Source: Candidatus Poribacteria bacterium
GTDB taxonomy: Bacteria; Poribacteria; WGA-4E; WGA-3G
Direction: 5' to 3'
Length of the DNA stretch: 64,000 nucleotides
Assembly (NCBI GenBank): GCA_958295815.1
Contig: OY282374.1
Location: 1-64,000 of the forward strand
Positions 1-64,000 of this stretch are shown piece after piece. The notes under the pieces are model-generated. The model saw nothing but the letters and a program-made list of their open reading frames with translations. It did no database searches and was not told the origin of the DNA. Position 1 is the first letter of the stretch. The number at the start of each line of letters is the position of its first letter. A program made the translations under genes and the position numbers.

Positions 1-450
1 AGCGTCTCCATAGTCCACAATGGACTGAAAAATACGAAGGACTGTGGGTCGCCAGTTTTCTTTGAGCCGTCCCATTACCTGTACGATGATAATCCGTTTT
101 CCAGCATGGAAAATCAGTCCATTGGCGCGGATACCGCCCTTCCAACTAAAACCGAGGACGGTGCGTCCCTCAGAGAACTCGGGGTCTTTGATGAAATCAA
201 CATTCCGACGGAAGGAAAGTTCCCCACCTTTTTTGTAAGTTTTGCGAATCAACTTGAAATATTCATCAAGTGTTGCGTGGAGATCCGGCTTTTTACGTCG
301 CGAGTGTGCCCATTTGAGTTCAAGACGCGGCATGTCTGCGTCGTCAAGCCGCAGATACCCTGTTTTCTGATCTCCGCTGAGTCCGCTGAGTTCCCATGTC
401 GTTGGGATTTCGAGTTGTATGCCTGCCCAGCCAAAAACAGTCCAGTCCAT
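1..450 (-). CDS. Uncharacterised soluble protein, 3' end beyond the window
   Basis: I do not recognise this family. An open frame of 150 codons runs from ATG at 450 leftwards off the edge without a stop, so the C-terminus is missing. AGGAG sits about ten bases upstream of the ATG and supports the start. The protein begins MDWTVFGWAG, has no signal peptide or membrane segment, and looks like an alpha/beta domain with alternating hydrophobic strands (ELKWAH, VLGFSW, IIIVQV). It lies about 155 bp downstream of the OPT-like permease on the same strand and probably belongs to the operon that begins with the giant FtsX-type protein. A plus-strand frame covers the same DNA, but the minus frame has the better start and context. 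Confidence 0.7.
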   Translation of the reverse strand, partial: MDWTVFGWAGIQLEIPTTWELSGLSGDQKTGYLRLDDADMPRLELKWAHSRRKKPDLHATLDEYFKLIRKTYKKGGELSFRRNVDFIKDPEFSEGRTVLGFSWKGGIRANGLIFHAGKRIIIVQVMGRLKENWRPTVLRIFQSIVDYGDA

Positions 451-605
451 CTTTTAATTTATTACTCCTGGGCGTTGCTCCATTACATTCCGCAATGGTT
501 TTTGGTTAATTCCAACCTGTTCCAGGTGCTCAAGGGTTTCCTGACCTTGCCGGATACCATCGTGGAATGTAATGGAACGATGCTCAGATTCAATAGTTTA
601 AAAAA

Positions 606-2597
606 TTAAAACGGTTTAACAATGACGGCTTTGGAAACAAGGGCAATTGCAACAGTTCCCATGCCGATGAGACCGACCCCGCATGCGAATCCTGCTGCAA
701 GCACAGGATTGAACATATACCAGCGCCGCATTCCAAATCGCTTGATCATGTAGAACCGCCCGATGACTGCGCCGAGTAGTCGTGTAACCATACTTCCTGG
801 GTCTGCGCCGATACCACCGATAATCCCGTAGTACCACATTGAAGGCAGTTTGAATACCCACAGCATACCGTAAATTGCAAGACTTGAGGTGAACCCAGCG
901 GCGACATAATCGCCGCGAATGGCTTGGAGCATCTGACTATTTCCATCCCGAAGCGATGTTTTCCAGAGACACTCGTTTGTCGCGTTAATGGGCCACATCA
1001 TCTGTGCAAACGGGTACTGTGCACTTGGAATAGGCGCAATCTTCCAGATAAAGTGAAGAACCACAATCCCACTGACGAGCAAAATTGGCATAATCAGCAG
1101 AGTTCCCGCAAGATTTGAGGTAAAGGTTGTGCCGGTCAATTCAAGAACTCGCCAACTCTGTGTGCCACGTCCATAATCTTCGTCTGGTAGCGGTGCGAAC
1201 CAGATGTCTACCTCTTCATAGCGACTCAAAATAAACGTGATTTCGTGCAGATATGGTATTTCAAAGAGGTCACGCCCTAAGACACCGAAAGTCCGTGCAG
1301 TAATATAGGAATTAATCGGCGTATACAGGAATGCGTAGCCGATCAAGAAACTAATTGGAAAATTCGGCACCATCCAGTGGATGAGCCAGACGAATCCAAC
1401 CATACCCACGAGCCACATTAAGCCCATCAACCATATCGGGAAATCGCCACGGTTCGGAGGTGTCGCGAAGGAGCCACGTTCGCCTGCCTTTTTCTGAGAT
1501 CTCCGTAGTTTAAAGAGCATCGGAATCGAAGCCGCCATACCAACGAGTGCGAGGCTAAAAGATTTACCCATACCGTAACTAATCCAGAAATCCAGACCGT
1601 TGAACAAACCAACACCGCGGACATCCAATCCGGGTGACCATTGATGGAGAATTTCGTATCGGTATAAGATTTGCGGGTTCAAGATAAATTGCGAAGCCAT
1701 CGCCGTGATGAATTCCGTCATAATAATCGGGAATGGCATCACGAATCCAATGAGCATTTGTCCAAAATCGGTTCGGAAAGCAAAAACGCCTGTTGGCGCG
1801 AAGCCTTCAATACTTTGTGTAAAATCTATCCACGGGATTTTCAGAATCTGAATCGGTTGACTCATCATGACCCCGGTGAGTGAGGGCACACCAATATAGA
1901 GGAACCCCCAAATCAACCCTGCCATAGAACCAATAGAGAAGACCCGCCACCGCCAGGTCTCTTCTTTACCTGTTGTTTCTGCGAGTGCGGTTGCCCCTTG
2001 CGCAGCAATCGGTGCCATCGGATATGGAAGCCGTTCAAGATCAGCCGTAAGGCGGAACAATATATATTGTCCACTGACAAATCGTAAAGTGCCGAGCAAC
2101 TTTCCGACAAGGTAGATGGCGATAGGCAGGAACCAGTCCGGGTGCATCAGACTTCGCGTGAGCACACCTACAGAATCACCTGCAGGCACGATCCAATCTG
2201 GAATTTTGTCGGCGATTTCATAAGAAGCTGCCTGTGGTGTATTGACAAAGTAGGCGTACCAGATAAAGTTCCGGTACTGCATCCCGCTACCAACAGCGGC
2301 ACCTGTTAATCCGAGGAGCATATAAAGCTCCTGTCGCCGTGCAGTTGTAAAGGAGCGCCGCGCAAGCTCGGTGAATAGAATAACGGCAACCCAAGGGGCT
2401 GCTTCAGCCCCGGATTGACCGGATACATAACTGAGATAGATGGAACCTGGCATCATCAGCAAGCCAACGAAAAGTGCTCCGACAAACACCTTGACCGTTA
2501 ACCCCGATTCAAAGGTACGGATGCCGCCTTCGATGTCGTATCGCTGTGCCCAAGATTGCCATTCATCTGCTTGTGATACTCTTTCTCTCGCCAAATT
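606..2597 (-). CDS. Large multi-pass membrane protein, OPT-permease-like
   Basis: A protein of about 663 residues dominated by hydrophobic segments; I estimate 12 or more membrane helices. The motif LERLPYPMAPIAAQG after the early helices and YTPINSYITARTFG later resemble oligopeptide-transporter (OPT)-type proteins, so a permease for peptides or metal chelates is possible; the substrate is unknown. A longer frame reaches a TTG at 2621, but nothing like a ribosome binding site precedes it. AAAGGAG lies about ten bases before a TTG at 2597, which I take as the start. It follows the 62-residue membrane protein at 2718-2906 and the giant protein at 2979-10325, all on the minus strand, so a shared transcript is likely. 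A large insertion near residues 370-400 is charged and probably cytoplasmic. Confidence 0.75.
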   Translation of the reverse strand, partial: NLARERVSQADEWQSWAQRYDIEGGIRTFESGLTVKVFVGALFVGLLMMPGSIYLSYVSGQSGAEAAPWVAVILFTELARRSFTTARRQELYMLLGLTGAAVGSGMQYRNFIWYAYFVNTPQAASYEIADKIPDWIVPAGDSVGVLTRSLMHPDWFLPIAIYLVGKLLGTLRFVSGQYILFRLTADLERLPYPMAPIAAQGATALAETTGKEETWRWRVFSIGSMAGLIWGFLYIGVPSLTGVMMSQPIQILKIPWIDFTQSIEGFAPTGVFAFRTDFGQMLIGFVMPFPIIMTEFITAMASQFILNPQILYRYEILHQWSPGLDVRGVGLFNGLDFWISYGMGKSFSLALVGMAASIPMLFKLRRSQKKAGERGSFATPPNRGDFPIWLMGLMWLVGMVGFVWLIHWMVPNFPISFLIGYAFLYTPINSYITARTFGVLGRDLFEIPYLHEITFILSRYEEVDIWFAPLPDEDYGRGTQSWRVLELTGTTFTSNLAGTLLIMPILLVSGIVVLHFIWKIAPIPSAQYPFAQMMWPINATNECLWKTSLRDGNSQMLQAIRGDYVAAGFTSSLAIYGMLWVFKLPSMWYYGIIGGIGADPGSMVTRLLGAVIGRFYMIKRFGMRRWYMFNPVLAAGFACGVGLIGMGTVAIALVSKAVIVKPF

Positions 2598-2717
2598 GAA
2601 TGTTCTCCTTTCTTTTGACAAAGGTGGGTAGATGTTTTCCGGTCTTGGTCCATATCAGCATCTAAGGAATACACGTCTGGCGTTCCTAAGGACCCTTCCA
2701 CCTCTATAATTCTGTCA

Positions 2718-2906
2718 TCACTCGTCCCCTGAATCTTCGGTACTGTCCGTGTCTCGCAATTCTTCCCAGAAATGCGCACTGAAGATGCCAACTGTCAACA
2801 CAAGTGCTGAGAACATCTGCCACTGCCAACGTCCTTCAAGGACGAGAATGCTGAACAGCCATAAGAAAGTGCCAATGATGATGATAAGGCTTGCTAATTT
2901 TTCCAT
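2718..2906 (-). CDS. Small two-helix membrane protein
   Basis: A 62-residue protein with two hydrophobic segments (about residues 5-22 and 28-46) and an acidic tail ending DSTEDSGDE. AGAGGA lies about 13 bases upstream of the ATG, a weak but plausible ribosome binding site. It sits 72 bp downstream of the giant FtsX-type gene and about 120 bp upstream of the OPT-like permease. This position suggests a small accessory subunit of one of those proteins. I do not recognise a family. Its reality rests on length, composition and operon position only. Confidence 0.55.
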   Translation of the reverse strand: MEKLASLIIIIGTFLWLFSILVLEGRWQWQMFSALVLTVGIFSAHFWEELRDTDSTEDSGDE

Positions 2907-2978
2907 GTTTTTAACTATGGTCCTCTGAGCATCGTTCTACAATGTAAAGCTAAGACAAATTTAATAGTTTAAAAAACT

Positions 2979-5900
2979 TTAATCCGCTGGCGTTGGGACT
3001 GGCTCCAGTTGTCCTGTTGCCTGTTCATCTGTCCCTTCCGTTCTACCGCGTTCGTGGAATTCTGCCCGGATGTCAACGCTGAACGTCCGCCAAATCAGGA
3101 GCTGTTTCCGCAGTAGGTTAAGGAAACGTCGATTGACCCGCTTCCAAGAAGCGATCTCACCGCTCTCACGATGTACATCCAATGTGATTTTGTAAAGATC
3201 TTCCTCTTCTCCACCTACAGGGGATGTAACGAATTGGATAGATTGGCTCACACCTAAGTCGTAGGGTGCCAGCCATACCATCATGCTAATTTGATAGGCA
3301 TCTTCGTCTTCCACCGTGCTGAATGCGACTTGATCGGTATAGAAGTCACTGGCAGACTCGTCTGCATGTGCCTCGAAATAGTCGCGCATGAACACGTTCA
3401 AACCGAGTGACTCCTCTTCAAGGACGGTGAACGGGAGATTGAAGTGCCACACATCGCCTTCGGGTTCCGGCAGCTTCCATTTACGTTCAATATCGGGTAC
3501 CGCCATCCGTGAAGCTTTGATTGCTGGATACATGGTACTGAGTAAGACGACCAGCATAACGATAATCGTTGCGACAACAGTTGACATTGAGGAGTAATTA
3601 AGTGTCAATCCAGCGAGCCATCCGAAGTTTACAAGCGTTGTTGCGATTGCTTGTCCCATGAGGTACCCCAGAACAGCACCGACGATAGCGTATACGCACG
3701 CCTCTGCAAGGAATAAGAAGGCGATATGTACCGGCGCGAGTCCGACAGAACTATAAATGCTAATTTCTCGGACACGCTCATAGACTGCCCCAAGCATCGT
3801 ATTGAGTACGATAAGCGCAGCGATTAGGATTGGCACGAATAGATTGCCCATTCCACTGAAACTCGTCATTCCGATACTGCTGTAGAGGTATGTGTCTTTA
3901 TCGCGTCCTACAAAGAAATCAAGCGCGATGCGATTCATGAGAGGTGCCATGATGAGATCCAACTTATCAATCGCACCTAACAACTGTGGATCATCCTCTT
4001 GTGGTTCCATATTGACAGCGACGCTTCGGAGCGTACCGCCTTGGTTCATGACAACATCATACGGGAGAATGGCGACGCTGTCTGGTGTGAGGTGGAGATA
4101 TTTCTGTAACTCACCTTCAAGTGTTTCATCACCGGTTGCACCACGGCTGCGTTGTTGTTGCATTAACTGATAATCGACAGGTGTTAATTCTTCGCCGTCG
4201 TTGTCTGTGAGGTCCTTAAACCCGATTCCGAGGACACCAACAACGGTGAAGTCGGCACCGTAGACGGAGACAGTCGCTTTCCCCATGTCGCTTTCGGTAA
4301 TTTTCAGCAATTCCGCCATCCCTTTAGGAAGCACAATAGCATAGGGCCATTCTGTGGGCCACTCATTAGCGTCAGCAGGGTTAAACCATTTTCCGTACTG
4401 AAGATACCTGTTAATACCACTGACATCGGGTTCTGCTTCGTTCATTCCCACGAGCATATTCGCAGCAAAGGTTAGTGCTTCACCCGTGAGAGCATGAGTC
4501 GGCGGCGATGGATCAGCAGGATTCGCAGTACGTGTGAGTTGAACAAAAGACTGGTCTCCGGTACCTGAGGATTGATACCAGGCTCGCGGTGCAATGGAGT
4601 TCCGAACAACTACGATGGATTCTTCGTCTACCGTTTCAATGTAACCACCCTCCTCTAAAGCGACTTTGGCTTCCGCAATATCAATCGGTTGTTGTCCGTC
4701 CTTGACAAGGAGTTCGTTTTTACGTAGCAAGAGTCGTTCTAAGTCGGTAAGTGTGATTTGCGTCTTCTGCATGTCGTTCAGGACAGAGGTAAGCACCGGT
4801 TCTTCTAACGGACGCCAGTACTGGTCGCGGATGAGAAGTCCTGTGTAGCGAGGCGTTACCTGCGGAAGGCTTGTTCTGTTCGGATGCATGAACGTCCGCA
4901 CAGAGGTAAATGAGATGACGGTGAAAGTAAGAATTACCAATGTGCAGCATGTTAGGATTGTCCGACCTTTCCGTTTCCGCATGTTAGAAATCCCTAAACT
5001 AAACGCCGCAGCACTCGCACTCAACCTTCCGACATCTGCTTTGTAAACCTTGCTTCCCTCCTGCCGAATCTTTTCGAGTTGTTCCTCGAATTTTCGGACA
5101 ATGATACTGATGACAATAACTGTCAACGCGAGCACAACGAACGCGATTAAAATAATTACTGGAGTCGTTGTAATTTGGAACGCCGGGTGGACTTGACTGA
5201 GGAAGAAGAATACGAGCAAGAAGATCCCGAAGGAACCCAAAATCTGCTTGTGGATGTTTGGGAAACCGAAGATAAGACGTTCCATAAAGTAGGCGAACGG
5301 CATTAGTAGGGCGAGGTAGAACATCACACCGTTGACGACATCGTTACCAGTCTGCTTGACATCTGGATAGGCACGTGATTCATAGCCCCATGCGGCGCGT
5401 GCGAGTTTGAGTGCTTGCTGATAATCGTTTTGTAGCAGCTCAGTCTCTGCGCGTGTGAGATAGTCATTTGCGAATTGATGGAGTTTGTCAAGCCGATCAC
5501 TGGAGATACCGAAACGTTTATAGAGTTGTGATCGGTTTTCATCGAGCCACCACATATCGCGGACAACGACGTACGGCGTAAGGCGAATCTGCCCGTTCTC
5601 GCGGACAACGAATCCTTCGCCGGTGTAAAGCGTCGGGTTTTTCATCCCACTCTTCGTTGCTTTGATGAGTAGGAGACGTTTACCGATTTGCCCATAAGCC
5701 ATTCCGATCTTAATGCGAGTGTTTGGTTCGCTATAAACGAGTGCAATCGGTTCAGCTGCGGAGACGCCTTCCTGCTGCCACGGCTTTGACATCCCGTACT
5801 TCTCTGGCGCGCTATCAGTGAGTGCGTCGTAGACTTCAAGTTCCCGAAGGGTTCGCAGATACCGTTGGTCCACGAGGTCGTAGATTGTTGTAGATACGCA

Positions 5901-8900
5901 CGGGAATGTGACAATCCGACAACCACGTCTTCGGGTGTTGATAGGGATTTGATTAGGTAGCAGTTTTGCTCCGTAATTCCCTAAATCAGGTGCGTAGACG
6001 ATGTCTCCAGAATCTGGATCAAGAATATATGCTTCAACTTCTTGAACACCCCTGAGGCGCCGTGTAGCTCTACCTTCCATGGCTAACCCGGCAACTTCAA
6101 AGTTTCCCTTGTTATCACCCATCACAAACAGGTCTCCGCGGACACCCATCATGCTTTTATGCTTTCTACGAAGTGTTATGATAGGATACGGGACGGGTTT
6201 ATTCGGTAGTGCGGACTCGCGTGCATCAAATTCGACGACATCGCCGAAGAGATTGCAGTAGAAATTTCCGACGCGTGCAGCGGTCGGCATCTCTTCATCG
6301 CGGAGTGCTTGGATGAGTAGGGATGCGAGTGTTTGTGCTTGCTGATGGAGATTACCGCCTTCGTTCAAATCGACCCGTTCAATTGTGTCGAGCGGCGTAT
6401 CGGTTAGAACACGAGCGTCTTCGATGGTTGCGAAAGCGATACCGGTTTTTCCGACAAGTGTTGCTACTTCGCTGTCAAAGGCGATCTTACCCGGAATATA
6501 GGTTTTCCACGTTTTTCCACCGCTTGCGGAGATGGCGTTAACAAAGTTTGAATCGCCACCGAGACCTACGATTGAAATGAGGGTTTTGATGTCCTCTATT
6601 TCGTCCTCGGAGAAAGTATCCGGATCTTCGTGTCGGAGACGCAGCATTGCGTCCAACTGTTCGCGTGTCCGAATATTGTTCTTCCGATTTTTCTTTGCAG
6701 TGCGGACATCATTTCGGATGAAACGCTCGACCTCTTTGCGGATATAATCCATGTCCTTGAGCATGTCTTCGGAAGGTTCACCTTGGTTCCGCCACTGTTC
6801 AAATTGCATTTTCATCAGACGACTTACACCACTGAGGCCGGTGAGTTTGCCGAAGTGCGAACTGAGCAAGGTTTCAAGGGTTTTTCCTTCAAGGGCGGAT
6901 TTATCAGAGATCCCGTTTGCCACTGTCCATTGGCGTGCCATAACGGCTTGCCGGATTTGGTCATCTGTCCACTGCCACAGCTTTCGGACGCGGACCCCAA
7001 AGTCTGCATCTTCTGCGTAGGAGGCGAGTTGGTTGCCGATACTCGCAAACTCGCGGCGCAGGACAAATTCGGGCTGTTGGTCGTAGAACCATCCCTTGTT
7101 GAATACACCAAACTGATTCGATTGTGAGGAGAGGTCAATGCTAATATAAAGAGAGGTATAGTAGCGATTGAAAAGGTCTTGAAGTGCGATAGCGGCTTCA
7201 ATCTGTCCGAGTTTTCGATTGTATTCTCCCGTATCAATGCGCAACATCTTTTCAATACGACTCTGGATGTTACGGAATCGAGCATTTCGGAGCGTCAGCA
7301 TGTTATCTCGCAAGAGGACTTTAGTCTCTGCATCAAGGTCGGTGTCTAAGGTGGGCAACCTTTCTATGAGGTTTTCAAGTGCGACTATGTCTGTTTCTGT
7401 GCGTTTTTTGACGGTTGCCAACAATTCTGATTCGATAATGTGTGATGCGATGCGAGCGCGCAACTTAAGTGCTTGCTCCACTTCGCTGTCCGAGAGGTAG
7501 TTTTCCAAGATGAGTTGTTCTTCATCGAGGTATTCTCTTCCGAGCGTTCCAGCAGTTTCGATCAAATTTTGAACACGTGTCCGCTCCAATCGAGCGTTCC
7601 GGAGTCCAATTTCAAAGATGCTCTGCTTGTCTTTGAGCAGATCAGTTATTAGGACTGCAATATCGGTAGGGTCCTCGGATTCCGTTAAGCGTTGTCGAAG
7701 TTGTGTGTCGATACTGTTCAGGCGTTCGATACCGGCTTTGGAGAGGAATTTCCCACCGTAGAGCAGGGAATTGGCATCTTGCGACGTGGGTGCTTCCTTG
7801 AGTCTACGAATGCTCGTTTTGATTTGATTTTCAGCAGATTCGCTATCAGGGATTTGGGCTAAGATTTTTTCAAGTAATTGTGCCTCTCGTTGGATAGCGA
7901 TTTCTTGGGACTCGCTGGCGTCGCGCAGAACACTGCGCGCATCTTTCACTTTATTGAGAGCGTGTAAATCGAGATGCCTGTCCATTATCTTCTCAGGCGT
8001 CCACATTAGGGCGAATTTGCGTTTATCGCTCAATTCCCAGTCTGCGAGCGTCTCGTTTAGCATCTCAAGGTCAGGGATCAGTTCTTCAGGGAGGTCTCCG
8101 GGTACCGGAATTTCCCAACCGGAACCTTGTTGTACAGGAAGCAAATAGGAATCGTTTGGGTGTGTGGCATATTCGTCGGTAGTACCGGTTTCTATGGCGC
8201 GAGTCAGTTTTTCTGCAGCCCAGATGTCGAGGCGGGCGATCGGCAGTGCAAGCGTATCAATTAATTCACGCTGTGCTGTTCGGCTTGTGTTAAGTGCAAC
8301 AGTACGAACATCAGCTAACTGGTTGACAATATCCCGCAGAAAATGCGTTGTTTGCAGTGCTTCTTTCTTTGAGCGTGCAAGGTTTGCCAATAGTATGCTC
8401 TTCTCTTCGCCTGTAAAATCTTGTTTCTCGCGTTTTCGGTTCTTATCTGCTTGTTTCTTCTGACGTTCTGAGAAGTCGCGCTGCTGATTTGTCAGAGTTT
8501 CAATCTCGGATCGGGTTTCTGACAATCCATCAAGGGTTGTTGTCAGGGAGTCCAGGTCAGACTTTACGTTATATATACCGTGGAAGAAATCGGAAGGGAG
8601 ATCAACTAAGACGCTCCGGTCAATTGAGAGCAGAAGTCTTCTACCCAGTTCTTCGAATTCAATGACATCTGTAGACAATCCACGGCGAAGTCCGTGCATC
8701 GTTGGTGTACCGGGGGCATCTGTGTCACTGCCGACAATGTCCTGACCGATACCTTCCATGAATGCGCGCATACCAGCGATCCCTTGGAAATGCCCATCAA
8801 CTGCGACGAAAAGGACAGAATAGCCGGGACGATATTGTGGTAGGCTAAAGAGTCGAGCGAGTTCCATAAGGGTCGCGATACCACAGGTTGGGTCTGCCCC

Positions 8901-10325
8901 GGGTGCCATAGCAGGCACAATGGACATGGCATCATAGTAAGCAGTCAGAACGATAAGTTCGTCTCGTAGTGATGGATCGCCGCCCTCCAAGAAACCACGT
9001 ATATTCTGACCGACACCGCGTTCCCAAGTCATTTTACCTCTGACGCGGACGTTAAGCTGATTTCCTTTGTTGTGTTCTTGTTCAATCAAATTAGTGAGGG
9101 AAGCTGCGTCTTCTTTAGAAATCCAAAATCGCGGTATGTTGGCAGGAACGGTGCCAAATTTGTTCTCTGCTTCCCCTCGGATCGTTGTTTCGGGTTCGAT
9201 AAAGATAACAGCGGTGCCGCCGAGCATTGCCGCGTTGATATAGCGAGTGCTGGAGTTAAAATCGAGGAGGACTATAGCACCTTTCGGTATGAAGATGTGT
9301 GCTTCACTCGCAGCGACGAATTCGCCAGATTCATCAATTTGTCCGTTATTGTTATTGTCGATATCATCGTTGTCGTCACCTGGGGTTTCGTCTGTCCAGC
9401 CGTCGGCATTATTGTCGATACCATCTGTTGCCCATCCAAGGATTTCGGAGAGTAGTGGAATTTCGCCGTATTCATCGATGGTGCCGTCTTCATCGTTGTC
9501 AATGCCATCGGATGCTTTCTGCAGATGTCCATTGAGTACGTCATCGGTGATGCTGGCTTCGGTGATACGGTAGCGTCGGGCAAGCGATGTAAGTGTATCA
9601 CCGTCTTGGAGTTTATACCAGAATCCGCCGATGTTGGTGCCGTTAAAGTCGGCGAGTTCGCCATCGTCACCGTCAAGAAGCGGACCAGATAGACCGCCAG
9701 TTGGAATGAATACGGTGCTTCCTTCTACAACAGGGGTCGCCAAGAATTTGTTTCGTTCATCTGCGAGGATAACCTCTTCCGGAATCTTATAACTTGCTGC
9801 GATGTCTTGGAGCGTTTCGCCTACTAAGGCGATGTGCTTAATTCCGTCTGCTAATAGAGAAGTTCGGACGAGATTCGGCCACAGGGGAGTCAGTTTGAAA
9901 CTATGTAGGACAGTGCCTTCCGGTGAGATAATTTCAATAACGCTGTCACCATGATCAATCGGCACAGTAACAGGGAACTCGCGGCTTTCCACGTTCTGCA
10001 AACCAATTTCGACGAACCGGTCGAAGATATACTTGCTACCGCTTGCGGCTTGTGGATAACCTGTTACACGGCTTTCCAAACTCGACAGACGTGCGAGGTC
10101 TTTCCGGATATTACCGATCGACAGATCATCTCGGATCTGGATAGCTGCGGTTTTCATCCCGGTGCTGGAAACTGTTTGGGTGTATGCGATGTTGCAAAGT
10201 CCACTGGCGAGGAAAATAAAGATGCAAAGGATCAAGGCACAGTTTGTGCGCGTGGGTTGCACGGTTAGATTTGCTATGGCACTGAAAGGTCGCGAGTCGT
10301 GCTTACTCCTACTACGAATTCTCAT
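2979..10325 (-). CDS. Giant envelope protein: LysM, Ca-loop repeats, degenerate M28 peptidase, helical region, FtsX-type permease
   Basis: At 2448 residues this is the largest gene in the window. In order: an N-terminal signal anchor (about 28-48); two LysM-like modules (about 160-208 and 235-262) that would bind glycan or peptidoglycan; three Asp-rich loops of the type DGIDNDEDGTIDE (about 270-335), probably binding calcium; an M28-like domain (about 350-540); a long charged helical region (about 540-1200); beta-rich domains; three or four membrane helices (about 1660-1805); an extracellular domain; and three C-terminal helices (about 2155-2275) typical of FtsX/MacB permeases, followed by a 170-residue tail. 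GGGAGA precedes the ATG by nine bases. The M28 part keeps GADPTCG and LMELAR, but the usual metal His reads Tyr (AYYDA) and the usual Glu-Glu reads His-Phe (DGHFQG), so peptidase activity is doubtful. No ABC ATPase is visible in the window. Confidence 0.9.
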   Translation of the reverse strand: MRIRSRSKHDSRPFSAIANLTVQPTRTNCALILCIFIFLASGLCNIAYTQTVSSTGMKTAAIQIRDDLSIGNIRKDLARLSSLESRVTGYPQAASGSKYIFDRFVEIGLQNVESREFPVTVPIDHGDSVIEIISPEGTVLHSFKLTPLWPNLVRTSLLADGIKHIALVGETLQDIAASYKIPEEVILADERNKFLATPVVEGSTVFIPTGGLSGPLLDGDDGELADFNGTNIGGFWYKLQDGDTLTSLARRYRITEASITDDVLNGHLQKASDGIDNDEDGTIDEYGEIPLLSEILGWATDGIDNNADGWTDETPGDDNDDIDNNNNGQIDESGEFVAASEAHIFIPKGAIVLLDFNSSTRYINAAMLGGTAVIFIEPETTIRGEAENKFGTVPANIPRFWISKEDAASLTNLIEQEHNKGNQLNVRVRGKMTWERGVGQNIRGFLEGGDPSLRDELIVLTAYYDAMSIVPAMAPGADPTCGIATLMELARLFSLPQYRPGYSVLFVAVDGHFQGIAGMRAFMEGIGQDIVGSDTDAPGTPTMHGLRRGLSTDVIEFEELGRRLLLSIDRSVLVDLPSDFFHGIYNVKSDLDSLTTTLDGLSETRSEIETLTNQQRDFSERQKKQADKNRKREKQDFTGEEKSILLANLARSKKEALQTTHFLRDIVNQLADVRTVALNTSRTAQRELIDTLALPIARLDIWAAEKLTRAIETGTTDEYATHPNDSYLLPVQQGSGWEIPVPGDLPEELIPDLEMLNETLADWELSDKRKFALMWTPEKIMDRHLDLHALNKVKDARSVLRDASESQEIAIQREAQLLEKILAQIPDSESAENQIKTSIRRLKEAPTSQDANSLLYGGKFLSKAGIERLNSIDTQLRQRLTESEDPTDIAVLITDLLKDKQSIFEIGLRNARLERTRVQNLIETAGTLGREYLDEEQLILENYLSDSEVEQALKLRARIASHIIESELLATVKKRTETDIVALENLIERLPTLDTDLDAETKVLLRDNMLTLRNARFRNIQSRIEKMLRIDTGEYNRKLGQIEAAIALQDLFNRYYTSLYISIDLSSQSNQFGVFNKGWFYDQQPEFVLRREFASIGNQLASYAEDADFGVRVRKLWQWTDDQIRQAVMARQWTVANGISDKSALEGKTLETLLSSHFGKLTGLSGVSRLMKMQFEQWRNQGEPSEDMLKDMDYIRKEVERFIRNDVRTAKKNRKNNIRTREQLDAMLRLRHEDPDTFSEDEIEDIKTLISIVGLGGDSNFVNAISASGGKTWKTYIPGKIAFDSEVATLVGKTGIAFATIEDARVLTDTPLDTIERVDLNEGGNLHQQAQTLASLLIQALRDEEMPTAARVGNFYCNLFGDVVEFDARESALPNKPVPYPIITLRRKHKSMMGVRGDLFVMGDNKGNFEVAGLAMEGRATRRLRGVQEVEAYILDPDSGDIVYAPDLGNYGAKLLPNQIPINTRRRGCRIVTFPCVSTTIYDLVDQRYLRTLRELEVYDALTDSAPEKYGMSKPWQQEGVSAAEPIALVYSEPNTRIKIGMAYGQIGKRLLLIKATKSGMKNPTLYTGEGFVVRENGQIRLTPYVVVRDMWWLDENRSQLYKRFGISSDRLDKLHQFANDYLTRAETELLQNDYQQALKLARAAWGYESRAYPDVKQTGNDVVNGVMFYLALLMPFAYFMERLIFGFPNIHKQILGSFGIFLLVFFFLSQVHPAFQITTTPVIILIAFVVLALTVIVISIIVRKFEEQLEKIRQEGSKVYKADVGRLSASAAAFSLGISNMRKRKGRTILTCCTLVILTFTVISFTSVRTFMHPNRTSLPQVTPRYTGLLIRDQYWRPLEEPVLTSVLNDMQKTQITLTDLERLLLRKNELLVKDGQQPIDIAEAKVALEEGGYIETVDEESIVVVRNSIAPRAWYQSSGTGDQSFVQLTRTANPADPSPPTHALTGEALTFAANMLVGMNEAEPDVSGINRYLQYGKWFNPADANEWPTEWPYAIVLPKGMAELLKITESDMGKATVSVYGADFTVVGVLGIGFKDLTDNDGEELTPVDYQLMQQQRSRGATGDETLEGELQKYLHLTPDSVAILPYDVVMNQGGTLRSVAVNMEPQEDDPQLLGAIDKLDLIMAPLMNRIALDFFVGRDKDTYLYSSIGMTSFSGMGNLFVPILIAALIVLNTMLGAVYERVREISIYSSVGLAPVHIAFLFLAEACVYAIVGAVLGYLMGQAIATTLVNFGWLAGLTLNYSSMSTVVATIIVMLVVLLSTMYPAIKASRMAVPDIERKWKLPEPEGDVWHFNLPFTVLEEESLGLNVFMRDYFEAHADESASDFYTDQVAFSTVEDEDAYQISMMVWLAPYDLGVSQSIQFVTSPVGGEEEDLYKITLDVHRESGEIASWKRVNRRFLNLLRKQLLIWRTFSVDIRAEFHERGRTEGTDEQATGQLEPVPTPAD

Positions 10326-10381
10326 GTTGTGAAATCTCCCACCATTCTCTTATTTTTCATGTTTTTATCTTCACGGCGCGA

Positions 10382-10410
10382 AAAATACCCATAGAGAGCA
10401 TCGCATGCAA
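10382..10410 (-). promoter_or_regulatory. Candidate sigma-A promoter of the giant-protein operon
   Basis: On the minus strand TTGCAT (10410-10405) and TATTTT (10387-10382) are separated by exactly 17 bases. Transcription would start near 10375, about 50 bases before the ATG at 10325. Seen by eye only. Confidence 0.4.
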
Positions 10411-10560
10411 GGCAAAAGCAATGCCGGTGCTCATCTTACAAAATCAGATGCGGTTTATGTATTTTTGGCAATTTTCTTCTTACCGGTGCTGCTAATGTGT
10501 TGTTAAAAGGCGTAATACTGTTATTTTATACTATTATCGCAATTTTTGTCAAATTAAAAT

Positions 10561-10589
10561 TTGCATTTAATATTTTTTTAGGTTAAAAT
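10561..10589 (+). promoter_or_regulatory. Candidate sigma-A promoter of the XRE regulator
   Basis: TTGCAT (10561-10566) and TAAAAT (10584-10589) are separated by 17 bases. The leader to the GTG at 10721 would be about 125 bases. Confidence 0.35.
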
Positions 10590-10720
10590 ATATTTCACGT
10601 TTTTGCTTCTCGTCAAAGTGGAATCCTTTTAAATCTGCGTATTGATGCTCTAAAATTGTAAGAAAATCAACGGCAACAAAGTGCCTGTTAGTTTCGTAAA
10701 ACTTATAAAAGGAGTTAGAC

Positions 10721-11125
10721 GTGAACAAGGAATCGAAAGAATCTAAGAGGGCTGATAAAGTCGTTTCACGTATAAAACTGCGTCGCCGTGAGTTGAAGAT
10801 GACACAAACGGAACTCGCGAATGTAGCGAATTTAACGCCAGCCGCAATCTCGCAGTTTGAGTCGGGAACCCGTAAGCCTTCGTTTAATACGCTTTCCAGT
10901 CTCTCCGATGCTCTAAAGGTGACCACCGACTATTTGCTTGGAAAGGAGGAGAGGCGGTACGACGATCTCTTAGCCGACCCAAAGGTAAGTAGTATGTTTC
11001 AGGGCATGATGGAATTTACAGAGCAGGACAAGGACACGCTCTACGAGTTTTATGAATTTCTCAAGACGAAAGCGGAAGCGGCCAAGGCAGCGGCGGAAAA
11101 GAAATCACGCTCAGATACAGAATAG
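10721..11125 (+). CDS. XRE-family helix-turn-helix transcriptional regulator
   Basis: A 134-residue DNA-binding regulator. Residues about 17-72 form a Cro/CI-type five-helix domain: the turn helices read TQTELANVANLTPAAISQFE, followed by GTRKPSFNTLSSLSDALKV, which is characteristic of the family. The C-terminal 60 residues are charged and end in an alanine/lysine-rich helix, possibly for dimerisation. The start is GTG at 10721, preceded by AGGAG at the proper spacing. It is transcribed away from the giant FtsX-type gene across a 395-bp region, so it may control that operon, itself, or both. No effector domain is visible. Confidence 0.9.
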   Translation: MNKESKESKRADKVVSRIKLRRRELKMTQTELANVANLTPAAISQFESGTRKPSFNTLSSLSDALKVTTDYLLGKEERRYDDLLADPKVSSMFQGMMEFTEQDKDTLYEFYEFLKTKAEAAKAAAEKKSRSDTE

Positions 11126-11241
11126 CGTGCTTAGTATTTAACCGGTTTCAATTCCGTGTCCAGCCGTTTGATTTTGTGGCAAGATTTAAAGATATGTAGA
11201 CTTTTACTGGTAGGTTAGTGTACTTGGAAATTAACAGAAAT

Positions 11242-12294
11242 CTATACTTCCTTGGGGCATAAACAAACTTTACCGAAATTATGGCGGTTTTCCAACAACA
11301 GATGTGCCTCATGTGCCTGGTGAAGCGGTAAGGTCCGGTCTATAATAGGTTCGAGTTTCCCCTGTCCAGCGAGATGGATAAGCGTTCGGAGTTCAGCGAC
11401 TGTGCCGAGGGCAGAGCCCATTACAGTTAACTCCTTCTGATACAATTTTCGGATATTAATTGTTCCCATATTCCCCGTCGTAACACCACACGAGACCAAC
11501 CTTCCATTTTTAGCAAGACTTGCGATGCTCTGCTCCCATGTTGCAGTGCCGACATGCTCAAGGACGACATCCACACCTCGTCCGTCGGTTACATCGAGTA
11601 CAACCTCCGAAAAATCTATGTCTTTGTAATTAATTGTAACATCTGCGCCCATCTGCTGAGCGCGTTCCAGTTTCTCATCACTGCTTGCGGTAGCAAAAAC
11701 TCTGGCACCCGTTAATTTTGCGATTTGTAATCCTGCGCTACCGACACCACCCCCTACGCCAAGAATTAAGACATCATCCTCAGGACGAAGTTTTGCGCGC
11801 TCCATTAGCATGTGCCATGCCGTGAGGTACGCGATTGGCATCGCAGCGGCATTAACGAACGACAGTGGTGCCGGTATCTGAATAGCATTTTGTGCAGGGG
11901 CTTTTACATATTCTGCGTACCCGCCATTCGTTTGAAAACCGATGAGCTCTTGTGTGTCACATAAGTTTTCTGCACCGCGATGGCAGTCGCTGCAGACTCC
12001 ACATGGAATACATGGCGCGAGGACAACCCGATCCCCGACCGCTACACCACGAGCTTCGGCACCTACCTCGGCGATTGTTCCGGCGATGTCGGATCCGAGT
12101 ATGTGGGGTGTATCTCCTCGGCGGAGTTTCGCTTCTATTTCAGGTCTATTCCGCCGCGCATGGAGATCCAAGTAGTTGACGGCACAGGCTTCGACTTCAA
12201 GCAGCACCTCGTTAGTGGTAAGCGTCGGCTTCGGCACATCCGTGTACTGAAGCACCTCTACGCTACCCTGTTCTGAAAAAACAATTGCTTTCAT
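11242..12294 (-). CDS. Medium-chain dehydrogenase/reductase, quinone-oxidoreductase-like
   Basis: A 350-residue MDR-superfamily oxidoreductase using NAD(P)H. The GroES-like N-terminal half contains the structural zinc lobe with the cysteine cluster CIPCGVCSDCHRGAENLC (about 94-111), and the Rossmann half carries GVGGGVGSAGLQIAK (about 179-193). The usual catalytic zinc ligands are not conserved: the Cys expected near residue 40 is in ACAVNYLD, and GHE is replaced by GSD. This suggests a zinc-independent reductase of the quinone oxidoreductase/enoyl reductase type that keeps a structural zinc. No clear ribosome binding site precedes the ATG; the upstream bases are a run of GGTTA-like micro-repeats. 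The gene stands alone on the minus strand and its substrate is unknown. Confidence 0.9.
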   Translation of the reverse strand: MKAIVFSEQGSVEVLQYTDVPKPTLTTNEVLLEVEACAVNYLDLHARRNRPEIEAKLRRGDTPHILGSDIAGTIAEVGAEARGVAVGDRVVLAPCIPCGVCSDCHRGAENLCDTQELIGFQTNGGYAEYVKAPAQNAIQIPAPLSFVNAAAMPIAYLTAWHMLMERAKLRPEDDVLILGVGGGVGSAGLQIAKLTGARVFATASSDEKLERAQQMGADVTINYKDIDFSEVVLDVTDGRGVDVVLEHVGTATWEQSIASLAKNGRLVSCGVTTGNMGTINIRKLYQKELTVMGSALGTVAELRTLIHLAGQGKLEPIIDRTLPLHQAHEAHLLLENRHNFGKVCLCPKEV

Positions 12295-12295
12295 G

Positions 12296-12326
12296 TTGGT
12301 TGTCGGTTATCGGTTGTTAGTGGGCA
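12296..12326. repeat. GGTTA/GGTTG micro-repeat
   Basis: Imperfect short repeats of the form GGTTGTCGGTTATCGGTTGT directly upstream of the dehydrogenase gene. Similar degenerate repeats occur at 53106-53146. Confidence 0.5.
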
Positions 12327-12430
12327 GTTTTTATGAATATAGCACTTCTGCGAGGTGCTGAAAGAACTGATGAGTCTTGTTCAGACGTGTAGAACCTGTT
12401 GGAGTAGGGACTTGAGTTACGGTTGGTAGC

Positions 12431-13252
12431 TTAACGCCTATGCAGTTCGTTTAAGGAATCAGAAAGTCCTAATATCTCTAATTCTCTGGAGATATAATCG
12501 AGGACAGCCTTTTCTAAGTCGAAGGGATAAGTTACACCGTGCTGTTTTGCAATATTCGGTCCGTCCCGTTGCATAATGGCTGTTAACCGGAGATGTGCTT
12601 TTGCTATCTCTTCTCTATTAATACTGTGCATTGTTAATGCAGTTTCAATTTCTTCTCTGAGTGCTCGTGGCACAAAGGCATTGACGTTTTTTACACCCCT
12701 GTCTCTTTGGTTCCCACTTCCAATAATGAGAACTTCTGTCAGCGACATCACAGCAAATGTAGTGCCCATGAATCCAGCGATGTGTTCCTCGCGTCCCAAG
12801 ACTGTAGGAAGAATAGCGACCACACGCCAAAACTCATTGAGATACTGCTTTAGTGTTGTACGAATGTCTTTCGGTTCTTTGTCGCTACACACCTCCTGAA
12901 ATTGAAGGCATTCTTCAGTGGCGGACAACACGCGAACCTTAGTACGGTCAAGGGAAATTGTATCCGCTGCGTGTAGCCAAACATCGAGTCGCATCCCTGC
13001 TGTTGTGATGCAGGTTACCATCTGTCCGGGAAATGTGTCTTTGAAGAGAACCAATGGCTGAACACCGGATAACCAAGATTCAAGATCTGGTAGGAAAGAT
13101 TCCTTGTCTGCTTCAGCAACCAATAGATGAATATCGATGTCTGAATATCTGTCGGCAGTCCCTTTTGCGAGACTCCCTTCCAGCCATACTGCCAAAATGC
13201 GTCCATCTGAATCGGCCTTAGCTGTGAAAGCTTTCAGGTATTCTTGGTGCAT
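12431..13252 (-). CDS. Nucleotidyltransferase-fold protein
   Basis: A 273-residue protein with an N-terminal nucleotidyltransferase (pol beta-like) core. The signature GSLAKGTADRYSDIDIHLLV (about 26-45) supplies the Gly-Ser and the two Asp metal ligands, and a third Asp is likely in MRLDVWLH (about 91). The C-terminal half is helical (about 135-270), as in aminoglycoside adenylyltransferase-like and kanamycin-nucleotidyltransferase-like proteins. The substrate cannot be read from the sequence; a resistance role is possible but unproven. It lies alone on the minus strand, 36 bp downstream of the PhyH-type dioxygenase gene, so the two may be cotranscribed. Confidence 0.8.
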   Translation of the reverse strand: MHQEYLKAFTAKADSDGRILAVWLEGSLAKGTADRYSDIDIHLLVAEADKESFLPDLESWLSGVQPLVLFKDTFPGQMVTCITTAGMRLDVWLHAADTISLDRTKVRVLSATEECLQFQEVCSDKEPKDIRTTLKQYLNEFWRVVAILPTVLGREEHIAGFMGTTFAVMSLTEVLIIGSGNQRDRGVKNVNAFVPRALREEIETALTMHSINREEIAKAHLRLTAIMQRDGPNIAKQHGVTYPFDLEKAVLDYISRELEILGLSDSLNELHRR

Positions 13253-13288
13253 TTTTTCATCAGTCTTTTATTCGTCAGGCGCGGCAAT

Positions 13289-14098
13289 TTAACCATAGGC
13301 ACCGTGATTGAGGAAGCCGAGTAAGCGGCGTAAACGCGGACTCGCGTCTTTGTAGACGGAATCCGGCATATTGTAGTTCATAAACGGATAATATTTATGC
13401 CCGACGAGGCGGCGTCCGTACGTCACTTGTGTGATATATCGGATGCGCTGGGTCTGGTTCGGACCGCCACGATGCCACACCTGGTTGTTGAACATGATAA
13501 CACTTCCGGCTTTACCAAGATTATACTGGATTTTATCTTCCCACTCTGTGCCTTCGATCGGATTTGGCGGCGATGCTCCGAAAAGATGTGAACCCGGAAC
13601 AACTTCTGTGCCACCGTGTTCAATCTCGGTAACATCGGTGAGGTAGTAATTTGCCGTGAAAAGCAGCACTGGCAGCCGAACGTTCTTTGGCGGTTCACCT
13701 TCCGTTACAATGTAGTGCGGTGCATCGTCTTGGTGCCACGACGTGATTCCGCCGCCGGGAAAAGTTTGGAAAGAATTGTTGTGTATGACATGGCAGTTTT
13801 CCGCGACAAGTGCTTCAGCAAATGAGACAATGGGTTCAAGATCGAACAATCGGCGATTGGCTTCACTGTGTTCAAACATCCGATGGCTCAAGTGCATACG
13901 ACCTGCTGGGCTTCCACCATTTAGACCATTTGGGTTGTTTTCGAGTGCCCACTCTAAATCTTGACGAAGTTGCGCACATAGATCAGGTGGCAAGACATTT
14001 TGCAGAAACAGGCAGCCTCGCTGGTTAAATGTTTCTACCCATTCCTGGATTTGTTCATCACTGACAACCTGATCCGCTAAATAGGTTGTTTGTGCCAT
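13289..14098 (-). CDS. Phytanoyl-CoA dioxygenase (PhyH) family protein
   Basis: A 269-residue Fe(II)/2-oxoglutarate-dependent dioxygenase. The iron-binding facial triad is visible as H-x-D in SWHQDDAPHYI (about 119-129) and the distal His in VWHRGGPNQTQRIRY (about 207-221), with an Arg in the latter suited to 2-oxoglutarate. Length is normal for the family. GGAAGGT precedes the ATG. PhyH paralogues hydroxylate many small molecules, so phytanoyl-CoA itself is not implied. The next gene on the strand is the nucleotidyltransferase-like gene. Confidence 0.92.
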   Translation of the reverse strand: MAQTTYLADQVVSDEQIQEWVETFNQRGCLFLQNVLPPDLCAQLRQDLEWALENNPNGLNGGSPAGRMHLSHRMFEHSEANRRLFDLEPIVSFAEALVAENCHVIHNNSFQTFPGGGITSWHQDDAPHYIVTEGEPPKNVRLPVLLFTANYYLTDVTEIEHGGTEVVPGSHLFGASPPNPIEGTEWEDKIQYNLGKAGSVIMFNNQVWHRGGPNQTQRIRYITQVTYGRRLVGHKYYPFMNYNMPDSVYKDASPRLRRLLGFLNHGAYG

Positions 14099-14162
14099 TT
14101 TTCTACCTTCCGTCGTTTTTTATGCACGTAGATGGAGATAACAGAAACGGTTTCACTGGTTG

Positions 14163-14190
14163 CGGGCGCGGTTTCAACCCACGCCTATTG
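14163..14190. terminator. Hairpin 3' of the DUF350 gene
   Basis: An interrupted inverted repeat (GGCG-C-GGTT, loop, AACC-CA-CGCC) about 40 bases downstream of the minus-strand DUF350 stop. It has no clear T-tract and resembles other GGTTT..AAACC palindromes in the window, so it may be a dispersed repeat rather than a terminator. Confidence 0.35.
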
Positions 14191-14231
14191 TGAACCTTGC
14201 ACGCATGAAGTATCTATGGAGATGGTTGATA

Positions 14232-14573
14232 CTAACCACCCATCGCTGCAGCGACGATGATGCCGAGTGAGACGAGGACCCCCGCGACCGCGATACCGGC
14301 AGCGGTATTGTTCTCTTCGGCAATCTGACGGTTTAGGTCGTAGGGGGTCGCCATATCGAAGACTTTGTAGCCTACCATCAGAATTATTAAACCGACAATA
14401 CTAAAGACAACGCCTTCAACAATAAAACCGCCCAAGACTTTGAAGTCTACCATCGGACCATCTATTGATCCAATCGGGTCGGCTTGGGCATTCGCGTTAT
14501 GTGTGAACAGAACAAAAGCAGCAATTGCCACTGTGGCGAGGATGAATGTGGTGAAAACAATCTGTTTAGCCAT
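14232..14573 (-). CDS. DUF350-type membrane protein
   Basis: A 113-residue membrane protein with a signal-like first helix (about 5-29) and two further helices (about 50-71 and 91-110). Between them YDLNRQIAEENNTAAGIAVA is the typical DUF350 sequence, where the Asn-Asn-x-Ala-Ala-Gly stretch precedes a glycine-rich helix. DUF350 proteins often carry two tandem copies; here there is one, behind a cleavable-looking signal ending in NANA. Function is unknown. AAGGAG lies about ten bases before the ATG. It lies 113 bp downstream of the 1331-residue gene, beyond a terminator-like hairpin, so it is probably transcribed separately. Confidence 0.8.
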   Translation of the reverse strand: MAKQIVFTTFILATVAIAAFVLFTHNANAQADPIGSIDGPMVDFKVLGGFIVEGVVFSIVGLIILMVGYKVFDMATPYDLNRQIAEENNTAAGIAVAGVLVSLGIIVAAAMGG

Positions 14574-14650
14574 TTTATATAGTCTCCTTATTTTCGGCGA
14601 GACTCACTCCCGCGTGTATCTGCCTTAATAGTGTAATGGCACACGGTGTG

Positions 14651-14673
14651 AGAAAGCCGCGTGTGGGCTTTCT
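14651..14673 (-). terminator. Terminator-like hairpin after the 1331-residue gene
   Basis: A perfect 8-bp inverted repeat AGAAAGCC / GGCTTTCT with a 7-base loop, 14 bases past the stop of the minus-strand gene. No strong T-run follows it on the minus strand. Confidence 0.45.
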
Positions 14674-14686
14674 AAAGACCCTACTA

Positions 14687-17600
14687 CTATGTCGCAAGTT
14701 CAAACTGCACATCCGTTGAGGTGTGCAGGTGCTTTATCAATATAGCGTCCTTATCTTCGATATAAAGCCATCCGGATTCAACATCTTCAAGTGTTTGCAC
14801 AACCGGAATTTCAGTTTCTATGTATTTACTTTGTTCATTAGTCTGTTCAGACGTATCGGGTGTTGTGTCCGCATCCGGGCTTGGTTTGTCATCCGGGGAT
14901 GATGCGAACTGATACCTCGCGCGAAGTGTTTGTGGCGTACGTCCGTAACCGATAATGACGGAATAACTTGCCTCATTTTCGGCATAGCTGAGTTGCCAGT
15001 TCAGTTGACCGGTATTGGTTAGCTTAAGCGCGCCTACCTTTGCTTCTGAACTAAGATGGACCTCACCTGCGATAGCGGTTTTAATGCCTGGATCAAGCCC
15101 TAGGAGCGTATAGACATTTACCATAATATCTTCAGGGTTCAGATGTGGTCCTTTGCCTTCAGTGCAAAAACCGTAGAATCCATCGGGGTAGGTGCCTTTG
15201 AGTTCACCGTCTTCCCACTGCTGATACATTGCGCTGACCGTGATGCCTTCAGCAATCTGTGCCCACCGTTCATCTTTGGTATGTTGATTCAGGCGTTGTA
15301 AGTAGTAAGCGAGAACTAAACCGTTCCATTGGACAGGAACGCCGAACCACGGATGCGTGTAGAAAGATGTACCAAAAACGGGGATTGAAGCGAACTGCAT
15401 ACCGGGTCGATCTGGAAGATGCCAATGGTAGAGGAATGGCAACGCTGTTTCTGCCCAATAGGTTGCGCGTTTGAGATATTCTTTTTCTCTTGTGAGTTCG
15501 TGGGCTTCAACATAAGCCCCGATTGCATGCGCAGCCGCGAGGATGTCCGGTTGATACATTGGGCATTCCCACATTTGCGCGCCGCGTGGCACGGAGAATT
15601 GCTTCATGAATGCAAGTGCCTTGACACCTGCCTTTTGCGATGTTTTATTGCCGGTAATTCGGGCGTGTTTGAGGAGTAGAAGTGCTGATTCAGCACAGGT
15701 ACCGAGCACCGATTCACCTTCCGTTCCGAGAGATGCAGTTTTAGCATTTGTTGGATGCCACCGCCAACTTCCATCGGGTTCTTGTGTATTGATGCGTTGC
15801 TGTGCCTCTTCCGCCATATAAGTTAGTCCAGCATCGATATTGCCGATATAGTACGGAAATTCCCATCTCAAAATGTGGCAGGAGCCGCGTGCAGCGAGTC
15901 TCTCTTTACCAGATTCAGTTATGGTGTTCTTAGCGATCTCTAATGCCCGTTCTTTTACCTGTTCATCTTTTGTGGCGAGGTAATCGTACCAGAGTAGCGT
16001 TCCAAAGCCGGGTTCGTTCTGTGCTGTCCAATCCACACAGTGACGAGATTTTCGTGTATTTTCGTCCCATGTGGTGTGCATAAATCCGTGTCGTGAGAGT
16101 AGGAGTTCCTCCTCATCAGTGCGCGGAGGTTTAAGCGGTTCTGGAGTGCCATAAGCGTCAGTCCAGTGTGCTATCGCATCTAAAATAGAGGCGTTACCAT
16201 GGATGATGATTTCACTTTTAATCGATATCGGGTGCGAAGAGGTCAGTGAATACGGGGTAGAAGCCTCTATCTCATTTTCCTGTACCCATTCTGGCACAGT
16301 CGGTAAGAACAGTCCGAAGGCGTGGTTTTTCTGGGACTGGTGCCAATTAGGTGAAGCAAAAATTGCTGAGAGCATCTGATTTTCACCATCCCAAGTATCG
16401 AGCGGGTTCCAGATGATGCCAACTATTGATTTCTGCATCTCTACTGCCATGACAGGTACCGTAATCTTATACGGATGCGGAACCAAGCGGTTATCAAGGG
16501 GCGGGGCTGCGTCACGCGGGTTTGAGGAACGTTCTTCGTTCTCCAAGAATTCCAGTCCGGGGAACAGTGCCGCCGTCTTCTTCTCTGGGTTGCGTCCACA
16601 CCCGGCGTAAAGCATCGGGCCGCGGAAAGCGAGGAGTGCTCTGTCTCCATCGGTTTGCAACTGGTATTCCGTTTTAACTCGGTTCGCATCTTCGGTGAGG
16701 GTCCACTTCATTTCATAATTCCATGTCACACCGTCGGTATCCGTATTGGTGCCGCTTAACCGAATGACGGACTCGTCAGCATTACCGGCAAGTTGGTACC
16801 CTGTTGGAACCAGTCGAAATGTTTGACGATTTTGTGATGCATCAAGGTAAGTAACCTCAGAGAGTGCAGGACTGGTCGCCACCCGTTGATAATTGCCGCC
16901 TTTTGCGACAAAAAGTATGTAATATTCAAATCCGCCTTCAACAGCATTCTGGTCGGATTTGGTAGACTGCATCCTGCGAACAAAAACGATACGGAGTTGT
17001 TTGTTCCCTATCACGACGCTGCCGTCTTGGGTATAGGTGTGCAGCTCTTTTATTACTTTAGTGGTGAGTTTGGGTTGTGCGGGAAGTACCGAGACCCGAC
17101 CTTGAGCCGTGTGACGTTCTTCGCCTGCTGTGGTTTGACATTTAAGCGAAATTGAGAAAGAAACTGTAGTCGGGTGTGGAAGGCGGCGAGCTACCCAGGA
17201 GACAGTGACTTCTTCACCCGATTCAATTGCTTTGACCGTTTGCCTCGGTCTGCCACGCCTTAACTTCACACCGTTGATGGCAATTCGCGCCGTATCCGCT
17301 TTACCTAAAGGAGCACTACCAGTATTCCGGACGATACACTGGACCTCGAAATCTTCGCCTGCCGTGACGACCGCCGCTGTTGCCCCTACGCTCACAATTT
17401 CCAGTTTCGGTTGTGCTGCGTAGAGAGATATCTTAGCAGGTCTCTCTTCTATACCGAGCGTTTCAATACAAATATCCTTTAAAGCGGAGACAGCCGTCGA
17501 AGCGGGTTGGTTAAACGCCAGCATCTGTGTCTGTTCATCTTCCAAGTGTACGATGGCGATACCACATCGAACTTCTGGTTCGGCGGCTCTTTTCGCTTTT

Positions 17601-18682
17601 CGGAGAGAGGTCTCTTTGAGTTTGTATAATTGCGGTTTGCCCCACAATGCCCAGGCGTAGTTGCTATTACCTTGGACGTTGCATTCCGTCAAGAATGAGA
17701 GAATAACCTCTTTGCCAGCGTAGCTTGTGAGGTCGATACCTTCCTCCTGCCAGCGACAGTCGGTTGCGACCGATTCAAAGTGTCTCTCTACAGAAGCAGA
17801 ATCGTCTGTATTGGAAATTTCGATGGCGAACTTTACACCACCAGGTTGTCGCTCTGTATCATCAAACGCGACACCATCCCTTAAACCGATGGAGAAGTGC
17901 AGAAGAAGTTTAGCCTTATTATCAACATCGGGCAGCGAAACAGCATAGTCGATTTTTGCGACCTCTGTCGGCGTGGGATGTTCAAAGATAGCGGGTTTTG
18001 TGACACCGCCTGAAGAGTCTCTGCCGTTGGCAGATGCTTGCTCTGTACCAGAGACAGTGCTGTGTTCAAACATCTCCACGAAGTCGTAGATTTCCTCAAC
18101 AATGCCGAGATTTAGCGGGATTGGAGGTTCGGGTGCTTCTGGTTCGATATCGTCGCTCTCTTCCGTTTCTTGTGTTTCGATTTCTGTAGTTTCCGAATTA
18201 TCCGCGTTTTCCTCGGTAGACAGGACAATCTCCACCGGTGGTTCCGTCTCACCTTCGGAAACCGAATTGTCGGATTCTAATGACGGTTCGGTATCGTCAC
18301 CATCGGCAGGCACGGGATCACTAACCTCATCAGCAGGTGCGTTGTCCGCATCTGCTGCGGTGGCAGTGTCGTTCTCGGTCGCTCCAGTGTTTTCATCGTC
18401 TATACCGACAGGCTCGATATCCAGATGTATTTGGATACTCTCGTCTTCGGTGACAGGCGGAGCATCCTCCTCCGGACGTGCCTCCTCTGGAGTGGATGAG
18501 TGTTGATTTTCTTCAGTTTCTGTCTGCTCGGAAACTTCAGCATCATCTAAAGAGTTGTCATCAGTTATGTGTTCTAATTCCGTTTGGGGTTCGTCGCCAT
18601 CTTGTGCATCGGTGGGTTCATCGATTTCTTCCTCTGTTTTTCCGATACAGGTGGCTAAAAGCTGTTGAAAACCGGTGAGCAT
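14687..18682 (-). CDS. Large multidomain protein: acidic N-terminus, beta-sandwich, CARDB-like and alpha/alpha-toroid domains
   Basis: A 1331-residue protein of unknown function. Residues about 15-215 are a very acidic, low-complexity Glu/Asp/Thr/Ser tract. A jelly-roll-like domain (about 225-370) is followed by a CARDB-like domain (about 424-505; VRNTGSAPLGKADTARIAI), beta-rich segments to about 830, then a helical region (about 860-1200; RWEFPYYIGNIDAGLTYMAE, GSWRWHP, GTYPDGFYGF) that looks like an alpha/alpha toroid of the glycoside-hydrolase/lyase type, and a C-terminal beta domain. No normal signal peptide is seen. Its ATG directly follows the TAA of the GH172-type gene, which suggests translational coupling and a joint role in carbohydrate processing. 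The catalytic residues cannot be assigned. Confidence 0.8.
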   Translation of the reverse strand: MLTGFQQLLATCIGKTEEEIDEPTDAQDGDEPQTELEHITDDNSLDDAEVSEQTETEENQHSSTPEEARPEEDAPPVTEDESIQIHLDIEPVGIDDENTGATENDTATAADADNAPADEVSDPVPADGDDTEPSLESDNSVSEGETEPPVEIVLSTEENADNSETTEIETQETEESDDIEPEAPEPPIPLNLGIVEEIYDFVEMFEHSTVSGTEQASANGRDSSGGVTKPAIFEHPTPTEVAKIDYAVSLPDVDNKAKLLLHFSIGLRDGVAFDDTERQPGGVKFAIEISNTDDSASVERHFESVATDCRWQEEGIDLTSYAGKEVILSFLTECNVQGNSNYAWALWGKPQLYKLKETSLRKAKRAAEPEVRCGIAIVHLEDEQTQMLAFNQPASTAVSALKDICIETLGIEERPAKISLYAAQPKLEIVSVGATAAVVTAGEDFEVQCIVRNTGSAPLGKADTARIAINGVKLRRGRPRQTVKAIESGEEVTVSWVARRLPHPTTVSFSISLKCQTTAGEERHTAQGRVSVLPAQPKLTTKVIKELHTYTQDGSVVIGNKQLRIVFVRRMQSTKSDQNAVEGGFEYYILFVAKGGNYQRVATSPALSEVTYLDASQNRQTFRLVPTGYQLAGNADESVIRLSGTNTDTDGVTWNYEMKWTLTEDANRVKTEYQLQTDGDRALLAFRGPMLYAGCGRNPEKKTAALFPGLEFLENEERSSNPRDAAPPLDNRLVPHPYKITVPVMAVEMQKSIVGIIWNPLDTWDGENQMLSAIFASPNWHQSQKNHAFGLFLPTVPEWVQENEIEASTPYSLTSSHPISIKSEIIIHGNASILDAIAHWTDAYGTPEPLKPPRTDEEELLLSRHGFMHTTWDENTRKSRHCVDWTAQNEPGFGTLLWYDYLATKDEQVKERALEIAKNTITESGKERLAARGSCHILRWEFPYYIGNIDAGLTYMAEEAQQRINTQEPDGSWRWHPTNAKTASLGTEGESVLGTCAESALLLLKHARITGNKTSQKAGVKALAFMKQFSVPRGAQMWECPMYQPDILAAAHAIGAYVEAHELTREKEYLKRATYWAETALPFLYHWHLPDRPGMQFASIPVFGTSFYTHPWFGVPVQWNGLVLAYYLQRLNQHTKDERWAQIAEGITVSAMYQQWEDGELKGTYPDGFYGFCTEGKGPHLNPEDIMVNVYTLLGLDPGIKTAIAGEVHLSSEAKVGALKLTNTGQLNWQLSYAENEASYSVIIGYGRTPQTLRARYQFASSPDDKPSPDADTTPDTSEQTNEQSKYIETEIPVVQTLEDVESGWLYIEDKDAILIKHLHTSTDVQFELAT

Positions 18683-19831
18683 TTATTCTTTCTCGCTCCA
18701 TTTCTGTTTCATCTGCTTCATTTCATCGTTGAGCACTACCTCTGCTGAGGGTGTTTGTGCAGAGGATTCAATCTGCCATGCCCCGGATTCGTCCTTCAAC
18801 ACTGGCTTGCGTTGTGCGACCGGTAAAATGCCGAAGGGCACATGTGGCTCGATTTGGTACCAGTATGCGACAGAAGATGTCTCATTGCTGAGGTGATTAC
18901 CGTGTCCATGCTCTATCGTAACCCGAATTTCCTTTTCAAAACGGACAGGGTTTTCGAGGTGATAGACGTAAGAGGTCTGGTAGCCATCGGTGTTGTTTTC
19001 ATAAATAGAGGATCCGTTATGTGCAAACGCATTCTCTTGCATTCCCCAGGCTTGATTCAAGTAGTCTTCTGAACCGGTGCCGTGCAGGTCGGGGGGCCAC
19101 TTGTAGCCGTCTACCCAAATCATATCATCACCTTCGCCCCACCATGTGCCTTGGAAGTTAGTGACCGAAAGGTTACAGCCTATATAGTGACCTGTCCCTT
19201 CGGCGGATAGGATGAGATAATTGTTATCCCATGCGAGTCGTTCGGCATTAATGATATTGGCTTCTGGTGTATTGACTTGGATTTCATGTCCCCAACCATC
19301 ACACGGATTTTCGCGATGGAATTGGGCATGAAAATAGGCGACATCGTCAGGGTGTGAATCCGAGTACTGCTCATAATCGATGTAGAAGTATTGTCGGTGC
19401 GGTGTATCGCCTTCGTTAACGAGTTCGATGCGTGCGCTGCGGTTAAAGGGCATCTGTACGTAGCTGTTGAGTGCGCAACCTGTATTGAACTGGTTGTTTC
19501 GGCCTGTAGAGGCGGAGAACAACATGGAATCGTACGAATTGACGATTTCATTTCCGAGTCCAAAGAAGTCGCCTAATGGGCAGAGAACACTCGGATGTTC
19601 TTCATCGTCCCAAAACATCCTGATCAGTACATTTCGATAACCGTTTGGCTGCGTCATCCAGATATGATTGATACAGCCGGGACCTTGAATGTCCGCAATG
19701 ACACGGGTTTCGCCGGGGGCGACATCCCATGCATCGTTGTTTCTGCCTGTCGTATCCCAAGAGGCGGCACGTAACGAGCGTGCTTTTCTAACGCGCGTCA
19801 ACGATGACAATAAGCCGTCAACATAAGTCAT
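18683..19831 (-). CDS. DUF2961 family protein (GH172-type)
   Basis: A 382-residue protein of the DUF2961 family, now linked to glycoside hydrolase family 172 (difructose-anhydride-forming or alpha-fructofuranosidase-type enzymes). Family features visible are an early SWDTTGRNND, the GPGCINHIWMT strand (about 50-60), IRMFWDDEEHPSVLCPLGDFFG (split here as IRMFWDDEEHPS and CPLGDFFG, about 70-90) and the later GTGSEDYLNQAWG (about 255-267), whose Glu and Asp are likely active-site residues. There is no signal peptide. AAGGGAT lies before the ATG. Its TAA abuts the ATG of the following 1331-residue gene, so the pair is translated together. The sugar substrate is not predictable. Confidence 0.85.
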   Translation of the reverse strand: MTYVDGLLSSLTRVRKARSLRAASWDTTGRNNDAWDVAPGETRVIADIQGPGCINHIWMTQPNGYRNVLIRMFWDDEEHPSVLCPLGDFFGLGNEIVNSYDSMLFSASTGRNNQFNTGCALNSYVQMPFNRSARIELVNEGDTPHRQYFYIDYEQYSDSHPDDVAYFHAQFHRENPCDGWGHEIQVNTPEANIINAERLAWDNNYLILSAEGTGHYIGCNLSVTNFQGTWWGEGDDMIWVDGYKWPPDLHGTGSEDYLNQAWGMQENAFAHNGSSIYENNTDGYQTSYVYHLENPVRFEKEIRVTIEHGHGNHLSNETSSVAYWYQIEPHVPFGILPVAQRKPVLKDESGAWQIESSAQTPSAEVVLNDEMKQMKQKWSEKE

Positions 19832-19898
19832 TAAGTTATCCCTTTTAAAATCCTCGAATTAAGAAATTGAGAGTATCTGTGTGAATACTCCTGCTATT

Positions 19899-19926
19899 AT
19901 TATACCATATACGCGCGGAGAATCAA
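19899..19926 (-). promoter_or_regulatory. Candidate sigma-A promoter of the GH172-type operon
   Basis: On the minus strand TTGATT (19926-19921) and a perfect TATAAT (19904-19899) are 16 bases apart. The predicted start near 19892 leaves a 60-base leader. Confidence 0.55.
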
Positions 19927-19984
19927 CACTTTTTTGATGTTGGTATGCTTTTAAAGTGTCGTAAGCGAGGCACGGCGTGTTATC

Positions 19985-20797
19985 CTACACTCCGATGGTG
20001 GCTTGCATCTTTTCCAATCCGATGCGTGCAACCTCTTCAGGATCTTGTTCCCAATAGTTTGGATTGAACAACTCCAGTGAGATAACACCTGTATATCCTG
20101 CGTCCTTCACGATAGAGATCATCTGTCCGAGGTCAAGAATACCATCTCCGGGGTAAACTCTATCGGCGTCGGTCTGCACTTCGCGTGCTGGTTCTGCAGG
20201 GGCATCGTTGAAGTGAAAAACTGCGATTTTCTCGCCGGGGATGCCTTCCATATCTTCTATTTCCCCGCCACCGCGGTAGATGTGAAACGGGTCGAGGACA
20301 ATAGTACTATCGGGATGATCAGCCCCTTCCATCACTTCCCACGCATGCTTAACTTGGTTGACACCGTCAACGAAACCGAGGAATTCCATAGCGGGTTTAA
20401 CGCCGAATTCACGTCCGAGTTCAAGCAGTTCGCGGTAATTCTTACCGCCTAACTGTAAGTCAGCCACCTCACGTGGTGGGCTTGAGACTATGTAAGTTGA
20501 ACCGACAGCGGCGGCTTGTGCCATCCGTCGTTTTGCTTCTTCAATCGCTTCTTCGTGTTCTGCTCCTGTCGTATTGAGCCAACCGTGCAAGGCGATGACG
20601 GTGGGCACCGAAAGCCCATAGTCATCAAGTGCTTTTTTGACATCGGTGAGAGAACCGCCTTGTTCCTCATAAGCCGTTAAATCGTCGTTCCACAGCTCAA
20701 TCGCTGAATAACCGGCTTCGGAAGCGATCCGAATCTTGTCCATTAACCCGGCAGGACGGATTGTGCTTGTATTTAAACCTAACTGAAAGTGTGCCAT
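19985..20797 (-). CDS. Sugar phosphate isomerase/epimerase (xylose-isomerase-like TIM barrel)
   Basis: A 270-residue protein of the AP endonuclease 2/xylose-isomerase-like superfamily. The barrel carries typical metal-site segments: SAIELWNDD (about 30-38), ILDPFHIYRGGG-type (IVLDPFHIYRGGGE, about 167-180), VFHFNDAP (about 193-200) and the C-terminal VISLELFNPNYW (about 239-250), whose Glu closes the site. The likely reaction is isomerisation or epimerisation of a keto sugar or inosose; the substrate is unknown. AGGAAA precedes the ATG. It lies 10 bp after the stop of a second, unrelated-looking member of the same superfamily, so the two form an operon. Confidence 0.9.
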   Translation of the reverse strand: MAHFQLGLNTSTIRPAGLMDKIRIASEAGYSAIELWNDDLTAYEEQGGSLTDVKKALDDYGLSVPTVIALHGWLNTTGAEHEEAIEEAKRRMAQAAAVGSTYIVSSPPREVADLQLGGKNYRELLELGREFGVKPAMEFLGFVDGVNQVKHAWEVMEGADHPDSTIVLDPFHIYRGGGEIEDMEGIPGEKIAVFHFNDAPAEPAREVQTDADRVYPGDGILDLGQMISIVKDAGYTGVISLELFNPNYWEQDPEEVARIGLEKMQATIGV

Positions 20798-20807
20798 TCT
20801 ATTTTTC

Positions 20808-21608
20808 CTATTTCTCCATTAAACTTCTAATGAAACGGACATCTATACGCGCAAGATCGATGACAGTGTCCACGGGTTCTCCGCTATATTCGCTGTGGAA
20901 GCTTACGGGACCTGAAAAGCCGATGGTTTGTAATGTATTGACTGCTGTTTCCCAGTCAACGAAGCCTTTTCCCATCCGGACGACTGTGCCACCTCGCATG
21001 CCGGGTGAACGTGCCAAATCCTTGAACGCCATAACTGCGAGATGGGATTTGACGATATCGAGTGCCATGTTAATCGGTTCCCCAACAATCGACAGATGTC
21101 CTGTATCAGCAAAAACACCGACGTGTTGCGGATCGAAACCTTTCACAAGGTTCATGACTGCACATGAATTCAGTCCCATAGAAGTTCCAGAATGGTTGTG
21201 GATACAAGTACGAGGTCCGTATTGCTCAGAGAGTTTTGCGAACCCTTGCAGTTGGTTTCGGATAAAATCGACCTGTGCCCAGTAACCGCCGTCTTCTGCA
21301 TGCCAGTGCCAATATCCAAGTTTAATATTTTCGACACCGGCTTCACCTGCGGCGGCATAAACGCGGCGTGTCTCTTCTTGTGTTGGGTCGAGAAAATCAC
21401 CGGGTGTTGTAATGAGGGGGATAGATAGGCCTGCTGCTTCGAATTGCTTTGCGGCAGCGGGTAGTGCCTCTGTGGCGTTTTCTGGGTTCACCGGATAACC
21501 GGGCCGAACACACAAATCAGCACCGCTCACACCAGCCGATTGCAATGCGGTGATAATATCTGGAATTTCTAAACCTTCCAGATGTTTCGTGAACATGATA
21601 AATTTCAT
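20808..21608 (-). CDS. Sugar phosphate isomerase/epimerase, second copy of the fold
   Basis: A TIM-barrel protein of 266 residues if translated from the ATG at 21608, which begins MKFIMFTKHLEG. A frame extending to 21659 adds 17 residues that do not fit the family, so I prefer the shorter start despite a weak ribosome binding site (GGAAA). Likely metal ligands are CIHNHSGTSMG (His-rich strand), GVFADTGHLSIVG and FHSEYSGE near the end. It is only distantly similar to the downstream gene at 19985-20797, so this is not a recent duplication. The pair probably acts on successive intermediates of one sugar pathway. Confidence 0.88.
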   Translation of the reverse strand: MKFIMFTKHLEGLEIPDIITALQSAGVSGADLCVRPGYPVNPENATEALPAAAKQFEAAGLSIPLITTPGDFLDPTQEETRRVYAAAGEAGVENIKLGYWHWHAEDGGYWAQVDFIRNQLQGFAKLSEQYGPRTCIHNHSGTSMGLNSCAVMNLVKGFDPQHVGVFADTGHLSIVGEPINMALDIVKSHLAVMAFKDLARSPGMRGGTVVRMGKGFVDWETAVNTLQTIGFSGPVSFHSEYSGEPVDTVIDLARIDVRFIRSLMEK

Positions 21609-21670
21609 ACTTTTTCCATGAGTTTTGACACGAATCAACACGGAATGCACCTGTGGCATTCTGTGGAAGC

Positions 21671-21792
21671 ATGCCTACTACTTTTTCGATAGGTTACGGC
21701 ACGACGGAGCGTGCCTACTACTTTGCGTGCCTATTACTTTTTCGATAGATTACGGCACGACGGAGCGTGCCTACTACTTTGCATGCCTACTA
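21671..21792. repeat. 56-bp tandem direct repeat with internal hairpin
   Basis: Two 56-base units (21671-21726 and 21727-21782) differ at only a few positions, and a third begins at 21783 for ten bases. Each unit contains GGCACG-ACGGAG-CGTGCC, a perfect 6-bp stem with a 6-base loop, and the phrase GCCTACTACTTT. The array fills the gap between the dehydratase stop (21794) and the next gene on the minus strand. Confidence 0.9.
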
Positions 21793-21793
21793 T

Positions 21794-22897
21794 TTACCAA
21801 TCAACAACGGAGCCGTCATCTGGGTGGTACGTCACCGGATTTTCCCAGTCGTGATCGATCTTGTCTTCAAGGGCGTCTTCGTCGAGTTCTATGCCGAGTC
21901 CGGGACCGGTTGGGAGTTCAACAAATCCGTCTTTGAAGACGAACGGATTTTTAAGGTACCCCTCACCAAGTGTCGTATGTTCCTGCATCAGAAAGTTAGG
22001 AATAGAGGCATCTAATTGGATACAAGCCGCTAAAGATATGGGACCCAGTGGGTTGTGCGGTGCAATACCACCGTAGTAGGCTTCTGCCATCCCCGCAATG
22101 ATGCGCACTTCATTAATTCCACCAGCGTGACAGAGGTCGGGCTGAAGGATGGATGCGGCTTGTTTCTCTAAGATTTCCCGGAACCCCCACTTCGTGAAGA
22201 CGCGTTCACCGGTTGCGATTGGGAGATGCGTGCTACGCGCTATTTCTGCAAGGGTGTCCACGTTTTGGCACTGAATCGGCTCTTCTACAAACATCGGTTG
22301 GTAAGGCTCTAATGCCTTGATTAAGACCTTTGCGGTTTGCGGACTAACTGCCCCGTGAAAGTCGATTGCGAGGTCAACTTCTGTGCCAGCAGCTTCGCGG
22401 AGTGCGGCGAAATGATCCACCGCTTTGTCGATAAAAGCTTTGTTTTCGATGATACGTGCCGGTCTGCCGCCTGCAACGCCCGTTTTAAAAGCGGTAAACC
22501 CTTTGTCGATCCATTCTTTGATTCCCTCTGGGTCGCCACCACCTTTGTATAGCCTGATGCGGTCCCGCGTTGGTCCACCAAAGAGTTGATAGACAGGAAC
22601 GCCGAGCGATTTCCCTGCGAGATCCCAGAGTGCTTGTTCCACACCGCTCAATGCGCTTGTAAGAATTGGGCCGCCGCGGTAGAATGCATGGCGATACATT
22701 GCTTGCCAGTGGTGTACAACGCGTCTCGGATCTTGACCAATGAGATAGGGAGCAAGTTCATCAACGGCTTGTGCACATGTTTTCGCGCGTCCCTCTAAAA
22801 TAGGTTCGCCGAGTCCCACTAATCCCTCATCCGTATGGATCTTAAGAAAGAGCCAACGCGGTTGCACCAGAAAGGTTTCCAGTTTTGTTATTTTCAT
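21794..22897 (-). CDS. dgoD: Mandelate racemase/enolase-superfamily dehydratase, D-galactonate dehydratase-like
   Basis: A 367-residue enolase-superfamily enzyme that would dehydrate D-galactonate (or a close aldonate) to a 2-keto-3-deoxy acid. It matches the galactonate dehydratase pattern closely: PRWLFLKIHTDEG at the N-terminus, HAFYRGGPILTSALSG, the metal-ligand strands AIDFHGAVS, FVEEPIQ and TGERVF, and the base-carrying loop IAPHNPLGPIS. The His in DFHG and APH are the catalytic pair in this subgroup. GAGGAT precedes the ATG by six bases. It is followed by the 56-bp repeat and the two sugar isomerases, in keeping with an aldonate/sugar-acid catabolic set. The exact sugar acid is inferred from family resemblance. 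Confidence 0.82.
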   Translation of the reverse strand: MKITKLETFLVQPRWLFLKIHTDEGLVGLGEPILEGRAKTCAQAVDELAPYLIGQDPRRVVHHWQAMYRHAFYRGGPILTSALSGVEQALWDLAGKSLGVPVYQLFGGPTRDRIRLYKGGGDPEGIKEWIDKGFTAFKTGVAGGRPARIIENKAFIDKAVDHFAALREAAGTEVDLAIDFHGAVSPQTAKVLIKALEPYQPMFVEEPIQCQNVDTLAEIARSTHLPIATGERVFTKWGFREILEKQAASILQPDLCHAGGINEVRIIAGMAEAYYGGIAPHNPLGPISLAACIQLDASIPNFLMQEHTTLGEGYLKNPFVFKDGFVELPTGPGLGIELDEDALEDKIDHDWENPVTYHPDDGSVVDW

Positions 22898-23360
22898 TGA
22901 GAATCCTCAAATTAATGTGGGCTTACAAGTAGCATCCTGCCACTTGAAACGAGTTGTTTTGTCTATAGATCCCAAATATTCCGAAGCATTTGGTTTTATG
23001 CAACCTTTCAATCTCCGATACGCGGCTTTATATTACAGAAGTGTTCAATTTCATCGCCTTGATGCATCCCATCGTCTACGGGTAATCCAAACTGATACTT
23101 GGATGGATGATACTCGGATAGAATACTTACGCTGAACTCACGTTATGTTACCATTTCCTCCAATTTTTTTCAATAATTAATATCGGTGAAGTGTGTGTTT
23201 GGTTCTCCTAACAGAAAAGGCTTTATGCGAAGCGTGCGTGTTCAGCCCCGAAAAGTGTTGCGCGGTAAACTCTTTTTGCGTATGGACATTCCTATTTTTT
23301 CAGAATTATGCACCAGTTTGCTTTCTGACAAGCGTCACTATAGGACGATTGGAGGGATTC
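22898..23360. other. Intergenic region before the sigma-factor gene
   Basis: This 463-bp stretch separates the dehydratase gene from the divergent sigma/lectin gene. I find no good TTGNNN-17-TATNNT match reading toward the sigma gene, which would fit an alternative or autoregulated promoter. The sigma frame stays open back to 23193, but those residues have no start signal and are unlike any sigma factor. Confidence 0.5.
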
Positions 23361-25406
23361 ATGAATACCACTGATATTGATCTCATTCACCGTGTCCTTG
23401 ATGGCGATGATACTGCCTTTACTGAACTTGTGAAGAAGTACCAAAAGCCGGTTCACGCACTTGTATGGCGTAAAATTGGGGATTTCCACGTCGCTGAGGA
23501 AATTACACAGGATACATTCCTAAAGGCATATCAGGGATTAGCACAGATGAAGAAGCCACAGAGTTTTGCGAGTTGGCTTTATGTGATTGCTGCAAACAAC
23601 TGTAGTACGTGGTTGCGTAAAAAACGTTTGTGGACACAGTCGTTAGAGGAAACAAGTGATCTCCAGATTGAGAAGGCAACGTATTCAGGGTATGTCATTG
23701 AAGAAAGCGAACGGACAGCCGGAGAAACACAGCGTGAAGTTGTCAAAAAGTTACTCTCGAAACTTCAGGAGAGTGAGCGCACGGTAATCACGCTGCATTA
23801 CTTCGGCGAGATGTCCAGTGCAGAGATTGGTGCTTTTTTAGGTGTATCGGCAAATACGATTCGGAGTCGTCTTCGCCGTGCGCAGCAGCGTTTGAAGAAG
23901 GAGGAACAGATGATTCGAGAAGCTTTGGACCATTTTCAAGTTGCACCGAATCTCACGGAGAGTATCATGCGTGAGGTTTCGCGTATGAAACCTACTTCAC
24001 CTTCTGGCAGTAAGCCGCTGGTGCCGTGGGCAATTGCTACTTCCACATTGGTAGTGATGTTTTTAATGTTAGGTGTTGGCAATCAGTACTTAGCGCGTTT
24101 CCAGAAACCGTACAGTTTAGATGCATCTTCAGAGAGGACAGTTGAGCTCATTGAAGCTCCTGTTGTGCTAAATCTTGAGTCGAAACCAGATGTGCGAAAC
24201 CAACTTGGAAATATTGATGCCGATGGTGAAAACGGTGGCACCAATCAGAGGACTGATGCCTCGCTATTTTCCCTCGCTGCTGGTCGGGTTGTTGATGAAG
24301 CAGGGAACCCGGTTACGGGGCTGACAATAAAACTGGTCTCTGTTTTCGATGGCAACGGGGCATGGTTTCCAGTTCATGAAGATCAAAACGGTTCGCCGAT
24401 AGATCCACCGACGTTCCAATCTGAAACTGATGCTCAGGGGCGTTTCGCTATTCCCGATGTTGTTGCGGGTCCCATGCTACTAAAGCTTCCTGATCAGAAC
24501 ATAGAGCCGCGGCTCTTGAAGGCGCGAATCGGGGGATTATTTTTCTATGCAGTCGGAATGGGAATGGGAGATCGTGGGATTGTGTTCGATGTAGGACAAC
24601 GTGATTACGTTGAAAACATTGAGGTTATGGTCCAGTCTCCACATGTCCGAGGGAAAGTCCAGCGCGGAGATGGCACACCTGTCGCTAATGAGAGAGTAAG
24701 ACTTCGTGTTCGGGCGTTTAGTTCAGACGGTAGATCCTCCAGTTCTTTGAGTACGCATACAGATGCCGAAGGATACTTTGGGTATTATGTGAATCGTGGG
24801 ATTGAGGAACCCACATTTTATATGCTGTCTATAACGTATCAGGGAAGGACTGTGTACGCGAATCCGATTGTCCTTAAGCATGGGGATCCAACGCATGAGA
24901 TCGTTTTTACGTTTGGCGGTCCCTCAGCACCGCCTTTACCCACACACCTCAAGAATTTCGCGAGCGCAACCGCTTCTGCTTCTGTTGGCGGGTCCGGTGC
25001 AGTTGATGTTTGGGTCATCAGACCAGAAAACAGGCACGCTTATAAAATGATTAACCGCCAGCGTTGGGAATCTGCTCAAGCCCAAGCTGCTGCTGAAGGC
25101 GCGTACCTTGTCGCAATTAACGATGAATCCGAACAAAACTGGCTGCAGGCTGTTTTTGGAGGTGAACCGAGTTGGATAGGACTCAACGATGTCGCGAAAG
25201 AAGGACAATGGCAGTGGGACAGCGGTGAACCGCTTACCTACACCAACTGGCGTGCTCAGGAACCTCATGGCACTGGTGATGGAGATGAGGATTATGTTAT
25301 GATGGGTCCCTCGGGGAAATGGGAAGTCGTTAATCCAAGAAACATGCGGTGGCGTTTTATTCAGATGGCTATCATTGAGAAGGAAAAGCCTCTATTAGAG
25401 GAGTAA
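23361..25406 (+). CDS. Membrane-tethered ECF sigma factor with extracellular C-type lectin domain
   Basis: A 681-residue protein starting at ATG 23361, with GGAGGG five bases upstream; the 56 codons upstream of this are rejected. Residues about 5-75 are sigma region 2 (DDTAFTELVKKYQ, WRKIGDFHVAEEITQDTFLK) and about 127-180 region 4 (SERTVITLHYFGEMSSAEIG, SANTIRSRLRRAQQRL). A linker leads to one membrane helix (about 221-240; WAIATSTLVVMFLMLGVG). Beyond it come two carboxypeptidase-regulatory-like beta domains (about 307-375 and 427-515) and a C-type lectin-like domain (about 553-676; WIGLNDV, WQWDSGEPLTYTNW). The layout implies a cytoplasmic promoter-recognition unit tied directly to an outside ligand-binding domain. 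How the sigma part would be released is unknown. The next two genes encode its extracellular modules without the sigma part. Confidence 0.93.
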   Translation: MNTTDIDLIHRVLDGDDTAFTELVKKYQKPVHALVWRKIGDFHVAEEITQDTFLKAYQGLAQMKKPQSFASWLYVIAANNCSTWLRKKRLWTQSLEETSDLQIEKATYSGYVIEESERTAGETQREVVKKLLSKLQESERTVITLHYFGEMSSAEIGAFLGVSANTIRSRLRRAQQRLKKEEQMIREALDHFQVAPNLTESIMREVSRMKPTSPSGSKPLVPWAIATSTLVVMFLMLGVGNQYLARFQKPYSLDASSERTVELIEAPVVLNLESKPDVRNQLGNIDADGENGGTNQRTDASLFSLAAGRVVDEAGNPVTGLTIKLVSVFDGNGAWFPVHEDQNGSPIDPPTFQSETDAQGRFAIPDVVAGPMLLKLPDQNIEPRLLKARIGGLFFYAVGMGMGDRGIVFDVGQRDYVENIEVMVQSPHVRGKVQRGDGTPVANERVRLRVRAFSSDGRSSSSLSTHTDAEGYFGYYVNRGIEEPTFYMLSITYQGRTVYANPIVLKHGDPTHEIVFTFGGPSAPPLPTHLKNFASATASASVGGSGAVDVWVIRPENRHAYKMINRQRWESAQAQAAAEGAYLVAINDESEQNWLQAVFGGEPSWIGLNDVAKEGQWQWDSGEPLTYTNWRAQEPHGTGDGDEDYVMMGPSGKWEVVNPRNMRWRFIQMAIIEKEKPLLEE

Positions 25407-25438
25407 ATCGTATCTTTTGTCGAAAGGGAGACATAATT

Positions 25439-26761
25439 ATGAAACGTTCTAAATTCAAGCTGATCATGACAGCGATGGCACTTTTCATCGGTCTCACTTT
25501 ATACATCCCCGCGCAGGAAGAGCCAGGAACTTTGAGTGGGCGTGTTGTTAATTTGAGTGGAAATCCAGTTACCGAGTTACCCGTATTTGTCGCGCCTCTT
25601 GATTTTCATGGTGGAGGCATGTGGCGGGTGTTTTTACCGCATGAGTACTCTAAATTGCGTCGTGCCCACACGGATTCAGAAGGTCGGTTTTCTATTGCGA
25701 GCATTCCGCCAGGTCCTTTGCAGTTTGGCATGTTACCTTACGATATAGACAACTTGCTGCCCACGAACTTAGAGCGGATGTTACACAGTGGTACATATAC
25801 ACACGGCTCTAATATTTTTGGTATGGAACAAGACGATTTTGAATCCGATCTTGAACTCTTATCCCTCCGTATCCAAGGCATTACCTTCTATCCTCGTAAT
25901 GATTACAGTCCAATCACGTTTGGTATTCAACCCGGAACACATATTAATAACGTCGTTGTCACGGTGCAACAACGGATGCGGATTCGCGGACGTATCCTTT
26001 TCAAGGACGGAACCCCGCTCCCGAACGCACGGGTTAGCCTCCAATTTAGTGCTCGCAATGTGGACAGCAATGGAAATCGACAATCGGGAGGAGACCCTCG
26101 AACAGATGCTGAAGGGTATTTTATCTATTATCTCGACGAAAAAGATGATACCGCATACTACACATTCTCTGTGGAATATCAAGGTCTTTTTGCCGAAGCT
26201 AAGCCTGTTCTCCTTAAACCTGGACAACGTTTTGAAGGACTCACATTAACCATTGATAGCCAACCAATTTTGCCCGAACCTGCTCACATAATGGAAACCG
26301 ACCCGTCTGAACCGCCACTGGAACGAGAGTCGCATGAGGTGTGGATCGTAAACCCTGCGAATGGACACGCCTACAAGAAGGTTTACTGTGAAACTCGCAA
26401 CGATGCGATTGCAGAAGCCACCAACGAAAAAGCACATCTCGTCGCGATTAATGACGCAGCGGAACAGAAGTGGTTGGAGTCAGTTTTTGGACACGAGTTC
26501 TTTTGGATAGGGCTCATCAAGATTGAAGAAGAGGGACAATGGCAATGGGATAGCGGTGAACCTGTCGCTTATGAAAACTGGTTAGCTGACGACTTCTTTT
26601 CCGAACCGGCGAGTATCGGCGGGAGAAACTACGCTGTTATGACGTTTGTTGATGGCAAGTGGTATGCTGTCGGTCCAGATAATATCGTCTGGGGTGTGAC
26701 GGAGATGACGATTCTTGAGAAGGTAGACCCGCTTGATAATCCGCTAACTGAGGAGAAATGA
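25439..26761 (+). CDS. Secreted protein: regulatory-like beta domains plus C-type lectin domain
   Basis: A 440-residue protein with a signal peptide (about 1-26, ending IPAQ). It is clearly related to the extracellular half of the preceding sigma protein: a first carboxypeptidase-regulatory-like domain (about 30-105; GRVVNLSGNPV, HTDSEGRFSI), a second (about 178-275; VQQRMRIRGRILFKDGTPLP, TDAEGYFIYY) and a C-terminal lectin-like domain (about 305-432; AHLVAINDAAEQKWLESVFG, WIGLIKIEEEGQWQWDSGEP). The lectin domain lacks the disulfide cysteines common in animal members. It starts 32 bp after the sigma gene with GAAAGGGAGA upstream, so it is probably cotranscribed. It may share or compete for the ligand of the sigma protein. 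Confidence 0.9.
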   Translation: MKRSKFKLIMTAMALFIGLTLYIPAQEEPGTLSGRVVNLSGNPVTELPVFVAPLDFHGGGMWRVFLPHEYSKLRRAHTDSEGRFSIASIPPGPLQFGMLPYDIDNLLPTNLERMLHSGTYTHGSNIFGMEQDDFESDLELLSLRIQGITFYPRNDYSPITFGIQPGTHINNVVVTVQQRMRIRGRILFKDGTPLPNARVSLQFSARNVDSNGNRQSGGDPRTDAEGYFIYYLDEKDDTAYYTFSVEYQGLFAEAKPVLLKPGQRFEGLTLTIDSQPILPEPAHIMETDPSEPPLERESHEVWIVNPANGHAYKKVYCETRNDAIAEATNEKAHLVAINDAAEQKWLESVFGHEFFWIGLIKIEEEGQWQWDSGEPVAYENWLADDFFSEPASIGGRNYAVMTFVDGKWYAVGPDNIVWGVTEMTILEKVDPLDNPLTEEK

Positions 26762-26851
26762 TAGTTTGGAAAATAAACTATTTGAGTAAAGGGCATCGCT
26801 CATCCACAATTTCCAATTGATGTTGCCGATCATTACCACAAAATCTATAGT

Positions 26852-26868
26852 ATCTTAAGTCAAGCCTA
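26852..26868 (+). repeat. 17-base dispersed repeat, copy 1
   Basis: ATCTTAAGTCAAGCCTA occurs here and, identically and in the same orientation, at 62317-62333. Both copies are intergenic. Confidence 0.6.
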
Positions 26869-26893
26869 TTTTTATCAATGAAAGTGTTAGTTT

Positions 26894-26921
26894 GAACCGG
26901 GGCAAAAGAGAACCTGTCTGT
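26894..26921 (+). promoter_or_regulatory. Candidate ECF-type promoter of the lipoprotein gene
   Basis: GAACC (26894-26898) and GTCTG (26916-26920) are 17 bases apart, which is the usual form and spacing of ECF sigma promoters (AAC -35, GTC -10). No TTGNNN/TATNNT pair is evident here. Transcription would begin near 26928, just ahead of the AGAAGGG ribosome binding site. Confidence 0.35.
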
Positions 26922-26938
26922 ATGAGGGAGAAGGGACT

Positions 26939-27721
26939 ATGAGTTGTCAAAGATTTTTTGGTAGGATTGGGTTAGTGTCCATTGCGATTGCAGTGTGTGC
27001 CTTATTGGGTTGTGGTGATGCTGAGTATGAGTCCCCGTTCAGCTTAGCGGAAGGAGACGAGGCGGTTTTTTCAGGACGCGTTGTCGATGAAAAAGGAGTT
27101 CCAGTTGAAGGGCTTCAGTTAGCTATTCAGCCGGACGGGATTGATGGGACTGAATCACACACATCTAATGATGCTTTAGAGGCTAGGACTGGTAAAAGAG
27201 GGCACTTTTCCATAACCGACATTCGGCCAGGTGCGTGGCGATTGTTTTTACGTCCTCTTCCTGGTGGAATCATCCCTGAGTCGGACTATGGAATTCTGTC
27301 TATTAAAATTGGTGAGATCTCCATCCAACCGGGTAGATACCTCCATACGCTGTCTGCTTTTGATCCGACTTCTTTTTCGATCACGCCGGGCGTACACGTC
27401 CAAGATGTTAAAGTCACAGTGCAGCAGCGAATGCAGGTTCGTGCGAAAGTTGTTTTCAGGGATGGTACACCACTGACAAACGAGGAAGTTAAAATTGAAA
27501 TAAGGACACGGCATTTAGATGGATATGGCAGAGGCGGGGTCGGTGGTTCATTGCGCACGGATGCCCGCGGACACTTTGAAAAGTATGTGAATAGGATAGG
27601 ATTCTACACAGTTTCGGTAGAGTATGATGATCTTTCTGTGAGATCAGAGGAGTTTTTACTCAGAGCTGGGGAACGCCGTGAAGATTTGGTTCTAACGTTT
27701 GATAGTGCACCAGCTCCTTAA
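26939..27721 (+). CDS. Lipoprotein with two carboxypeptidase-regulatory-like domains
   Basis: A 260-residue lipoprotein. The signal ends in the lipobox LLGC at about residues 22-25. The rest parallels the preceding gene: GRVVDEKGVPVEGLQL with TGKRGHFSITDIRPG (about 44-105) and VQQRMQVRAKVVFRDGTPLT with TDARGHFEKYVN (about 160-245). The lectin domain is absent. It lies 177 bp downstream of the secreted paralogue, behind a possible ECF-type promoter, with GAGGGAGAAGGG before its ATG. I infer that it is a third member of the sigma/lectin locus, perhaps an anchored ligand partner or target of the sigma factor. Its gene converges with pyrB 15 bp away. Confidence 0.85.
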   Translation: MSCQRFFGRIGLVSIAIAVCALLGCGDAEYESPFSLAEGDEAVFSGRVVDEKGVPVEGLQLAIQPDGIDGTESHTSNDALEARTGKRGHFSITDIRPGAWRLFLRPLPGGIIPESDYGILSIKIGEISIQPGRYLHTLSAFDPTSFSITPGVHVQDVKVTVQQRMQVRAKVVFRDGTPLTNEEVKIEIRTRHLDGYGRGGVGGSLRTDARGHFEKYVNRIGFYTVSVEYDDLSVRSEEFLLRAGERREDLVLTFDSAPAP

Positions 27722-27736
27722 TGCCACGAAATAGTA

Positions 27737-28816
27737 TTACGAGAGTAGGTTTCCACAATACGCGCAAGTTTGAAACTCCATATTGCCGCTAAAAGTTTCA
27801 CACTCTGGAACTAAATAGGTCTCATAATTAGTGACACAGTTTGCGTTTGTGCACGTCGTTGTCGAGGTGCGAATGTGTCGCTTCGGCGGTTGTGTTAAAA
27901 TGAGCTGTTCGAGTCCGATGAGGCTGGCGATTAGTGCCATCCGAACCGGCACGGCATTCGCAGATTGTTCAAAATAGGCGGCACGTGGATCCTCGTCTAA
28001 CTCATAGGCGAGTTCGTTGACGCGAGGAAGTGGATGCATAATCATGGCGTCGGGTTTCGCATTTTTCATAACTTCTGCGTTCAGCAAATAACTGCCACGC
28101 ACGGCAGCGGCATCCATATTTGCTGGAAGCCGTTCTTCCTGAAGCCGATTGACGTAGATGACATCCAGCTTTTCAATCACCTCTGTGATATTTTCAACCT
28201 CAAGCGGTATCTGTCCGTGACATTGCTCCAATTGCGCGAGTACCCAAGGCGGCATTTGTAACGGGTTCGGTGCAATATGAATCAACTTCCCGCCGAACCG
28301 GGCAACGGCAAGTGCGAACGAATGTGCGGCTCTGCCAAACTGCAAATCTCCACAGATGCCGACGGTTAACCCTTCAACCTTTGATTTGCGCCGTATGATG
28401 GTATAGAGATCGGTGAGGGCTTGTGTCGGGTGCGTGTGGCTTCCATCACCGCCATTAATGACAGGGATATGTGTGTATTGTGCCATAACGCGTGCCGCAC
28501 CTGCCCAACTGTGCCGCATTACAATAATGTCGGCGTAATTCGTCACCATTCGTGCGGTGTCAGCAAGCGTCTCACCTTTAGTAACGGAAGTCGCACTTGG
28601 GTCAGCGAAGCCGAGAGTGCCACCGTTGAGCCGTTCCATCGCACTTTCAAAAGAGAGTCGGGTCCGGGTACTCGGTTCATAGAAAAGTGTTGCGAGCAAT
28701 TTGCTCCGGCAGATCCCTGCCCATGTTTCCAGTTGCGACTGCATACCTGATGCGAGTCGAAAAATCTGTTCAATCTCAAAATTCGACAAATCGTCGAGTG
28801 TTACCAGATGCCGCAT
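27737..28816 (-). CDS. pyrB: Aspartate carbamoyltransferase catalytic chain with fused PyrI-type zinc domain
   Basis: Makes carbamoyl-aspartate in pyrimidine synthesis. The catalytic motifs are intact: FYEPSTRTRLSFESAMERL (about 47-65), GGDGSHTHPTQALTDLY (about 120-136) and MHPLPRVNELAYELDED (about 251-267). After the normal end near residue 310 the protein continues for about 45 residues with four cysteines in the arrangement C-x4-C-x23-C-x2-C (starting CTNANC, ending CAYC). This is the exact spacing of the zinc site in the E. coli regulatory chain PyrI (Cys109, 114, 138, 141). The nucleotide-binding domain of PyrI is absent. AGAGGA precedes the ATG. pyrD lies just upstream on the same strand. 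Confidence 0.95.
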   Translation of the reverse strand: MRHLVTLDDLSNFEIEQIFRLASGMQSQLETWAGICRSKLLATLFYEPSTRTRLSFESAMERLNGGTLGFADPSATSVTKGETLADTARMVTNYADIIVMRHSWAGAARVMAQYTHIPVINGGDGSHTHPTQALTDLYTIIRRKSKVEGLTVGICGDLQFGRAAHSFALAVARFGGKLIHIAPNPLQMPPWVLAQLEQCHGQIPLEVENITEVIEKLDVIYVNRLQEERLPANMDAAAVRGSYLLNAEVMKNAKPDAMIMHPLPRVNELAYELDEDPRAAYFEQSANAVPVRMALIASLIGLEQLILTQPPKRHIRTSTTTCTNANCVTNYETYLVPECETFSGNMEFQTCAYCGNLLS

Positions 28817-28881
28817 TGTTATCCTCTGGACGCGTGTTTAAAGTGCGTCTTAGTAAATATCAAAAATGTCAACATTTTACA

Positions 28882-29808
28882 CTAACCGATCTTTAGACTT
28901 CCAACCAGTTCTTTAACAGACTTGATGTTTGCTTGCTTGAGATAGTCGTGGATGCCTTTCACCACTTCCATTGATGCGTTTGGATTGACGAAGTTCGCCG
29001 TTCCCACCGCTACAGCAGACGCACCAGCGATGAAAAATTCTACTGCATCCGTCGCGGTCATAATGCCACCCATCCCGACGATAGGAATCGAAACGCTTTT
29101 GTAGACCTCCCAGACCAACCGCAACGCCACCGGCTTTATCGCAGGACCCGAGAGTCCACCGGTCACGTTTGACAGTTCTGGTCTCCGTGTTTCTGCGTTA
29201 ATTGCCATACCGAGGAGTGTGTTGATGGCAGAGAGGGCGTTGGCACCAGCATCCTCAGCGGCGCGCGCAATCACGGTAATATCTGTGACATTTGGGGATA
29301 GTTTCACCAATAGAGGGAGGTGTGTTATCGCTCGGACAGCTTGAACGAGTTCATGTGCCAATGTGGCATCGACACCGAAGCTCATACCGCCGCAATCTAA
29401 ATTTGGACAGGAGATATTGAGTTCTACTCCGGCGACACCGTCTGCCGTATTTAGTTTATTGATTACGGTCAGATATTCTTCAACCGTTTTGCCACAGACG
29501 TTGACAATCACCGGTACATCAAAATCGCGTAAGTAGGGCAGCTTCTCGGAAATAAAACCATCTACACCGACATTTTGGAGCCCAATGGCGTTGAGCATAC
29601 CGGAAGGAGTTTCCATAATGCGCTGCATTGAGTTGCCGGGCCACGGCACGCTCGTAACGCCTTTAACGACAACTGCACCGAGTTGGTTCAGATCCACGAA
29701 ATTGGCGTATTCGCTGCCGTAACCGAAGGTGCCGGACGCTGTCATGACGGGGTTCCGCATCTGGATCCCGCCGATGTTTACGCTGAGTGACGCTTCTATT
29801 TTCTCCAT
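28882..29808 (-). CDS. pyrD: Dihydroorotate dehydrogenase, class 1B catalytic subunit
   Basis: A 308-residue FMN flavoprotein oxidising dihydroorotate to orotate. Visible features are NPVMTASGTFGYGSEY at the N-terminus, VELNISCPNLDCGG with the catalytic Cys (about 128-141), LPLLVKLSPNVTDI (Lys on FMN) and VGMGGIMTATDAVEFFIAGA at the phosphate site. The sequence is of the class 1B type that normally pairs with PyrK; pyrK is not in the window. I start it at 29808 because a promoter-like pair (29816-29844) ends seven bases before this ATG; the longer frame to 29844 would start inside the -35 box. No ribosome binding site is seen, so the mRNA may be leaderless. pyrB follows 65 bp downstream. Confidence 0.93.
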   Translation of the reverse strand: MEKIEASLSVNIGGIQMRNPVMTASGTFGYGSEYANFVDLNQLGAVVVKGVTSVPWPGNSMQRIMETPSGMLNAIGLQNVGVDGFISEKLPYLRDFDVPVIVNVCGKTVEEYLTVINKLNTADGVAGVELNISCPNLDCGGMSFGVDATLAHELVQAVRAITHLPLLVKLSPNVTDITVIARAAEDAGANALSAINTLLGMAINAETRRPELSNVTGGLSGPAIKPVALRLVWEVYKSVSIPIVGMGGIMTATDAVEFFIAGASAVAVGTANFVNPNASMEVVKGIHDYLKQANIKSVKELVGSLKIG

Positions 29809-29815
29809 AAAAATT

Positions 29816-29844
29816 ATAATACCAAGTCCAATCGGAAAAGTCAA
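29816..29844 (-). promoter_or_regulatory. Candidate sigma-A promoter of pyrD, leaderless arrangement
   Basis: On the minus strand TTGACT (29844-29839) and TATTAT (29821-29816) are 17 bases apart, and only seven bases separate the -10 box from the ATG at 29808. Confidence 0.5.
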
Positions 29845-29892
29845 GTTTTTTATCGAGTTGGTGCGAGAAGAGATGTTTGTTTTTGTAGCGGA

Positions 29893-31836
29893 TTACCAAC
29901 TCAAATAGACGACGCGGAAATCAAAGATTAATCCGAGAATGCTGATGATGGAGGCGATGATTACATCTCCGATAACCAAGCCAATGAAAAACGGGATTGA
30001 ACGCCGGTATAGGCGAACACCGCCTGTCGAAAGTAGAATCCGTTTGACGACCCAGCTGATTAAGAGCGGAAACCACAGTCCGGTAAAAGTCCACCAACTT
30101 GAAACGACGTATCCGACGGGGTGTAGGGGCCATTGGATGAACCGCCATCGCAAGAGCAGAAGGCTGACCGCGAAAGTAAACCCACCAGTGGTATAGAGTA
30201 AACCACTGATACTCGTTTCGGTGGGGTTATAGAGCCATCCAGCAAGCCTATTGAAGGCAGCGCGTGCGTACCACGAACGTGCCTGCTCCAAGCCAACCTG
30301 ATAGGAGAGATGCAGGTGTCCCCACGCTGCGGAGAGCGCACCTACAAAAATCGCAATTGCCAATACCCAGACCAGTTGGGACGGATTGAAGCGGGTTTGA
30401 TGTGCGAGTTTTAGCCCTTCGAGTTGATGTGGCATCGGGTGTGCACGATAGGAAAGATGATTCAGCCAGAAAAAAAGCGACATTACCGAAAGATTTCGAT
30501 TACCGATGCGTCGTGTGCCGAGCGCGTCTGTCAGGAGTAGGTCTGGACCGGCGTTGTAGAGGTCATGTGCGGGTGGACCCAGTTCAGCGCGGATGCGGGT
30601 GATTGTGATTGACATCGCGAAGTAGAGTACAAAGAATAGTGTTGCAAACCAGAGCGACATCCCTGCCTTCAAACAAAACGCCAGAATCAAGATGAGTCCG
30701 ACGAGCACACCGATTCCCGCTGTTCTATAGCGCATGGCTTCGCCTTCGTCACTTGCAGTGCCTGTTTGCCTACTGAAAATAGTCTGCAGGACTACTTTAA
30801 CGTGCGCGCGGCCCATCCATAGTGTCCAAAGGAAAAGTGCGATCCAAACACCTCGGATTTGTGCCATCTCTCTCGGAAATCCGATAGCCCCTCGCCAACC
30901 GAAGATGTCGCCTATAATCCGTTGAAAATGCCAAAACAGATGAAAAAACCAGCAGGAGAACCCTAAATCGAGCGGGATCAGGAAACCTACACCGATTGCA
31001 AAGGGAAAGAAACTGATGCGGAAGCCCGGATTATTCATTGCGCTCCACGGCTTTTCTGGGAGTCGAAATCCATGGTAAAGCGGAATTGTAGGGAAAACGG
31101 GATCGATTTGGTGTAAACTATAGAGAAGGTTCAGCACAGCGGCGATGCTTATTCCAACAGCCATCATCCGTCGGTTAAAAAATAGATGGGATGTCGTTGA
31201 CAGATGGTTTCCGACGTTTGAAGCGGCGCGTGTGATTTCATAAGGGAGTTGTGCGATCGGGTAGGTAAGACGTTCGTGTTCTTGCCACTGTTTGCGCAAT
31301 AGCACATTGAGACAGAGCATTGTTACGCCAATGACAAGGCAGAAGCCTACCCAAATAAGCGTCGGTAGAAGCCATGCGTCTATGTGGGACCGAAGATAGA
31401 ATGTAGATTCGCCTTCATAGAAGCCACGCAATATCTCCTGTTTTCCAACGACGAGCCATTCAGGAAGATGTTGATGAAAGAGTTGTGCCCATTCGTTTTC
31501 AGTTGTCGCGTACCAAAACCCGTTACCCATCAGTGGTACCAAAACTTGTAGCATGTCGCGTCCGGCGAAAACGGAAGCTTGGCATAGCATCGCATAAATT
31601 GTTAGCAATTCGCTCTGTGTAAATGCTAATCTGGGCCACAAACGACGCAGGATTGTGCTTAACCCGATAAGAACGAGCAACGTAAACAACACATTAAAGA
31701 GCAGTGCCAAACTGGTGGGTCGGTTGGAATCCCAGATGTAGCTCAGATGTAGAACCCAGTAACTGTTAAATGGGATGAGAAGGATGCCGATCAACGTTGC
31801 GCGCAGCGTGATGGGGCTTTTTGAAGGGTGTTTCAT
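29893..31836 (-). CDS. DUF6785-type integral membrane protein
   Basis: A 647-residue protein with about 12-14 hydrophobic helices. Features include LTIYAMLCQASVFAGRDMLQ (about 78-97), a Trp-rich loop after it, RLTYPIAQLPYEITR (about 190-204) and a short C-terminus. This pattern agrees with a family of unknown function (DUF6785/DUF6784) found in planctomycetes and relatives; I recognise it by pattern only. A transporter role is plausible from topology, and the LTYPIAQLP segment echoes LPYPMAPIA of the OPT-like protein at 606-2597. There is no clear ribosome binding site. It ends 85 bp before pyrD on the same strand, but pyrD seems to have its own promoter. Confidence 0.8.
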   Translation of the reverse strand: MKHPSKSPITLRATLIGILLIPFNSYWVLHLSYIWDSNRPTSLALLFNVLFTLLVLIGLSTILRRLWPRLAFTQSELLTIYAMLCQASVFAGRDMLQVLVPLMGNGFWYATTENEWAQLFHQHLPEWLVVGKQEILRGFYEGESTFYLRSHIDAWLLPTLIWVGFCLVIGVTMLCLNVLLRKQWQEHERLTYPIAQLPYEITRAASNVGNHLSTTSHLFFNRRMMAVGISIAAVLNLLYSLHQIDPVFPTIPLYHGFRLPEKPWSAMNNPGFRISFFPFAIGVGFLIPLDLGFSCWFFHLFWHFQRIIGDIFGWRGAIGFPREMAQIRGVWIALFLWTLWMGRAHVKVVLQTIFSRQTGTASDEGEAMRYRTAGIGVLVGLILILAFCLKAGMSLWFATLFFVLYFAMSITITRIRAELGPPAHDLYNAGPDLLLTDALGTRRIGNRNLSVMSLFFWLNHLSYRAHPMPHQLEGLKLAHQTRFNPSQLVWVLAIAIFVGALSAAWGHLHLSYQVGLEQARSWYARAAFNRLAGWLYNPTETSISGLLYTTGGFTFAVSLLLLRWRFIQWPLHPVGYVVSSWWTFTGLWFPLLISWVVKRILLSTGGVRLYRRSIPFFIGLVIGDVIIASIISILGLIFDFRVVYLSW

Positions 31837-31925
31837 ATTTTTTGACTATGTGCTTTGCAATAAATAGGTATACCCTTGAGACGAGTTATGGCGTACTTAG
31901 AAAAAGTTGCGGGAGATAGCAAGAT

Positions 31926-32144
31926 ATGGTGATGGTGGTGGTATTCGGTCTGGTTGTTGTCGTTATGATATGCGGTGGTGTGTTGCTTGCGCGTCTGGCA
32001 ACGGTTGCCAAATCCAAAAATTCATGGGTGTGGGGTTTCTTCATTCTCATCGTGCTTATCTGCGTTCCACTTTTTCTGATAGGTCTCTGCGTGTGGTACG
32101 TCCACTTTAGTGGTATATCACCGAGACTATTTAGTCCGTTTTAA
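31926..32144 (+). CDS. Small two-helix membrane protein
   Basis: A 72-residue protein with two long hydrophobic segments (about 1-24 and 34-60) joined by ARLATVAKSKNSW. GGGAG lies about ten bases upstream of the ATG. An overlapping frame starting at 31907 has no hydrophobic pattern and is less credible. It stands between a divergent DUF6785 gene and a convergent peptidase gene. Function is unknown. Confidence 0.5.
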   Translation: MVMVVVFGLVVVVMICGGVLLARLATVAKSKNSWVWGFFILIVLICVPLFLIGLCVWYVHFSGISPRLFSPF

Positions 32145-32196
32145 TAGTATGTTTCTGAATGGGTATGCGTATTTCACCGGTAAGTCTCTGGCAGTG

Positions 32197-32886
32197 TTAG
32201 AGATTTTCTTCGACAGGTTTAGAATCAGTATCTGATGCTTTACCGGATAGATAGAGGAACCATAAAGTAAGTCCAATCGCGACAATAATCCACAACCCTC
32301 CCCAAATTTCAGTCGGAATACCCGTTACCTCCGAAAGCATACGTGCATCTGATCGGAGGTTGGCTCTATCTAAGACATCACTTTTGATGTCGAGAATCGC
32401 ATAGAGGCAGCTTGTCACCCCGATGATACGTAGTACCCAATCGTTGATAGCCTCTGAAAGATAAACCCCAATAGCGATTAGCACGGCACCGAAGCCGATG
32501 CCGAACAGATAAGTGAAGAGGCTATCACCAAAGGCGATAGAGATGGCAATCATACCGAGACCGATCAGAATACTAATTCCTTTATCAAAGTGAGTCCTCG
32601 CTGCGAGAAGCAGAATAAGCCCTCCCCATAGCAGACTGCCGAGGTAGCCTGCTGTCAGCGTCCAAAACCGAGAACCACCTTGTGTGAGTGCATGCCCACC
32701 TTGTTGTGGGTTAATCTGAATTTCGACGATACGACCACCGGTTGCGATTGCGGCAAGTCCGTGACTCACCTCATGCATGAACACGACGAAGATTTTGATG
32801 GGATAAATGAACGGCGTGTTCCATAAAAGCCCGATGGCTATAAAAATCAGAAACAGGGCAATATAGCGTTTGAAAAGTGTTGACAT
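32197..32886 (-). CDS. M50B-like intramembrane metallopeptidase family protein
   Basis: A 229-residue membrane protein with about six to seven helices. The zinc motif HEVSH lies in a membrane segment (FVVFMHEVSHGLAAIATGG, about 34-52), and AGYLGSLLWGGL follows (about 78-89), as in the M50B-like family. The late segment DARMLSEVTGIPTEIWGGLW (about 180-199) is also typical. Many relatives have no known substrate; a site-2-protease-type role in releasing membrane-bound regulators would be attractive next to a membrane-tethered sigma factor, but the distance of 5 kb makes that speculative. TGAGGC precedes the ATG. Confidence 0.85.
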   Translation of the reverse strand: MSTLFKRYIALFLIFIAIGLLWNTPFIYPIKIFVVFMHEVSHGLAAIATGGRIVEIQINPQQGGHALTQGGSRFWTLTAGYLGSLLWGGLILLLAARTHFDKGISILIGLGMIAISIAFGDSLFTYLFGIGFGAVLIAIGVYLSEAINDWVLRIIGVTSCLYAILDIKSDVLDRANLRSDARMLSEVTGIPTEIWGGLWIIVAIGLTLWFLYLSGKASDTDSKPVEENL

Positions 32887-32904
32887 AAAGCCTCATTAAA
32901 TTAT

Positions 32905-32933
32905 TTGTGTTTTACTGCAAAATCTGCTATAGT
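32905..32933 (+). promoter_or_regulatory. Candidate sigma-A promoter of aroC
   Basis: TTGTGT (32905-32910) and TATAGT (32928-32933) are 17 bases apart. The leader to the ATG would be about 73 bases and includes the quasi-palindrome GCGTGTTTGCAAAGCACGC at 32982-33000. Confidence 0.45.
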
Positions 32934-33012
32934 ATATCACAAGATGGTAAAATATACAATTCTAAACCTAAAAACAGAGGTGCGTGTTTGCAAAGCACGC
33001 TTATAAAGCTAA

Positions 33013-34098
33013 ATGAATACATTCGGTCACCTTTTTCGGATTACTACCTGGGGTGAATCGCACGGCGGTGCTGTCGGCGTTGTAGTCGATGGATGCCCGC
33101 CGCAGATTGACCTGGATGTATCCGCAATACAATTTGAACTTGATCGACGGAGACCGGGGCAAAGCCATCTCACGACGCCGCGTCAGGAGGTTGATGCTGT
33201 TGAAATACTTTCCGGTGTCTTTGAAGGTAAGACACTTGGCACGCCTATCTCCATGCTGGTATGGAATAAAGACGCGCGTCCTGCGGCCTATGAACATCTG
33301 AAAGACCTCTATCGACCCTCACACGCCGATTTTACATATCAGGAGAAGTATGGCATCAGGAATTGGCAGGGCGGTGGTAGAGCGAGTGCCCGTGAAACTA
33401 TTGGACGGGTCGCAGGGGGTGCTGTTGCCAAGCAGGTTTTACGTGAGAAAGTTGGAACTGAGACGCTCGCGTATGTCAAACAAATCCATACATTGGCGGC
33501 TGAAGTAGATACAGACACGGTAACGCTTGAACAGATAGAAGCCAGTCCAGTACGCTGTCCGGATCCTATTGCGGGTCCCAAAATGGCGGAACGCATTGAT
33601 CAGGCGCGACGCGACCAGGATTCCCTTGGTGGCATAATTGAGTCAGTCGCACGCAACGTTCCGGTTGGACTTGGTGAACCTATCTTCGACAAGCTCAAAG
33701 CGGATTTGGCGAAAGCGATGATGTCTCTGCCTGCAACGATGGGTTTCCAAATCGGTTCTGGTTTTGATAGTATTACGATGACAGGTTCCGAACACAATGA
33801 TCCGTTCTATCTGGAAAAGGAAGACGAGACAGGGCGAGTTCGGACCCGCACGAACAATTCCGGTGGTACACAGGGTGGTATTTCAAACGGTGAGGATATA
33901 GTGTTCCAAGTCGCTTTCAAGCCGACAGCGACAATTGGTAAACCTCAGCAGACAGTTGATGTCCACGGTAATGAAGTTACATTGGAGGCAAGCGGACGGC
34001 ACGATCCGTGTGTACTTGTGCGTGCACCTGCGATTGTAGAGGCGATGGCAGCACTCGTCCTTACAGATCATCTGCTTCGTCATCGCTCCAAATCCTGA
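33013..34098 (+). CDS. aroC: Chorismate synthase
   Basis: Converts 5-enolpyruvylshikimate 3-phosphate to chorismate, the last shared step of aromatic synthesis, using reduced FMN. All three family signatures are present: [17 protein letters not shown] (about 15-31), [18 protein letters not shown] (about 121-138) and [13 protein letters not shown] (about 329-341). Length (361) is normal. The ribosome binding site is weak. It stands alone among aromatic pathway genes here, although the product also feeds menaquinone synthesis. Confidence 0.98.
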
Positions 34099-34227
34099 CA
34101 AATGTCTAATATTCAGCCCAAACAATCATAGCCATGATGTCGCTGGTATTTTATTTTTTTCTGGCGAAGATTCTACTTTTTAATTATCGCAGATAACATT
34201 AAGGCGGGGAGGTGTCGCAACAAGATA

Positions 34228-34695
34228 ATGGTTAAGGAACCGAAAATTAAAAAAGTCTCGCCTGACGAACCATTGGAATCTTGTGCAAGACAGATTATCG
34301 TGGATTATTTTCGCAAGATGATGTCCTATAAAGAGGGGGCGGAGGAGGGTGCCGATATTGAATTCGTCCACGAAATGCGAGTTACTTCACGCCGCCTGCG
34401 TACTGCGATGGACAATTTTGCTGACTGCTTTCCGGAGGAAGCGTTCAAGAAACATCACAAAAAGATAAAGACGATAACGCGAATCATGGGAGCTGTAAGG
34501 GATCTTGATGTTCTTATCGTCCGTTTTCAAAGGGAATTGGATACCTTGTCTGGGGTAGAACGGGCTGACATTCGAGGGCTTATCGAACATCTACAGTGTG
34601 AACAGGAAGAAGCCCGTAAACCGATGCTCACGCTTTTCGCAAAACTTGAAGAGACCAATTTTGAAAAAAAGTTTTTAAAATTCTTTAGAAAATAA
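34228..34695 (+). CDS. CHAD domain protein, N-terminal half
   Basis: A 155-residue helical protein matching only the first half of a CHAD domain: FVHEMRVTSRRLRTAMDNF (about 51-69) and MGAVRDLDVLIVRF (about 90-103) are the conserved basic and Arg-Asp-Leu-Asp motifs. CHAD domains bind polyphosphate through such basic faces. It ends with FEKKFLKFFRK, a family-like terminal helix, and a true stop. GGAGG lies 17 bases before the ATG, which is long. The second half is encoded separately 29 bp downstream with its own ribosome binding site. Confidence 0.88.
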   Translation: MVKEPKIKKVSPDEPLESCARQIIVDYFRKMMSYKEGAEEGADIEFVHEMRVTSRRLRTAMDNFADCFPEEAFKKHHKKIKTITRIMGAVRDLDVLIVRFQRELDTLSGVERADIRGLIEHLQCEQEEARKPMLTLFAKLEETNFEKKFLKFFRK

Positions 34696-34724
34696 AACAT
34701 ATCATCTGATATAGGAGAACAGAG

Positions 34725-35246
34725 GTGGCGAAACCGCACAAGATCACCGGTGTTGAGCCGACGCACAGTTATCGCAAAAATGCCCGTGTTATTCTTCCAC
34801 AGAAGGTTGAAGAGGTTTATTCGTGGGAGCCGTTTATTTGGGAGGCGGCGAGGCGCGAAGAACTTCATAACATGCGAATTTCGGTTAAACGGCTTCGATA
34901 TACGATGGAGTTTTTTAGTGTCGCTTATGGGTTGCGAAAAAAGTGCTCTAAAACGGTTTCGGTGACGAGTGATAAACGTTTTGCTGAATTCCTTGAGGTA
35001 ATTGTTGATTGGCAAGAGATACTCGGTGATATTCATGACAGTGATGTCGTTTTGGAGGTTTTAGCCGATTATGCATCTCAATCGGGGAATCAGACGGAAC
35101 AGGATGCCGCACTTCCGGGGGTTACTAAACTTATCGCTCGGACACAAGAAAGCCGCAAAGCGGATTATAAAACATTTCTGGAGAAGTGGGAGCGACTCTC
35201 TGCGACAGGTTTCAAAAAAAAATTATTGTCATTTTTAACATCATAA
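34725..35246 (+). CDS. CHAD domain protein, C-terminal half
   Basis: A 173-residue protein matching the second half of a CHAD domain: ELHNMRISVKRLRYTMEFF (about 45-63) and DWQEILGDIHDSDVVLEVL (about 99-117). It starts at GTG with AGGAG seven bases upstream, so it is translated in its own right. The final helix (GFKKKLLSFL) mirrors the end of the first half. The two products probably associate into one full fold. A frameshift origin is less likely because each piece has both ends and its own signals. The ROK kinase gene follows. Confidence 0.88.
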   Translation: MAKPHKITGVEPTHSYRKNARVILPQKVEEVYSWEPFIWEAARREELHNMRISVKRLRYTMEFFSVAYGLRKKCSKTVSVTSDKRFAEFLEVIVDWQEILGDIHDSDVVLEVLADYASQSGNQTEQDAALPGVTKLIARTQESRKADYKTFLEKWERLSATGFKKKLLSFLTS

Positions 35247-35294
35247 CATGGTAAGATGTCGCACGTGCAAAGCGTGCATACAGGAGAGCATATA

Positions 35295-36269
35295 ATGAGC
35301 ACTAATGTTATCGGGGTGGATATGGGTGGCACCAAGATTCTGTCTGCTGTCATTGATGCTGAGGGTAATATCTTAGGGACAGCTAAAGTGCCAACCAAAG
35401 CAAAAAAAGGGGCATCCGAGGTGATTGATCGGATCGCAGACAGTGTCCGAAAAGCTATTGACAAATCGGGTGTTGCTGCCGAGTCAATTCAGGCAATCGG
35501 TATCGGTGCACCGGGACCCCTTGACCCTGCGACAGGCGTTGTCATTTTCGCACCGAACCTCGGTTGGAAAAATGTTCCGTTGAAAGATGAGCTTGAAGCA
35601 CGCGTCGGCTTTCCAACATTTGTTGACAACGATGTGAATGTTGGAACGCTTGGTGAACACGTGTTCGGTGCGGGGAGAGGTGTCCAGAATGTCGTTGGGA
35701 TTTTTGTGGGTACCGGCATTGGTGGTGGCATTATTCTGCAAGGGGAGTTGTTCCACGGTGCGAGTAAGACTGCTGGCGAAATTGGGCATATTATTGTCAA
35801 GGCAGGCGGGCCACGGTGTGGTTGTGGGACACGCGGGTGCTTGGAGGCAATCGCAAGTCGGACCGCGATGACAAAGCAATTCAAGAAGGCTATTCTCAAG
35901 AACGGAAAAAAGAGTGTGCTTTCCGAACTCACCGGTGGCGATCTTGGGGCTATTCGAAGTGGTGTTTTGGCGAAGGCAATTCGCATGAACGACAAATTAA
36001 CGCTGAAGGTTTTCAAAAAAGTAACGAAATACCTTGGCATCGGCATTGGTTCGATTGTGAATTTTTTGAATCCGGAAATGATTGTGCTGGGTGGTGGAGT
36101 CGTTGAGGCACTCGACGATACGTTCTTAGACAATATTCGCGCTGCTGCAGAGAAATACTCGTTGCCCAATACACTGGACGGGGTCCAGATTGTACCCGCG
36201 GAACTGGGTGATAATTCCGGTATTCTTGGCGCAGCAGCGCTGGCGCGACAGCGATCTGAAATGGGATAG
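35295..36269 (+). CDS. ROK family sugar kinase, glucokinase-like
   Basis: A 324-residue cytoplasmic ROK kinase, probably phosphorylating glucose or a related sugar with ATP. Motifs: IGVDMGGTKILSAV (about 5-18), FVDNDVN (about 104-110), GTGIGGGIIL (about 138-147), GEIGHIIV (about 159-166) and the zinc site CGCGTRGCLEA (about 173-183). A frame to 35256 exists, but AGGAG lies just before the ATG at 35295. The zinc site speaks for the ordinary ATP-type rather than the polyphosphate-type glucokinase, even though CHAD genes sit next to it. Confidence 0.92.
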   Translation: MSTNVIGVDMGGTKILSAVIDAEGNILGTAKVPTKAKKGASEVIDRIADSVRKAIDKSGVAAESIQAIGIGAPGPLDPATGVVIFAPNLGWKNVPLKDELEARVGFPTFVDNDVNVGTLGEHVFGAGRGVQNVVGIFVGTGIGGGIILQGELFHGASKTAGEIGHIIVKAGGPRCGCGTRGCLEAIASRTAMTKQFKKAILKNGKKSVLSELTGGDLGAIRSGVLAKAIRMNDKLTLKVFKKVTKYLGIGIGSIVNFLNPEMIVLGGGVVEALDDTFLDNIRAAAEKYSLPNTLDGVQIVPAELGDNSGILGAAALARQRSEMG

Positions 36270-36320
36270 AGTAACCAAGATGTGAGGGTATCGTTTTTAT
36301 AGCCCAAGGGGGATACATCC

Positions 36321-38000
36321 ATGTTAGTTGATGATAACAGAGAAGAACATCGGATGATGATTTTTGGCAATGATAGCCGCCTTGTCCAAGAGTGGTTAAT
36401 CGCTGAAGGTGACACAAATCAGGACGGGATTCTGGCACAGAAGGTCCACGAGGACTCCTATACCGTCACATTGTATGTGTTGTTGAAGGATTACGGTCTC
36501 ACGCCTGTTTTTCGCATCAAGCCGCGCATCCGTTTCCATCGCTCTAACTACGATAACCTCTCTTCGAGCGCACCTCTCCGGTATAGTTTTGATGATATTA
36601 TCCATTTTGCTGAACTGAAACGGGGCGTTGATTTAACTGAAAAGGTTGACGATGTCAAACTCGCAGAGATCCTCGGTGATGCCCCCTCACTCAAGGATGT
36701 AGCAGGTGATGCAGCGTTGCAGCTGGTCTCTCAGCGCGATGTCTCACTACGGAATCCACCCTTCAAAACCAAGACTAAGATTTTTGGAAAGAGTGAAGAC
36801 GAAGGCGTAGAAGAGGGCGGAATTCGCATCGGGACGTTCCTTGACGCGCTGAATCAGCCAAAACATACCGAGCAAATTTTCAAACGATTTGCGCGTGGAA
36901 GCGAGTTCGCACGCGATTTACGAGAGGCTTTGGTACCCTACGAAGACTTTGAATTTCAGTTTGGACTCTATTCTCGATATGAACGGCGGGATTGCGTCTT
37001 AGCAAGTGGAGATGCTGAAACCAGTGGGAATTACCGCGCAACATTTGATCCATGGACCGCGCTCGGTTATATCCGGACTGCTGGCGATGCACAACAGTTT
37101 CAAATCCTTGCACATGAACGCGGTACCCGATGGGAACACAAAGTTATGTTGGAGCAGATGGACGTGCCAACCCTTGAACGCCTCGCCACGGAAATCCGTA
37201 AGCTTCGCCGCCAGTACTTGATTGGGCGCGTTTTATCCAAAAGCCAGACCGCCTTGACACGCTTAGCCGAACTCCGCCAATCGCAGTTAAACCTCACCAC
37301 CGATTTACACACCGGATATACACTCCGACTCGAAGTACCTGTCCCCAATAAGCGGTTTTCTGTCATAGAGCACCGCCGAAAATTGCGCGAAACATTTAAC
37401 GGGAACGGTACATATCGCCTGCATCCACTGAATGGTCAATTTGTTGAGAGACACCATAACATGGCGAAGGGCATCCGGGATGGGATTGTCTGGACTTTGG
37501 ATTCCGTCGATCTGTTTACGGGACCACCCGCTTTAGAAGAGGAAAAAGACGGACTGCTTATCATCAAGACGCCCAATCAAAACAAGTTCGTAGTGCGTTC
37601 CGCCGAAGAACTGCGTGAACGTCTCCCTGAGAATGGATTTGAGAAGTGTTGGAATGAAACCGTTGACATGGGCGGCTATACTATCCTCAGCCGGATGACA
37701 GGCAGGGTGTATACTGTGAGTTACGGACGAAGGAATACCGGTAGCATCCATGAAGGCAACATTACCGAAACCGGCGTTGAACACTATCTCTCAATTGAAT
37801 ATTTGGGGATAGATCCTGAGCGTGTTGGAAATTCACGCTTTGAAGTGCCAACCCATGTCCGACAAAGTTTCTTTGATAGGCTTTTCAGTAGACAGCCGCT
37901 ACCACCTTTCTTTAGTCAACTAATGCGGACAGAGGCACAGATCGTCGCAGAGCTGAAAACGCTTGCACGGTATTGTAAGGAAAGGCTGGCGATTCCGTAA
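36321..38000 (+). CDS. Uncharacterised 559-residue protein, possibly VTC/CYTH-like
   Basis: I do not recognise this protein with certainty. It is soluble, without signal or membrane segments. The region of about residues 215-315 has a spacing of features reminiscent of VTC/CYTH-type triphosphate tunnel enzymes: YSRYERRDCVLAS, then YRATFDPWTAL, then WEHKVMLEQ with an acidic-basic strand, then IGRVLSKSQTAL. In VTC-like proteins such strands line a tunnel that handles polyphosphate or triphosphate. The location just after the split CHAD genes fits, because CHAD and CYTH domains often go together. This is inference from pattern and neighbourhood only. About 50 bp separate it from the ROK gene. 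Confidence 0.75.
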   Translation: MLVDDNREEHRMMIFGNDSRLVQEWLIAEGDTNQDGILAQKVHEDSYTVTLYVLLKDYGLTPVFRIKPRIRFHRSNYDNLSSSAPLRYSFDDIIHFAELKRGVDLTEKVDDVKLAEILGDAPSLKDVAGDAALQLVSQRDVSLRNPPFKTKTKIFGKSEDEGVEEGGIRIGTFLDALNQPKHTEQIFKRFARGSEFARDLREALVPYEDFEFQFGLYSRYERRDCVLASGDAETSGNYRATFDPWTALGYIRTAGDAQQFQILAHERGTRWEHKVMLEQMDVPTLERLATEIRKLRRQYLIGRVLSKSQTALTRLAELRQSQLNLTTDLHTGYTLRLEVPVPNKRFSVIEHRRKLRETFNGNGTYRLHPLNGQFVERHHNMAKGIRDGIVWTLDSVDLFTGPPALEEEKDGLLIIKTPNQNKFVVRSAEELRERLPENGFEKCWNETVDMGGYTILSRMTGRVYTVSYGRRNTGSIHEGNITETGVEHYLSIEYLGIDPERVGNSRFEVPTHVRQSFFDRLFSRQPLPPFFSQLMRTEAQIVAELKTLARYCKERLAIP

Positions 38001-38077
38001 TCGTACCCTCACCGAGGGAGTGTCGTGGTTGATAGATTACGCCTGTAGGTAACAGATCTTGGGAAAGGAGATACTTG

Positions 38078-38905
38078 ATGAGAAATCCCAGAAAAGTCCT
38101 TATCACCGGTGCATCTGGCTATATTGCTGGACGGATGCTTCCAGAATTTCGCCAACGTTATGAACTCGTGCTGTTAGATGTAAAGACTACGAATCGCGAG
38201 GGGGAAGAGGTTGAAGGAATTCAGATTGCTGAACTCACTGATCCCAACCGAGACGCATACAGACACCATTTTGAAGGCGTTGACGCAGTCGTCCATTGTG
38301 CGTTCAAAGGCGGGAGTTTTGAAAACGAACTCGCCAACGTTCAAATGGCATATAATCTCTACCAAACTTGTCTTGAAACTGATGTCCGGCGGGTTGTTGT
38401 GTGTAGTTCCAACCATGCTGCCGACTATTATGAACGACTCATCTGGGCAGATAAATGGGATGTGGTGACACCGGAGATGCGTCCACTCTCCGATAACTTC
38501 TACGGGTGGGCAAAAGAGGCGTATGAGCATCTCGGTTTTGTTTTTGCTACTGGACACGTTGACGATAAGAAGTTGCAGAATGTCCAATTGCGTATCGGGG
38601 GACCGCGGGAGACGGATATGGCGAATTCTTCGGCGGACGATTTGAAGGCAATGCACCGTGGGCTTGGTGCGTATTTGAGTGTTCGGGATCAGGTTCAACT
38701 CTTCGTCAAGAGCATTGAGACAGAGAACATAGAGGACGAAAACGGGGTTCCGTTCCAGATTTTCTACGGTATCAGTGACAATTCGCATAAATTCTGGAGT
38801 ATCGCTAATGCCCGGAAGGTAATAGGCTATGCACCAGAGGACGACAGTCAGCTCCGTTTTGCTGATCGGTTGGCGGAATTGTTAGAGCAGGCGAAAGATA
38901 CATAG
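38078..38905 (+). CDS. NAD-dependent epimerase/dehydratase family protein
   Basis: A 275-residue extended short-chain dehydrogenase. The Rossmann motif TGASGYIAG is at about 9-17, and FYGWAKEAYEHL (about 145-156) provides the catalytic Tyr-x-x-x-Lys. The SSNHAADYY stretch (about 108-116) supplies the Ser. The size and the SSNHA motif resemble uronate dehydrogenases, which oxidise hexuronates; that assignment is tentative. AAAGGAG lies seven bases before the ATG at 38078, better than the TTG at 38075. The following gene encodes an Ldh2-type dehydrogenase. Confidence 0.88.
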   Translation: MRNPRKVLITGASGYIAGRMLPEFRQRYELVLLDVKTTNREGEEVEGIQIAELTDPNRDAYRHHFEGVDAVVHCAFKGGSFENELANVQMAYNLYQTCLETDVRRVVVCSSNHAADYYERLIWADKWDVVTPEMRPLSDNFYGWAKEAYEHLGFVFATGHVDDKKLQNVQLRIGGPRETDMANSSADDLKAMHRGLGAYLSVRDQVQLFVKSIETENIEDENGVPFQIFYGISDNSHKFWSIANARKVIGYAPEDDSQLRFADRLAELLEQAKDT

Positions 38906-38929
38906 TCCCTTCCCTTAAGGATCCTTCCA

Positions 38930-40015
38930 GTGCCGAACTTTACAGCAGAAGAACTCACCACTGTATGCCTAAATGTCTTTAAAAAATTAGAGATTACAGC
39001 AGCCGAAGCGGAACTGGTAACCCGATCTATGGTAGATGCTAATCGCGTCGGGCACGATTCACACGGCGTTATCCATCTCACAAAGTATGTCCGTGAATTG
39101 GAAGCAGGATTAATCCAACCCGGTGCTCCAACAGAAACGCTGCACGAATCCGCCTCAATCGCGGTGTTAGATGGAAATTGGGGATTCGGTCCCGTCGTTG
39201 CGACGCGCGCCGTTGAATTGGCGATTCAGAAGGCAAAGCAGACGGATATCAGTTCTGTCGCTGTTTCACGGTGCAATGAGGTAGGCAGATTAGGCGGATA
39301 TGCATGTCTCGCTGCAGATGCGGAGATGATTGGGTTGCTCATGGCGAACGACCATGGCGGTGGGACGTGTGTTGCACCGCATGGCGGTGTTGAAGGCAGA
39401 CTTTCGACCAATCCGATCGCGTGTGCAGTGCCATTAGCCAAGACATCTCCGACGAGTCACGCCGAGAAGCATTTATACCAAACCGACATAACCGAAGGAC
39501 CATATAAAAAAATTGTGCTGGATATGTCCACAAGCGTTGTTGCATCGGGGAAACTTCGGGTTAAGCAGCATCGGAACGAAGCACTTCCACACGGATGGCT
39601 CATTAACGCGGAAGGCGAGTCAACGACGAATGCGGACGATTTCTATGGCGTGCCACCTGCTGCCTTATTGCCGTTCGGTGGAGCGGTTTCCGAACATAAA
39701 GGATTCGGGTTGAGTGTTATTGTTGATATTCTATCGGGCGCGCTTACGGGTGCTGGGTGTAGCCAGAGTGAAGATGCCCGCGTCGGCAATGGATTGTTTG
39801 TGTTGGTGATTAACGTTGCGAGTTTTAGAGGGTTTCCGGGGTTCAGCGCGGAGATAGAACGGTTTATCGGGTATCTCAAATCGGCGAAGCGAGTTGCTGG
39901 GTTTGATGCAATTCGGATGCCTGGAGAGCGCGGTTGGAATGAACAACGCAAACGGGAACAGGAAGGAATTCCGATAGACGCTGAGACATGGGCACAAATT
40001 CAGGCATTGCTGTAG
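38930..40015 (+). CDS. Malate/L-lactate dehydrogenase (Ldh2) family oxidoreductase
   Basis: A 361-residue NAD(P)-dependent dehydrogenase of the Ldh2 family, which acts on 2-hydroxy acids such as malate, lactate, ureidoglycolate or sugar-derived acids. Typical segments are GHDSHGVIHLTKYV (about 42-55) with the catalytic His, SRCNEVGRLGGYACLA (about 114-129), DHGGGTCVAPHGG (about 141-153), RLSTNPIACAVP (about 157-168) and LLPFGGAVSEHKGFGLSVIV (about 241-260). The start is GTG at 38930 with AAGGA upstream, 24 bp after the epimerase gene. The pair suggests a sugar-acid pathway. Confidence 0.92.
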   Translation: MPNFTAEELTTVCLNVFKKLEITAAEAELVTRSMVDANRVGHDSHGVIHLTKYVRELEAGLIQPGAPTETLHESASIAVLDGNWGFGPVVATRAVELAIQKAKQTDISSVAVSRCNEVGRLGGYACLAADAEMIGLLMANDHGGGTCVAPHGGVEGRLSTNPIACAVPLAKTSPTSHAEKHLYQTDITEGPYKKIVLDMSTSVVASGKLRVKQHRNEALPHGWLINAEGESTTNADDFYGVPPAALLPFGGAVSEHKGFGLSVIVDILSGALTGAGCSQSEDARVGNGLFVLVINVASFRGFPGFSAEIERFIGYLKSAKRVAGFDAIRMPGERGWNEQRKREQEGIPIDAETWAQIQALL

Positions 40016-40018
40016 CTG

Positions 40019-41113
40019 CTATGTTGCTGTTAACGATTCACCTGTCTCTGGGTGGAATAGGTGCGCTTTTTCCATGTCGAAGTTAACTGTCAGCGGCGCG
40101 TTGTGTTGTGGCAAATCAGCGAGATCCGATTGGGCAACGAAACTGCTATTTTCTGTCCGTAGGTAGAGAAGCGCGTGATTTCCGAGCGGTTCAACCAATT
40201 CCACTTGTGTTCCAACGCTATTTTTCCCATTTTCACCGACATGAATGTCCTCTGGACGGATACCGAGTGTTACTGAGTCTCCTGAGAGTTTATTTAGGAC
40301 TGACTGGAGATAGTCATTCGGTTCCACTTTGAAGTTTTCAAATCGGAGTCCTGGTGTGCCACCGTTATTCACAATGTTTGTCTCTATAAAGTTCATCGGT
40401 GGCGTACCGATGAAACCCCCGACGAACTGGTTTGCCGGTTTGTGATAGAGCGTTCCCGGATCGGCAATCTGCTGGATTTTCCCCTCATTGATTACCACTA
40501 TCTGGTCGCCCATCGTCATCGCTTCGACTTGGTCGTGCGTGACATAGACGATGGTAGCGTCGAGTCGGTCGTGCAAGCGACTGATTTCCATCCGCATCTG
40601 CACACGTAGTTTCGCATCGAGATTGCTCAAAGGTTCATCAAACAGGAATACTTTCGGGTGTCGAACGATTGCCCTACCGACGGCGACGCGTTGACGTTCA
40701 CCACCGGAGAGATGCTTCGGTTTGCGGTTCAAAAGGTGCGAAATACTCAGAATCTCCGCTGCCTCGTTGACGCGCTGTTCGATCTCGGCTTTCGGATATT
40801 TGCGGAGTTTCAGCCCAAACGCCATATTTTTGTACACCGTCATGTGTGGGTAGAGGGCGTAGTTTTGGAAGACCATGGCGATGTCCCTATCCTTAGGCGG
40901 GATCTCGTTGATGCGTTCATCGTCAATATAGATGTCGCCTCCCGTGATCTCTTCCAATCCGGCAATCATCCGCAAAATCGTCGATTTGCCACATCCAGAC
41001 GGACCGACAAGCACGGTGAATGACTCATCGGGAATCTCAAAATTTGCTTCTTCAACCGCGAGGACGTCACCATCATAAACTTTGGTAACGTCCTTCAAAG
41101 TGACATGCGCCAT
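40019..41113 (-). CDS. ugpC: ABC transporter ATP-binding protein, UgpC/MalK type
   Basis: A 364-residue ATPase that powers CUT1-type sugar or glycerol-phosphate importers. Motifs: Walker A GPSGCGKST (about 37-45), Q-loop VFQNYALYPHMTV, signature LSGGERQRVAVGRA (about 134-147), Walker B VFLFDEPLSNLD and YVTHDQVEAM. The C-terminal TOBE-like domain (about 235-364; VTLGIRPEDIHVG) is the regulatory half typical of MalK/UgpC. No permease or binding-protein gene is adjacent, so this may be a shared ATPase serving importers elsewhere, as is common for this subfamily. GAGGAGAG precedes the ATG. Confidence 0.93.
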   Translation of the reverse strand: MAHVTLKDVTKVYDGDVLAVEEANFEIPDESFTVLVGPSGCGKSTILRMIAGLEEITGGDIYIDDERINEIPPKDRDIAMVFQNYALYPHMTVYKNMAFGLKLRKYPKAEIEQRVNEAAEILSISHLLNRKPKHLSGGERQRVAVGRAIVRHPKVFLFDEPLSNLDAKLRVQMRMEISRLHDRLDATIVYVTHDQVEAMTMGDQIVVINEGKIQQIADPGTLYHKPANQFVGGFIGTPPMNFIETNIVNNGGTPGLRFENFKVEPNDYLQSVLNKLSGDSVTLGIRPEDIHVGENGKNSVGTQVELVEPLGNHALLYLRTENSSFVAQSDLADLPQHNAPLTVNFDMEKAHLFHPETGESLTAT

Positions 41114-41138
41114 CGTCTCTCCTCAAACTGATGTTCTC

Positions 41139-42176
41139 TTACTGGGAACCTATCTCTTCTTTTTTCGGTGCCGGTTTCGCGAGATTTTCCTTCACCAATT
41201 CCGCGACGGCGGTTTCAAGCGCGGATCCACGGAGGTTCGCTTTGCGGATAACGCCTTCTCCGTCAATCAGAAAGGTTGACGGAATCGCCCGCACCTTATA
41301 CATATTGCCTACTTTGCCGCTGTTGTCCCAATAGTGAATCCATCCAAGCTTTTCTTTTTCAATATAAGCCTGTAGTGGTTCTATCGACCTATCGAGACTG
41401 ATACCGATAATCTGAAACTTCTGATCTTTATACTTTTCGTAAGTCTTTTTAACTTTTGGCATCTCTGCGATACAGGGTCCACACCATGTTGCCCAGAAAT
41501 CAAGCAGCACGACCTGCCCGCGATACTGTTTCAACGAGAGTTCTTCACCCTTTAAATCCGTCCCATGAAAATCGAGTGCAGGTTTACCGATCCACTCGCG
41601 AGGATTCATTCCCATTCCAGGCGGTTTCGGTAATTCTCCGTTTCGTTCGGATTTGTCTTGTTCAAGCAGCTGCTTAGCGAATTTCGCCAGAGCTCGTGAC
41701 CCGTACTTCGGATGATTCACTAACTTCTCATAAGCCGCATCTGCTGCATCGTGTTGACTTAACTTGTCGTGAGCCAATCCCAATTCCAGCAGACACCGTT
41801 CAACGTAGCGAGCAGACGGATAGTTTTCAATGAGTTCGTCAAGGACTTTGATTCCTTCATCAACACGATCGAGTTGAACTAAAGCGTTGCCGAGAAGGAA
41901 GTAAACCTCATCCACCCGTTTATATTTAGGATGTGCCGCAATAAACTCGCTTGACTTCTCAACCAATTTCTCTAAATCTTCAGATTTGCTCCGCTGCTTG
42001 AGGTCTTTGGCAATTGCCTTAATTACTTGATATTTGTATCCAGCTTTCACCGAAGCAGCATCGGCGATATTCGTGCAGAACCCTATTACCACAAGACTCG
42101 TGAGCACACTGATGAGGTGAACACGAAAATCCTTATTTTTTCGCTGTTGTAAATTTATTTTCTTTTGGGAGAACAT
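41139..42176 (-). CDS. Exported thioredoxin-like (TlpA/ResA) protein with helical-repeat domain
   Basis: A 345-residue protein. The start at 42176 is set by AGGGAGG five bases upstream; a longer frame to 42353 overlaps the neighbouring gene and lacks a signal. The N-terminus has basic residues, then a hydrophobic segment (about 21-40), so it is exported or anchored. Residues about 50-160 contain TPR-like helices (LGNALVQLDRVDEGIKVLDE, LELGLAHDKLSQHDAADAAY). A thioredoxin-fold domain (about 185-330) carries DFWATWCGPCIAEMPK with the CxxC active site and AIPSTFLIDGEG with the cis-Pro. It probably reduces or exchanges disulfides in the periplasm. Confidence 0.92.
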   Translation of the reverse strand: MFSQKKINLQQRKNKDFRVHLISVLTSLVVIGFCTNIADAASVKAGYKYQVIKAIAKDLKQRSKSEDLEKLVEKSSEFIAAHPKYKRVDEVYFLLGNALVQLDRVDEGIKVLDELIENYPSARYVERCLLELGLAHDKLSQHDAADAAYEKLVNHPKYGSRALAKFAKQLLEQDKSERNGELPKPPGMGMNPREWIGKPALDFHGTDLKGEELSLKQYRGQVVLLDFWATWCGPCIAEMPKVKKTYEKYKDQKFQIIGISLDRSIEPLQAYIEKEKLGWIHYWDNSGKVGNMYKVRAIPSTFLIDGEGVIRKANLRGSALETAVAELVKENLAKPAPKKEEIGSQ

Positions 42177-42214
42177 AGTAACCTCCCTTGCGTCTCGAAT
42201 TTCGGACGAGACCA

Positions 42215-42805
42215 TTAAATGGCGTTCTGATAGGAATACGCCAGTAACAACTTGATTTCTTCTACTTGTACCTGTTGCAAGAAACGAGTTACATCTGAAT
42301 CGGGAGCATCTTCGGCGGCTTCGCACCAATCGACAAGTTGGTAGGCATCCCAATTCTCCTGTGATGCGATAGTTTGTCCGATGTCTGCGAGTGTGTCTGA
42401 CGGGTTTGGTATCTGTTTGAAAAGTTCAAGGGTGCGTTCACGGAGTGCTGGGAAAATAGGATGTGTGCCGACCCTACCGAACCAATACTTTGAATTGCTG
42501 TAATCTGGCTCACGGCGGTGCATGATGCCGTGCCAGTAGCTGCCTGTTTGATCCATCAGCTCCTGCGAGATTGTGTGGGATTCGTCCAGGGCGTCGTTCC
42601 ACAGGAGTAAACCGCTTTTGATAGCTTCGCCAAATGTTGTGTTTTTCAGCGATTTTCCGTCAAAAAGTTCGTCAAGGGACGCCGATTCCAAAGCATCCGT
42701 CAGTTCAGTGCTCCACGCGTCCTGTGGGACAAGGTTCGGGAGCGGGTTGCCAGTTTCTAATTTTTCGATAACTTCAGAGATTGCCGGTGTGTATGCTACA
42801 GCCAT
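42215..42805 (-). CDS. Conserved hypothetical protein
   Basis: A 196-residue soluble protein, mostly helical, without signal peptide. The central segment YWHGIMHRREPDYSNSKYWF (about 89-108) is rich in His, Trp and Tyr and has the look of a conserved active or binding site, followed by FGRVGTHPIFPALRE. I do not recognise a named domain. AAGGAGT lies before the ATG. It stands 38 bp upstream of the thioredoxin-like gene on the same strand and may be cotranscribed with it. Confidence 0.8.
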   Translation of the reverse strand: MAVAYTPAISEVIEKLETGNPLPNLVPQDAWSTELTDALESASLDELFDGKSLKNTTFGEAIKSGLLLWNDALDESHTISQELMDQTGSYWHGIMHRREPDYSNSKYWFGRVGTHPIFPALRERTLELFKQIPNPSDTLADIGQTIASQENWDAYQLVDWCEAAEDAPDSDVTRFLQQVQVEEIKLLLAYSYQNAI

Positions 42806-42894
42806 TGGAGACTCCTTAGCGTTTGAATTCAGTCTAATTTGAAGTTAGTTTATCATGTTTTTCCAAATAAATCAAGCATTTTCAGATTTTTCGT

Positions 42895-42923
42895 TTGCTG
42901 TTGTGTTTGAAACGTGTTAGGAT
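42895..42923 (+). promoter_or_regulatory. Candidate sigma-A promoter
   Basis: TTGCTG (42895-42900) and TAGGAT (42918-42923) are 17 bases apart, upstream of the small membrane protein at 42968. Confidence 0.35.
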
Positions 42924-42967
42924 TGTCAAAAAGCAGTTTGTAGGTTTGGAGAGATTTACGGCTAAAA

Positions 42968-43324
42968 ATGGGAACCGCCTTTAAAAAAGCGTTAATCGTT
43001 TACATCAGTTTTATTGTAGTTTTGGGAGGCATTTTAATCGGTGTAATCCAGAACTTCTCCGAATACGAATCGCTTCCAGAAACGATACAGATGGTAGATT
43101 TTTCGGGGATGCTGGTAGCAGTTCTGGGCGCGTGTATTCTAAGTTTGATGAGCGTTGTTTTAACCTTCTGGTTAGCGCGAGCATGGGTAGAAGAACGACC
43201 CGAACTTGGCGAACGGATCATCCAGTTTGCACTCATCGTCAGTATCAGTCTGATTATTGTTTTCGGAAGTTTGGCAGGTGGCTTGGTTGTTTTACGGTTT
43301 TTATGGACGATCGGTTTTTTCTAA
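42968..43324 (+). CDS. Small membrane protein, three helices
   Basis: A 118-residue protein with three hydrophobic segments (about 9-27, 47-71 and 86-113). The loop between helices two and three is ARAWVEERPELGER, probably cytoplasmic. GGAGAG lies about 13 bases before the ATG. No family is recognised. Directly after its stop comes the promoter of the infC operon, so it is not part of that transcript from that promoter. Confidence 0.65.
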   Translation: MGTAFKKALIVYISFIVVLGGILIGVIQNFSEYESLPETIQMVDFSGMLVAVLGACILSLMSVVLTFWLARAWVEERPELGERIIQFALIVSISLIIVFGSLAGGLVVLRFLWTIGFF

Positions 43325-43329
43325 TTAAC

Positions 43330-43358
43330 TTGCATTTATGTTCCCAATATGGTATAAT
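43330..43358 (+). promoter_or_regulatory. Sigma-A promoter of the infC-rpmI-rplT operon
   Basis: TTGCAT (43330-43335) and a perfect TATAAT (43353-43358) are 17 bases apart. Transcription would start near 43365, giving a leader of about 210 bases before infC. Confidence 0.6.
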
Positions 43359-43364
43359 TTAATT

Positions 43365-43573
43365 AATTCATGCGGATGTCCAGTTTCTGAGCATGCCTTT
43401 GGTGTGTCTTGCGATGTCCGGATAGATACAAAATTTCGAGTGAGCATTGAGAACTTTCTCTTTGCTACATCCGTTTTGTAGATAGAGTTTATTATGTATA
43501 CTGTAGAGCGATGAATAAGTTTGTCGCTCATGCGAGCAGCGCGTAGCTGCGCCTTTACTTGGGGGTGTGAAAA
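43365..43573 (+). promoter_or_regulatory. Structured 5' leader of infC
   Basis: An untranslated leader of about 210 bases. It holds small inverted repeats such as GAGCGA..TCGCTC (near 43507-43530) and GCAGC-GCGTA-GCTGC just before the ribosome binding site. Long leaders ahead of infC/rplT operons often serve autoregulation by L20 or IF3; the mechanism here is not read from the sequence. Confidence 0.4.
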
Positions 43574-44119
43574 ATACACTACAGAGGCAGACGTACTCAG
43601 AGGACGACTGAAAGACAGAGTCGTTCGAACCATCAGATTCGAGCCAAAGAGATTTTAGTAATAGACCAAGACAACAAGCAGGTTGGCGTGATGACACCTC
43701 GTGATGCGATGAAACTTGCTGAAGATGTTGGATTGGATTTAGTAGAAGTTTCGCCGAACGCTAAGCCTCCCGTTTGTAAGATTATAGACTACGGGAAGTT
43801 TCAGTATGAGAAAAACAAGCGGGCACGCGAAGCTCGAAAAAAGCAGTCGAAGGTTGTTTTGAAAGGTATGCAGTTCCGTCCAGATACAGCGGAACACGAC
43901 TACCAGTTCAAGAAACGACATGTTGAGGATTTCCTGAAAAATGGGTGGAAAGTTCGGGCAACCGTCCGGTTCCGCGGCCGCGAGATGCTCCATACCGATC
44001 TTGGTAGAAATCTGCTTTCACGACTCAGAGATGATCTTGAAGAACTTGCCGATATCGAGCAGCCACCTCGTATGGAAACCCGCATTATGTCGATGACCCT
44101 CACGCCGAAATCTTCATAA
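43574..44119 (+). CDS. infC: Translation initiation factor IF-3, likely AUA start
   Basis: A protein of 181 residues that binds the 30S subunit and checks start-codon pairing. The frame contains VNEEIR-like NHQIRAKEILVID, then GLDLVEVSPNAKPPVCKIID, YGKFQYEKNKRAREARKKQ and the C-terminal domain (about 100-175). The first ATG or GTG in frame (43688) would cut off the conserved N-terminus. In-frame coding continues upstream to a stop at 43568, and the only sensible start is ATA at 43574, with GGGGGTG seven bases upstream. Rare AUU/AUC/AUA starts are a known device for IF3 autoregulation. rpmI and rplT follow in the classic order. Confidence 0.93.
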   Translation: MHYRGRRTQRTTERQSRSNHQIRAKEILVIDQDNKQVGVMTPRDAMKLAEDVGLDLVEVSPNAKPPVCKIIDYGKFQYEKNKRAREARKKQSKVVLKGMQFRPDTAEHDYQFKKRHVEDFLKNGWKVRATVRFRGREMLHTDLGRNLLSRLRDDLEELADIEQPPRMETRIMSMTLTPKSS

Positions 44120-44163
44120 TGTAGTATAAATCAAAGACAAATTTGGTTTCCGCGTAAGTCATT

Positions 44164-44204
44164 CTCACTGCGAAGCAAGAATGCGCGTATTACCTCGCAG
44201 TGAG
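44164..44204 (+). promoter_or_regulatory. Hairpin between infC and rpmI
   Basis: CTCACTGCGA (44164-44173) and TCGCAGTGAG (44195-44204) are perfectly complementary with a 21-base loop. It may be an L20 binding site or a processing/attenuation hairpin. Confidence 0.5.
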
Positions 44205-44277
44205 AGTCTGCGGGGCAAAATTTGATCGTTGCACTCGTGTGTAAAGTACAGACACTGTAGAAGCGATCTTAGATCGA

Positions 44278-44304
44278 CATGGAATGCGTGTATGGCATTC
44301 CATG
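44278..44304 (+). promoter_or_regulatory. Hairpin directly upstream of rpmI
   Basis: CATGGAATGC (44278-44287) and GCATTCCATG (44295-44304) form a perfect 10-bp stem with a 7-base loop, about 17 bases before the AAGGA of rpmI. Confidence 0.5.
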
Positions 44305-44333
44305 GGGTCACGATGCTTTTCAAGGATATTTTG

Positions 44334-44528
44334 ATGCCAAAAATTAAAACGCATAAAGGCGCGGCGAAACGTTTCAAATTCACCGGAAAAGGCAAAATCC
44401 GCCGGAATCGCGCTTATGCTGGACACTTGTTCCTCTCAAAGTCAGCGAAGCAGAAGCGTAGGTTGCGACAAGCGACTTTAGTCGATCCGAGCAATGAGAA
44501 ACGCTTGAAACGTCTAATTCATCAGTAG
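44334..44528 (+). CDS. rpmI: 50S ribosomal protein L35
   Basis: A 64-residue basic protein of the large subunit. It starts MPKIKTHKGAAKRFKFTGKG, the family's standard N-terminus, so the upstream extension of the frame to 44229 is rejected. AAGGA lies about eight bases before the ATG. SKSAKQKRRLRQATLV toward the end is also typical. It lies between infC and rplT. Confidence 0.97.
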   Translation: MPKIKTHKGAAKRFKFTGKGKIRRNRAYAGHLFLSKSAKQKRRLRQATLVDPSNEKRLKRLIHQ

Positions 44529-44632
44529 AAATCGATGCCCGGACACCTATTGTACGATGATTCACCCCCGGGCAAAATAGTGGACGCGAACGTCGCGAAT
44601 ATTGACGCTCGCGATAGGAGTTTTATTTAAAA

Positions 44633-44980
44633 ATGGCACGAGTAAAAACAGGGAGTGTTCGACGCAAACGGCGCAGCCGCATACTCAAGCATTCCAAAGG
44701 TTACCGTGGCGGCAGGAACAACCTTAAGCGCACCGCTATGGAGGCGGTCGAGAAGGGATGGAACCACGCCTATGTGCATCGACGCACACGGAAACGCGAT
44801 TTTCGGCGTCTTTGGATCGCAAGAATTAACGCCGCCGCCAGATTGCACGGACTCTCATACAGCCGATTCATACACGGACTCAAAACCGCTGGGATTGAAT
44901 TGGATCGAAAGGTTCTCGCCGACATCGCTGTTAATGATGAAGCCGGTTTTGGACAACTTGTCTCCCTCGCAAAGGGATAA
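44633..44980 (+). CDS. rplT: 50S ribosomal protein L20
   Basis: A 115-residue rRNA-binding assembly protein. The whole length fits the family: [20 protein letters not shown] at the start, [28 protein letters not shown] in the middle and [20 protein letters not shown] after it. GGAG precedes the ATG. L20 commonly represses its own operon, for which the hairpins ahead of rpmI are candidates. Confidence 0.98.
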
Positions 44981-45037
44981 ACGGATGCACTGTCGGTGCA
45001 TTTCGCATTAAAGGCTATGAAGGGACACACGTAAGCG

Positions 45038-45260
45038 ATTGAGACCTCTCAACCCAGAGAAACTGCGTCATCGGTTGGAAGCGCGGTTTTGAGAGCAACT
45101 GCTGAATTTCATCCTGGAGCCGTTAAAAAATAAATAATAAAGCGGGCAGATTTTTTCAATCTGTCAAGCGGGGTGGTACCGCGGAAGTAGATGCCTATTG
45201 CTTTCGTCCCCATAAAGAAATTAACTTTATGGAGCGAAGTGATAGGCGTTTTTGTTTATT
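45038..45260 (+). ncRNA. T-box riboswitch, tRNA-Phe responsive
   Basis: The segment carries the hallmark T-box sequence GGGTGGTACCGCG (45171-45183). Stem I precedes it, with a specifier-loop pattern TGAATTTCATCCTGGAGC in which the likely specifier codon is TTC (45108-45110), i.e. Phe, matching the pheS gene downstream. After the T-box come a long terminator stem (45192-45248) and a T-tract (45248-45254); the T-box element overlaps the competing antiterminator region. Uncharged tRNA-Phe would stabilise the antiterminator and turn pheST on. Confidence 0.93.
45192..45254 (+). terminator. Regulated terminator of the pheS T-box
   Basis: GCCTATTGCTTTCG pairs with CGAAGTGATAGGC, extended by CCATAAAG/CTTTATGG, with a short loop and a run of T after the stem. 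It is the terminator half of the T-box switch. Confidence 0.88.
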
Positions 45261-45294
45261 CAGGTCGCTCCTACAGAAGTAAATAGAGGTAAAT

Positions 45295-46311
45295 ATGAAG
45301 GCAGAATTAGAAGCAATAAAGACAGAAGCACTTCAAGCTCTGAAAGAAATTGAAACGCTGGACGCACTTGAATCACTCAGAATTACCTATTTTGGGCGGC
45401 GCGGAAAATTGACGGATGTTATGAAGGGCATGGGCAAACTTTCTAAAGAAGAACGTCCAGCGATGGGTAAACTCTCCAATGAGGTGCGAGCCACACTTAC
45501 AGAAGCGTTTGAGGACCTAACAGAGAAACTGCAGAGCCAGCAGCGGGAGCAGCAACTTGAGACAGAGGCTATTGACATCACCCTCCCTGGACGGAAGCCT
45601 GCTTACGGCAAAGCACATCCAGTGATGCAGATCATGGAACGCATTGAGGCGATTTTCGGACAGATGGGGTTTGAAGTGGTGACGGGACCGGACGTTGAGA
45701 CGGAGTATTACAATTTTGATGCACTGAATACGCCTTCGGATCATCCCGCTCGCGACTTACATGATACCTTTTACCTAACGGATGGTCATCTTTTACGGAC
45801 GCATACGTCCCCTGTTCAGATTCGCACAATGGAAAATCAGCAACCGCCAGTCCGTATTATCGTGCCAGGGAAATGCTATCGGGTTGATTACGATGTCTCG
45901 CATACACCGATGTTCCATCAGGTGGAGGGACTCCTCGTCGATAAGCACGCCACTTTTAGCGAACTCAAAGGTATTTTGACTTCATTTGCTCGGCAGATGT
46001 TCGGTGACCAGACGCAGATGCGTTTCCGTCCCCATTACTTCCCTTTTACAGAACCGAGTGCGGAGGTCGATATTTCCTGCGCTGTTTGTCAGGGGAAGGG
46101 ATGCAGGAGTTGTGGCAACACAGGATGGGTTGAGATCCTTGGCGCGGGTGCTGTGGATCCGGCGGTATTTGAGGCTGTGAACTATGATCCGGACGAAGTT
46201 ACAGGATTTGCTTTCGGCATGGGAGTAGAGCGGATTGCGAATCTCCAGTTCAGTATCCCCGATATCCGTACCTTTTATGAGAACGATCTGCGTTTCCTAC
46301 GCCAGTTTTAA
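45295..46311 (+). CDS. pheS: Phenylalanine-tRNA ligase alpha subunit
   Basis: A 338-residue class II synthetase subunit that attaches Phe to its tRNA as part of an (alpha-beta)2 enzyme. An N-terminal coiled coil (about 1-85) binds tRNA. The catalytic core shows ETEYYNFDALNTPSDHPARD (motif 2 region, about 136-155), HTSPVQIRTM, FHQVEGLLVD (about 205-214), FPFTEPSAEVDISC (about 248-261) and GFAFGMGVERIANL (motif 3). A CxxC-GxGC-xxC insert (CAVCQGKGCRSCGNTGW) is intact, as in many bacteria. AGAGGT precedes the ATG. It is under T-box control. Confidence 0.98.
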   Translation: MKAELEAIKTEALQALKEIETLDALESLRITYFGRRGKLTDVMKGMGKLSKEERPAMGKLSNEVRATLTEAFEDLTEKLQSQQREQQLETEAIDITLPGRKPAYGKAHPVMQIMERIEAIFGQMGFEVVTGPDVETEYYNFDALNTPSDHPARDLHDTFYLTDGHLLRTHTSPVQIRTMENQQPPVRIIVPGKCYRVDYDVSHTPMFHQVEGLLVDKHATFSELKGILTSFARQMFGDQTQMRFRPHYFPFTEPSAEVDISCAVCQGKGCRSCGNTGWVEILGAGAVDPAVFEAVNYDPDEVTGFAFGMGVERIANLQFSIPDIRTFYENDLRFLRQF

Positions 46312-46325
46312 AAGTAGTATTCACT

Positions 46326-46404
46326 CTTGTGGAGGGGGTTTGTAACCCCGCTGCTTATCTCAAAGTGTTTCGTCTTGTGGGAGGGGTTTGTAACCCTGAT
46401 GCTT
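46326..46404. repeat. Two copies of a palindromic GTTTGTAAC repeat
   Basis: CTTGTGGAGGGGGTTTGTAACCCC... (from 46326) and CTTGTGGGAGGGGTTTGTAA... (from 46374) are near-identical 31-base units 48 bases apart. Each holds the palindrome GGGGTTTGTAACCCC or a one-base variant. They fill the gap between pheS and pheT. Confidence 0.8.
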
Positions 46405-46425
46405 TATGTGCAAAGGACTTAATAG

Positions 46426-48822
46426 ATGAATGTAACCTTAAATTGGCTTAAAACCTACATTGATTTTGAATTTTCTCCAAGCGAGCTCTCCGATCGGTTG
46501 ACGATGTTGGGCGTTGAAGTTGAAACTATCAAACAACTCGGCACTGGGTTAGAGGGGGTAGTCGTTGGTAAAGTCACCGATGTGAGACCGCACCCAAACG
46601 CTGATAAACTGGTTCTCTGTCAGGTGGAGGTCGGCGAGGCGGAACCCCTCCAGATTGTCTGTGGAGCACCGAATGTCCGAGAGAGTATGTTCGCACCCGT
46701 CGCCACAATCGGCGCGACCTTACCTATTGGTTTGACGATCAAATCTGCCAAATTGCGAGGCGAAGTCTCACACGGAATGCTCTGCTCTGAAAAAGAGTTG
46801 GGGTTCTCTGAGGATGCCGCAGGTCTAATGGAGCTACCCACTGATATATCCCTCGGCACACCGCTCCGAGAGGCTCTCGGATTGGATGATGTCATGTTTG
46901 AACTTGAAGTTACACCAAATCGTCCGGATTGTCTGAGTCTTATCGGTGTCGCTCGCGAGATCCGTGCAGAAACGGGGAATCCTTTAAAACTACCTGCCGT
47001 TGACTTAGAGGAGAGCGAAACCGATATCGGAGGTCTGACTTCTGTAACAATTGATGCCCCGGATCTCTGCCCGCGTTATGCTGCTCGTATGATTCAAGGT
47101 GTTAAAGTGGCGGAATCGCCAGCGTGGCTGCAACAGCGGCTTGAGTCTGTCGGTGTTGGCGTTATCAATAACATTGTTGATGTCACTAACTTTGTCTTAA
47201 TGGAATATGGGCAGCCACTCCACGCTTTCGATTATCACAAACTGGCAGAGAACCGTATCGTTGTGCGGCGTGCGGCGGATGGTGAAGCGTTGACGACCCT
47301 TGACGAAGTTGCGCGCGAACTGACCACTGATATGCTCGTTATTGCCGATGCTGAAAAGCCTGTCGCACTCGCTGGCATTATGGGTGGATATGATTCCGAG
47401 ATCACAGAAACGACGTGTGATGTGTTGTTGGAGAGTGCTTATTTTAATCCGTCGAGTGTTCGTGCGACCGCAAAGGCGTTGGGTGTAGGCACAGAAGCCT
47501 CTTATAGGTTTGAACGCGGTGCCGATCCGGGAGCGGTTCTCGCTGCACTTGATCGCGCTGCACAACTCATCGCTGAATTAGCGGGTGGGACTGTCTGTGA
47601 AGGCACTGTTGATGTTTATCCGGGGCAACAGCCCTTGCGCGAGATTCAACTCCGTCCGAACCGCGTCAATTTCATATTGGGAATTGAACTTGAGGCGACA
47701 GAGATGGAACAGATTTTGAGTCGTCTTGGTTTTGATGTAGAAGCGTCTGGGGATACTTATCAAGTCACCGTGCCGACATTTAGATCTGACATTACCCGTG
47801 AAATTGACCTCATTGAAGAGATCGCACGGGTCTACGGCTACGATAATATTCCGACGACCTTGCCCAAAGGTGATATTCCTGTACCAGCACCAGACCCGAA
47901 GGTGGAGGTTCGCAAGTCCGTAAAGCGTTTTCTCCTTGCTGCGGGTATGATGGAAGCCATAAACTATAGTTTTTGTGATCCCAATTGCTTTGAGAAGATC
48001 CGTTTAGCATCGGACAGTCCGCTACGCGATGCCCTGCCGTTACAAAATCCGTTGAGTCCAGAAATGTCGGTACTCCGCACAAGCCTTATACCGGGACTCC
48101 TCGAAAACACGCAGCATAATCGGAATCACCAAATCAACACTATCGCACTCTTTGAGATAGGGGGCGTTTTTGTTCGGGAAGGTGATCAGAAAGAGCCAGA
48201 ACGGATTGCGGGTGTTCTCGCCGGACAGATTGGCGATGGGATCTATGGCAACCCGTATCGAAACCCCGATTTCTTCGACATCAAGGGACTGGTGGAAGGA
48301 ATGCTTGAGACGTGCGGTATTACCAAATACACCTTGCAGAAAACCGATGTGCCAACCTTCCATCCGGGACGCAACGCCGCGGTGTTATTAGCGGAGACAC
48401 AGGTCGGAACCTTCGGAGAAGTACATCCAGAGGTGCTCGAAAATTACGATCTGCCGTATAAAGCGTATCTCTTTGAGCTTGACCTTGAGGCGTTAGTGGA
48501 TGCCGCTGTGTTTGCTAAACACTTTGAGCCGATCCCAATCTATCCAAAGGTTGAACGCGATCTCGCCATTGTCGTGGATAAAGCGGTGTTGTCAGATATG
48601 CCGACAGAACGTATCTACAAAACTGGAGGAGAGTGGGTGGAATCGGTTCGCCTGTTTGATGTTTATGAGGGTGAGCAGGTTCCAGAAGGCAAAAAGAGTC
48701 TTGCCTACACCATCGTTTATCACTCTGCAACCGAGACCTTGACGGACAAAGCTGTGAATGCCCTTCACGAGCGGGTTGTTAAACACCTCCACCAAGAACT
48801 CGGGGCGGAGTTACGGATGTAG
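46426..48822 (+). CDS. pheT: Phenylalanine-tRNA ligase beta subunit
   Basis: A 798-residue subunit. In order: tRNA-binding OB-fold domain (about 39-150; KVTDVRPHPNADKLVLCQVE), B3/B4 editing domain (about 210-390; VVDVTNFVLMEYGQPLHAFD), B5 domain (about 400-480; FRSDITREIDLIEEIARVYG), a catalytic-like domain, and a C-terminal FDX-ACB anticodon-binding domain (about 705-798; PIPIYPKVERDLAIVVD). Full length for bacteria. AAAGGAC precedes the ATG. It shares a transcript with pheS. Confidence 0.98.
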   Translation: MNVTLNWLKTYIDFEFSPSELSDRLTMLGVEVETIKQLGTGLEGVVVGKVTDVRPHPNADKLVLCQVEVGEAEPLQIVCGAPNVRESMFAPVATIGATLPIGLTIKSAKLRGEVSHGMLCSEKELGFSEDAAGLMELPTDISLGTPLREALGLDDVMFELEVTPNRPDCLSLIGVAREIRAETGNPLKLPAVDLEESETDIGGLTSVTIDAPDLCPRYAARMIQGVKVAESPAWLQQRLESVGVGVINNIVDVTNFVLMEYGQPLHAFDYHKLAENRIVVRRAADGEALTTLDEVARELTTDMLVIADAEKPVALAGIMGGYDSEITETTCDVLLESAYFNPSSVRATAKALGVGTEASYRFERGADPGAVLAALDRAAQLIAELAGGTVCEGTVDVYPGQQPLREIQLRPNRVNFILGIELEATEMEQILSRLGFDVEASGDTYQVTVPTFRSDITREIDLIEEIARVYGYDNIPTTLPKGDIPVPAPDPKVEVRKSVKRFLLAAGMMEAINYSFCDPNCFEKIRLASDSPLRDALPLQNPLSPEMSVLRTSLIPGLLENTQHNRNHQINTIALFEIGGVFVREGDQKEPERIAGVLAGQIGDGIYGNPYRNPDFFDIKGLVEGMLETCGITKYTLQKTDVPTFHPGRNAAVLLAETQVGTFGEVHPEVLENYDLPYKAYLFELDLEALVDAAVFAKHFEPIPIYPKVERDLAIVVDKAVLSDMPTERIYKTGGEWVESVRLFDVYEGEQVPEGKKSLAYTIVYHSATETLTDKAVNALHERVVKHLHQELGAELRM

Positions 48823-48832
48823 GGTCGAGGTT

Positions 48833-49543
48833 ATGCAGGCACATCGCATAAGAAACTTATTTGCAGCCATCGCGCGTTACTACGATTTTCTCAACTCACT
48901 GTTAAGTCTCAGACGCGACAGGAGTTGGCGTCGCGAGACGGTCAAAGCGAGCAATGTTGAACCGAAAAGCAAGGTGTTAGATGTCTGCACCGGCACGGGT
49001 GAACTTGCCCTCGCCTATGCGGATAAAATTTCGGCACAAGGCTTCGTTATCGGTTCAGACTTCTGCTTTGAGATGTTGGTGATTGGCGATCAGAAGGTGG
49101 AACGGCGCGGTCGAAATGTGGGGACAAGTTTCCTTACAGCGGATACCCTTACCCTTCCTTTTCTGGACGATACCTTTGACGTTGTCTCCGTCGGTTTCGG
49201 GATTCGGAACGTTTCGGATTTAGAGATGGGGATACGCGAGATGGCGCGCGTTGCTGCGCCGGGGGGCAGGGTCGTTATCTTGGAGTTTACGCAACCTGTG
49301 AATCCGCTATTTCGAGGTTTCTACTATTTCTATTTCACAAAGATCCTACCTTTCATCGGGAACCGTATTTCTGGAAGCGACGACGATGCGTACGGGTATC
49401 TTCCACGTTCTGTTATGAAGTTCCCGAATTGCGATGCTTTGAAAGGCGTTATGGAGCAGTGCGGACTGACAGATGTGCAGTTTTATCGAAAGACGTTCGG
49501 TATCGTTGCGATTCACGTTGGCAAGAAGCCAATAACTGTTTGA
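48833..49543 (+). CDS. menG: UbiE/MenG-type methyltransferase
   Basis: A 236-residue SAM-dependent C-methyltransferase for the last step of menaquinone (or ubiquinone) synthesis. Motifs: VLDVCTGTGELALAYADK (motif I, about 45-62), DDTFDVVSVGFGIRNVSDLE (about 112-131) and PGGRVVILEFTQP (about 144-156), followed by the family's FYYFYFTKILPFIG and YGYLPRSVMKFP. The start is the ATG at 48833, ten bases after the pheT stop. The presence of a MqnP-like prenyltransferase at 54636 favours menaquinone. Confidence 0.9.
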   Translation: MQAHRIRNLFAAIARYYDFLNSLLSLRRDRSWRRETVKASNVEPKSKVLDVCTGTGELALAYADKISAQGFVIGSDFCFEMLVIGDQKVERRGRNVGTSFLTADTLTLPFLDDTFDVVSVGFGIRNVSDLEMGIREMARVAAPGGRVVILEFTQPVNPLFRGFYYFYFTKILPFIGNRISGSDDDAYGYLPRSVMKFPNCDALKGVMEQCGLTDVQFYRKTFGIVAIHVGKKPITV

Positions 49544-49571
49544 TGTAATTTTGGAAGTGTTGGTATCGTTT

Positions 49572-50507
49572 TCAGCTGCTCTTGTTAACCAACCGTTCCA
49601 CGTGCGCGACGACCGATTCGGACAGCCCTTCTAAACTGTATCCACCTTCCAAGGCAGAAATGACGCGTCCGTCGGCGAACTCAAGAATCAAGTCTGTGAG
49701 TGTAGAAAATCCGGTCGCGGTCAACTCTGTTCCTGCGAGCGGATCGAGGTAGTGGGCGTCAAATCCTGCCGAAATTAATATAAATTCCGGTGAGAAATCT
49801 TGCAATGCAGGAATGAGTACCTCCGTGAAAACCGAGATGTATTCGCTATCTCCACTTCCCGCAGGCATTGGCACATTTAGCGTCGTACCGCGTGCTTTTC
49901 CGCTGCCGCGTTCGTAACTTGAACCGGTACCGGGGTAGAGCGGCGATTGGTGGATAGAGAAGAAAAAGACGGATTCATCTTCGTAGAAGATGTCTTGTGT
50001 GCCGTTGCCGTGATGGACATCCCAGTCGACTATTGCGACCTTTCCAACCCCATGTTCTCGCTGAAGATAACGGGCAGCAATGGCGATATTGTTGAATAGG
50101 CAAAATCCCATGCTCCGATTGGGTGTCGCATGATGTCCCGGTGGACGTACCATAGCGAAGGCGTTTTTTACTGCTTCGGTTACAACGGCGTCTGCTGCAC
50201 GTAGCACACCGCCTGTTGAGAGCAACGCGATGTCATACGAAGCCTTCACGACAGATGTATCGTAGGTGAGCGGAATTTCTGCGTCACAGTGTTGCTTGAT
50301 GTATTCAGGATAGGTAGATTCGTGTGCGTAGCAAATTTGTGCTGTGGTTGCTGGTGTTGCTTCAATCGGGTGTAGCTGCTCCCAGATGTCGCTTTGCTGA
50401 AGTGCCGCTAAACTTGCACGCAATCGGTCGGGTCGTTCTGGATGGTTCGGACCCGTGTCGTGATTAAGATAGTCTGGGTGATAGACGAAACCTGTTTTTT
50501 GTGTCAT
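49572..50507 (-). CDS. Histone deacetylase superfamily protein
   Basis: A 311-residue zinc amidohydrolase of the HDAC/acetoin-utilisation (AcuC-like) family. The site residues are all visible: RPPGHHATP (tandem His), GFCLFNNIAIAA, IVDWDVHHGNGTQ (Asp and His ligands, about 163-175) and ILISAGFDAHYLDPL (second Asp ligand). In bacteria such enzymes deacetylate proteins, polyamines or small molecules; the substrate is unknown. The longer frame to 50621 is rejected because AAGGAAA precedes the ATG at 50507 and a good promoter lies at 50538-50566. Confidence 0.94.
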   Translation of the reverse strand: MTQKTGFVYHPDYLNHDTGPNHPERPDRLRASLAALQQSDIWEQLHPIEATPATTAQICYAHESTYPEYIKQHCDAEIPLTYDTSVVKASYDIALLSTGGVLRAADAVVTEAVKNAFAMVRPPGHHATPNRSMGFCLFNNIAIAARYLQREHGVGKVAIVDWDVHHGNGTQDIFYEDESVFFFSIHQSPLYPGTGSSYERGSGKARGTTLNVPMPAGSGDSEYISVFTEVLIPALQDFSPEFILISAGFDAHYLDPLAGTELTATGFSTLTDLILEFADGRVISALEGGYSLEGLSESVVAHVERLVNKSS

Positions 50508-50537
50508 ATATTTTTCCTTTCCATCAGTGTTGCTTAA

Positions 50538-50566
50538 ATAATATATTGTGGCGCGAGATAAATCAA
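50538..50566 (-). promoter_or_regulatory. Candidate sigma-A promoter of the deacetylase gene
   Basis: On the minus strand TTGATT (50566-50561) and TATTAT (50543-50538) are 17 bases apart; start near 50531, leader about 24 bases. Confidence 0.5.
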
Positions 50567-50630
50567 CTGAAAATAGTAAGCGGAGTTTCTCGCTTTGAAC
50601 CGTCTTGTAGTTTTGGGACATTCAAGAAAA

Positions 50631-52124
50631 ATGCATACAGAGACTTCTCATTTAGTAGACCCTAATATCGGACAGGTTTTTACGCCGTTGAAATGGGCGG
50701 AGTGGCTCATCAATAGATGGGGTGTCTTTGATGCATGGATCGATGATGCGCATGTCTGTGATCCAACTGCAGGACAGGCGGTATTTGCACTCGCAATGCT
50801 CCATATTGCCAGACGAAGGGGTATTCCGATTACCCGTGAGCGTCTGTTACGCCTGACACTCATTGAGGTAGTTCCCTCGCATCTTGAGTGGTTTAAGGAA
50901 GAAGTCAAGCGAGAATTTGGGGTTGATTTCCCAGATTCGCAGATTTTCTGCCAAGATGTTATCACGGAGACACATGCCGGAAAATACGACATTCTTATCG
51001 GAAACCCGCCATGGGCTAACTTCAGCGATTTACCCACCGCTTACAAAGAGCAACTAAAACCGTTCTTTATTGAAGAGGGGCTTGTGCCGGATAAACAGAA
51101 AATGCTCTTAGGTTCCTCACGAGTTGATATCGCTGCACTTGTGCTAAAGGTTGTTTTGGGGAAATTGCTCAAGAAGAATGGGATCGGGTACTTCTATCTC
51201 CCGACGTCCCTCTTTTTTGGCGATGGTGCACATAGCGGATTTAGAAGTTATAAGGCGGGATCTACTCGTGATTTTGCTGTTGATACTGTCTATGAATTTT
51301 CGTCCACTAAGGTGTTTGAAGGTGTGGGTACATCTTACTGTTGTGCGAGGTTTCGAGGTGATACACAACAGAATTTCCCTGTTCCATATTTTAAAGAGTT
51401 AGGTAGAGAGTGGGTTGAACATAAGGCACTGCCGTTCAAAGATCCCACCGATCCGTGGCGAGTTGTACGGGATCTTGATGAGCTGAAGGTGGGTACAACA
51501 CTTGAGGTGAAGCTATCACCGGAACAAGCACCTCGGCAGGGCGTGAATACGTGTGGGGCGAATAGGGTTTTTATCTTTGATCAGAAACCTCCACATCTCC
51601 CAGATGAATTTCTATATCCACTCGCAACAAAGGAACTCTGGCGACAAGGAGCAGCACAAGCGCACAAATGGATCCTTCTGCCATATCATCAGCAGACGGG
51701 AAAACCGCTTACATGGTATCAGATTGAACAGAGTCCTGCTTTAAGGAACTACCTTCAGAGTGTTCAAGATGTCCTGCAAGTGCGAAAAGGGACGCTTCTA
51801 CGGGCTGCCCTGAAGAGAGGAAATTGGTGGGCATTACTCGGTGTTGGTCCCTATTCATTCGCGCCGTTCAAGGTAATTTGGGAGGCTTATGGGAAAAACC
51901 GGTTCAATCCGATCGTGTTGGGCAATGTAGAAGGACAGGTGTGGCAGGGCAATCAAGCCATGCACGCATTTATTCCGTGCTGGTCTGAACGTGATGCTCA
52001 ACGGATTAAGACTGCACTTGAGAATCCAGCAATTCCGGTTTTGTTGCGGCAACTCAATGGTGCCGGGAAGTGCAATTGGGCGCAACCCGGCAAGATTAAG
52101 AAAATCCTGGGGTTAATCTCATAA
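50631..52124 (+). CDS. Solitary N6-adenine DNA methyltransferase-like protein
   Basis: A protein of 497 residues with a SAM-dependent N6-adenine methylase core: VFTPLKWAEWLI and VCDPTAGQAVFALAML (motif I, about 38-53), ENPPW-type motif IV as IGNPPWANF (about 123-131), and an F/YLPTSLFF segment (about 189-196). The C-terminal half (about 280-497) is probably a target-recognition domain in the style of Eco57I/TaqI-like enzymes. No restriction endonuclease gene is adjacent. Start choice is uncertain: ATG 50631 has a weak upstream signal, while a TTG at 50595 has GCGGAG nine bases before it and would add 12 residues. Confidence 0.85.
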   Translation: MHTETSHLVDPNIGQVFTPLKWAEWLINRWGVFDAWIDDAHVCDPTAGQAVFALAMLHIARRRGIPITRERLLRLTLIEVVPSHLEWFKEEVKREFGVDFPDSQIFCQDVITETHAGKYDILIGNPPWANFSDLPTAYKEQLKPFFIEEGLVPDKQKMLLGSSRVDIAALVLKVVLGKLLKKNGIGYFYLPTSLFFGDGAHSGFRSYKAGSTRDFAVDTVYEFSSTKVFEGVGTSYCCARFRGDTQQNFPVPYFKELGREWVEHKALPFKDPTDPWRVVRDLDELKVGTTLEVKLSPEQAPRQGVNTCGANRVFIFDQKPPHLPDEFLYPLATKELWRQGAAQAHKWILLPYHQQTGKPLTWYQIEQSPALRNYLQSVQDVLQVRKGTLLRAALKRGNWWALLGVGPYSFAPFKVIWEAYGKNRFNPIVLGNVEGQVWQGNQAMHAFIPCWSERDAQRIKTALENPAIPVLLRQLNGAGKCNWAQPGKIKKILGLIS

Positions 52125-52151
52125 GGACGGTTTTGTTGGTTGTCACTGCCA

Positions 52152-52176
52152 CTTGCGAGGTTTTCAACCTCGCAAG
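52152..52176. terminator. Perfect 11-bp hairpin between convergent genes
   Basis: CTTGCGAGGTT (52152-52162) and AACCTCGCAAG (52166-52176) are perfectly complementary around a TTC loop. It lies between the ends of the methylase and LamG genes and may stop transcription from both sides, though T-tracts are poor. Its GGTT-AACC core matches other palindromic repeats here. Confidence 0.55.
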
Positions 52177-52198
52177 CGAGGAGAGTTGGGTGATGAGA

Positions 52199-52969
52199 TT
52201 ATCGGGCGGCTTTCATTCTTGCCCACGTGGTCGCTAATTTCCCTTCGGGTTCAACGTCGAAAGCATCAGCCCAACCGTTCAGTAACTGCTGAACTTCGTC
52301 CTGCTCAAGAGCACGGCTGAGGATAACAACCTCGTCAATACCGCCAGTGAACTGTTCCGGTCCGAATTTGAGCTGCAACGTTTCCCCTGGGGTGACATCT
52401 CCGTTCCATTCTGGCTTCCACGCGGCTTTGTCTGCTGACAATGCGCCTTGTTTACTTTCAGGTTCGCCGTCAACATACATCTCAACAATTGTGCCGTCAT
52501 AAGTTCCTGCAAGGTGGTACCACTTGCCTTGTTCCAATTCTGTCTTTCCGTAAAATCCAGGGGTGATACCTGCAGTTGTCCAGACTCTGAACGAAAAACC
52601 ATCAGGAATGGGTTCACCAGCAGACTGGTCTTCTAACAGATAGGCACCATTTTTCCGTACACCGGTGTCTGAATCGGCATCGACTCGGAACCAAGCGGCT
52701 ACTGTCAATCCTTCTTTGACGGTCCCCAGGCTTTTTGATTCTGGAACATCAATGCTGCCGCCTCCACCAGCGACGACTGCTTTACCAAATTTACCGTCTT
52801 CAAACTTAAAATTTCCGTTAATTTTACCATCGTTGCCGTTGTCAGTTGCGTCTTTAACGTCGCCTTCAAAGAGCCATACGCCAACGATGGCTTCATCATC
52901 TTCTTCTAGTCCGAATGAGATAGCGCAAAGACATAAGAGCAATGCGATACTTACGCTTACCAATTTCAT
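52199..52969 (-). CDS. Secreted LamG/concanavalin A-like domain protein
   Basis: A 256-residue secreted protein. Signal peptide at about 1-20 (LLLCLCAISFG). The rest is a jelly-roll LamG-like domain: EAIVGVWLFEGDVKDATDNG (about 26-45), LTVAAWFRVDADSD (about 88-101), GKWYHLAGTYDGTIVEMYVD (about 147-166) and FTGGIDEVVILSRALEQDE (about 206-224). Such domains bind sugars or proteins outside the cell. GGAGGAAA precedes the ATG. It has its own strong promoter. Confidence 0.92.
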   Translation of the reverse strand: MKLVSVSIALLLCLCAISFGLEEDDEAIVGVWLFEGDVKDATDNGNDGKINGNFKFEDGKFGKAVVAGGGGSIDVPESKSLGTVKEGLTVAAWFRVDADSDTGVRKNGAYLLEDQSAGEPIPDGFSFRVWTTAGITPGFYGKTELEQGKWYHLAGTYDGTIVEMYVDGEPESKQGALSADKAAWKPEWNGDVTPGETLQLKFGPEQFTGGIDEVVILSRALEQDEVQQLLNGWADAFDVEPEGKLATTWARMKAAR

Positions 52970-53068
52970 TCAAATTTCCTCCAAAATGTCCACGGTCTTA
53001 TTGGACACAAGTGTTAATGGCAAAATGCCAAAATATCGGATTTCCTTGTATCTGTTTTATATTCAGGT

Positions 53069-53097
53069 ATTATATCACACTTTCAGCTGTTTGACAA
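53069..53097 (-). promoter_or_regulatory. Sigma-A promoter of the LamG gene
   Basis: On the minus strand TTGTCA (53097-53092) and a perfect TATAAT (53074-53069) are 17 bases apart; start near 53062, leader about 93 bases. Confidence 0.6.
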
Positions 53098-53105
53098 AAG
53101 CATTT

Positions 53106-53146
53106 GGGTTATGGGTTGTGGGTTATAAGTTATAAGTTATAAGTTA
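53106..53146. repeat. GGGTTA / AGTTATA micro-repeats
   Basis: GGGTTATGGGTTGTGGGTTA passes into three AGTTATA heptamers in tandem. It lies between the divergent promoters of the LamG and DUF2088 genes and resembles the repeat at 12296-12326. Confidence 0.75.
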
Positions 53147-53233
53147 AGAATGGGAAATGTAAGCAAAGACAAATTGTGTTTTAGGAGAACAATTTGGAGA
53201 TCCGCCCTACAGTTTTAAGTTGCTATAATTTTC

Positions 53234-53262
53234 TTGCATCTGTATCCCGTTTCTGATAAAAT
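53234..53262 (+). promoter_or_regulatory. Candidate sigma-A promoter of the DUF2088 operon
   Basis: TTGCAT (53234-53239) and TAAAAT (53257-53262) are 17 bases apart; start near 53269, leader about 84 bases. Confidence 0.5.
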
Positions 53263-53315
53263 TGCCTCTAAAGGCGAAGTTTGTAATCAGACAAGGCATA
53301 CTTATTTTTTTAGTC

Positions 53316-53327
53316 CACCTATAGGTG
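53316..53327 (+). promoter_or_regulatory. 12-bp perfect palindrome, possible operator
   Basis: CACCTATAGGTG is a perfect dyad flanked by T- and A-runs, between the predicted transcription start and the ATG at 53353. Confidence 0.35.
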
Positions 53328-53352
53328 AAAAAACATAAAGGACAGGAACATA

Positions 53353-54606
53353 ATGGCACTTCCAAAAATGGCACGGATTCAACAGCGGTTTGAGGTCCCT
53401 GTTCTCACTGACCTCCCTGCAGCAATTCATGCAGAGTTAGAGCGGATTAACGCCTCTGCTATTATCAAACCGGGTGAGACGGTTGCCATTACTGCTGGCA
53501 GTCGCGGGGTCGCGAATGTCGCTACAGCGGTCAAGGCAACGATTGATTATCTCAAGGCACTCGGTGCGCATCCTTTTGTGGTTCCCGCGATGGGAAGCCA
53601 CGGTGGCGCAACCTCGGAAGGACAGCGGAGCGTATTGGAGCATTACGGCATCACGGAAGCGACTGTTGGTGCCCCCGTGAAAGCGACAATGGACGTGGTC
53701 GAACTCGGCAAGACAGTAGACGGTTTGCCGGTTTTCTTTGATCGGTATGCCGCTGAAGCTGACCATGTTATACCCCTCAACCGTATCAAGGCACACACTG
53801 ATTTCAACGGTTCCATTGAGAGCGGTGTGATGAAGATGATGGTTATCGGGCTCGGAAAACAGCAGGGCGCGAACCTCTATCATCGGGCGTTCTTTCAGTA
53901 CGGTTTTGAACACGTCATCAGAACCGTCGGTGGTTTCATCCTCGACAGCGGAAAAATCGCTTTCGGTTTGGGATTAATTGAGAATGCACACGAGGATACT
54001 GCTTTAGCGGTCGCTATGCCTGCTGCACAACTCCTTCAAACCGAACGAGAACTACTCGTTGAGGCGAAATCACTAATGGGACGGCTCCCGTTTGATGAAC
54101 TCGATTTGCTCATCGTGGATTGGACGGGCAAAAATATCAGCGGCACCGGTATGGACACGAACGTCATCGGTAGAATGATGCAGAACTTTGAACCAGAACC
54201 CGCAAAACCTGCAATCCTTCGCATATTCGTCCGAGATCTCACCGAAGAGAGCGATGGCAATGCTACCGGTATTGGGCTCGCTGATTTCACAACGACACGC
54301 CTCGTGGATAAGATTGACCGGCACTCGACTTACATGAACGGTATCACTGCACTCGGACCACAGAAGTCGAAAATCCCGTTCTATTACGACACAGATCGTG
54401 AAGCGATTGAAGTGGCACTCGACACCATCGGGTTGACCGAACCCGAAGATGCCAGGGTCATTCGGATTGAGAGCACCTTGAGATTGACAGAACTCGACAT
54501 CTCTGAAGTACTACTTGAAGATGCGAAATTGCATTCAAGTTTGGAAGTTATAGGTGAAACAAAGCCGCTTCCGTTTGATGCCGGAGGAAATCTGCTGCCG
54601 TTTTAA
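53353..54606 (+). CDS. DUF2088 (LarA-like) protein
   Basis: A 417-residue protein of the lactate racemase (LarA) N-terminal domain family. GSRGVANVATAVKATIDYL (about 50-68), AMGSHGGATSEGQR (about 77-90), LNRIKAHTDFNGSIESGVMK (about 138-157) and FGLGLIENAHEDTA (about 203-216) mark the family; the Lys and His in RIKAHTDF correspond in position to residues near the nickel cofactor of LarA. Family members racemise or epimerise 2-hydroxy acids, so this one may act on a sugar-derived acid rather than lactate. The cofactor gene larC lies 8 kb away. AGGACAGGAA precedes the ATG. Confidence 0.85.
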   Translation: MALPKMARIQQRFEVPVLTDLPAAIHAELERINASAIIKPGETVAITAGSRGVANVATAVKATIDYLKALGAHPFVVPAMGSHGGATSEGQRSVLEHYGITEATVGAPVKATMDVVELGKTVDGLPVFFDRYAAEADHVIPLNRIKAHTDFNGSIESGVMKMMVIGLGKQQGANLYHRAFFQYGFEHVIRTVGGFILDSGKIAFGLGLIENAHEDTALAVAMPAAQLLQTERELLVEAKSLMGRLPFDELDLLIVDWTGKNISGTGMDTNVIGRMMQNFEPEPAKPAILRIFVRDLTEESDGNATGIGLADFTTTRLVDKIDRHSTYMNGITALGPQKSKIPFYYDTDREAIEVALDTIGLTEPEDARVIRIESTLRLTELDISEVLLEDAKLHSSLEVIGETKPLPFDAGGNLLPF

Positions 54607-54635
54607 GGGGACCGTCTTGCTGGCGAGGGCAAAAA

Positions 54636-55487
54636 ATGCGAAAACTCAAAATCATCTTGGAGATGATTAAATTTGAACACACCGTCTTTGCGCTTCCATT
54701 TGCAGTTATGAGTGCTTTTATCGCTGCAGATGGGCTCCCTTCGTTGGCAAAACTTGGCTGGATTCTTGTAGCGATGGTGGGGGCGCGCAGCTGCGCTATG
54801 GCGTTCAACCGACTCGCCGATGCCGAAATTGATACTATAAATCCGCGCACTGCTACGCGTGCGATTCCCGCTGGCTTAATCACAAAGAGCGCGGTATGGG
54901 TTTTCACAATTGTCTCCGCTGGGCTGTTGGTTTTGGCGGCGTGGCGACTGAATCCGCTCGCTTTTGCGCTGTCGCCGGTCGCGCTTGCTGTGGTCATGGG
55001 CTATTCCTATACCAAACGTTTCACCGCACTCTCTCACTTCTGGTTAGGGCTTGCGCTCTCCATTTCACCTGTCGGTGCCTGGATTGCGATTCAGGGCAGC
55101 TTCGCCTTGCCACCGATTATCCTCTGCCTTGTGGTGTTGCTCTGGACAGCCGGGTTCGACATCATTTATGCCTGTCAAGATGTTGGCTTTGACAAGAAAC
55201 ACGGTTTACACTCCATTCCCGCGAAACTCGGTATCCGATGGGCATTGTGGCTATCTTCCGCCTTACACGTTGTCGCTGTATTACTCCTCCTCAGTATCCC
55301 TCACCTTGTTGAATTGGGAACCTTTTACTACATCGGCGTTGGAATCGTTGTGCTCATCTTTATCTATGAACACGCTATCGTCAAACCGACCGACCTGTCC
55401 CGCGTTAACCTCGCCTTTTTTACGCTGAACGGCATGATTAGCCTTGTCTTGATGGTACTTTCAATTGCCGATATTTTGTTCTTTTAA
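54636..55487 (+). CDS. mqnP: UbiA-family prenyltransferase, MqnP-like
   Basis: A 283-residue membrane prenyltransferase with about eight helices. The first Asp-rich motif is AMAFNRLADAEIDTINPRT (about 50-68) and the second DIIYACQDVGFDKKHGLHSI (about 174-193). The family attaches a polyprenyl chain to an aromatic acid. The ARSCAMAFNR and NPRTATRAIPAG segments match the MqnP type of the futalosine menaquinone route rather than MenA. Classification between UbiA and MqnP is by eye. GAGGGC precedes the ATG, 29 bp after the DUF2088 gene. Confidence 0.85.
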   Translation: MRKLKIILEMIKFEHTVFALPFAVMSAFIAADGLPSLAKLGWILVAMVGARSCAMAFNRLADAEIDTINPRTATRAIPAGLITKSAVWVFTIVSAGLLVLAAWRLNPLAFALSPVALAVVMGYSYTKRFTALSHFWLGLALSISPVGAWIAIQGSFALPPIILCLVVLLWTAGFDIIYACQDVGFDKKHGLHSIPAKLGIRWALWLSSALHVVAVLLLLSIPHLVELGTFYYIGVGIVVLIFIYEHAIVKPTDLSRVNLAFFTLNGMISLVLMVLSIADILFF

Positions 55488-55593
55488 CGATTAAATCTGA
55501 TTTGCTGCGTCCGTTTGCTTCACAGTGGGAATGCAGTATTCCAATTGTTAAGAGACTTTTCATAATCTAAAGCAGGATTTTTTAACATTTTTA

Positions 55594-55622
55594 GATCGGC
55601 GTTGACAACGGAAACGCCGATC
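55594..55622 (+). promoter_or_regulatory. Hairpin upstream of the sugar isomerase gene
   Basis: GATCGGCGTT (55594-55603) and AACGCCGATC (55613-55622) form a perfect 10-bp stem with a 9-base loop, ending one base before the AGGAG of the next gene. It could be an RNA switch on translation, a terminator of the preceding unit without T-tract, or an operator. Confidence 0.5.
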
Positions 55623-55642
55623 AGGAGCACATAGTTAAAAAG

Positions 55643-56464
55643 ATGAAACTCTCACTTTCCGTGCGCGTCGCAGAAACCGCAACCAAAAGAGATGCCACGC
55701 ACACCTTCGCACAGCTCACTGAACTGGCGGCGGGACTTGGCTATGAAGCCGTCTGTATGCGTGCCTCACAAGTCGGTATCCACTCGCCGTTAGAGGATAT
55801 TACCGCTGCGCGTAAACAGGCAGCATCGCTCAACCTACAGGTCTCTATGATCACAGGTGATTTTCCTGTCCCGCTTAATAACGAACAAGGACCGGATGGA
55901 CTCCGCAATATAACCCCTTATCTCGATCTAACGGAACTCCTCGGTGCAGACCTCATTCGCATTGCGATGAAGGTTGAAGACGACATTCCGTGGGCACAAC
56001 GCGCTTCCGACGAGGCTGCTGAACGCGGCATTCGTCTCGCACATCAATCGCATACACAGAGCCTATTTGAAACGGTGGATGGATCTGTTGATGTGTTGAA
56101 ACGCGTAGGCAGACCGAATTTCGGGATCATCTATGAACCGGCCAACCTCGATCTCTGTGCACAGGATTATGGTGTTGAGACGCTCAAACGATTTTCGCCG
56201 TATCTTTTGAACGTATATCTCCAGAACCACATCCGACGGCCGGAAGGGAAAACGCGGCTCCTAACGTGGATTCAAGGCGAAGTCCCGCACGATCCAATCC
56301 GTTTACAGGACGAAGGTGGCATTGACTATCCGTCAGTTTTTCAAGGTCTGGAGGCGATAGGTTACGACGGCTATGTGACGGTACATCAAGCGTTTCGTGA
56401 GATCATGGAGCCTGAAGACGCAGCGGAACAAAGCTACACCTATTTGAAACCATTTTGTGGATAA
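55643..56464 (+). CDS. Sugar phosphate isomerase/epimerase (xylose-isomerase-like)
   Basis: A 273-residue TIM-barrel protein, third of the fold in the window. Segments at likely metal sites: AVCMRASQVG, IRLAHQSHTQSLFETVDGS (about 133-151), IIYEPANLDLC (about 164-174), VYLQNHIRRPEGK (about 191-203) and GYVTVHQAFREI (about 238-249). The AGGAG lies about 14 bases before the ATG. The stop overlaps the earliest possible start of the sulfatase gene, so the two are cotranscribed. The substrate is unknown. Confidence 0.9.
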   Translation: MKLSLSVRVAETATKRDATHTFAQLTELAAGLGYEAVCMRASQVGIHSPLEDITAARKQAASLNLQVSMITGDFPVPLNNEQGPDGLRNITPYLDLTELLGADLIRIAMKVEDDIPWAQRASDEAAERGIRLAHQSHTQSLFETVDGSVDVLKRVGRPNFGIIYEPANLDLCAQDYGVETLKRFSPYLLNVYLQNHIRRPEGKTRLLTWIQGEVPHDPIRLQDEGGIDYPSVFQGLEAIGYDGYVTVHQAFREIMEPEDAAEQSYTYLKPFCG

Positions 56465-56483
56465 AGTTTCGGACAGCAACATT

Positions 56484-57998
56484 ATGAGCACACAACAACC
56501 GAATATTCTCATTATCACAACCGATCAGCAGCGGACAGATAGCTTGAGTTGTTATGGATCGACGTTCACAGATACGCCACATTTGGACAAGTTCGCGTCT
56601 GAAGGTGTCTGTTTTGAACGTGCGTATTGTGCGAATCCAGTATGTACGCCTTCCCGCGCCTCAATCTTTTCAGGACGATATGTGAGCCGCCACGGTGCGT
56701 GGAATGTAGGCATGAATGTCCCGGATGACGAACCGATGCTGTCACACCGACTCTCCGAGGTCGGGTATCGCACGCACTATATTGGCAAAGCGCATTTCCA
56801 ACCCTTCGGCGCGCCTGCGGAACAATCTGTTGAGGCACGCGGCGATACTACGCGTTACCCAGGATTCCAAGGTCCTTATTATGGGTTTGAAACAGTCGAA
56901 TTAGCTATCGGACACGCTACTTATGGGGTCGCCGGACATTACGGAGAATGGGTCCGGTCACAGGTTTCTGAGGAGACGTTTGACAGTTACAGCAAAGCAA
57001 CCCGCCTCAGTGAAGGTGGCTTCGGTGGTGACGCGTACGATTGGGATATTCCGCTGAGATACCACAACAGCGTCTGGACTGCTGATCGAACAATAGATTT
57101 TCTATCGAATCGGGATACCTCTCAGCCGTTCCTATTGGCGGTCGGTTTTCAGGACCCGCATCATCCGCACTGCGTCCCAACCGACTTTGAAGCGCGCGTT
57201 GACCCATCACAGGTTCCACTGCCTGACTGCGTTGAAGGTGAGTTAGAAGACAAACCGCCACATTTCTTAGAGGCACGTCTTGGTCTGCTCGAACAATCGG
57301 AGATTCGTGGGACGTATGCTATTGCTGGACAGGGCGGTGGTGCCGATTACCGTAAAGTTTCTGAAACCGACGCTCGACTCGGTAGGGCTTACTATTACAA
57401 TATGGTGAAGATTATCGATCAGCAAATGGGGCGTATTCTGGAGTGCTTGGATACGTATGGGTTGGCAGAAAACACATTGGTGGTTTTCACGACCGATCAC
57501 GGTGAACTCCTTGGCGACCACGGACTTTGGATGAAGGGACCCTTCCATTACGAGCAGCTTGTCCGAGTGCCGACCTTACTGCGGTTTCCCCAAGCCATAC
57601 CAGCTGGACAGCGGACACAGGCACTTTTCAGTCATGTTGATATTATGCCGACGGTCCTCTCTGCTATCGGTTTGCCGATCCCGTCGGATACCGATGGTGT
57701 GGACACGATGCCGATGCTTACGGGTGAAACAGAGTCCGCTCGCGATTCAGTGTTGGTTGAGTGTGTAGATGACCCACATGGGTTGCGGCTCAAGACGATT
57801 GTAACCGATACTCGGAAACTGACATGGTATTGTGGGCACTCTTATGGCGAACTCTACGATTTGGAGAAGGATCCGGTTGAGCGAGTCAATCAGTGGGATA
57901 ATGCCGCCTATGCTGCCGACAAGACATATCTCATGAGCCGTATTCTTGAGTCGATGGAGCCTTTGGAGCGAAGGGTTGAGCGGTTGTCGTATGCGTAA
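56484..57998 (+). CDS. Formylglycine-dependent sulfatase
   Basis: A 504-residue type I sulfatase. The active-site signature CTPSRASIFSGRY (about 55-67) supplies the Cys to be converted to formylglycine; NILIITTDQQRTDSL at the start and TTDHGELLGDHGLW (about 334-347) supply the metal Asp residues. No signal peptide is visible, so it may act in the cytoplasm or be exported by another route. A GTG at 56457 overlapping the previous stop is an alternative start that adds nine residues. With the sugar isomerases around it, desulfation of sulfated glycans is a fair guess. No anaerobic or FGE-type maturase is in the window. Confidence 0.93.
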   Translation: MSTQQPNILIITTDQQRTDSLSCYGSTFTDTPHLDKFASEGVCFERAYCANPVCTPSRASIFSGRYVSRHGAWNVGMNVPDDEPMLSHRLSEVGYRTHYIGKAHFQPFGAPAEQSVEARGDTTRYPGFQGPYYGFETVELAIGHATYGVAGHYGEWVRSQVSEETFDSYSKATRLSEGGFGGDAYDWDIPLRYHNSVWTADRTIDFLSNRDTSQPFLLAVGFQDPHHPHCVPTDFEARVDPSQVPLPDCVEGELEDKPPHFLEARLGLLEQSEIRGTYAIAGQGGGADYRKVSETDARLGRAYYYNMVKIIDQQMGRILECLDTYGLAENTLVVFTTDHGELLGDHGLWMKGPFHYEQLVRVPTLLRFPQAIPAGQRTQALFSHVDIMPTVLSAIGLPIPSDTDGVDTMPMLTGETESARDSVLVECVDDPHGLRLKTIVTDTRKLTWYCGHSYGELYDLEKDPVERVNQWDNAAYAADKTYLMSRILESMEPLERRVERLSYA

Positions 57999-58091
57999 TC
58001 GTTCCGGTATAACCTCGTCCAGTTCTGCAATATATTCTTCGGCAAGCGTCCGATTTGTCTTGGGTGTTAGTTGAATGCCAATGTTTTAAAC

Positions 58092-58120
58092 TTGCATTTT
58101 AAGAAAGGATAGCGTATCAT
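58092..58120 (+). promoter_or_regulatory. Candidate sigma-A promoter of the GT2-recQ pair
   Basis: TTGCAT (58092-58097) and TATCAT (58115-58120) are 17 bases apart; start near 58127, leader about 86 bases. Confidence 0.45.
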
Positions 58121-58212
58121 TTAAATAGGGAAAATTGGTTGTATCTCGCCTCGCTTCGACTATATTATATCTCACACTGAGGAAGTGGGACAAAAACATT
58201 GGGGGCATCCGT

Positions 58213-59025
58213 ATGGAGCCTACGCTATCTATTGTGATTCCGATTTTCAACGAGGTTGCAAGCCTGAAAGCACTGCTGCAACAGGTCGCTGATGTTGAAG
58301 TCGGTATGAAAAAAGAGTTAGTTCTCGTCGATGATTTTTCAACAGATGGTACGCGAACGATTTTAAAGGATATTGAAGCCATTCAAGAAAATTCGGACGA
58401 GATACGCAGGTACATCTCAACATCCCAGATGCCTCTAAACGAAGACACCGCTTCTGATGGTGAAATTCCAGAGCTTGAAAGTTCCCCTGAAAACGCGTTT
58501 GAAATCTCTGCGAAGGTCTTCTATCACGATGTGAATAAGGGCAAAGGCGCGACCCTCCGCACCGGATTTCAGCATATCACCGGTGATATTACCCTCATCC
58601 AAGATGCCGATTTGGAATACGATCCGCAGGACTACCCGAAATTGCTACAACCGATTCTGGATGGCGAAGCCGATGTCGTCTACGGCTCACGGTTTATGGA
58701 GGGTAGACAAACAGGTTTACTGCGGAGTTATCTCGCAAATCAATTCCTCACAACCCTTGCAAACATTCTCAACGGCACGAGACTCACCGATATGGAGACC
58801 TGTTATAAGGTGATTCGGACCTCGATTCTAAAGGAGATTTCGCTCTATTCCGATAGGTTCGGTTTTGAACCTGAAATTACGGCGAAGCTTGCCAAACGGA
58901 AATGCAGGATCGTTGAGGTGCCGATTGCCTACCGCGGTAGAGACTATCACGAGGGGAAAACAATTAGTTGGAAGGACGGTGTCGCCGCTATCTTCCATAT
59001 TATCCGTTTCCGCTTCTTTCCATAG
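58213..59025 (+). CDS. Family 2 glycosyltransferase, dolichyl-phosphate-mannose-synthase-like
   Basis: A 270-residue GT-A-fold transferase. It starts MEPTLSIVIPIFNEVASL, the family's usual N-terminus, so the upstream frame to 58135 is rejected; GGGGG lies before the ATG. KGKGATLRTGFQHI (about 114-127) and DADLEYDPQDYPKL (the Asp-x-Asp motif, about 137-150) match polyprenyl-phosphate sugar synthases, as does DMETCYKVIR (about 196-205). An acidic insertion of about 40 residues (about 65-105) sits after the KELVLVDDFSTDGT strand and is unusual. No membrane helices follow the catalytic domain. recQ is 25 bp downstream. Confidence 0.92.
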   Translation: MEPTLSIVIPIFNEVASLKALLQQVADVEVGMKKELVLVDDFSTDGTRTILKDIEAIQENSDEIRRYISTSQMPLNEDTASDGEIPELESSPENAFEISAKVFYHDVNKGKGATLRTGFQHITGDITLIQDADLEYDPQDYPKLLQPILDGEADVVYGSRFMEGRQTGLLRSYLANQFLTTLANILNGTRLTDMETCYKVIRTSILKEISLYSDRFGFEPEITAKLAKRKCRIVEVPIAYRGRDYHEGKTISWKDGVAAIFHIIRFRFFP

Positions 59026-59050
59026 AGACTGAATATCCACTCTAAAAGAT

Positions 59051-60886
59051 ATGCAAAATTTGCAGGATTTGCTTAAAAAGGTAGATGCTATTCTGGATTC
59101 GGCTGAGACGTCGGAACCGCCAGAGAATGCTGTTGCAACGGCTTCCAAACCGCCGACAGATCGTCTTCTGCAAGGACTTCTGACCCACTTTGGCTATGAC
59201 GCTTTCCGCGAGGGACAACGCGAGATCATTGAAGCAATTTTGGACGGCGAGAATGTGTTCGCTGTGTTCCCGACAGGACACGGAAAATCCCTGTGTTACC
59301 AGCTACCTGCCCTGATGCTCGACGGTATAACGGTTGTGATCTCACCCCTTATCTCGTTGATGAAGGACCAGGTTGATGGATTGCGTAGTCAAGGTATTGA
59401 TACAGTTTCGCTGATAAATAGCACACAGACATGGGAAGAATACCAAAACGAGCTGGCACGTCTGAGGCGGAACGAGATAAAACTCCTCTACATCTCACCA
59501 GAGCGTCTCAGAAGTCGACGTTTTTTAGACATTCTCAATGTGTTCCCTATTTCTCTATTTGTTATTGATGAAGCACACTGTATCTCGCAATGGGGACGCG
59601 ATTTCCGTCCCGCCTATCTGTCGTTGAGAGATACTATTGATGTTCTCCAACCGCGTGTCATTGCCCTTTTCACAGCAACTGCCCCACCAGAAATCCAAAA
59701 GGATATTCTCAATGTGCTAAATATACCCACGCCTCGCATCCTTATACAAGGGATAGATCGTCCCAATTTGAGATTGTGTGTTCAACCGAATGAGGATGAC
59801 GATGAAAAGTATCAGCAACTCGAAAAATTCCTCACCAACCAGAATACAGACTCGCTAACAACGAGCCTTGGAAACCTTCGCACTTCCCCGAAAAAAGGGA
59901 TTATCTACGCCGGACGACGCCGCGAAACCGAAGAGATCGCTAATTTTCTTCAAAGGCGCGGGTTCCGAGCCGATTTCTATCACGCCGGACTTGAGACGCA
60001 CGAACGCAATCGTGTGCAGGAAGCCTTTTTCGACGACAGTGGGGACGGATTGGACATCGTCGTCGCCACAAATGCCTTCGGTATGGGGATCGACAAGTCG
60101 GATATCCGATACATTGTGCATTGGACAATTACAGGAACCCTTGAAGAATACTGTCAAGAATTCGGTAGGGCAGGCAGAGATGAAAAGGAGTCTTTATGTG
60201 TTCTGTTTTTCTGCCACGATGACCGGGGATTGCATGAGTGGTTTATCAAGGAAAACGCACCGGACAAACCGTCTTTGCTTAAGCTCTTAAGGGTTGTTGA
60301 AAATTTCAAAGGGAACGGCATGTACCGCGCAATTGCCAACGATGAACTGGAATGGATGAGCGGTATTAAAGAGTCAAAAATCCTCGTCTGTCTCAGTTAT
60401 CTTGAAAAATTAGGATTCTTGAAACGGTGGTACAACGTTCCGTCTCAACTCTCCGTAAGGTTTCGTGCGCATTGGATTGAGGAAATGGAGCCGACCGATG
60501 TTGGACAGCGACATCTATTCCATCTCCTTCGGGAGAGCAAATCCAGATCCATTTTGGAGTTGTCTGAAGTGGCAGAGCTAAATCCGAAGGCGGTAATGGA
60601 ACAACTCGCCGAATTGCAAAGCGGGGGCTATATTCAGTACTGGGGACAGGAAGATTTAATGCTCATTGAACTGCTTCAGGACAGCGAGGTTCTCAGCACG
60701 CTAACGGATGAGCAGATTGAAGTGGGCGACTATGTCCGTCGAAAACAGAGCCAAATCGATCAGGTCATCGTTTATGCGTTAGAAACGGCTTGCCGATCGC
60801 GTGTGATTCGTAGTTACTTCGGTGAGGATATTGATGAAGATTACCGATGTGGAAGATGTGATTTGTGTCAAGCTGAGTCGTTGTGA
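59051..60886 (+). CDS. recQ: RecQ-family ATP-dependent DNA helicase
   Basis: A 611-residue 3'-5' helicase for DNA repair and fork restart. Motif 0 is HFGYDAFREGQREII (about 46-60), Walker A FPTGHGKSLCYQLPAL (about 75-90; the usual third Gly reads His), motif II VIDEAHCISQWGRDFRPAY (about 171-189), then TATAPP, VATNAFGMGIDKSDIRYIVH (about 337-356) and QEFGRAGRDEKESLC. The C-terminal zinc motif is present (CRSRV, then CGRCDLC). No HRDC domain is evident, and the linker near residue 255-280 is longer than usual. It converges with the permease gene, five bases apart. Confidence 0.96.
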   Translation: MQNLQDLLKKVDAILDSAETSEPPENAVATASKPPTDRLLQGLLTHFGYDAFREGQREIIEAILDGENVFAVFPTGHGKSLCYQLPALMLDGITVVISPLISLMKDQVDGLRSQGIDTVSLINSTQTWEEYQNELARLRRNEIKLLYISPERLRSRRFLDILNVFPISLFVIDEAHCISQWGRDFRPAYLSLRDTIDVLQPRVIALFTATAPPEIQKDILNVLNIPTPRILIQGIDRPNLRLCVQPNEDDDEKYQQLEKFLTNQNTDSLTTSLGNLRTSPKKGIIYAGRRRETEEIANFLQRRGFRADFYHAGLETHERNRVQEAFFDDSGDGLDIVVATNAFGMGIDKSDIRYIVHWTITGTLEEYCQEFGRAGRDEKESLCVLFFCHDDRGLHEWFIKENAPDKPSLLKLLRVVENFKGNGMYRAIANDELEWMSGIKESKILVCLSYLEKLGFLKRWYNVPSQLSVRFRAHWIEEMEPTDVGQRHLFHLLRESKSRSILELSEVAELNPKAVMEQLAELQSGGYIQYWGQEDLMLIELLQDSEVLSTLTDEQIEVGDYVRRKQSQIDQVIVYALETACRSRVIRSYFGEDIDEDYRCGRCDLCQAESL

Positions 60887-60891
60887 ACACT

Positions 60892-62160
60892 TTAGTCCTC
60901 AGTGCGTAGGGCATCGATAGGCGAAAGACGTGCCGCCTGCATCGCCGGATAGACCCCAAAACTAACCCCCATGAAAATAGAGAAAATAACAGAAGCAATC
61001 ATCCATGGTAGAGAGAGGACAGCGGGCCATTCCGGCACGATTTGCACGATCCGAACAGCAAGGCGTGACATACCTTGCGCTGCTGCCCAGCCGCCCGCGA
61101 CACCGAGTACACCGCCACACAAACAGAGACAGATCGATTCCGTCAGAAATTGCAAGAAGATGTGAGTCCACTTTGCCCCAACCGACTTACGCAAACCTAT
61201 TTCCCGCGTCTTCTCACCCACAGAAACAAGACATATATTCATGATGCCGATGCCGCTGACGAAAAGGGAGAACCCAGCAATACTTCCTAAGGTGATCTTT
61301 ATCACCTTTTCGATATGTTCAAGTCGCCTGGCTGTCCGTTTTGCTATCCAAAGTCCGATAAAGTCATCTTTTCCTCTGTGTCTTTTCCGCAAGACGTGTT
61401 TAACCGAGTCAACAATATCATCAATATTGGCACCCTTTTTAAAGAATACAACCATGTCTTCAAGATAACGGGTGCCTGTAATCCGTTGTTGGTATGTTGT
61501 TAGCGGCACGCAAAGAGCGTCATCTAAAGAATACCAGATGCTGAGACTGCGACCTTTTGTTTTCATCACACCGACAACCTTCAACCTTACCGGCACCCGA
61601 TGCCGCCAACCATATTGGATCTTCACCTCTTGTCCAAGTGGAGAGGTTTCTCCAAACAGCTCAGTAGCGGTGTCGGCACCCAAAACACAGACCTGCTTTG
61701 CATTTTCGATATCGCCTTCGGTGAGGAATCTGCCGCTGTCAAGCTCCCAGTACATGCCGCGGGCATAGTCTGCAGTAACACCTTCTAAGAGCGGTCTGGA
61801 TTGATTTCCGTTTCGACTCGTAACAAGGTTCGTGTAGCCTTCATGTTTAGGCAAAACATATAGGACATTGGGGCATTCTGCCTCAATGGCATAAGCGTCT
61901 TCGAGGGTGTATCGCTCGGTTGTGCGTCGGACAATGCGATTTCGTTTCCAAATATGAGAACGGGTCCAGAATTGGACTTGGTTTGCACCACCAAGTGTTT
62001 CAATGTCTTGAGCGATGAGACGTTTCGCACCATCACCGATTGCTATCATGCACAGGACACTGGCGATCCCGATGAAGATACCGAGAATAGATAAGCCTGA
62101 ACGGAGCGGATTTTGCGCAAGATGGGCAATACCTGAAGAAATAGCGTCAAGTAGTTTCAT
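60892..62160 (-). CDS. MacB/FtsX-type ABC transporter permease
   Basis: A 422-residue membrane protein: helix 1 (about 17-45; GLSILGIFIGIASVLCMIAI), a large MacB-like extracellular domain (about 50-290; LPKHEGYTNLVTSRNG, VCVLGADTATELFG), then three C-terminal helices (about 295-415) with EKTREIGLRKSVGAKW between them, the coupling-helix motif of the family. It would need an ABC ATPase and probably a membrane-fusion partner, neither of which is in the window. No ribosome binding site is seen; a promoter ends 12 bases before the ATG, so the transcript may be nearly leaderless. Confidence 0.92.
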   Translation of the reverse strand: MKLLDAISSGIAHLAQNPLRSGLSILGIFIGIASVLCMIAIGDGAKRLIAQDIETLGGANQVQFWTRSHIWKRNRIVRRTTERYTLEDAYAIEAECPNVLYVLPKHEGYTNLVTSRNGNQSRPLLEGVTADYARGMYWELDSGRFLTEGDIENAKQVCVLGADTATELFGETSPLGQEVKIQYGWRHRVPVRLKVVGVMKTKGRSLSIWYSLDDALCVPLTTYQQRITGTRYLEDMVVFFKKGANIDDIVDSVKHVLRKRHRGKDDFIGLWIAKRTARRLEHIEKVIKITLGSIAGFSLFVSGIGIMNICLVSVGEKTREIGLRKSVGAKWTHIFLQFLTESICLCLCGGVLGVAGGWAAAQGMSRLAVRIVQIVPEWPAVLSLPWMIASVIFSIFMGVSFGVYPAMQAARLSPIDALRTED

Positions 62161-62172
62161 TTTTTGATAAAG

Positions 62173-62206
62173 AGTATATTCCGTAGTGTTCCTCGGTCAA
62201 ACCGAG
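62173..62206 (-). promoter_or_regulatory. Promoter of the MacB-like permease with overlapping palindrome
   Basis: On the minus strand TTGACC (62200-62195) and TATACT (62178-62173) are 16 bases apart, leaving about 12 bases to the ATG. The palindrome CTCGGT-CAA-ACCGAG (62192-62206) covers the -35 box and is a candidate operator. Confidence 0.5.
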
Positions 62207-62316
62207 CGATTATGATTTTGGGGAGATCTGTCTTCTGAAATCGCAGTTATGTTCGGAATTTATGAGCCTTGCTTTTCTATTATTAATGACACAATTTTAA
62301 AGCGAAGCGGGTGCAT

Positions 62317-62333
62317 AATCTTAAGTCAAGCCT
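62317..62333 (+). repeat. 17-base dispersed repeat, copy 2
   Basis: Identical to 26852-26868 (ATCTTAAGTCAAGCCTA), same orientation. Confidence 0.6.
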
Positions 62334-62599
62334 ACATTGGAGTAAATCTTAGCTTGTGAGCAGCCAGAAACGTTCCGATAGAGTTAAAATCGGGTTGATT
62401 AGGAAAGTGGTAAATTTAGAGGTGATTTTCACCTGTATGTCCGCGTGGATGCACTTTTAACGGGTTCAACGAGTTTAACTCAATGGATCACAGGTGTTTA
62501 AATCTCGTTTTCGCTTGAGAATTCAGAAATATTTTTTGATTTTAGTGCTTAGGAGTTTCTGGGATATGTAGAATGGGAAGAAACAGGAGGAAAGGCGGT

Positions 62600-63919
62600 T
62601 TATTGGGTTTCAGGGTGATCTATGCGGGCAACAGGAGGAAGATTACTGAGTACCTCGGCGTAGATTTGTCGAAGGGGGATGTTGTTTTGTTCGGCGAGCC
62701 GTTTGCAATCTTCATATTCTGGGACAGTTTTGATAAGCGTACCGTTGAGATACCCGCGTTTCGCTTGGATCGCGCCCCACTGCGTTTCGACTTGTATAAA
62801 ATCTCGACGCAGCTTGACCCGATCTGCAGAAGAGAGTCGGACACCGAATGTCGTGGTTTCTGTAAGAAGTAGTTCGATGAGTGCGTCCCGACAGACAGTC
62901 GGACAGAGGACGGTGATCTGCGTTGCCGGTCTATTCTTCTTCATGAAGGTAGGTGTAAGAAAAACATCAAGGGCACCTTTTTCAAAGAGTTGTGTCGTGA
63001 CGTACCCAGTAATTTCGGGTGACATATCGTCTACATTGGTTTCGATGATGTCAACGCTATCGGTTTCAGCGTGATGATGCGTTTTATGTGAATCGCTGTC
63101 GGAGATTTTTTCACCGAGGCAGAGGCGGAGGAGGTTTGGACGTTGTTCAAGGTCCCGTGTACCGGCACCATATCCGACGCGATCCAACCGCATGTGCGGC
63201 ATGACTCCGAATTCTTGTGATAGGGTTGTAATGAGAGCTGCGCCAGTCGGCGTGACCAATTCCTTCGGAATATCGGTTTGTTGTATTGGGACGCCTTGTA
63301 GGAGTTCCATCGTGCCGGGGACAGGCACGGGCATGAGACCGTGTGCGCATCGGACGAAACCTCTGCCGAGAGAGAGCGGTGAGGCGTAAACTGCGTCGAC
63401 TTCCAGGTGTGCTAAACCGATAACCGATCCGACGATGTCCACGATTGAGTCGATTCCGCTTACCTCGTGGAGATGAACTTTCGCTTTGGTGGTGTTGTGG
63501 ACCTTTGCCTCCGCATCGGCGAGCCTGTCAAAGACATTTTTCGTGGTGTCCCGAATCTCCGAATCTAAATCGCTGTCATCGAGCAATTTGAAAATTTCTG
63601 AGAGATGACGACTCGGTCCGTGCTCGTGATGATCGTGGTGATGTCCATGGCTATGATTATGTTCGTGATGGTGGTGTCCATGGTTGTGGTCATGTTCTTG
63701 CGGATCATCGGCGTGTGCTGGGTGCACTTCCACAATCGCTCGGGTGCCGGTGATGCCGTGTTTTACTGCCTTTTCAAAGTGCAAGCTAAACTCGGCATCA
63801 AGTTTGAGGGTCGCCAGTCCGGTTGTGAGGACTTCCGATGGCACCCCTGCATCGACAAGGGCACCGAGTGTCATATCGCCGCTGATGCCTGAGAAGCAGT
63901 CGAAGTAGGCGATTTTCAC
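62600..63919 (-). CDS. larC: Nickel insertion protein LarC (nickel-pincer cofactor synthesis)
   Basis: A 439-residue protein that inserts nickel into the pincer nucleotide cofactor of LarA-type racemases. It begins MKIAYFDCFSGISGDMTLGA, the family signature, and carries a His/Asp-rich metal-binding stretch (about 75-105; NHGHHHHEHNHSHGHHHDHH). DSIVDIVGSVIGLAHL (about 155-170) and VDIIETNVDDMSPEITGYVT (about 287-306) are further markers. In some bacteria larC is split by a programmed frameshift; here the two parts are one frame. The start is GTG at 63919 with AAGGAG nine bases upstream. A DUF2088 (LarA-like) gene lies at 53353; larB and larE are not seen. Confidence 0.95.
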   Translation of the reverse strand: MKIAYFDCFSGISGDMTLGALVDAGVPSEVLTTGLATLKLDAEFSLHFEKAVKHGITGTRAIVEVHPAHADDPQEHDHNHGHHHHEHNHSHGHHHDHHEHGPSRHLSEIFKLLDDSDLDSEIRDTTKNVFDRLADAEAKVHNTTKAKVHLHEVSGIDSIVDIVGSVIGLAHLEVDAVYASPLSLGRGFVRCAHGLMPVPVPGTMELLQGVPIQQTDIPKELVTPTGAALITTLSQEFGVMPHMRLDRVGYGAGTRDLEQRPNLLRLCLGEKISDSDSHKTHHHAETDSVDIIETNVDDMSPEITGYVTTQLFEKGALDVFLTPTFMKKNRPATQITVLCPTVCRDALIELLLTETTTFGVRLSSADRVKLRRDFIQVETQWGAIQAKRGYLNGTLIKTVPEYEDCKRLAEQNNIPLRQIYAEVLSNLPPVARIDHPETQ

Positions 63920-63942
63920 GTCGTTACGCTCCTTCTGTGTTT

Positions 63943-64000
63943 TTAGGAATCCTGAAGCAACTGTTGTAGCAAAGATTTAGAGTCGTGGCGTTTGAGTTTG
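63943..64000 (-). CDS. C-terminal tail of a protein cut by the right edge
   Basis: A minus-strand frame enters from the right edge and ends with TAA at 63945-63943, 24 bases before the larC start. The visible end reads KLKRHDSKSLLQQLLQDS. It is too short to identify, but the spacing suggests an upstream gene in the larC operon. Confidence 0.4.
   Translation of the reverse strand, partial: KLKRHDSKSLLQQLLQDS

Follow-up and report, generated by a model that had tools for sequence, protein, structure and literature searches.

Background

In type VII ABC systems, ATP binding drives movement in the periplasm, and a periplasmic or membrane partner typically defines the system or mediates its action (PMC12646458). 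In FtsEX, this movement passes through the coiled coil of EnvC to its LytM domain, activating amidases (PMC7668044). The locus described here is comparable in that a type VII ABC permease is joined to long helices and to a peptidase-like domain, as FtsEX is coupled to a regulatory domain of this kind at the peptidoglycan (PMC7668044); it differs in being a single chain with an M28 fold instead of M23/LytM, and in belonging to a genome with a separate FtsEX. The analogy with FtsEX drawn in an earlier note on this DNA, with the EnvC coiled coil and LytM domain as counterparts, thus stands as a description of how the protein may work and fails as an identity. YbbAP-TesA offers another likeness, since there too a hydrolase-fold domain accompanies an FtsX-class permease that exceeds the four-helix type (PMC12646458); a YbbAP structure (9ge7) was matched by Foldseek at E 2e-7. 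TesA is, however, a separate active esterase, and YbbP has ten transmembrane helices and two periplasmic domains. With LolCDE and MacAB, the locus shares the permease fold and the ATPase class, whereas its permease and ATPase score far under the family cut-offs and its partners are different, LolC/E-LolD being encoded separately in the genome.

Many Candidatus Poribacteria are sponge-associated, and almost no experimental cell biology is available for this phylum or for Armatimonadota. In this work, we focused on a giant protein of Poribacteria encoded in a 64 kb stretch of DNA (hereafter the window), which is the start of a single 5.13 Mb contig. The earlier note had read this protein as a fusion of LysM, calcium-loop, M28-like, helical and FtsX permease parts. 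We assessed its architecture, its distribution and its gene neighbourhood. With the same core and the same neighbours in a second phylum, it seems to be an ancient envelope machine yet to be described, and not a freak fusion. Within the incomplete coverage of our literature search, no FtsX-M28 fusion, PA-M28-FtsX protein or operon of this type was found.

Methods

Hydrophobic and transmembrane segments were located with a Kyte-Doolittle scan. Structures were taken from AlphaFold models of residues 56-1255 (pLDDT 81.6) and 1340-2448 (pLDDT 80.9), with 57-58 family members, and compared using Foldseek; TM-scores against single PDB chains were low because each query was a multidomain fragment. 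Matches to the pilin SpaA and to Bet v 1/PsbP-like proteins were assigned to regions of the giant protein by aligned length, an inference, and are treated as weak leads.

Active-site residues were mapped by sequence alignment to Vibrio aminopeptidase and YwaD, and across 21 family members, this mapping being least certain at the deleted bridging Asp. We take the Vibrio residue numbers H97, E151, E152, D179 and H256 to apply to the mapped positions, D1064 and D1309 being, on our assumption, correctly placed by motif. Gene-row counts in Poribacteria refer to loci with enough flanking sequence. The raw search with the giant protein matched 85/85 Poribacteria genomes; as three of them (G042, G069 and G070) matched by a generic FtsX stretch only (E 1e-8 to 1e-9), they were excluded from the count.

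Results and discussion

Distribution of the giant protein

The open reading frame is uninterrupted from its ATG (Table 1). Full-length orthologues, sharing 61-93% identity, occur in independently assembled genomes, so the protein is the product of neither chance nor misassembly. It is present in 82/85 Poribacteria genomes, and plasmid searches returned no homologue. Relatives that carry names are Candidatus Poribacteria metagenome assemblies, and a contig scan with short peptide patterns gave matches only in Poribacteria, Armatimonadota and unnamed bacteria.

Homologues in Armatimonadota are mostly about 1480-1660 aa long and colinear with the giant protein, to which those compared are 38-44% identical; the most conserved parts are the coupling helix with FtsX TM1 (63%), FtsX TM2-4 (58%) and TM1-3 (57%). 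The search for homologues with the same domain order, advised in the earlier note, was thereby answered: the permease and the PA-M28 core are colinear in Armatimonadota, minus the Poribacteria inserts.

Table 1 Features of the giant protein and of its neighbours in the window
Feature	Position	Strand	Basis
Giant permease, 2448 aa	2979..10325	-	Open frame from ATG; orthologues
Hydrophobic N-terminal segment, res 28-50, signal peptide or anchor	10176..10244	-	Kyte-Doolittle scan
PA/M28 N-terminal part, res 66-430, host of LysM1, LysM2 and calcium loops	9036..10130	-	Model, Foldseek; Pfam PA weak
LysM1, res 161-208, Poribacteria only	9702..9845	-	Beta-alpha-alpha-beta in model; alone below Pfam cut-off
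LysM2 first part, res 235-262, Poribacteria only	9540..9623	-	Pfam LysM 26.1 bits > 20.9
Three DGxDNxxDGxxDE-like loops, res 270-335, ahead of last LysM2 strand	9321..9518	-	Sequence; low-confidence in model
M28 N-terminal core, res 441-533 (YYD 463-465, H512, F513 replace metal/catalytic residues)	8727..9005	-	Pfam; alignment
Helical insert 1, res 540-1050, long helices, Poribacteria only	7176..8708	-	Model; column occupancy
M28 strand with sole retained metal ligand D1064	7077..7160	-	Alignment
Helical insert 2, res 1090-1245, Poribacteria only	6591..7058	-	Model; column occupancy
M28 C-terminal part, res 1262-1340; D1309 at M28's last-histidine position	6306..6542	-	Alignment
Beta-sandwich region, res 1352-1580, Ig/CnaB-like	5586..6272	-	Model; weak Foldseek to pilin SpaA (E 2e-3)
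Three extra transmembrane helices, res 1662-1750	5076..5342	-	Hydropathy + model
FtsX transmembrane helix 1, res 1786-1806	4908..4970	-	Hydropathy, model, Foldseek
MacB_PCD-like periplasmic domain, res 1813-2155	3861..4889	-	Pfam, model, Foldseek
FtsX transmembrane helices 2-4, res 2160-2276	3498..3848	-	Pfam FtsX; model
Conserved cytosolic C-terminal domain, res 2283-2448, beta-rich	2982..3479	-	Model; within PDLC01991 match
671-aa polytopic membrane protein, operon partner	606..2621	-	Gene row; without family match
P346, first 150 codons; gene continues over contig end	1..450	-	Gene row
Divergent XRE-type regulator, conserved beside giant	10721..11125	+	Neighbourhood comparison

The permease half

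The later half of the giant protein comprises, in order, a beta-sandwich, helices, three extra transmembrane helices, FtsX TM1, a MacB_PCD-like domain, TM2-4 and a cytosolic domain. Pfam FtsX matched residues 2164-2274 at 46.2 bits (curated cut-off 25.5); MacB_PCD fell under its Pfam cut-off here and reached 32.8 bits (cut-off 27) in an Armatimonadota homologue (L096). Foldseek matched the C-terminal model to MacB, LolE and YbbP, with E down to 8e-12. The model helices, the Foldseek matches to MacB and LolE and the MacB_PCD match of L096 agree on the arrangement of TM1, a periplasmic domain and TM2-4. By the criteria of sequence and predicted fold, the giant protein is the permease of a type VII (FtsX/MacB-class) ABC system. 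The FtsX/MacB-type core claimed in the earlier note is confirmed by the Pfam match and by the model, where the FtsX fold occupies the very residues, 1785-2275, at which it had been expected. As Pfam found no ABC_tran domain in the protein, it is without the ATPase and permease on one chain that characterise MacB. The cytosolic C-terminal domain, of about 165 residues, gave a weak Bet v 1/PsbP-like match (E about 0.03).

A PA-M28 domain without its active site

The N-terminal half starts with a signal-like segment, followed by a PA domain that holds the LysM modules and calcium-type loops, and by an M28 domain. Pfam M28 matched residues 441-524 at 25.7 bits (cut-off 21.3), Pfam PA stayed below its cut-off, and Foldseek matched the N-terminal model to the PA-M28 aminopeptidase 2ek8 (E 1e-10). 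The M28-like part of the earlier note is therefore genuine as a fold; its separation from the helical part is not, for there is one M28 domain, split by the two helical inserts, with its final third at residues 1262-1340.

At the active site, the position of Vibrio H97 is occupied by Y463 (Phe, Asn or another residue in some Armatimonadota), that of the catalytic E151 by H512, that of E152 by F513 (mostly Phe in the family, Cys or Gly in a few members) and that of H256 by D1309 (Glu in one member), while the bridging-Asp region is shorter by one residue. D179, kept as D1064, is the single clearly retained ligand out of five. No sampled family member restores the HxD/EE pattern. The ectodomain is thus, on alignment and model, a pseudopeptidase in both phyla, with a PA+M28 fold devoid of most metal ligands and of the catalytic glutamate; of the peptidase-like domain proposed earlier, the fold stood (Pfam M28, 2ek8) and the normal metal site and catalytic glutamate did not. 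An active M28 peptidase with a normal site is ruled out by these residues. H512 and D1064 are invariant in 21/21 family members, which suggests a retained binding function. The ectodomain also has sequence similarity to nicalin (E 7e-4) and, weakly, to the transferrin receptor (E about 4e-3). These two eukaryotic proteins are M28 relatives that have lost activity and serve in binding; neither is linked to an ABC transporter.

Wall-binding modules and inserts

Pfam LysM matched residues 237-260 of the giant protein at 26.1 bits (cut-off 20.9), and matched 7 of the 10 members scanned (7 Poribacteria, 3 Armatimonadota). LysM folds had been predicted at residues 160-262; the model has a beta-alpha-alpha-beta unit at 161-208 and a second LysM at 235-262, the last strand of which (343-346) follows the calcium-loop insert.

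Column occupancy separates these modules from the rest of the protein: none of the 36 Armatimonadota homologues has LysM1, LysM2 or either helical insert, the calcium-loop columns are half-filled in 1/36, and the remaining domains are present in 34-36/36. Within Poribacteria, the inserts occur in 8/8 deep branches sampled, with the exception of LysM1, which is missing from some members (e.g. L073, L093). Judged from the alignment, the PA and M28 domains acquired the LysM modules, calcium loops and helices by insertion in Poribacteria. Because the wall-binding modules are absent from 36/36 Armatimonadota homologues, the family's core function cannot be to link ABC movement with the wall; wall binding is an addition and not ancestral, and the core is separable from this later tethering. 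The proposal of a machine linking ABC-driven movement to the cell wall consequently gains from the LysM modules in Poribacteria and is lost for the family as a whole, and none of the tests pointed to the surface layer suggested as the other possible anchor. Since the LysM family binds N-acetylglucosamine polymers, the modules would be expected to bind peptidoglycan; as a guess, the calcium loops may stiffen the tether.

Gene row and partners

The giant gene is followed on the same strand by genes encoding the polytopic protein, P346, a PqqD-fold protein and a LolD/MacB/FtsE-class ATPase scoring highest with LolD. The gene of P346 (346 aa) runs uninterrupted from the last bases of the contig into the first 450 bases of the window, and its homologues elsewhere are single genes at the matching place; the contig is therefore circular. 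A search to the left of the window, recommended in the earlier note for the missing ATPase, recovered the ABC ATPase 1.3 kb beyond that end. This ATPase shares 69% identity with its counterpart in the Armatimonadota operon and 61% with the second Poribacteria copy that was compared.

In Poribacteria, the polytopic protein was found in 66/68 loci, P346 in 60/64, the PqqD-fold protein in 59/63 and the ATPase in 53/58; the corresponding Armatimonadota counts were 16/22, 10/21, 8/21 and 10/20, with in addition a short FtsX (202-240 aa) ahead of the row ATPase in 11/21. One Armatimonadota locus (L128) has the short FtsX and ATPase upstream of the giant gene, and another (L127) the ATPase. The Poribacteria orthologue of the short FtsX (43% identity; 80/85 genomes) lies elsewhere in the genome with its own ATPase (L008). 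In Armatimonadota, a strong match (E < 1e-30) was counted in about 195 of 291 genomes. About half of the sampled Armatimonadota giants have no adjacent downstream ATPase, and some stand alone (L114, L122, L123, L124, L129), so the row partners may be in trans.

Of the 85 Poribacteria genomes, the three without the giant protein (G042, G069, G070) are exactly those that lack the polytopic protein, a co-absence that could reflect one assembly gap since the genes adjoin and the assemblies are drafts. Membership of the OPT family was considered and rejected for the polytopic protein, with no Pfam OPT match in 13 members and no PDB match. The 155-aa PqqD-fold protein (Pfam PqqD 43.7 bits, cut-off 23.4) is the sole PqqD of the genome, and no RiPP gene was recognised in the row; a RiPP context was rejected on these grounds. 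An XRE-type regulator gene adjoins the giant gene in most Poribacteria loci and is a possible regulator of the operon. Gene order suggests that the giant and the row proteins form a complex.

Alternative explanations

An efflux or lipoprotein-extraction permease of the MacB/LolCDE kind, with decorative domains, would account for the best fold matches (MacB and LolE) and for the preference of the ATPase for LolD. We consider it unlikely, as the giant protein obtained 25.7 bits with the MacB model (cut-off 966) and 17.6 bits with LolC/LolE TIGR02212 (cut-off 362), LolC/E-LolD is encoded separately in the genome, beside an Omp85 gene, and the gene row showed no recognisable MacA-like adaptor. Scores with the FtsX models were 15.1 bits (TIGR00439, cut-off 255) and 11.4 bits (NF038347, cut-off 225). 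Because the genome has its own FtsEX and its own LolC/E-LolD, the protein is not FtsX under another name; the family cut-offs and these copies together rule out cell-division FtsX and LolC/E. More doubtful still is an M28 domain that hydrolyses, by means of a rearranged metal site, substrates handed over by the ABC part. D1064 is kept and the conserved H512 sits at the catalytic-base position, where the matched PDB relative 2anp also has His; this structure is presumably that of the Vibrio E151H mutant, which is reported to remain functional. Delivery of this type would have a precedent in YbbAP-TesA, where a type VII ABC works with a hydrolase (PMC12646458). Against this, the H97, bridging-Asp, E152 and H256 positions are replaced or shortened, and HxD/EE is absent throughout the members sampled.

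The nearest named relatives of the giant protein, as far as sequence tells, are two PADLOC CARF_m8-LolE_TM models, PDLC01991 ('CARF_m8--CARF_LolE_TM') and PDLC01990 ('..Beta-galactosidase_LolE_TM'), which are colinear with it over the helices, extra transmembrane helices, FtsX core and most of the cytosolic domain. PDLC01991 matches residues 1994-2423 (E 1.8e-49; two stretches in the window protein) and, in L096, residues 811-1516 (E 9e-63; profile positions 31-683 of 810). A defence effector, that is, a CARF-LolE type membrane protein responding to a nucleotide signal, might be read from these matches, but it appears highly improbable. The PA-M28, LysM and helical inserts are missing from the model names, and positions 700-810 of the profile (the last ~110) found no match in six of six proteins, so that the CARF part, if placed by the domain order in the name, would be unmatched. 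The cytosolic domain is predicted by AlphaFold as beta-alpha-four strands-alpha, not Rossmann-like. No defence context was seen, and the near-universal presence of the protein in Poribacteria (82/85), in a fixed gene row, argues against a defence role, defence genes being patchy. The idea of a chance fusion or assembly artefact has a negligible probability and counts as already refuted: no point in its support was found, and it conflicts with open-frame, full-length orthologues throughout Poribacteria and with a colinear homologue in a second phylum.

Proposed mechanism

Omp85 genes imply an outer membrane, and hence that the ectodomain of the giant protein, about 1600 residues ahead of the permease core, faces the periplasm. 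In our view, the giant protein probably sits in the inner membrane of a diderm cell as the permease of a type VII ABC complex, which moves a pseudopeptidase tethered, in Poribacteria, to peptidoglycan. As the neighbouring ATPase binds and hydrolyses ATP, the FtsX helices would close and open and the MacB_PCD-like domain would move, and this movement would shift the pseudopeptidase through the beta-sandwich. The stroke of the dead M28 domain is proposed by analogy with FtsEX-EnvC, the pseudopeptidase being envisaged as a module that binds or presents rather than cleaves. The helices and LysM modules of Poribacteria would extend to the peptidoglycan and grip it, so that the wall would serve as the reference for the stroke, much as EnvC is moved by FtsEX. 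Whatever is moved probably has the polytopic protein as its partner, and the short FtsX, which neighbours the giant gene in Armatimonadota and lies at another locus in Poribacteria, is a possible second permease half. The complex, the stroke, the wall tethering by LysM and the role of the polytopic partner are all points that we infer.

More tentatively, these proteins could represent a new type VII ABC subfamily, ancestral to or shared by Poribacteria and Armatimonadota, in which ATP would drive a fused dead PA-M28 domain together with a membrane partner, a later LysM/helix insertion having turned it in Poribacteria into a one-chain, wall-tethered analogue of FtsEX-EnvC. If true, this would be a type VII ABC system with a pseudoenzyme output domain fused to the permease and conserved in two phyla. 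The giant protein, polytopic protein, P346, PqqD-fold protein, short FtsX and ATPase provide a concrete set for studying ATP-envelope coupling.

Variants and other permeases

Two Armatimonadota giants (L125, L126) reach 2030-2094 aa, with insertions of their own of ~80, 100 and 200 residues in and before the beta-sandwich region. A second giant copy of 2558 aa lies outside the operon in one Poribacteria family (L081, L082), and in another family the giant gene is followed by a tandem pair of the 671-aa protein (L055, L056, L064, L066, L074, L089). In some Armatimonadota (L096:14675-15534, L098:5691-6557), the giant and polytopic genes are separated by those of a GYF_2/DUF4190 protein and of another small protein that we read as DUF2752-like. 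Other permeases were also noted: an ordinary FtsX permease of 434 aa at positions 60919-61284 of the window (- strand), and a 1157-aa permease (L148) with two FtsX domains and its own adjoining ATPase at 2.86 Mb of the contig.
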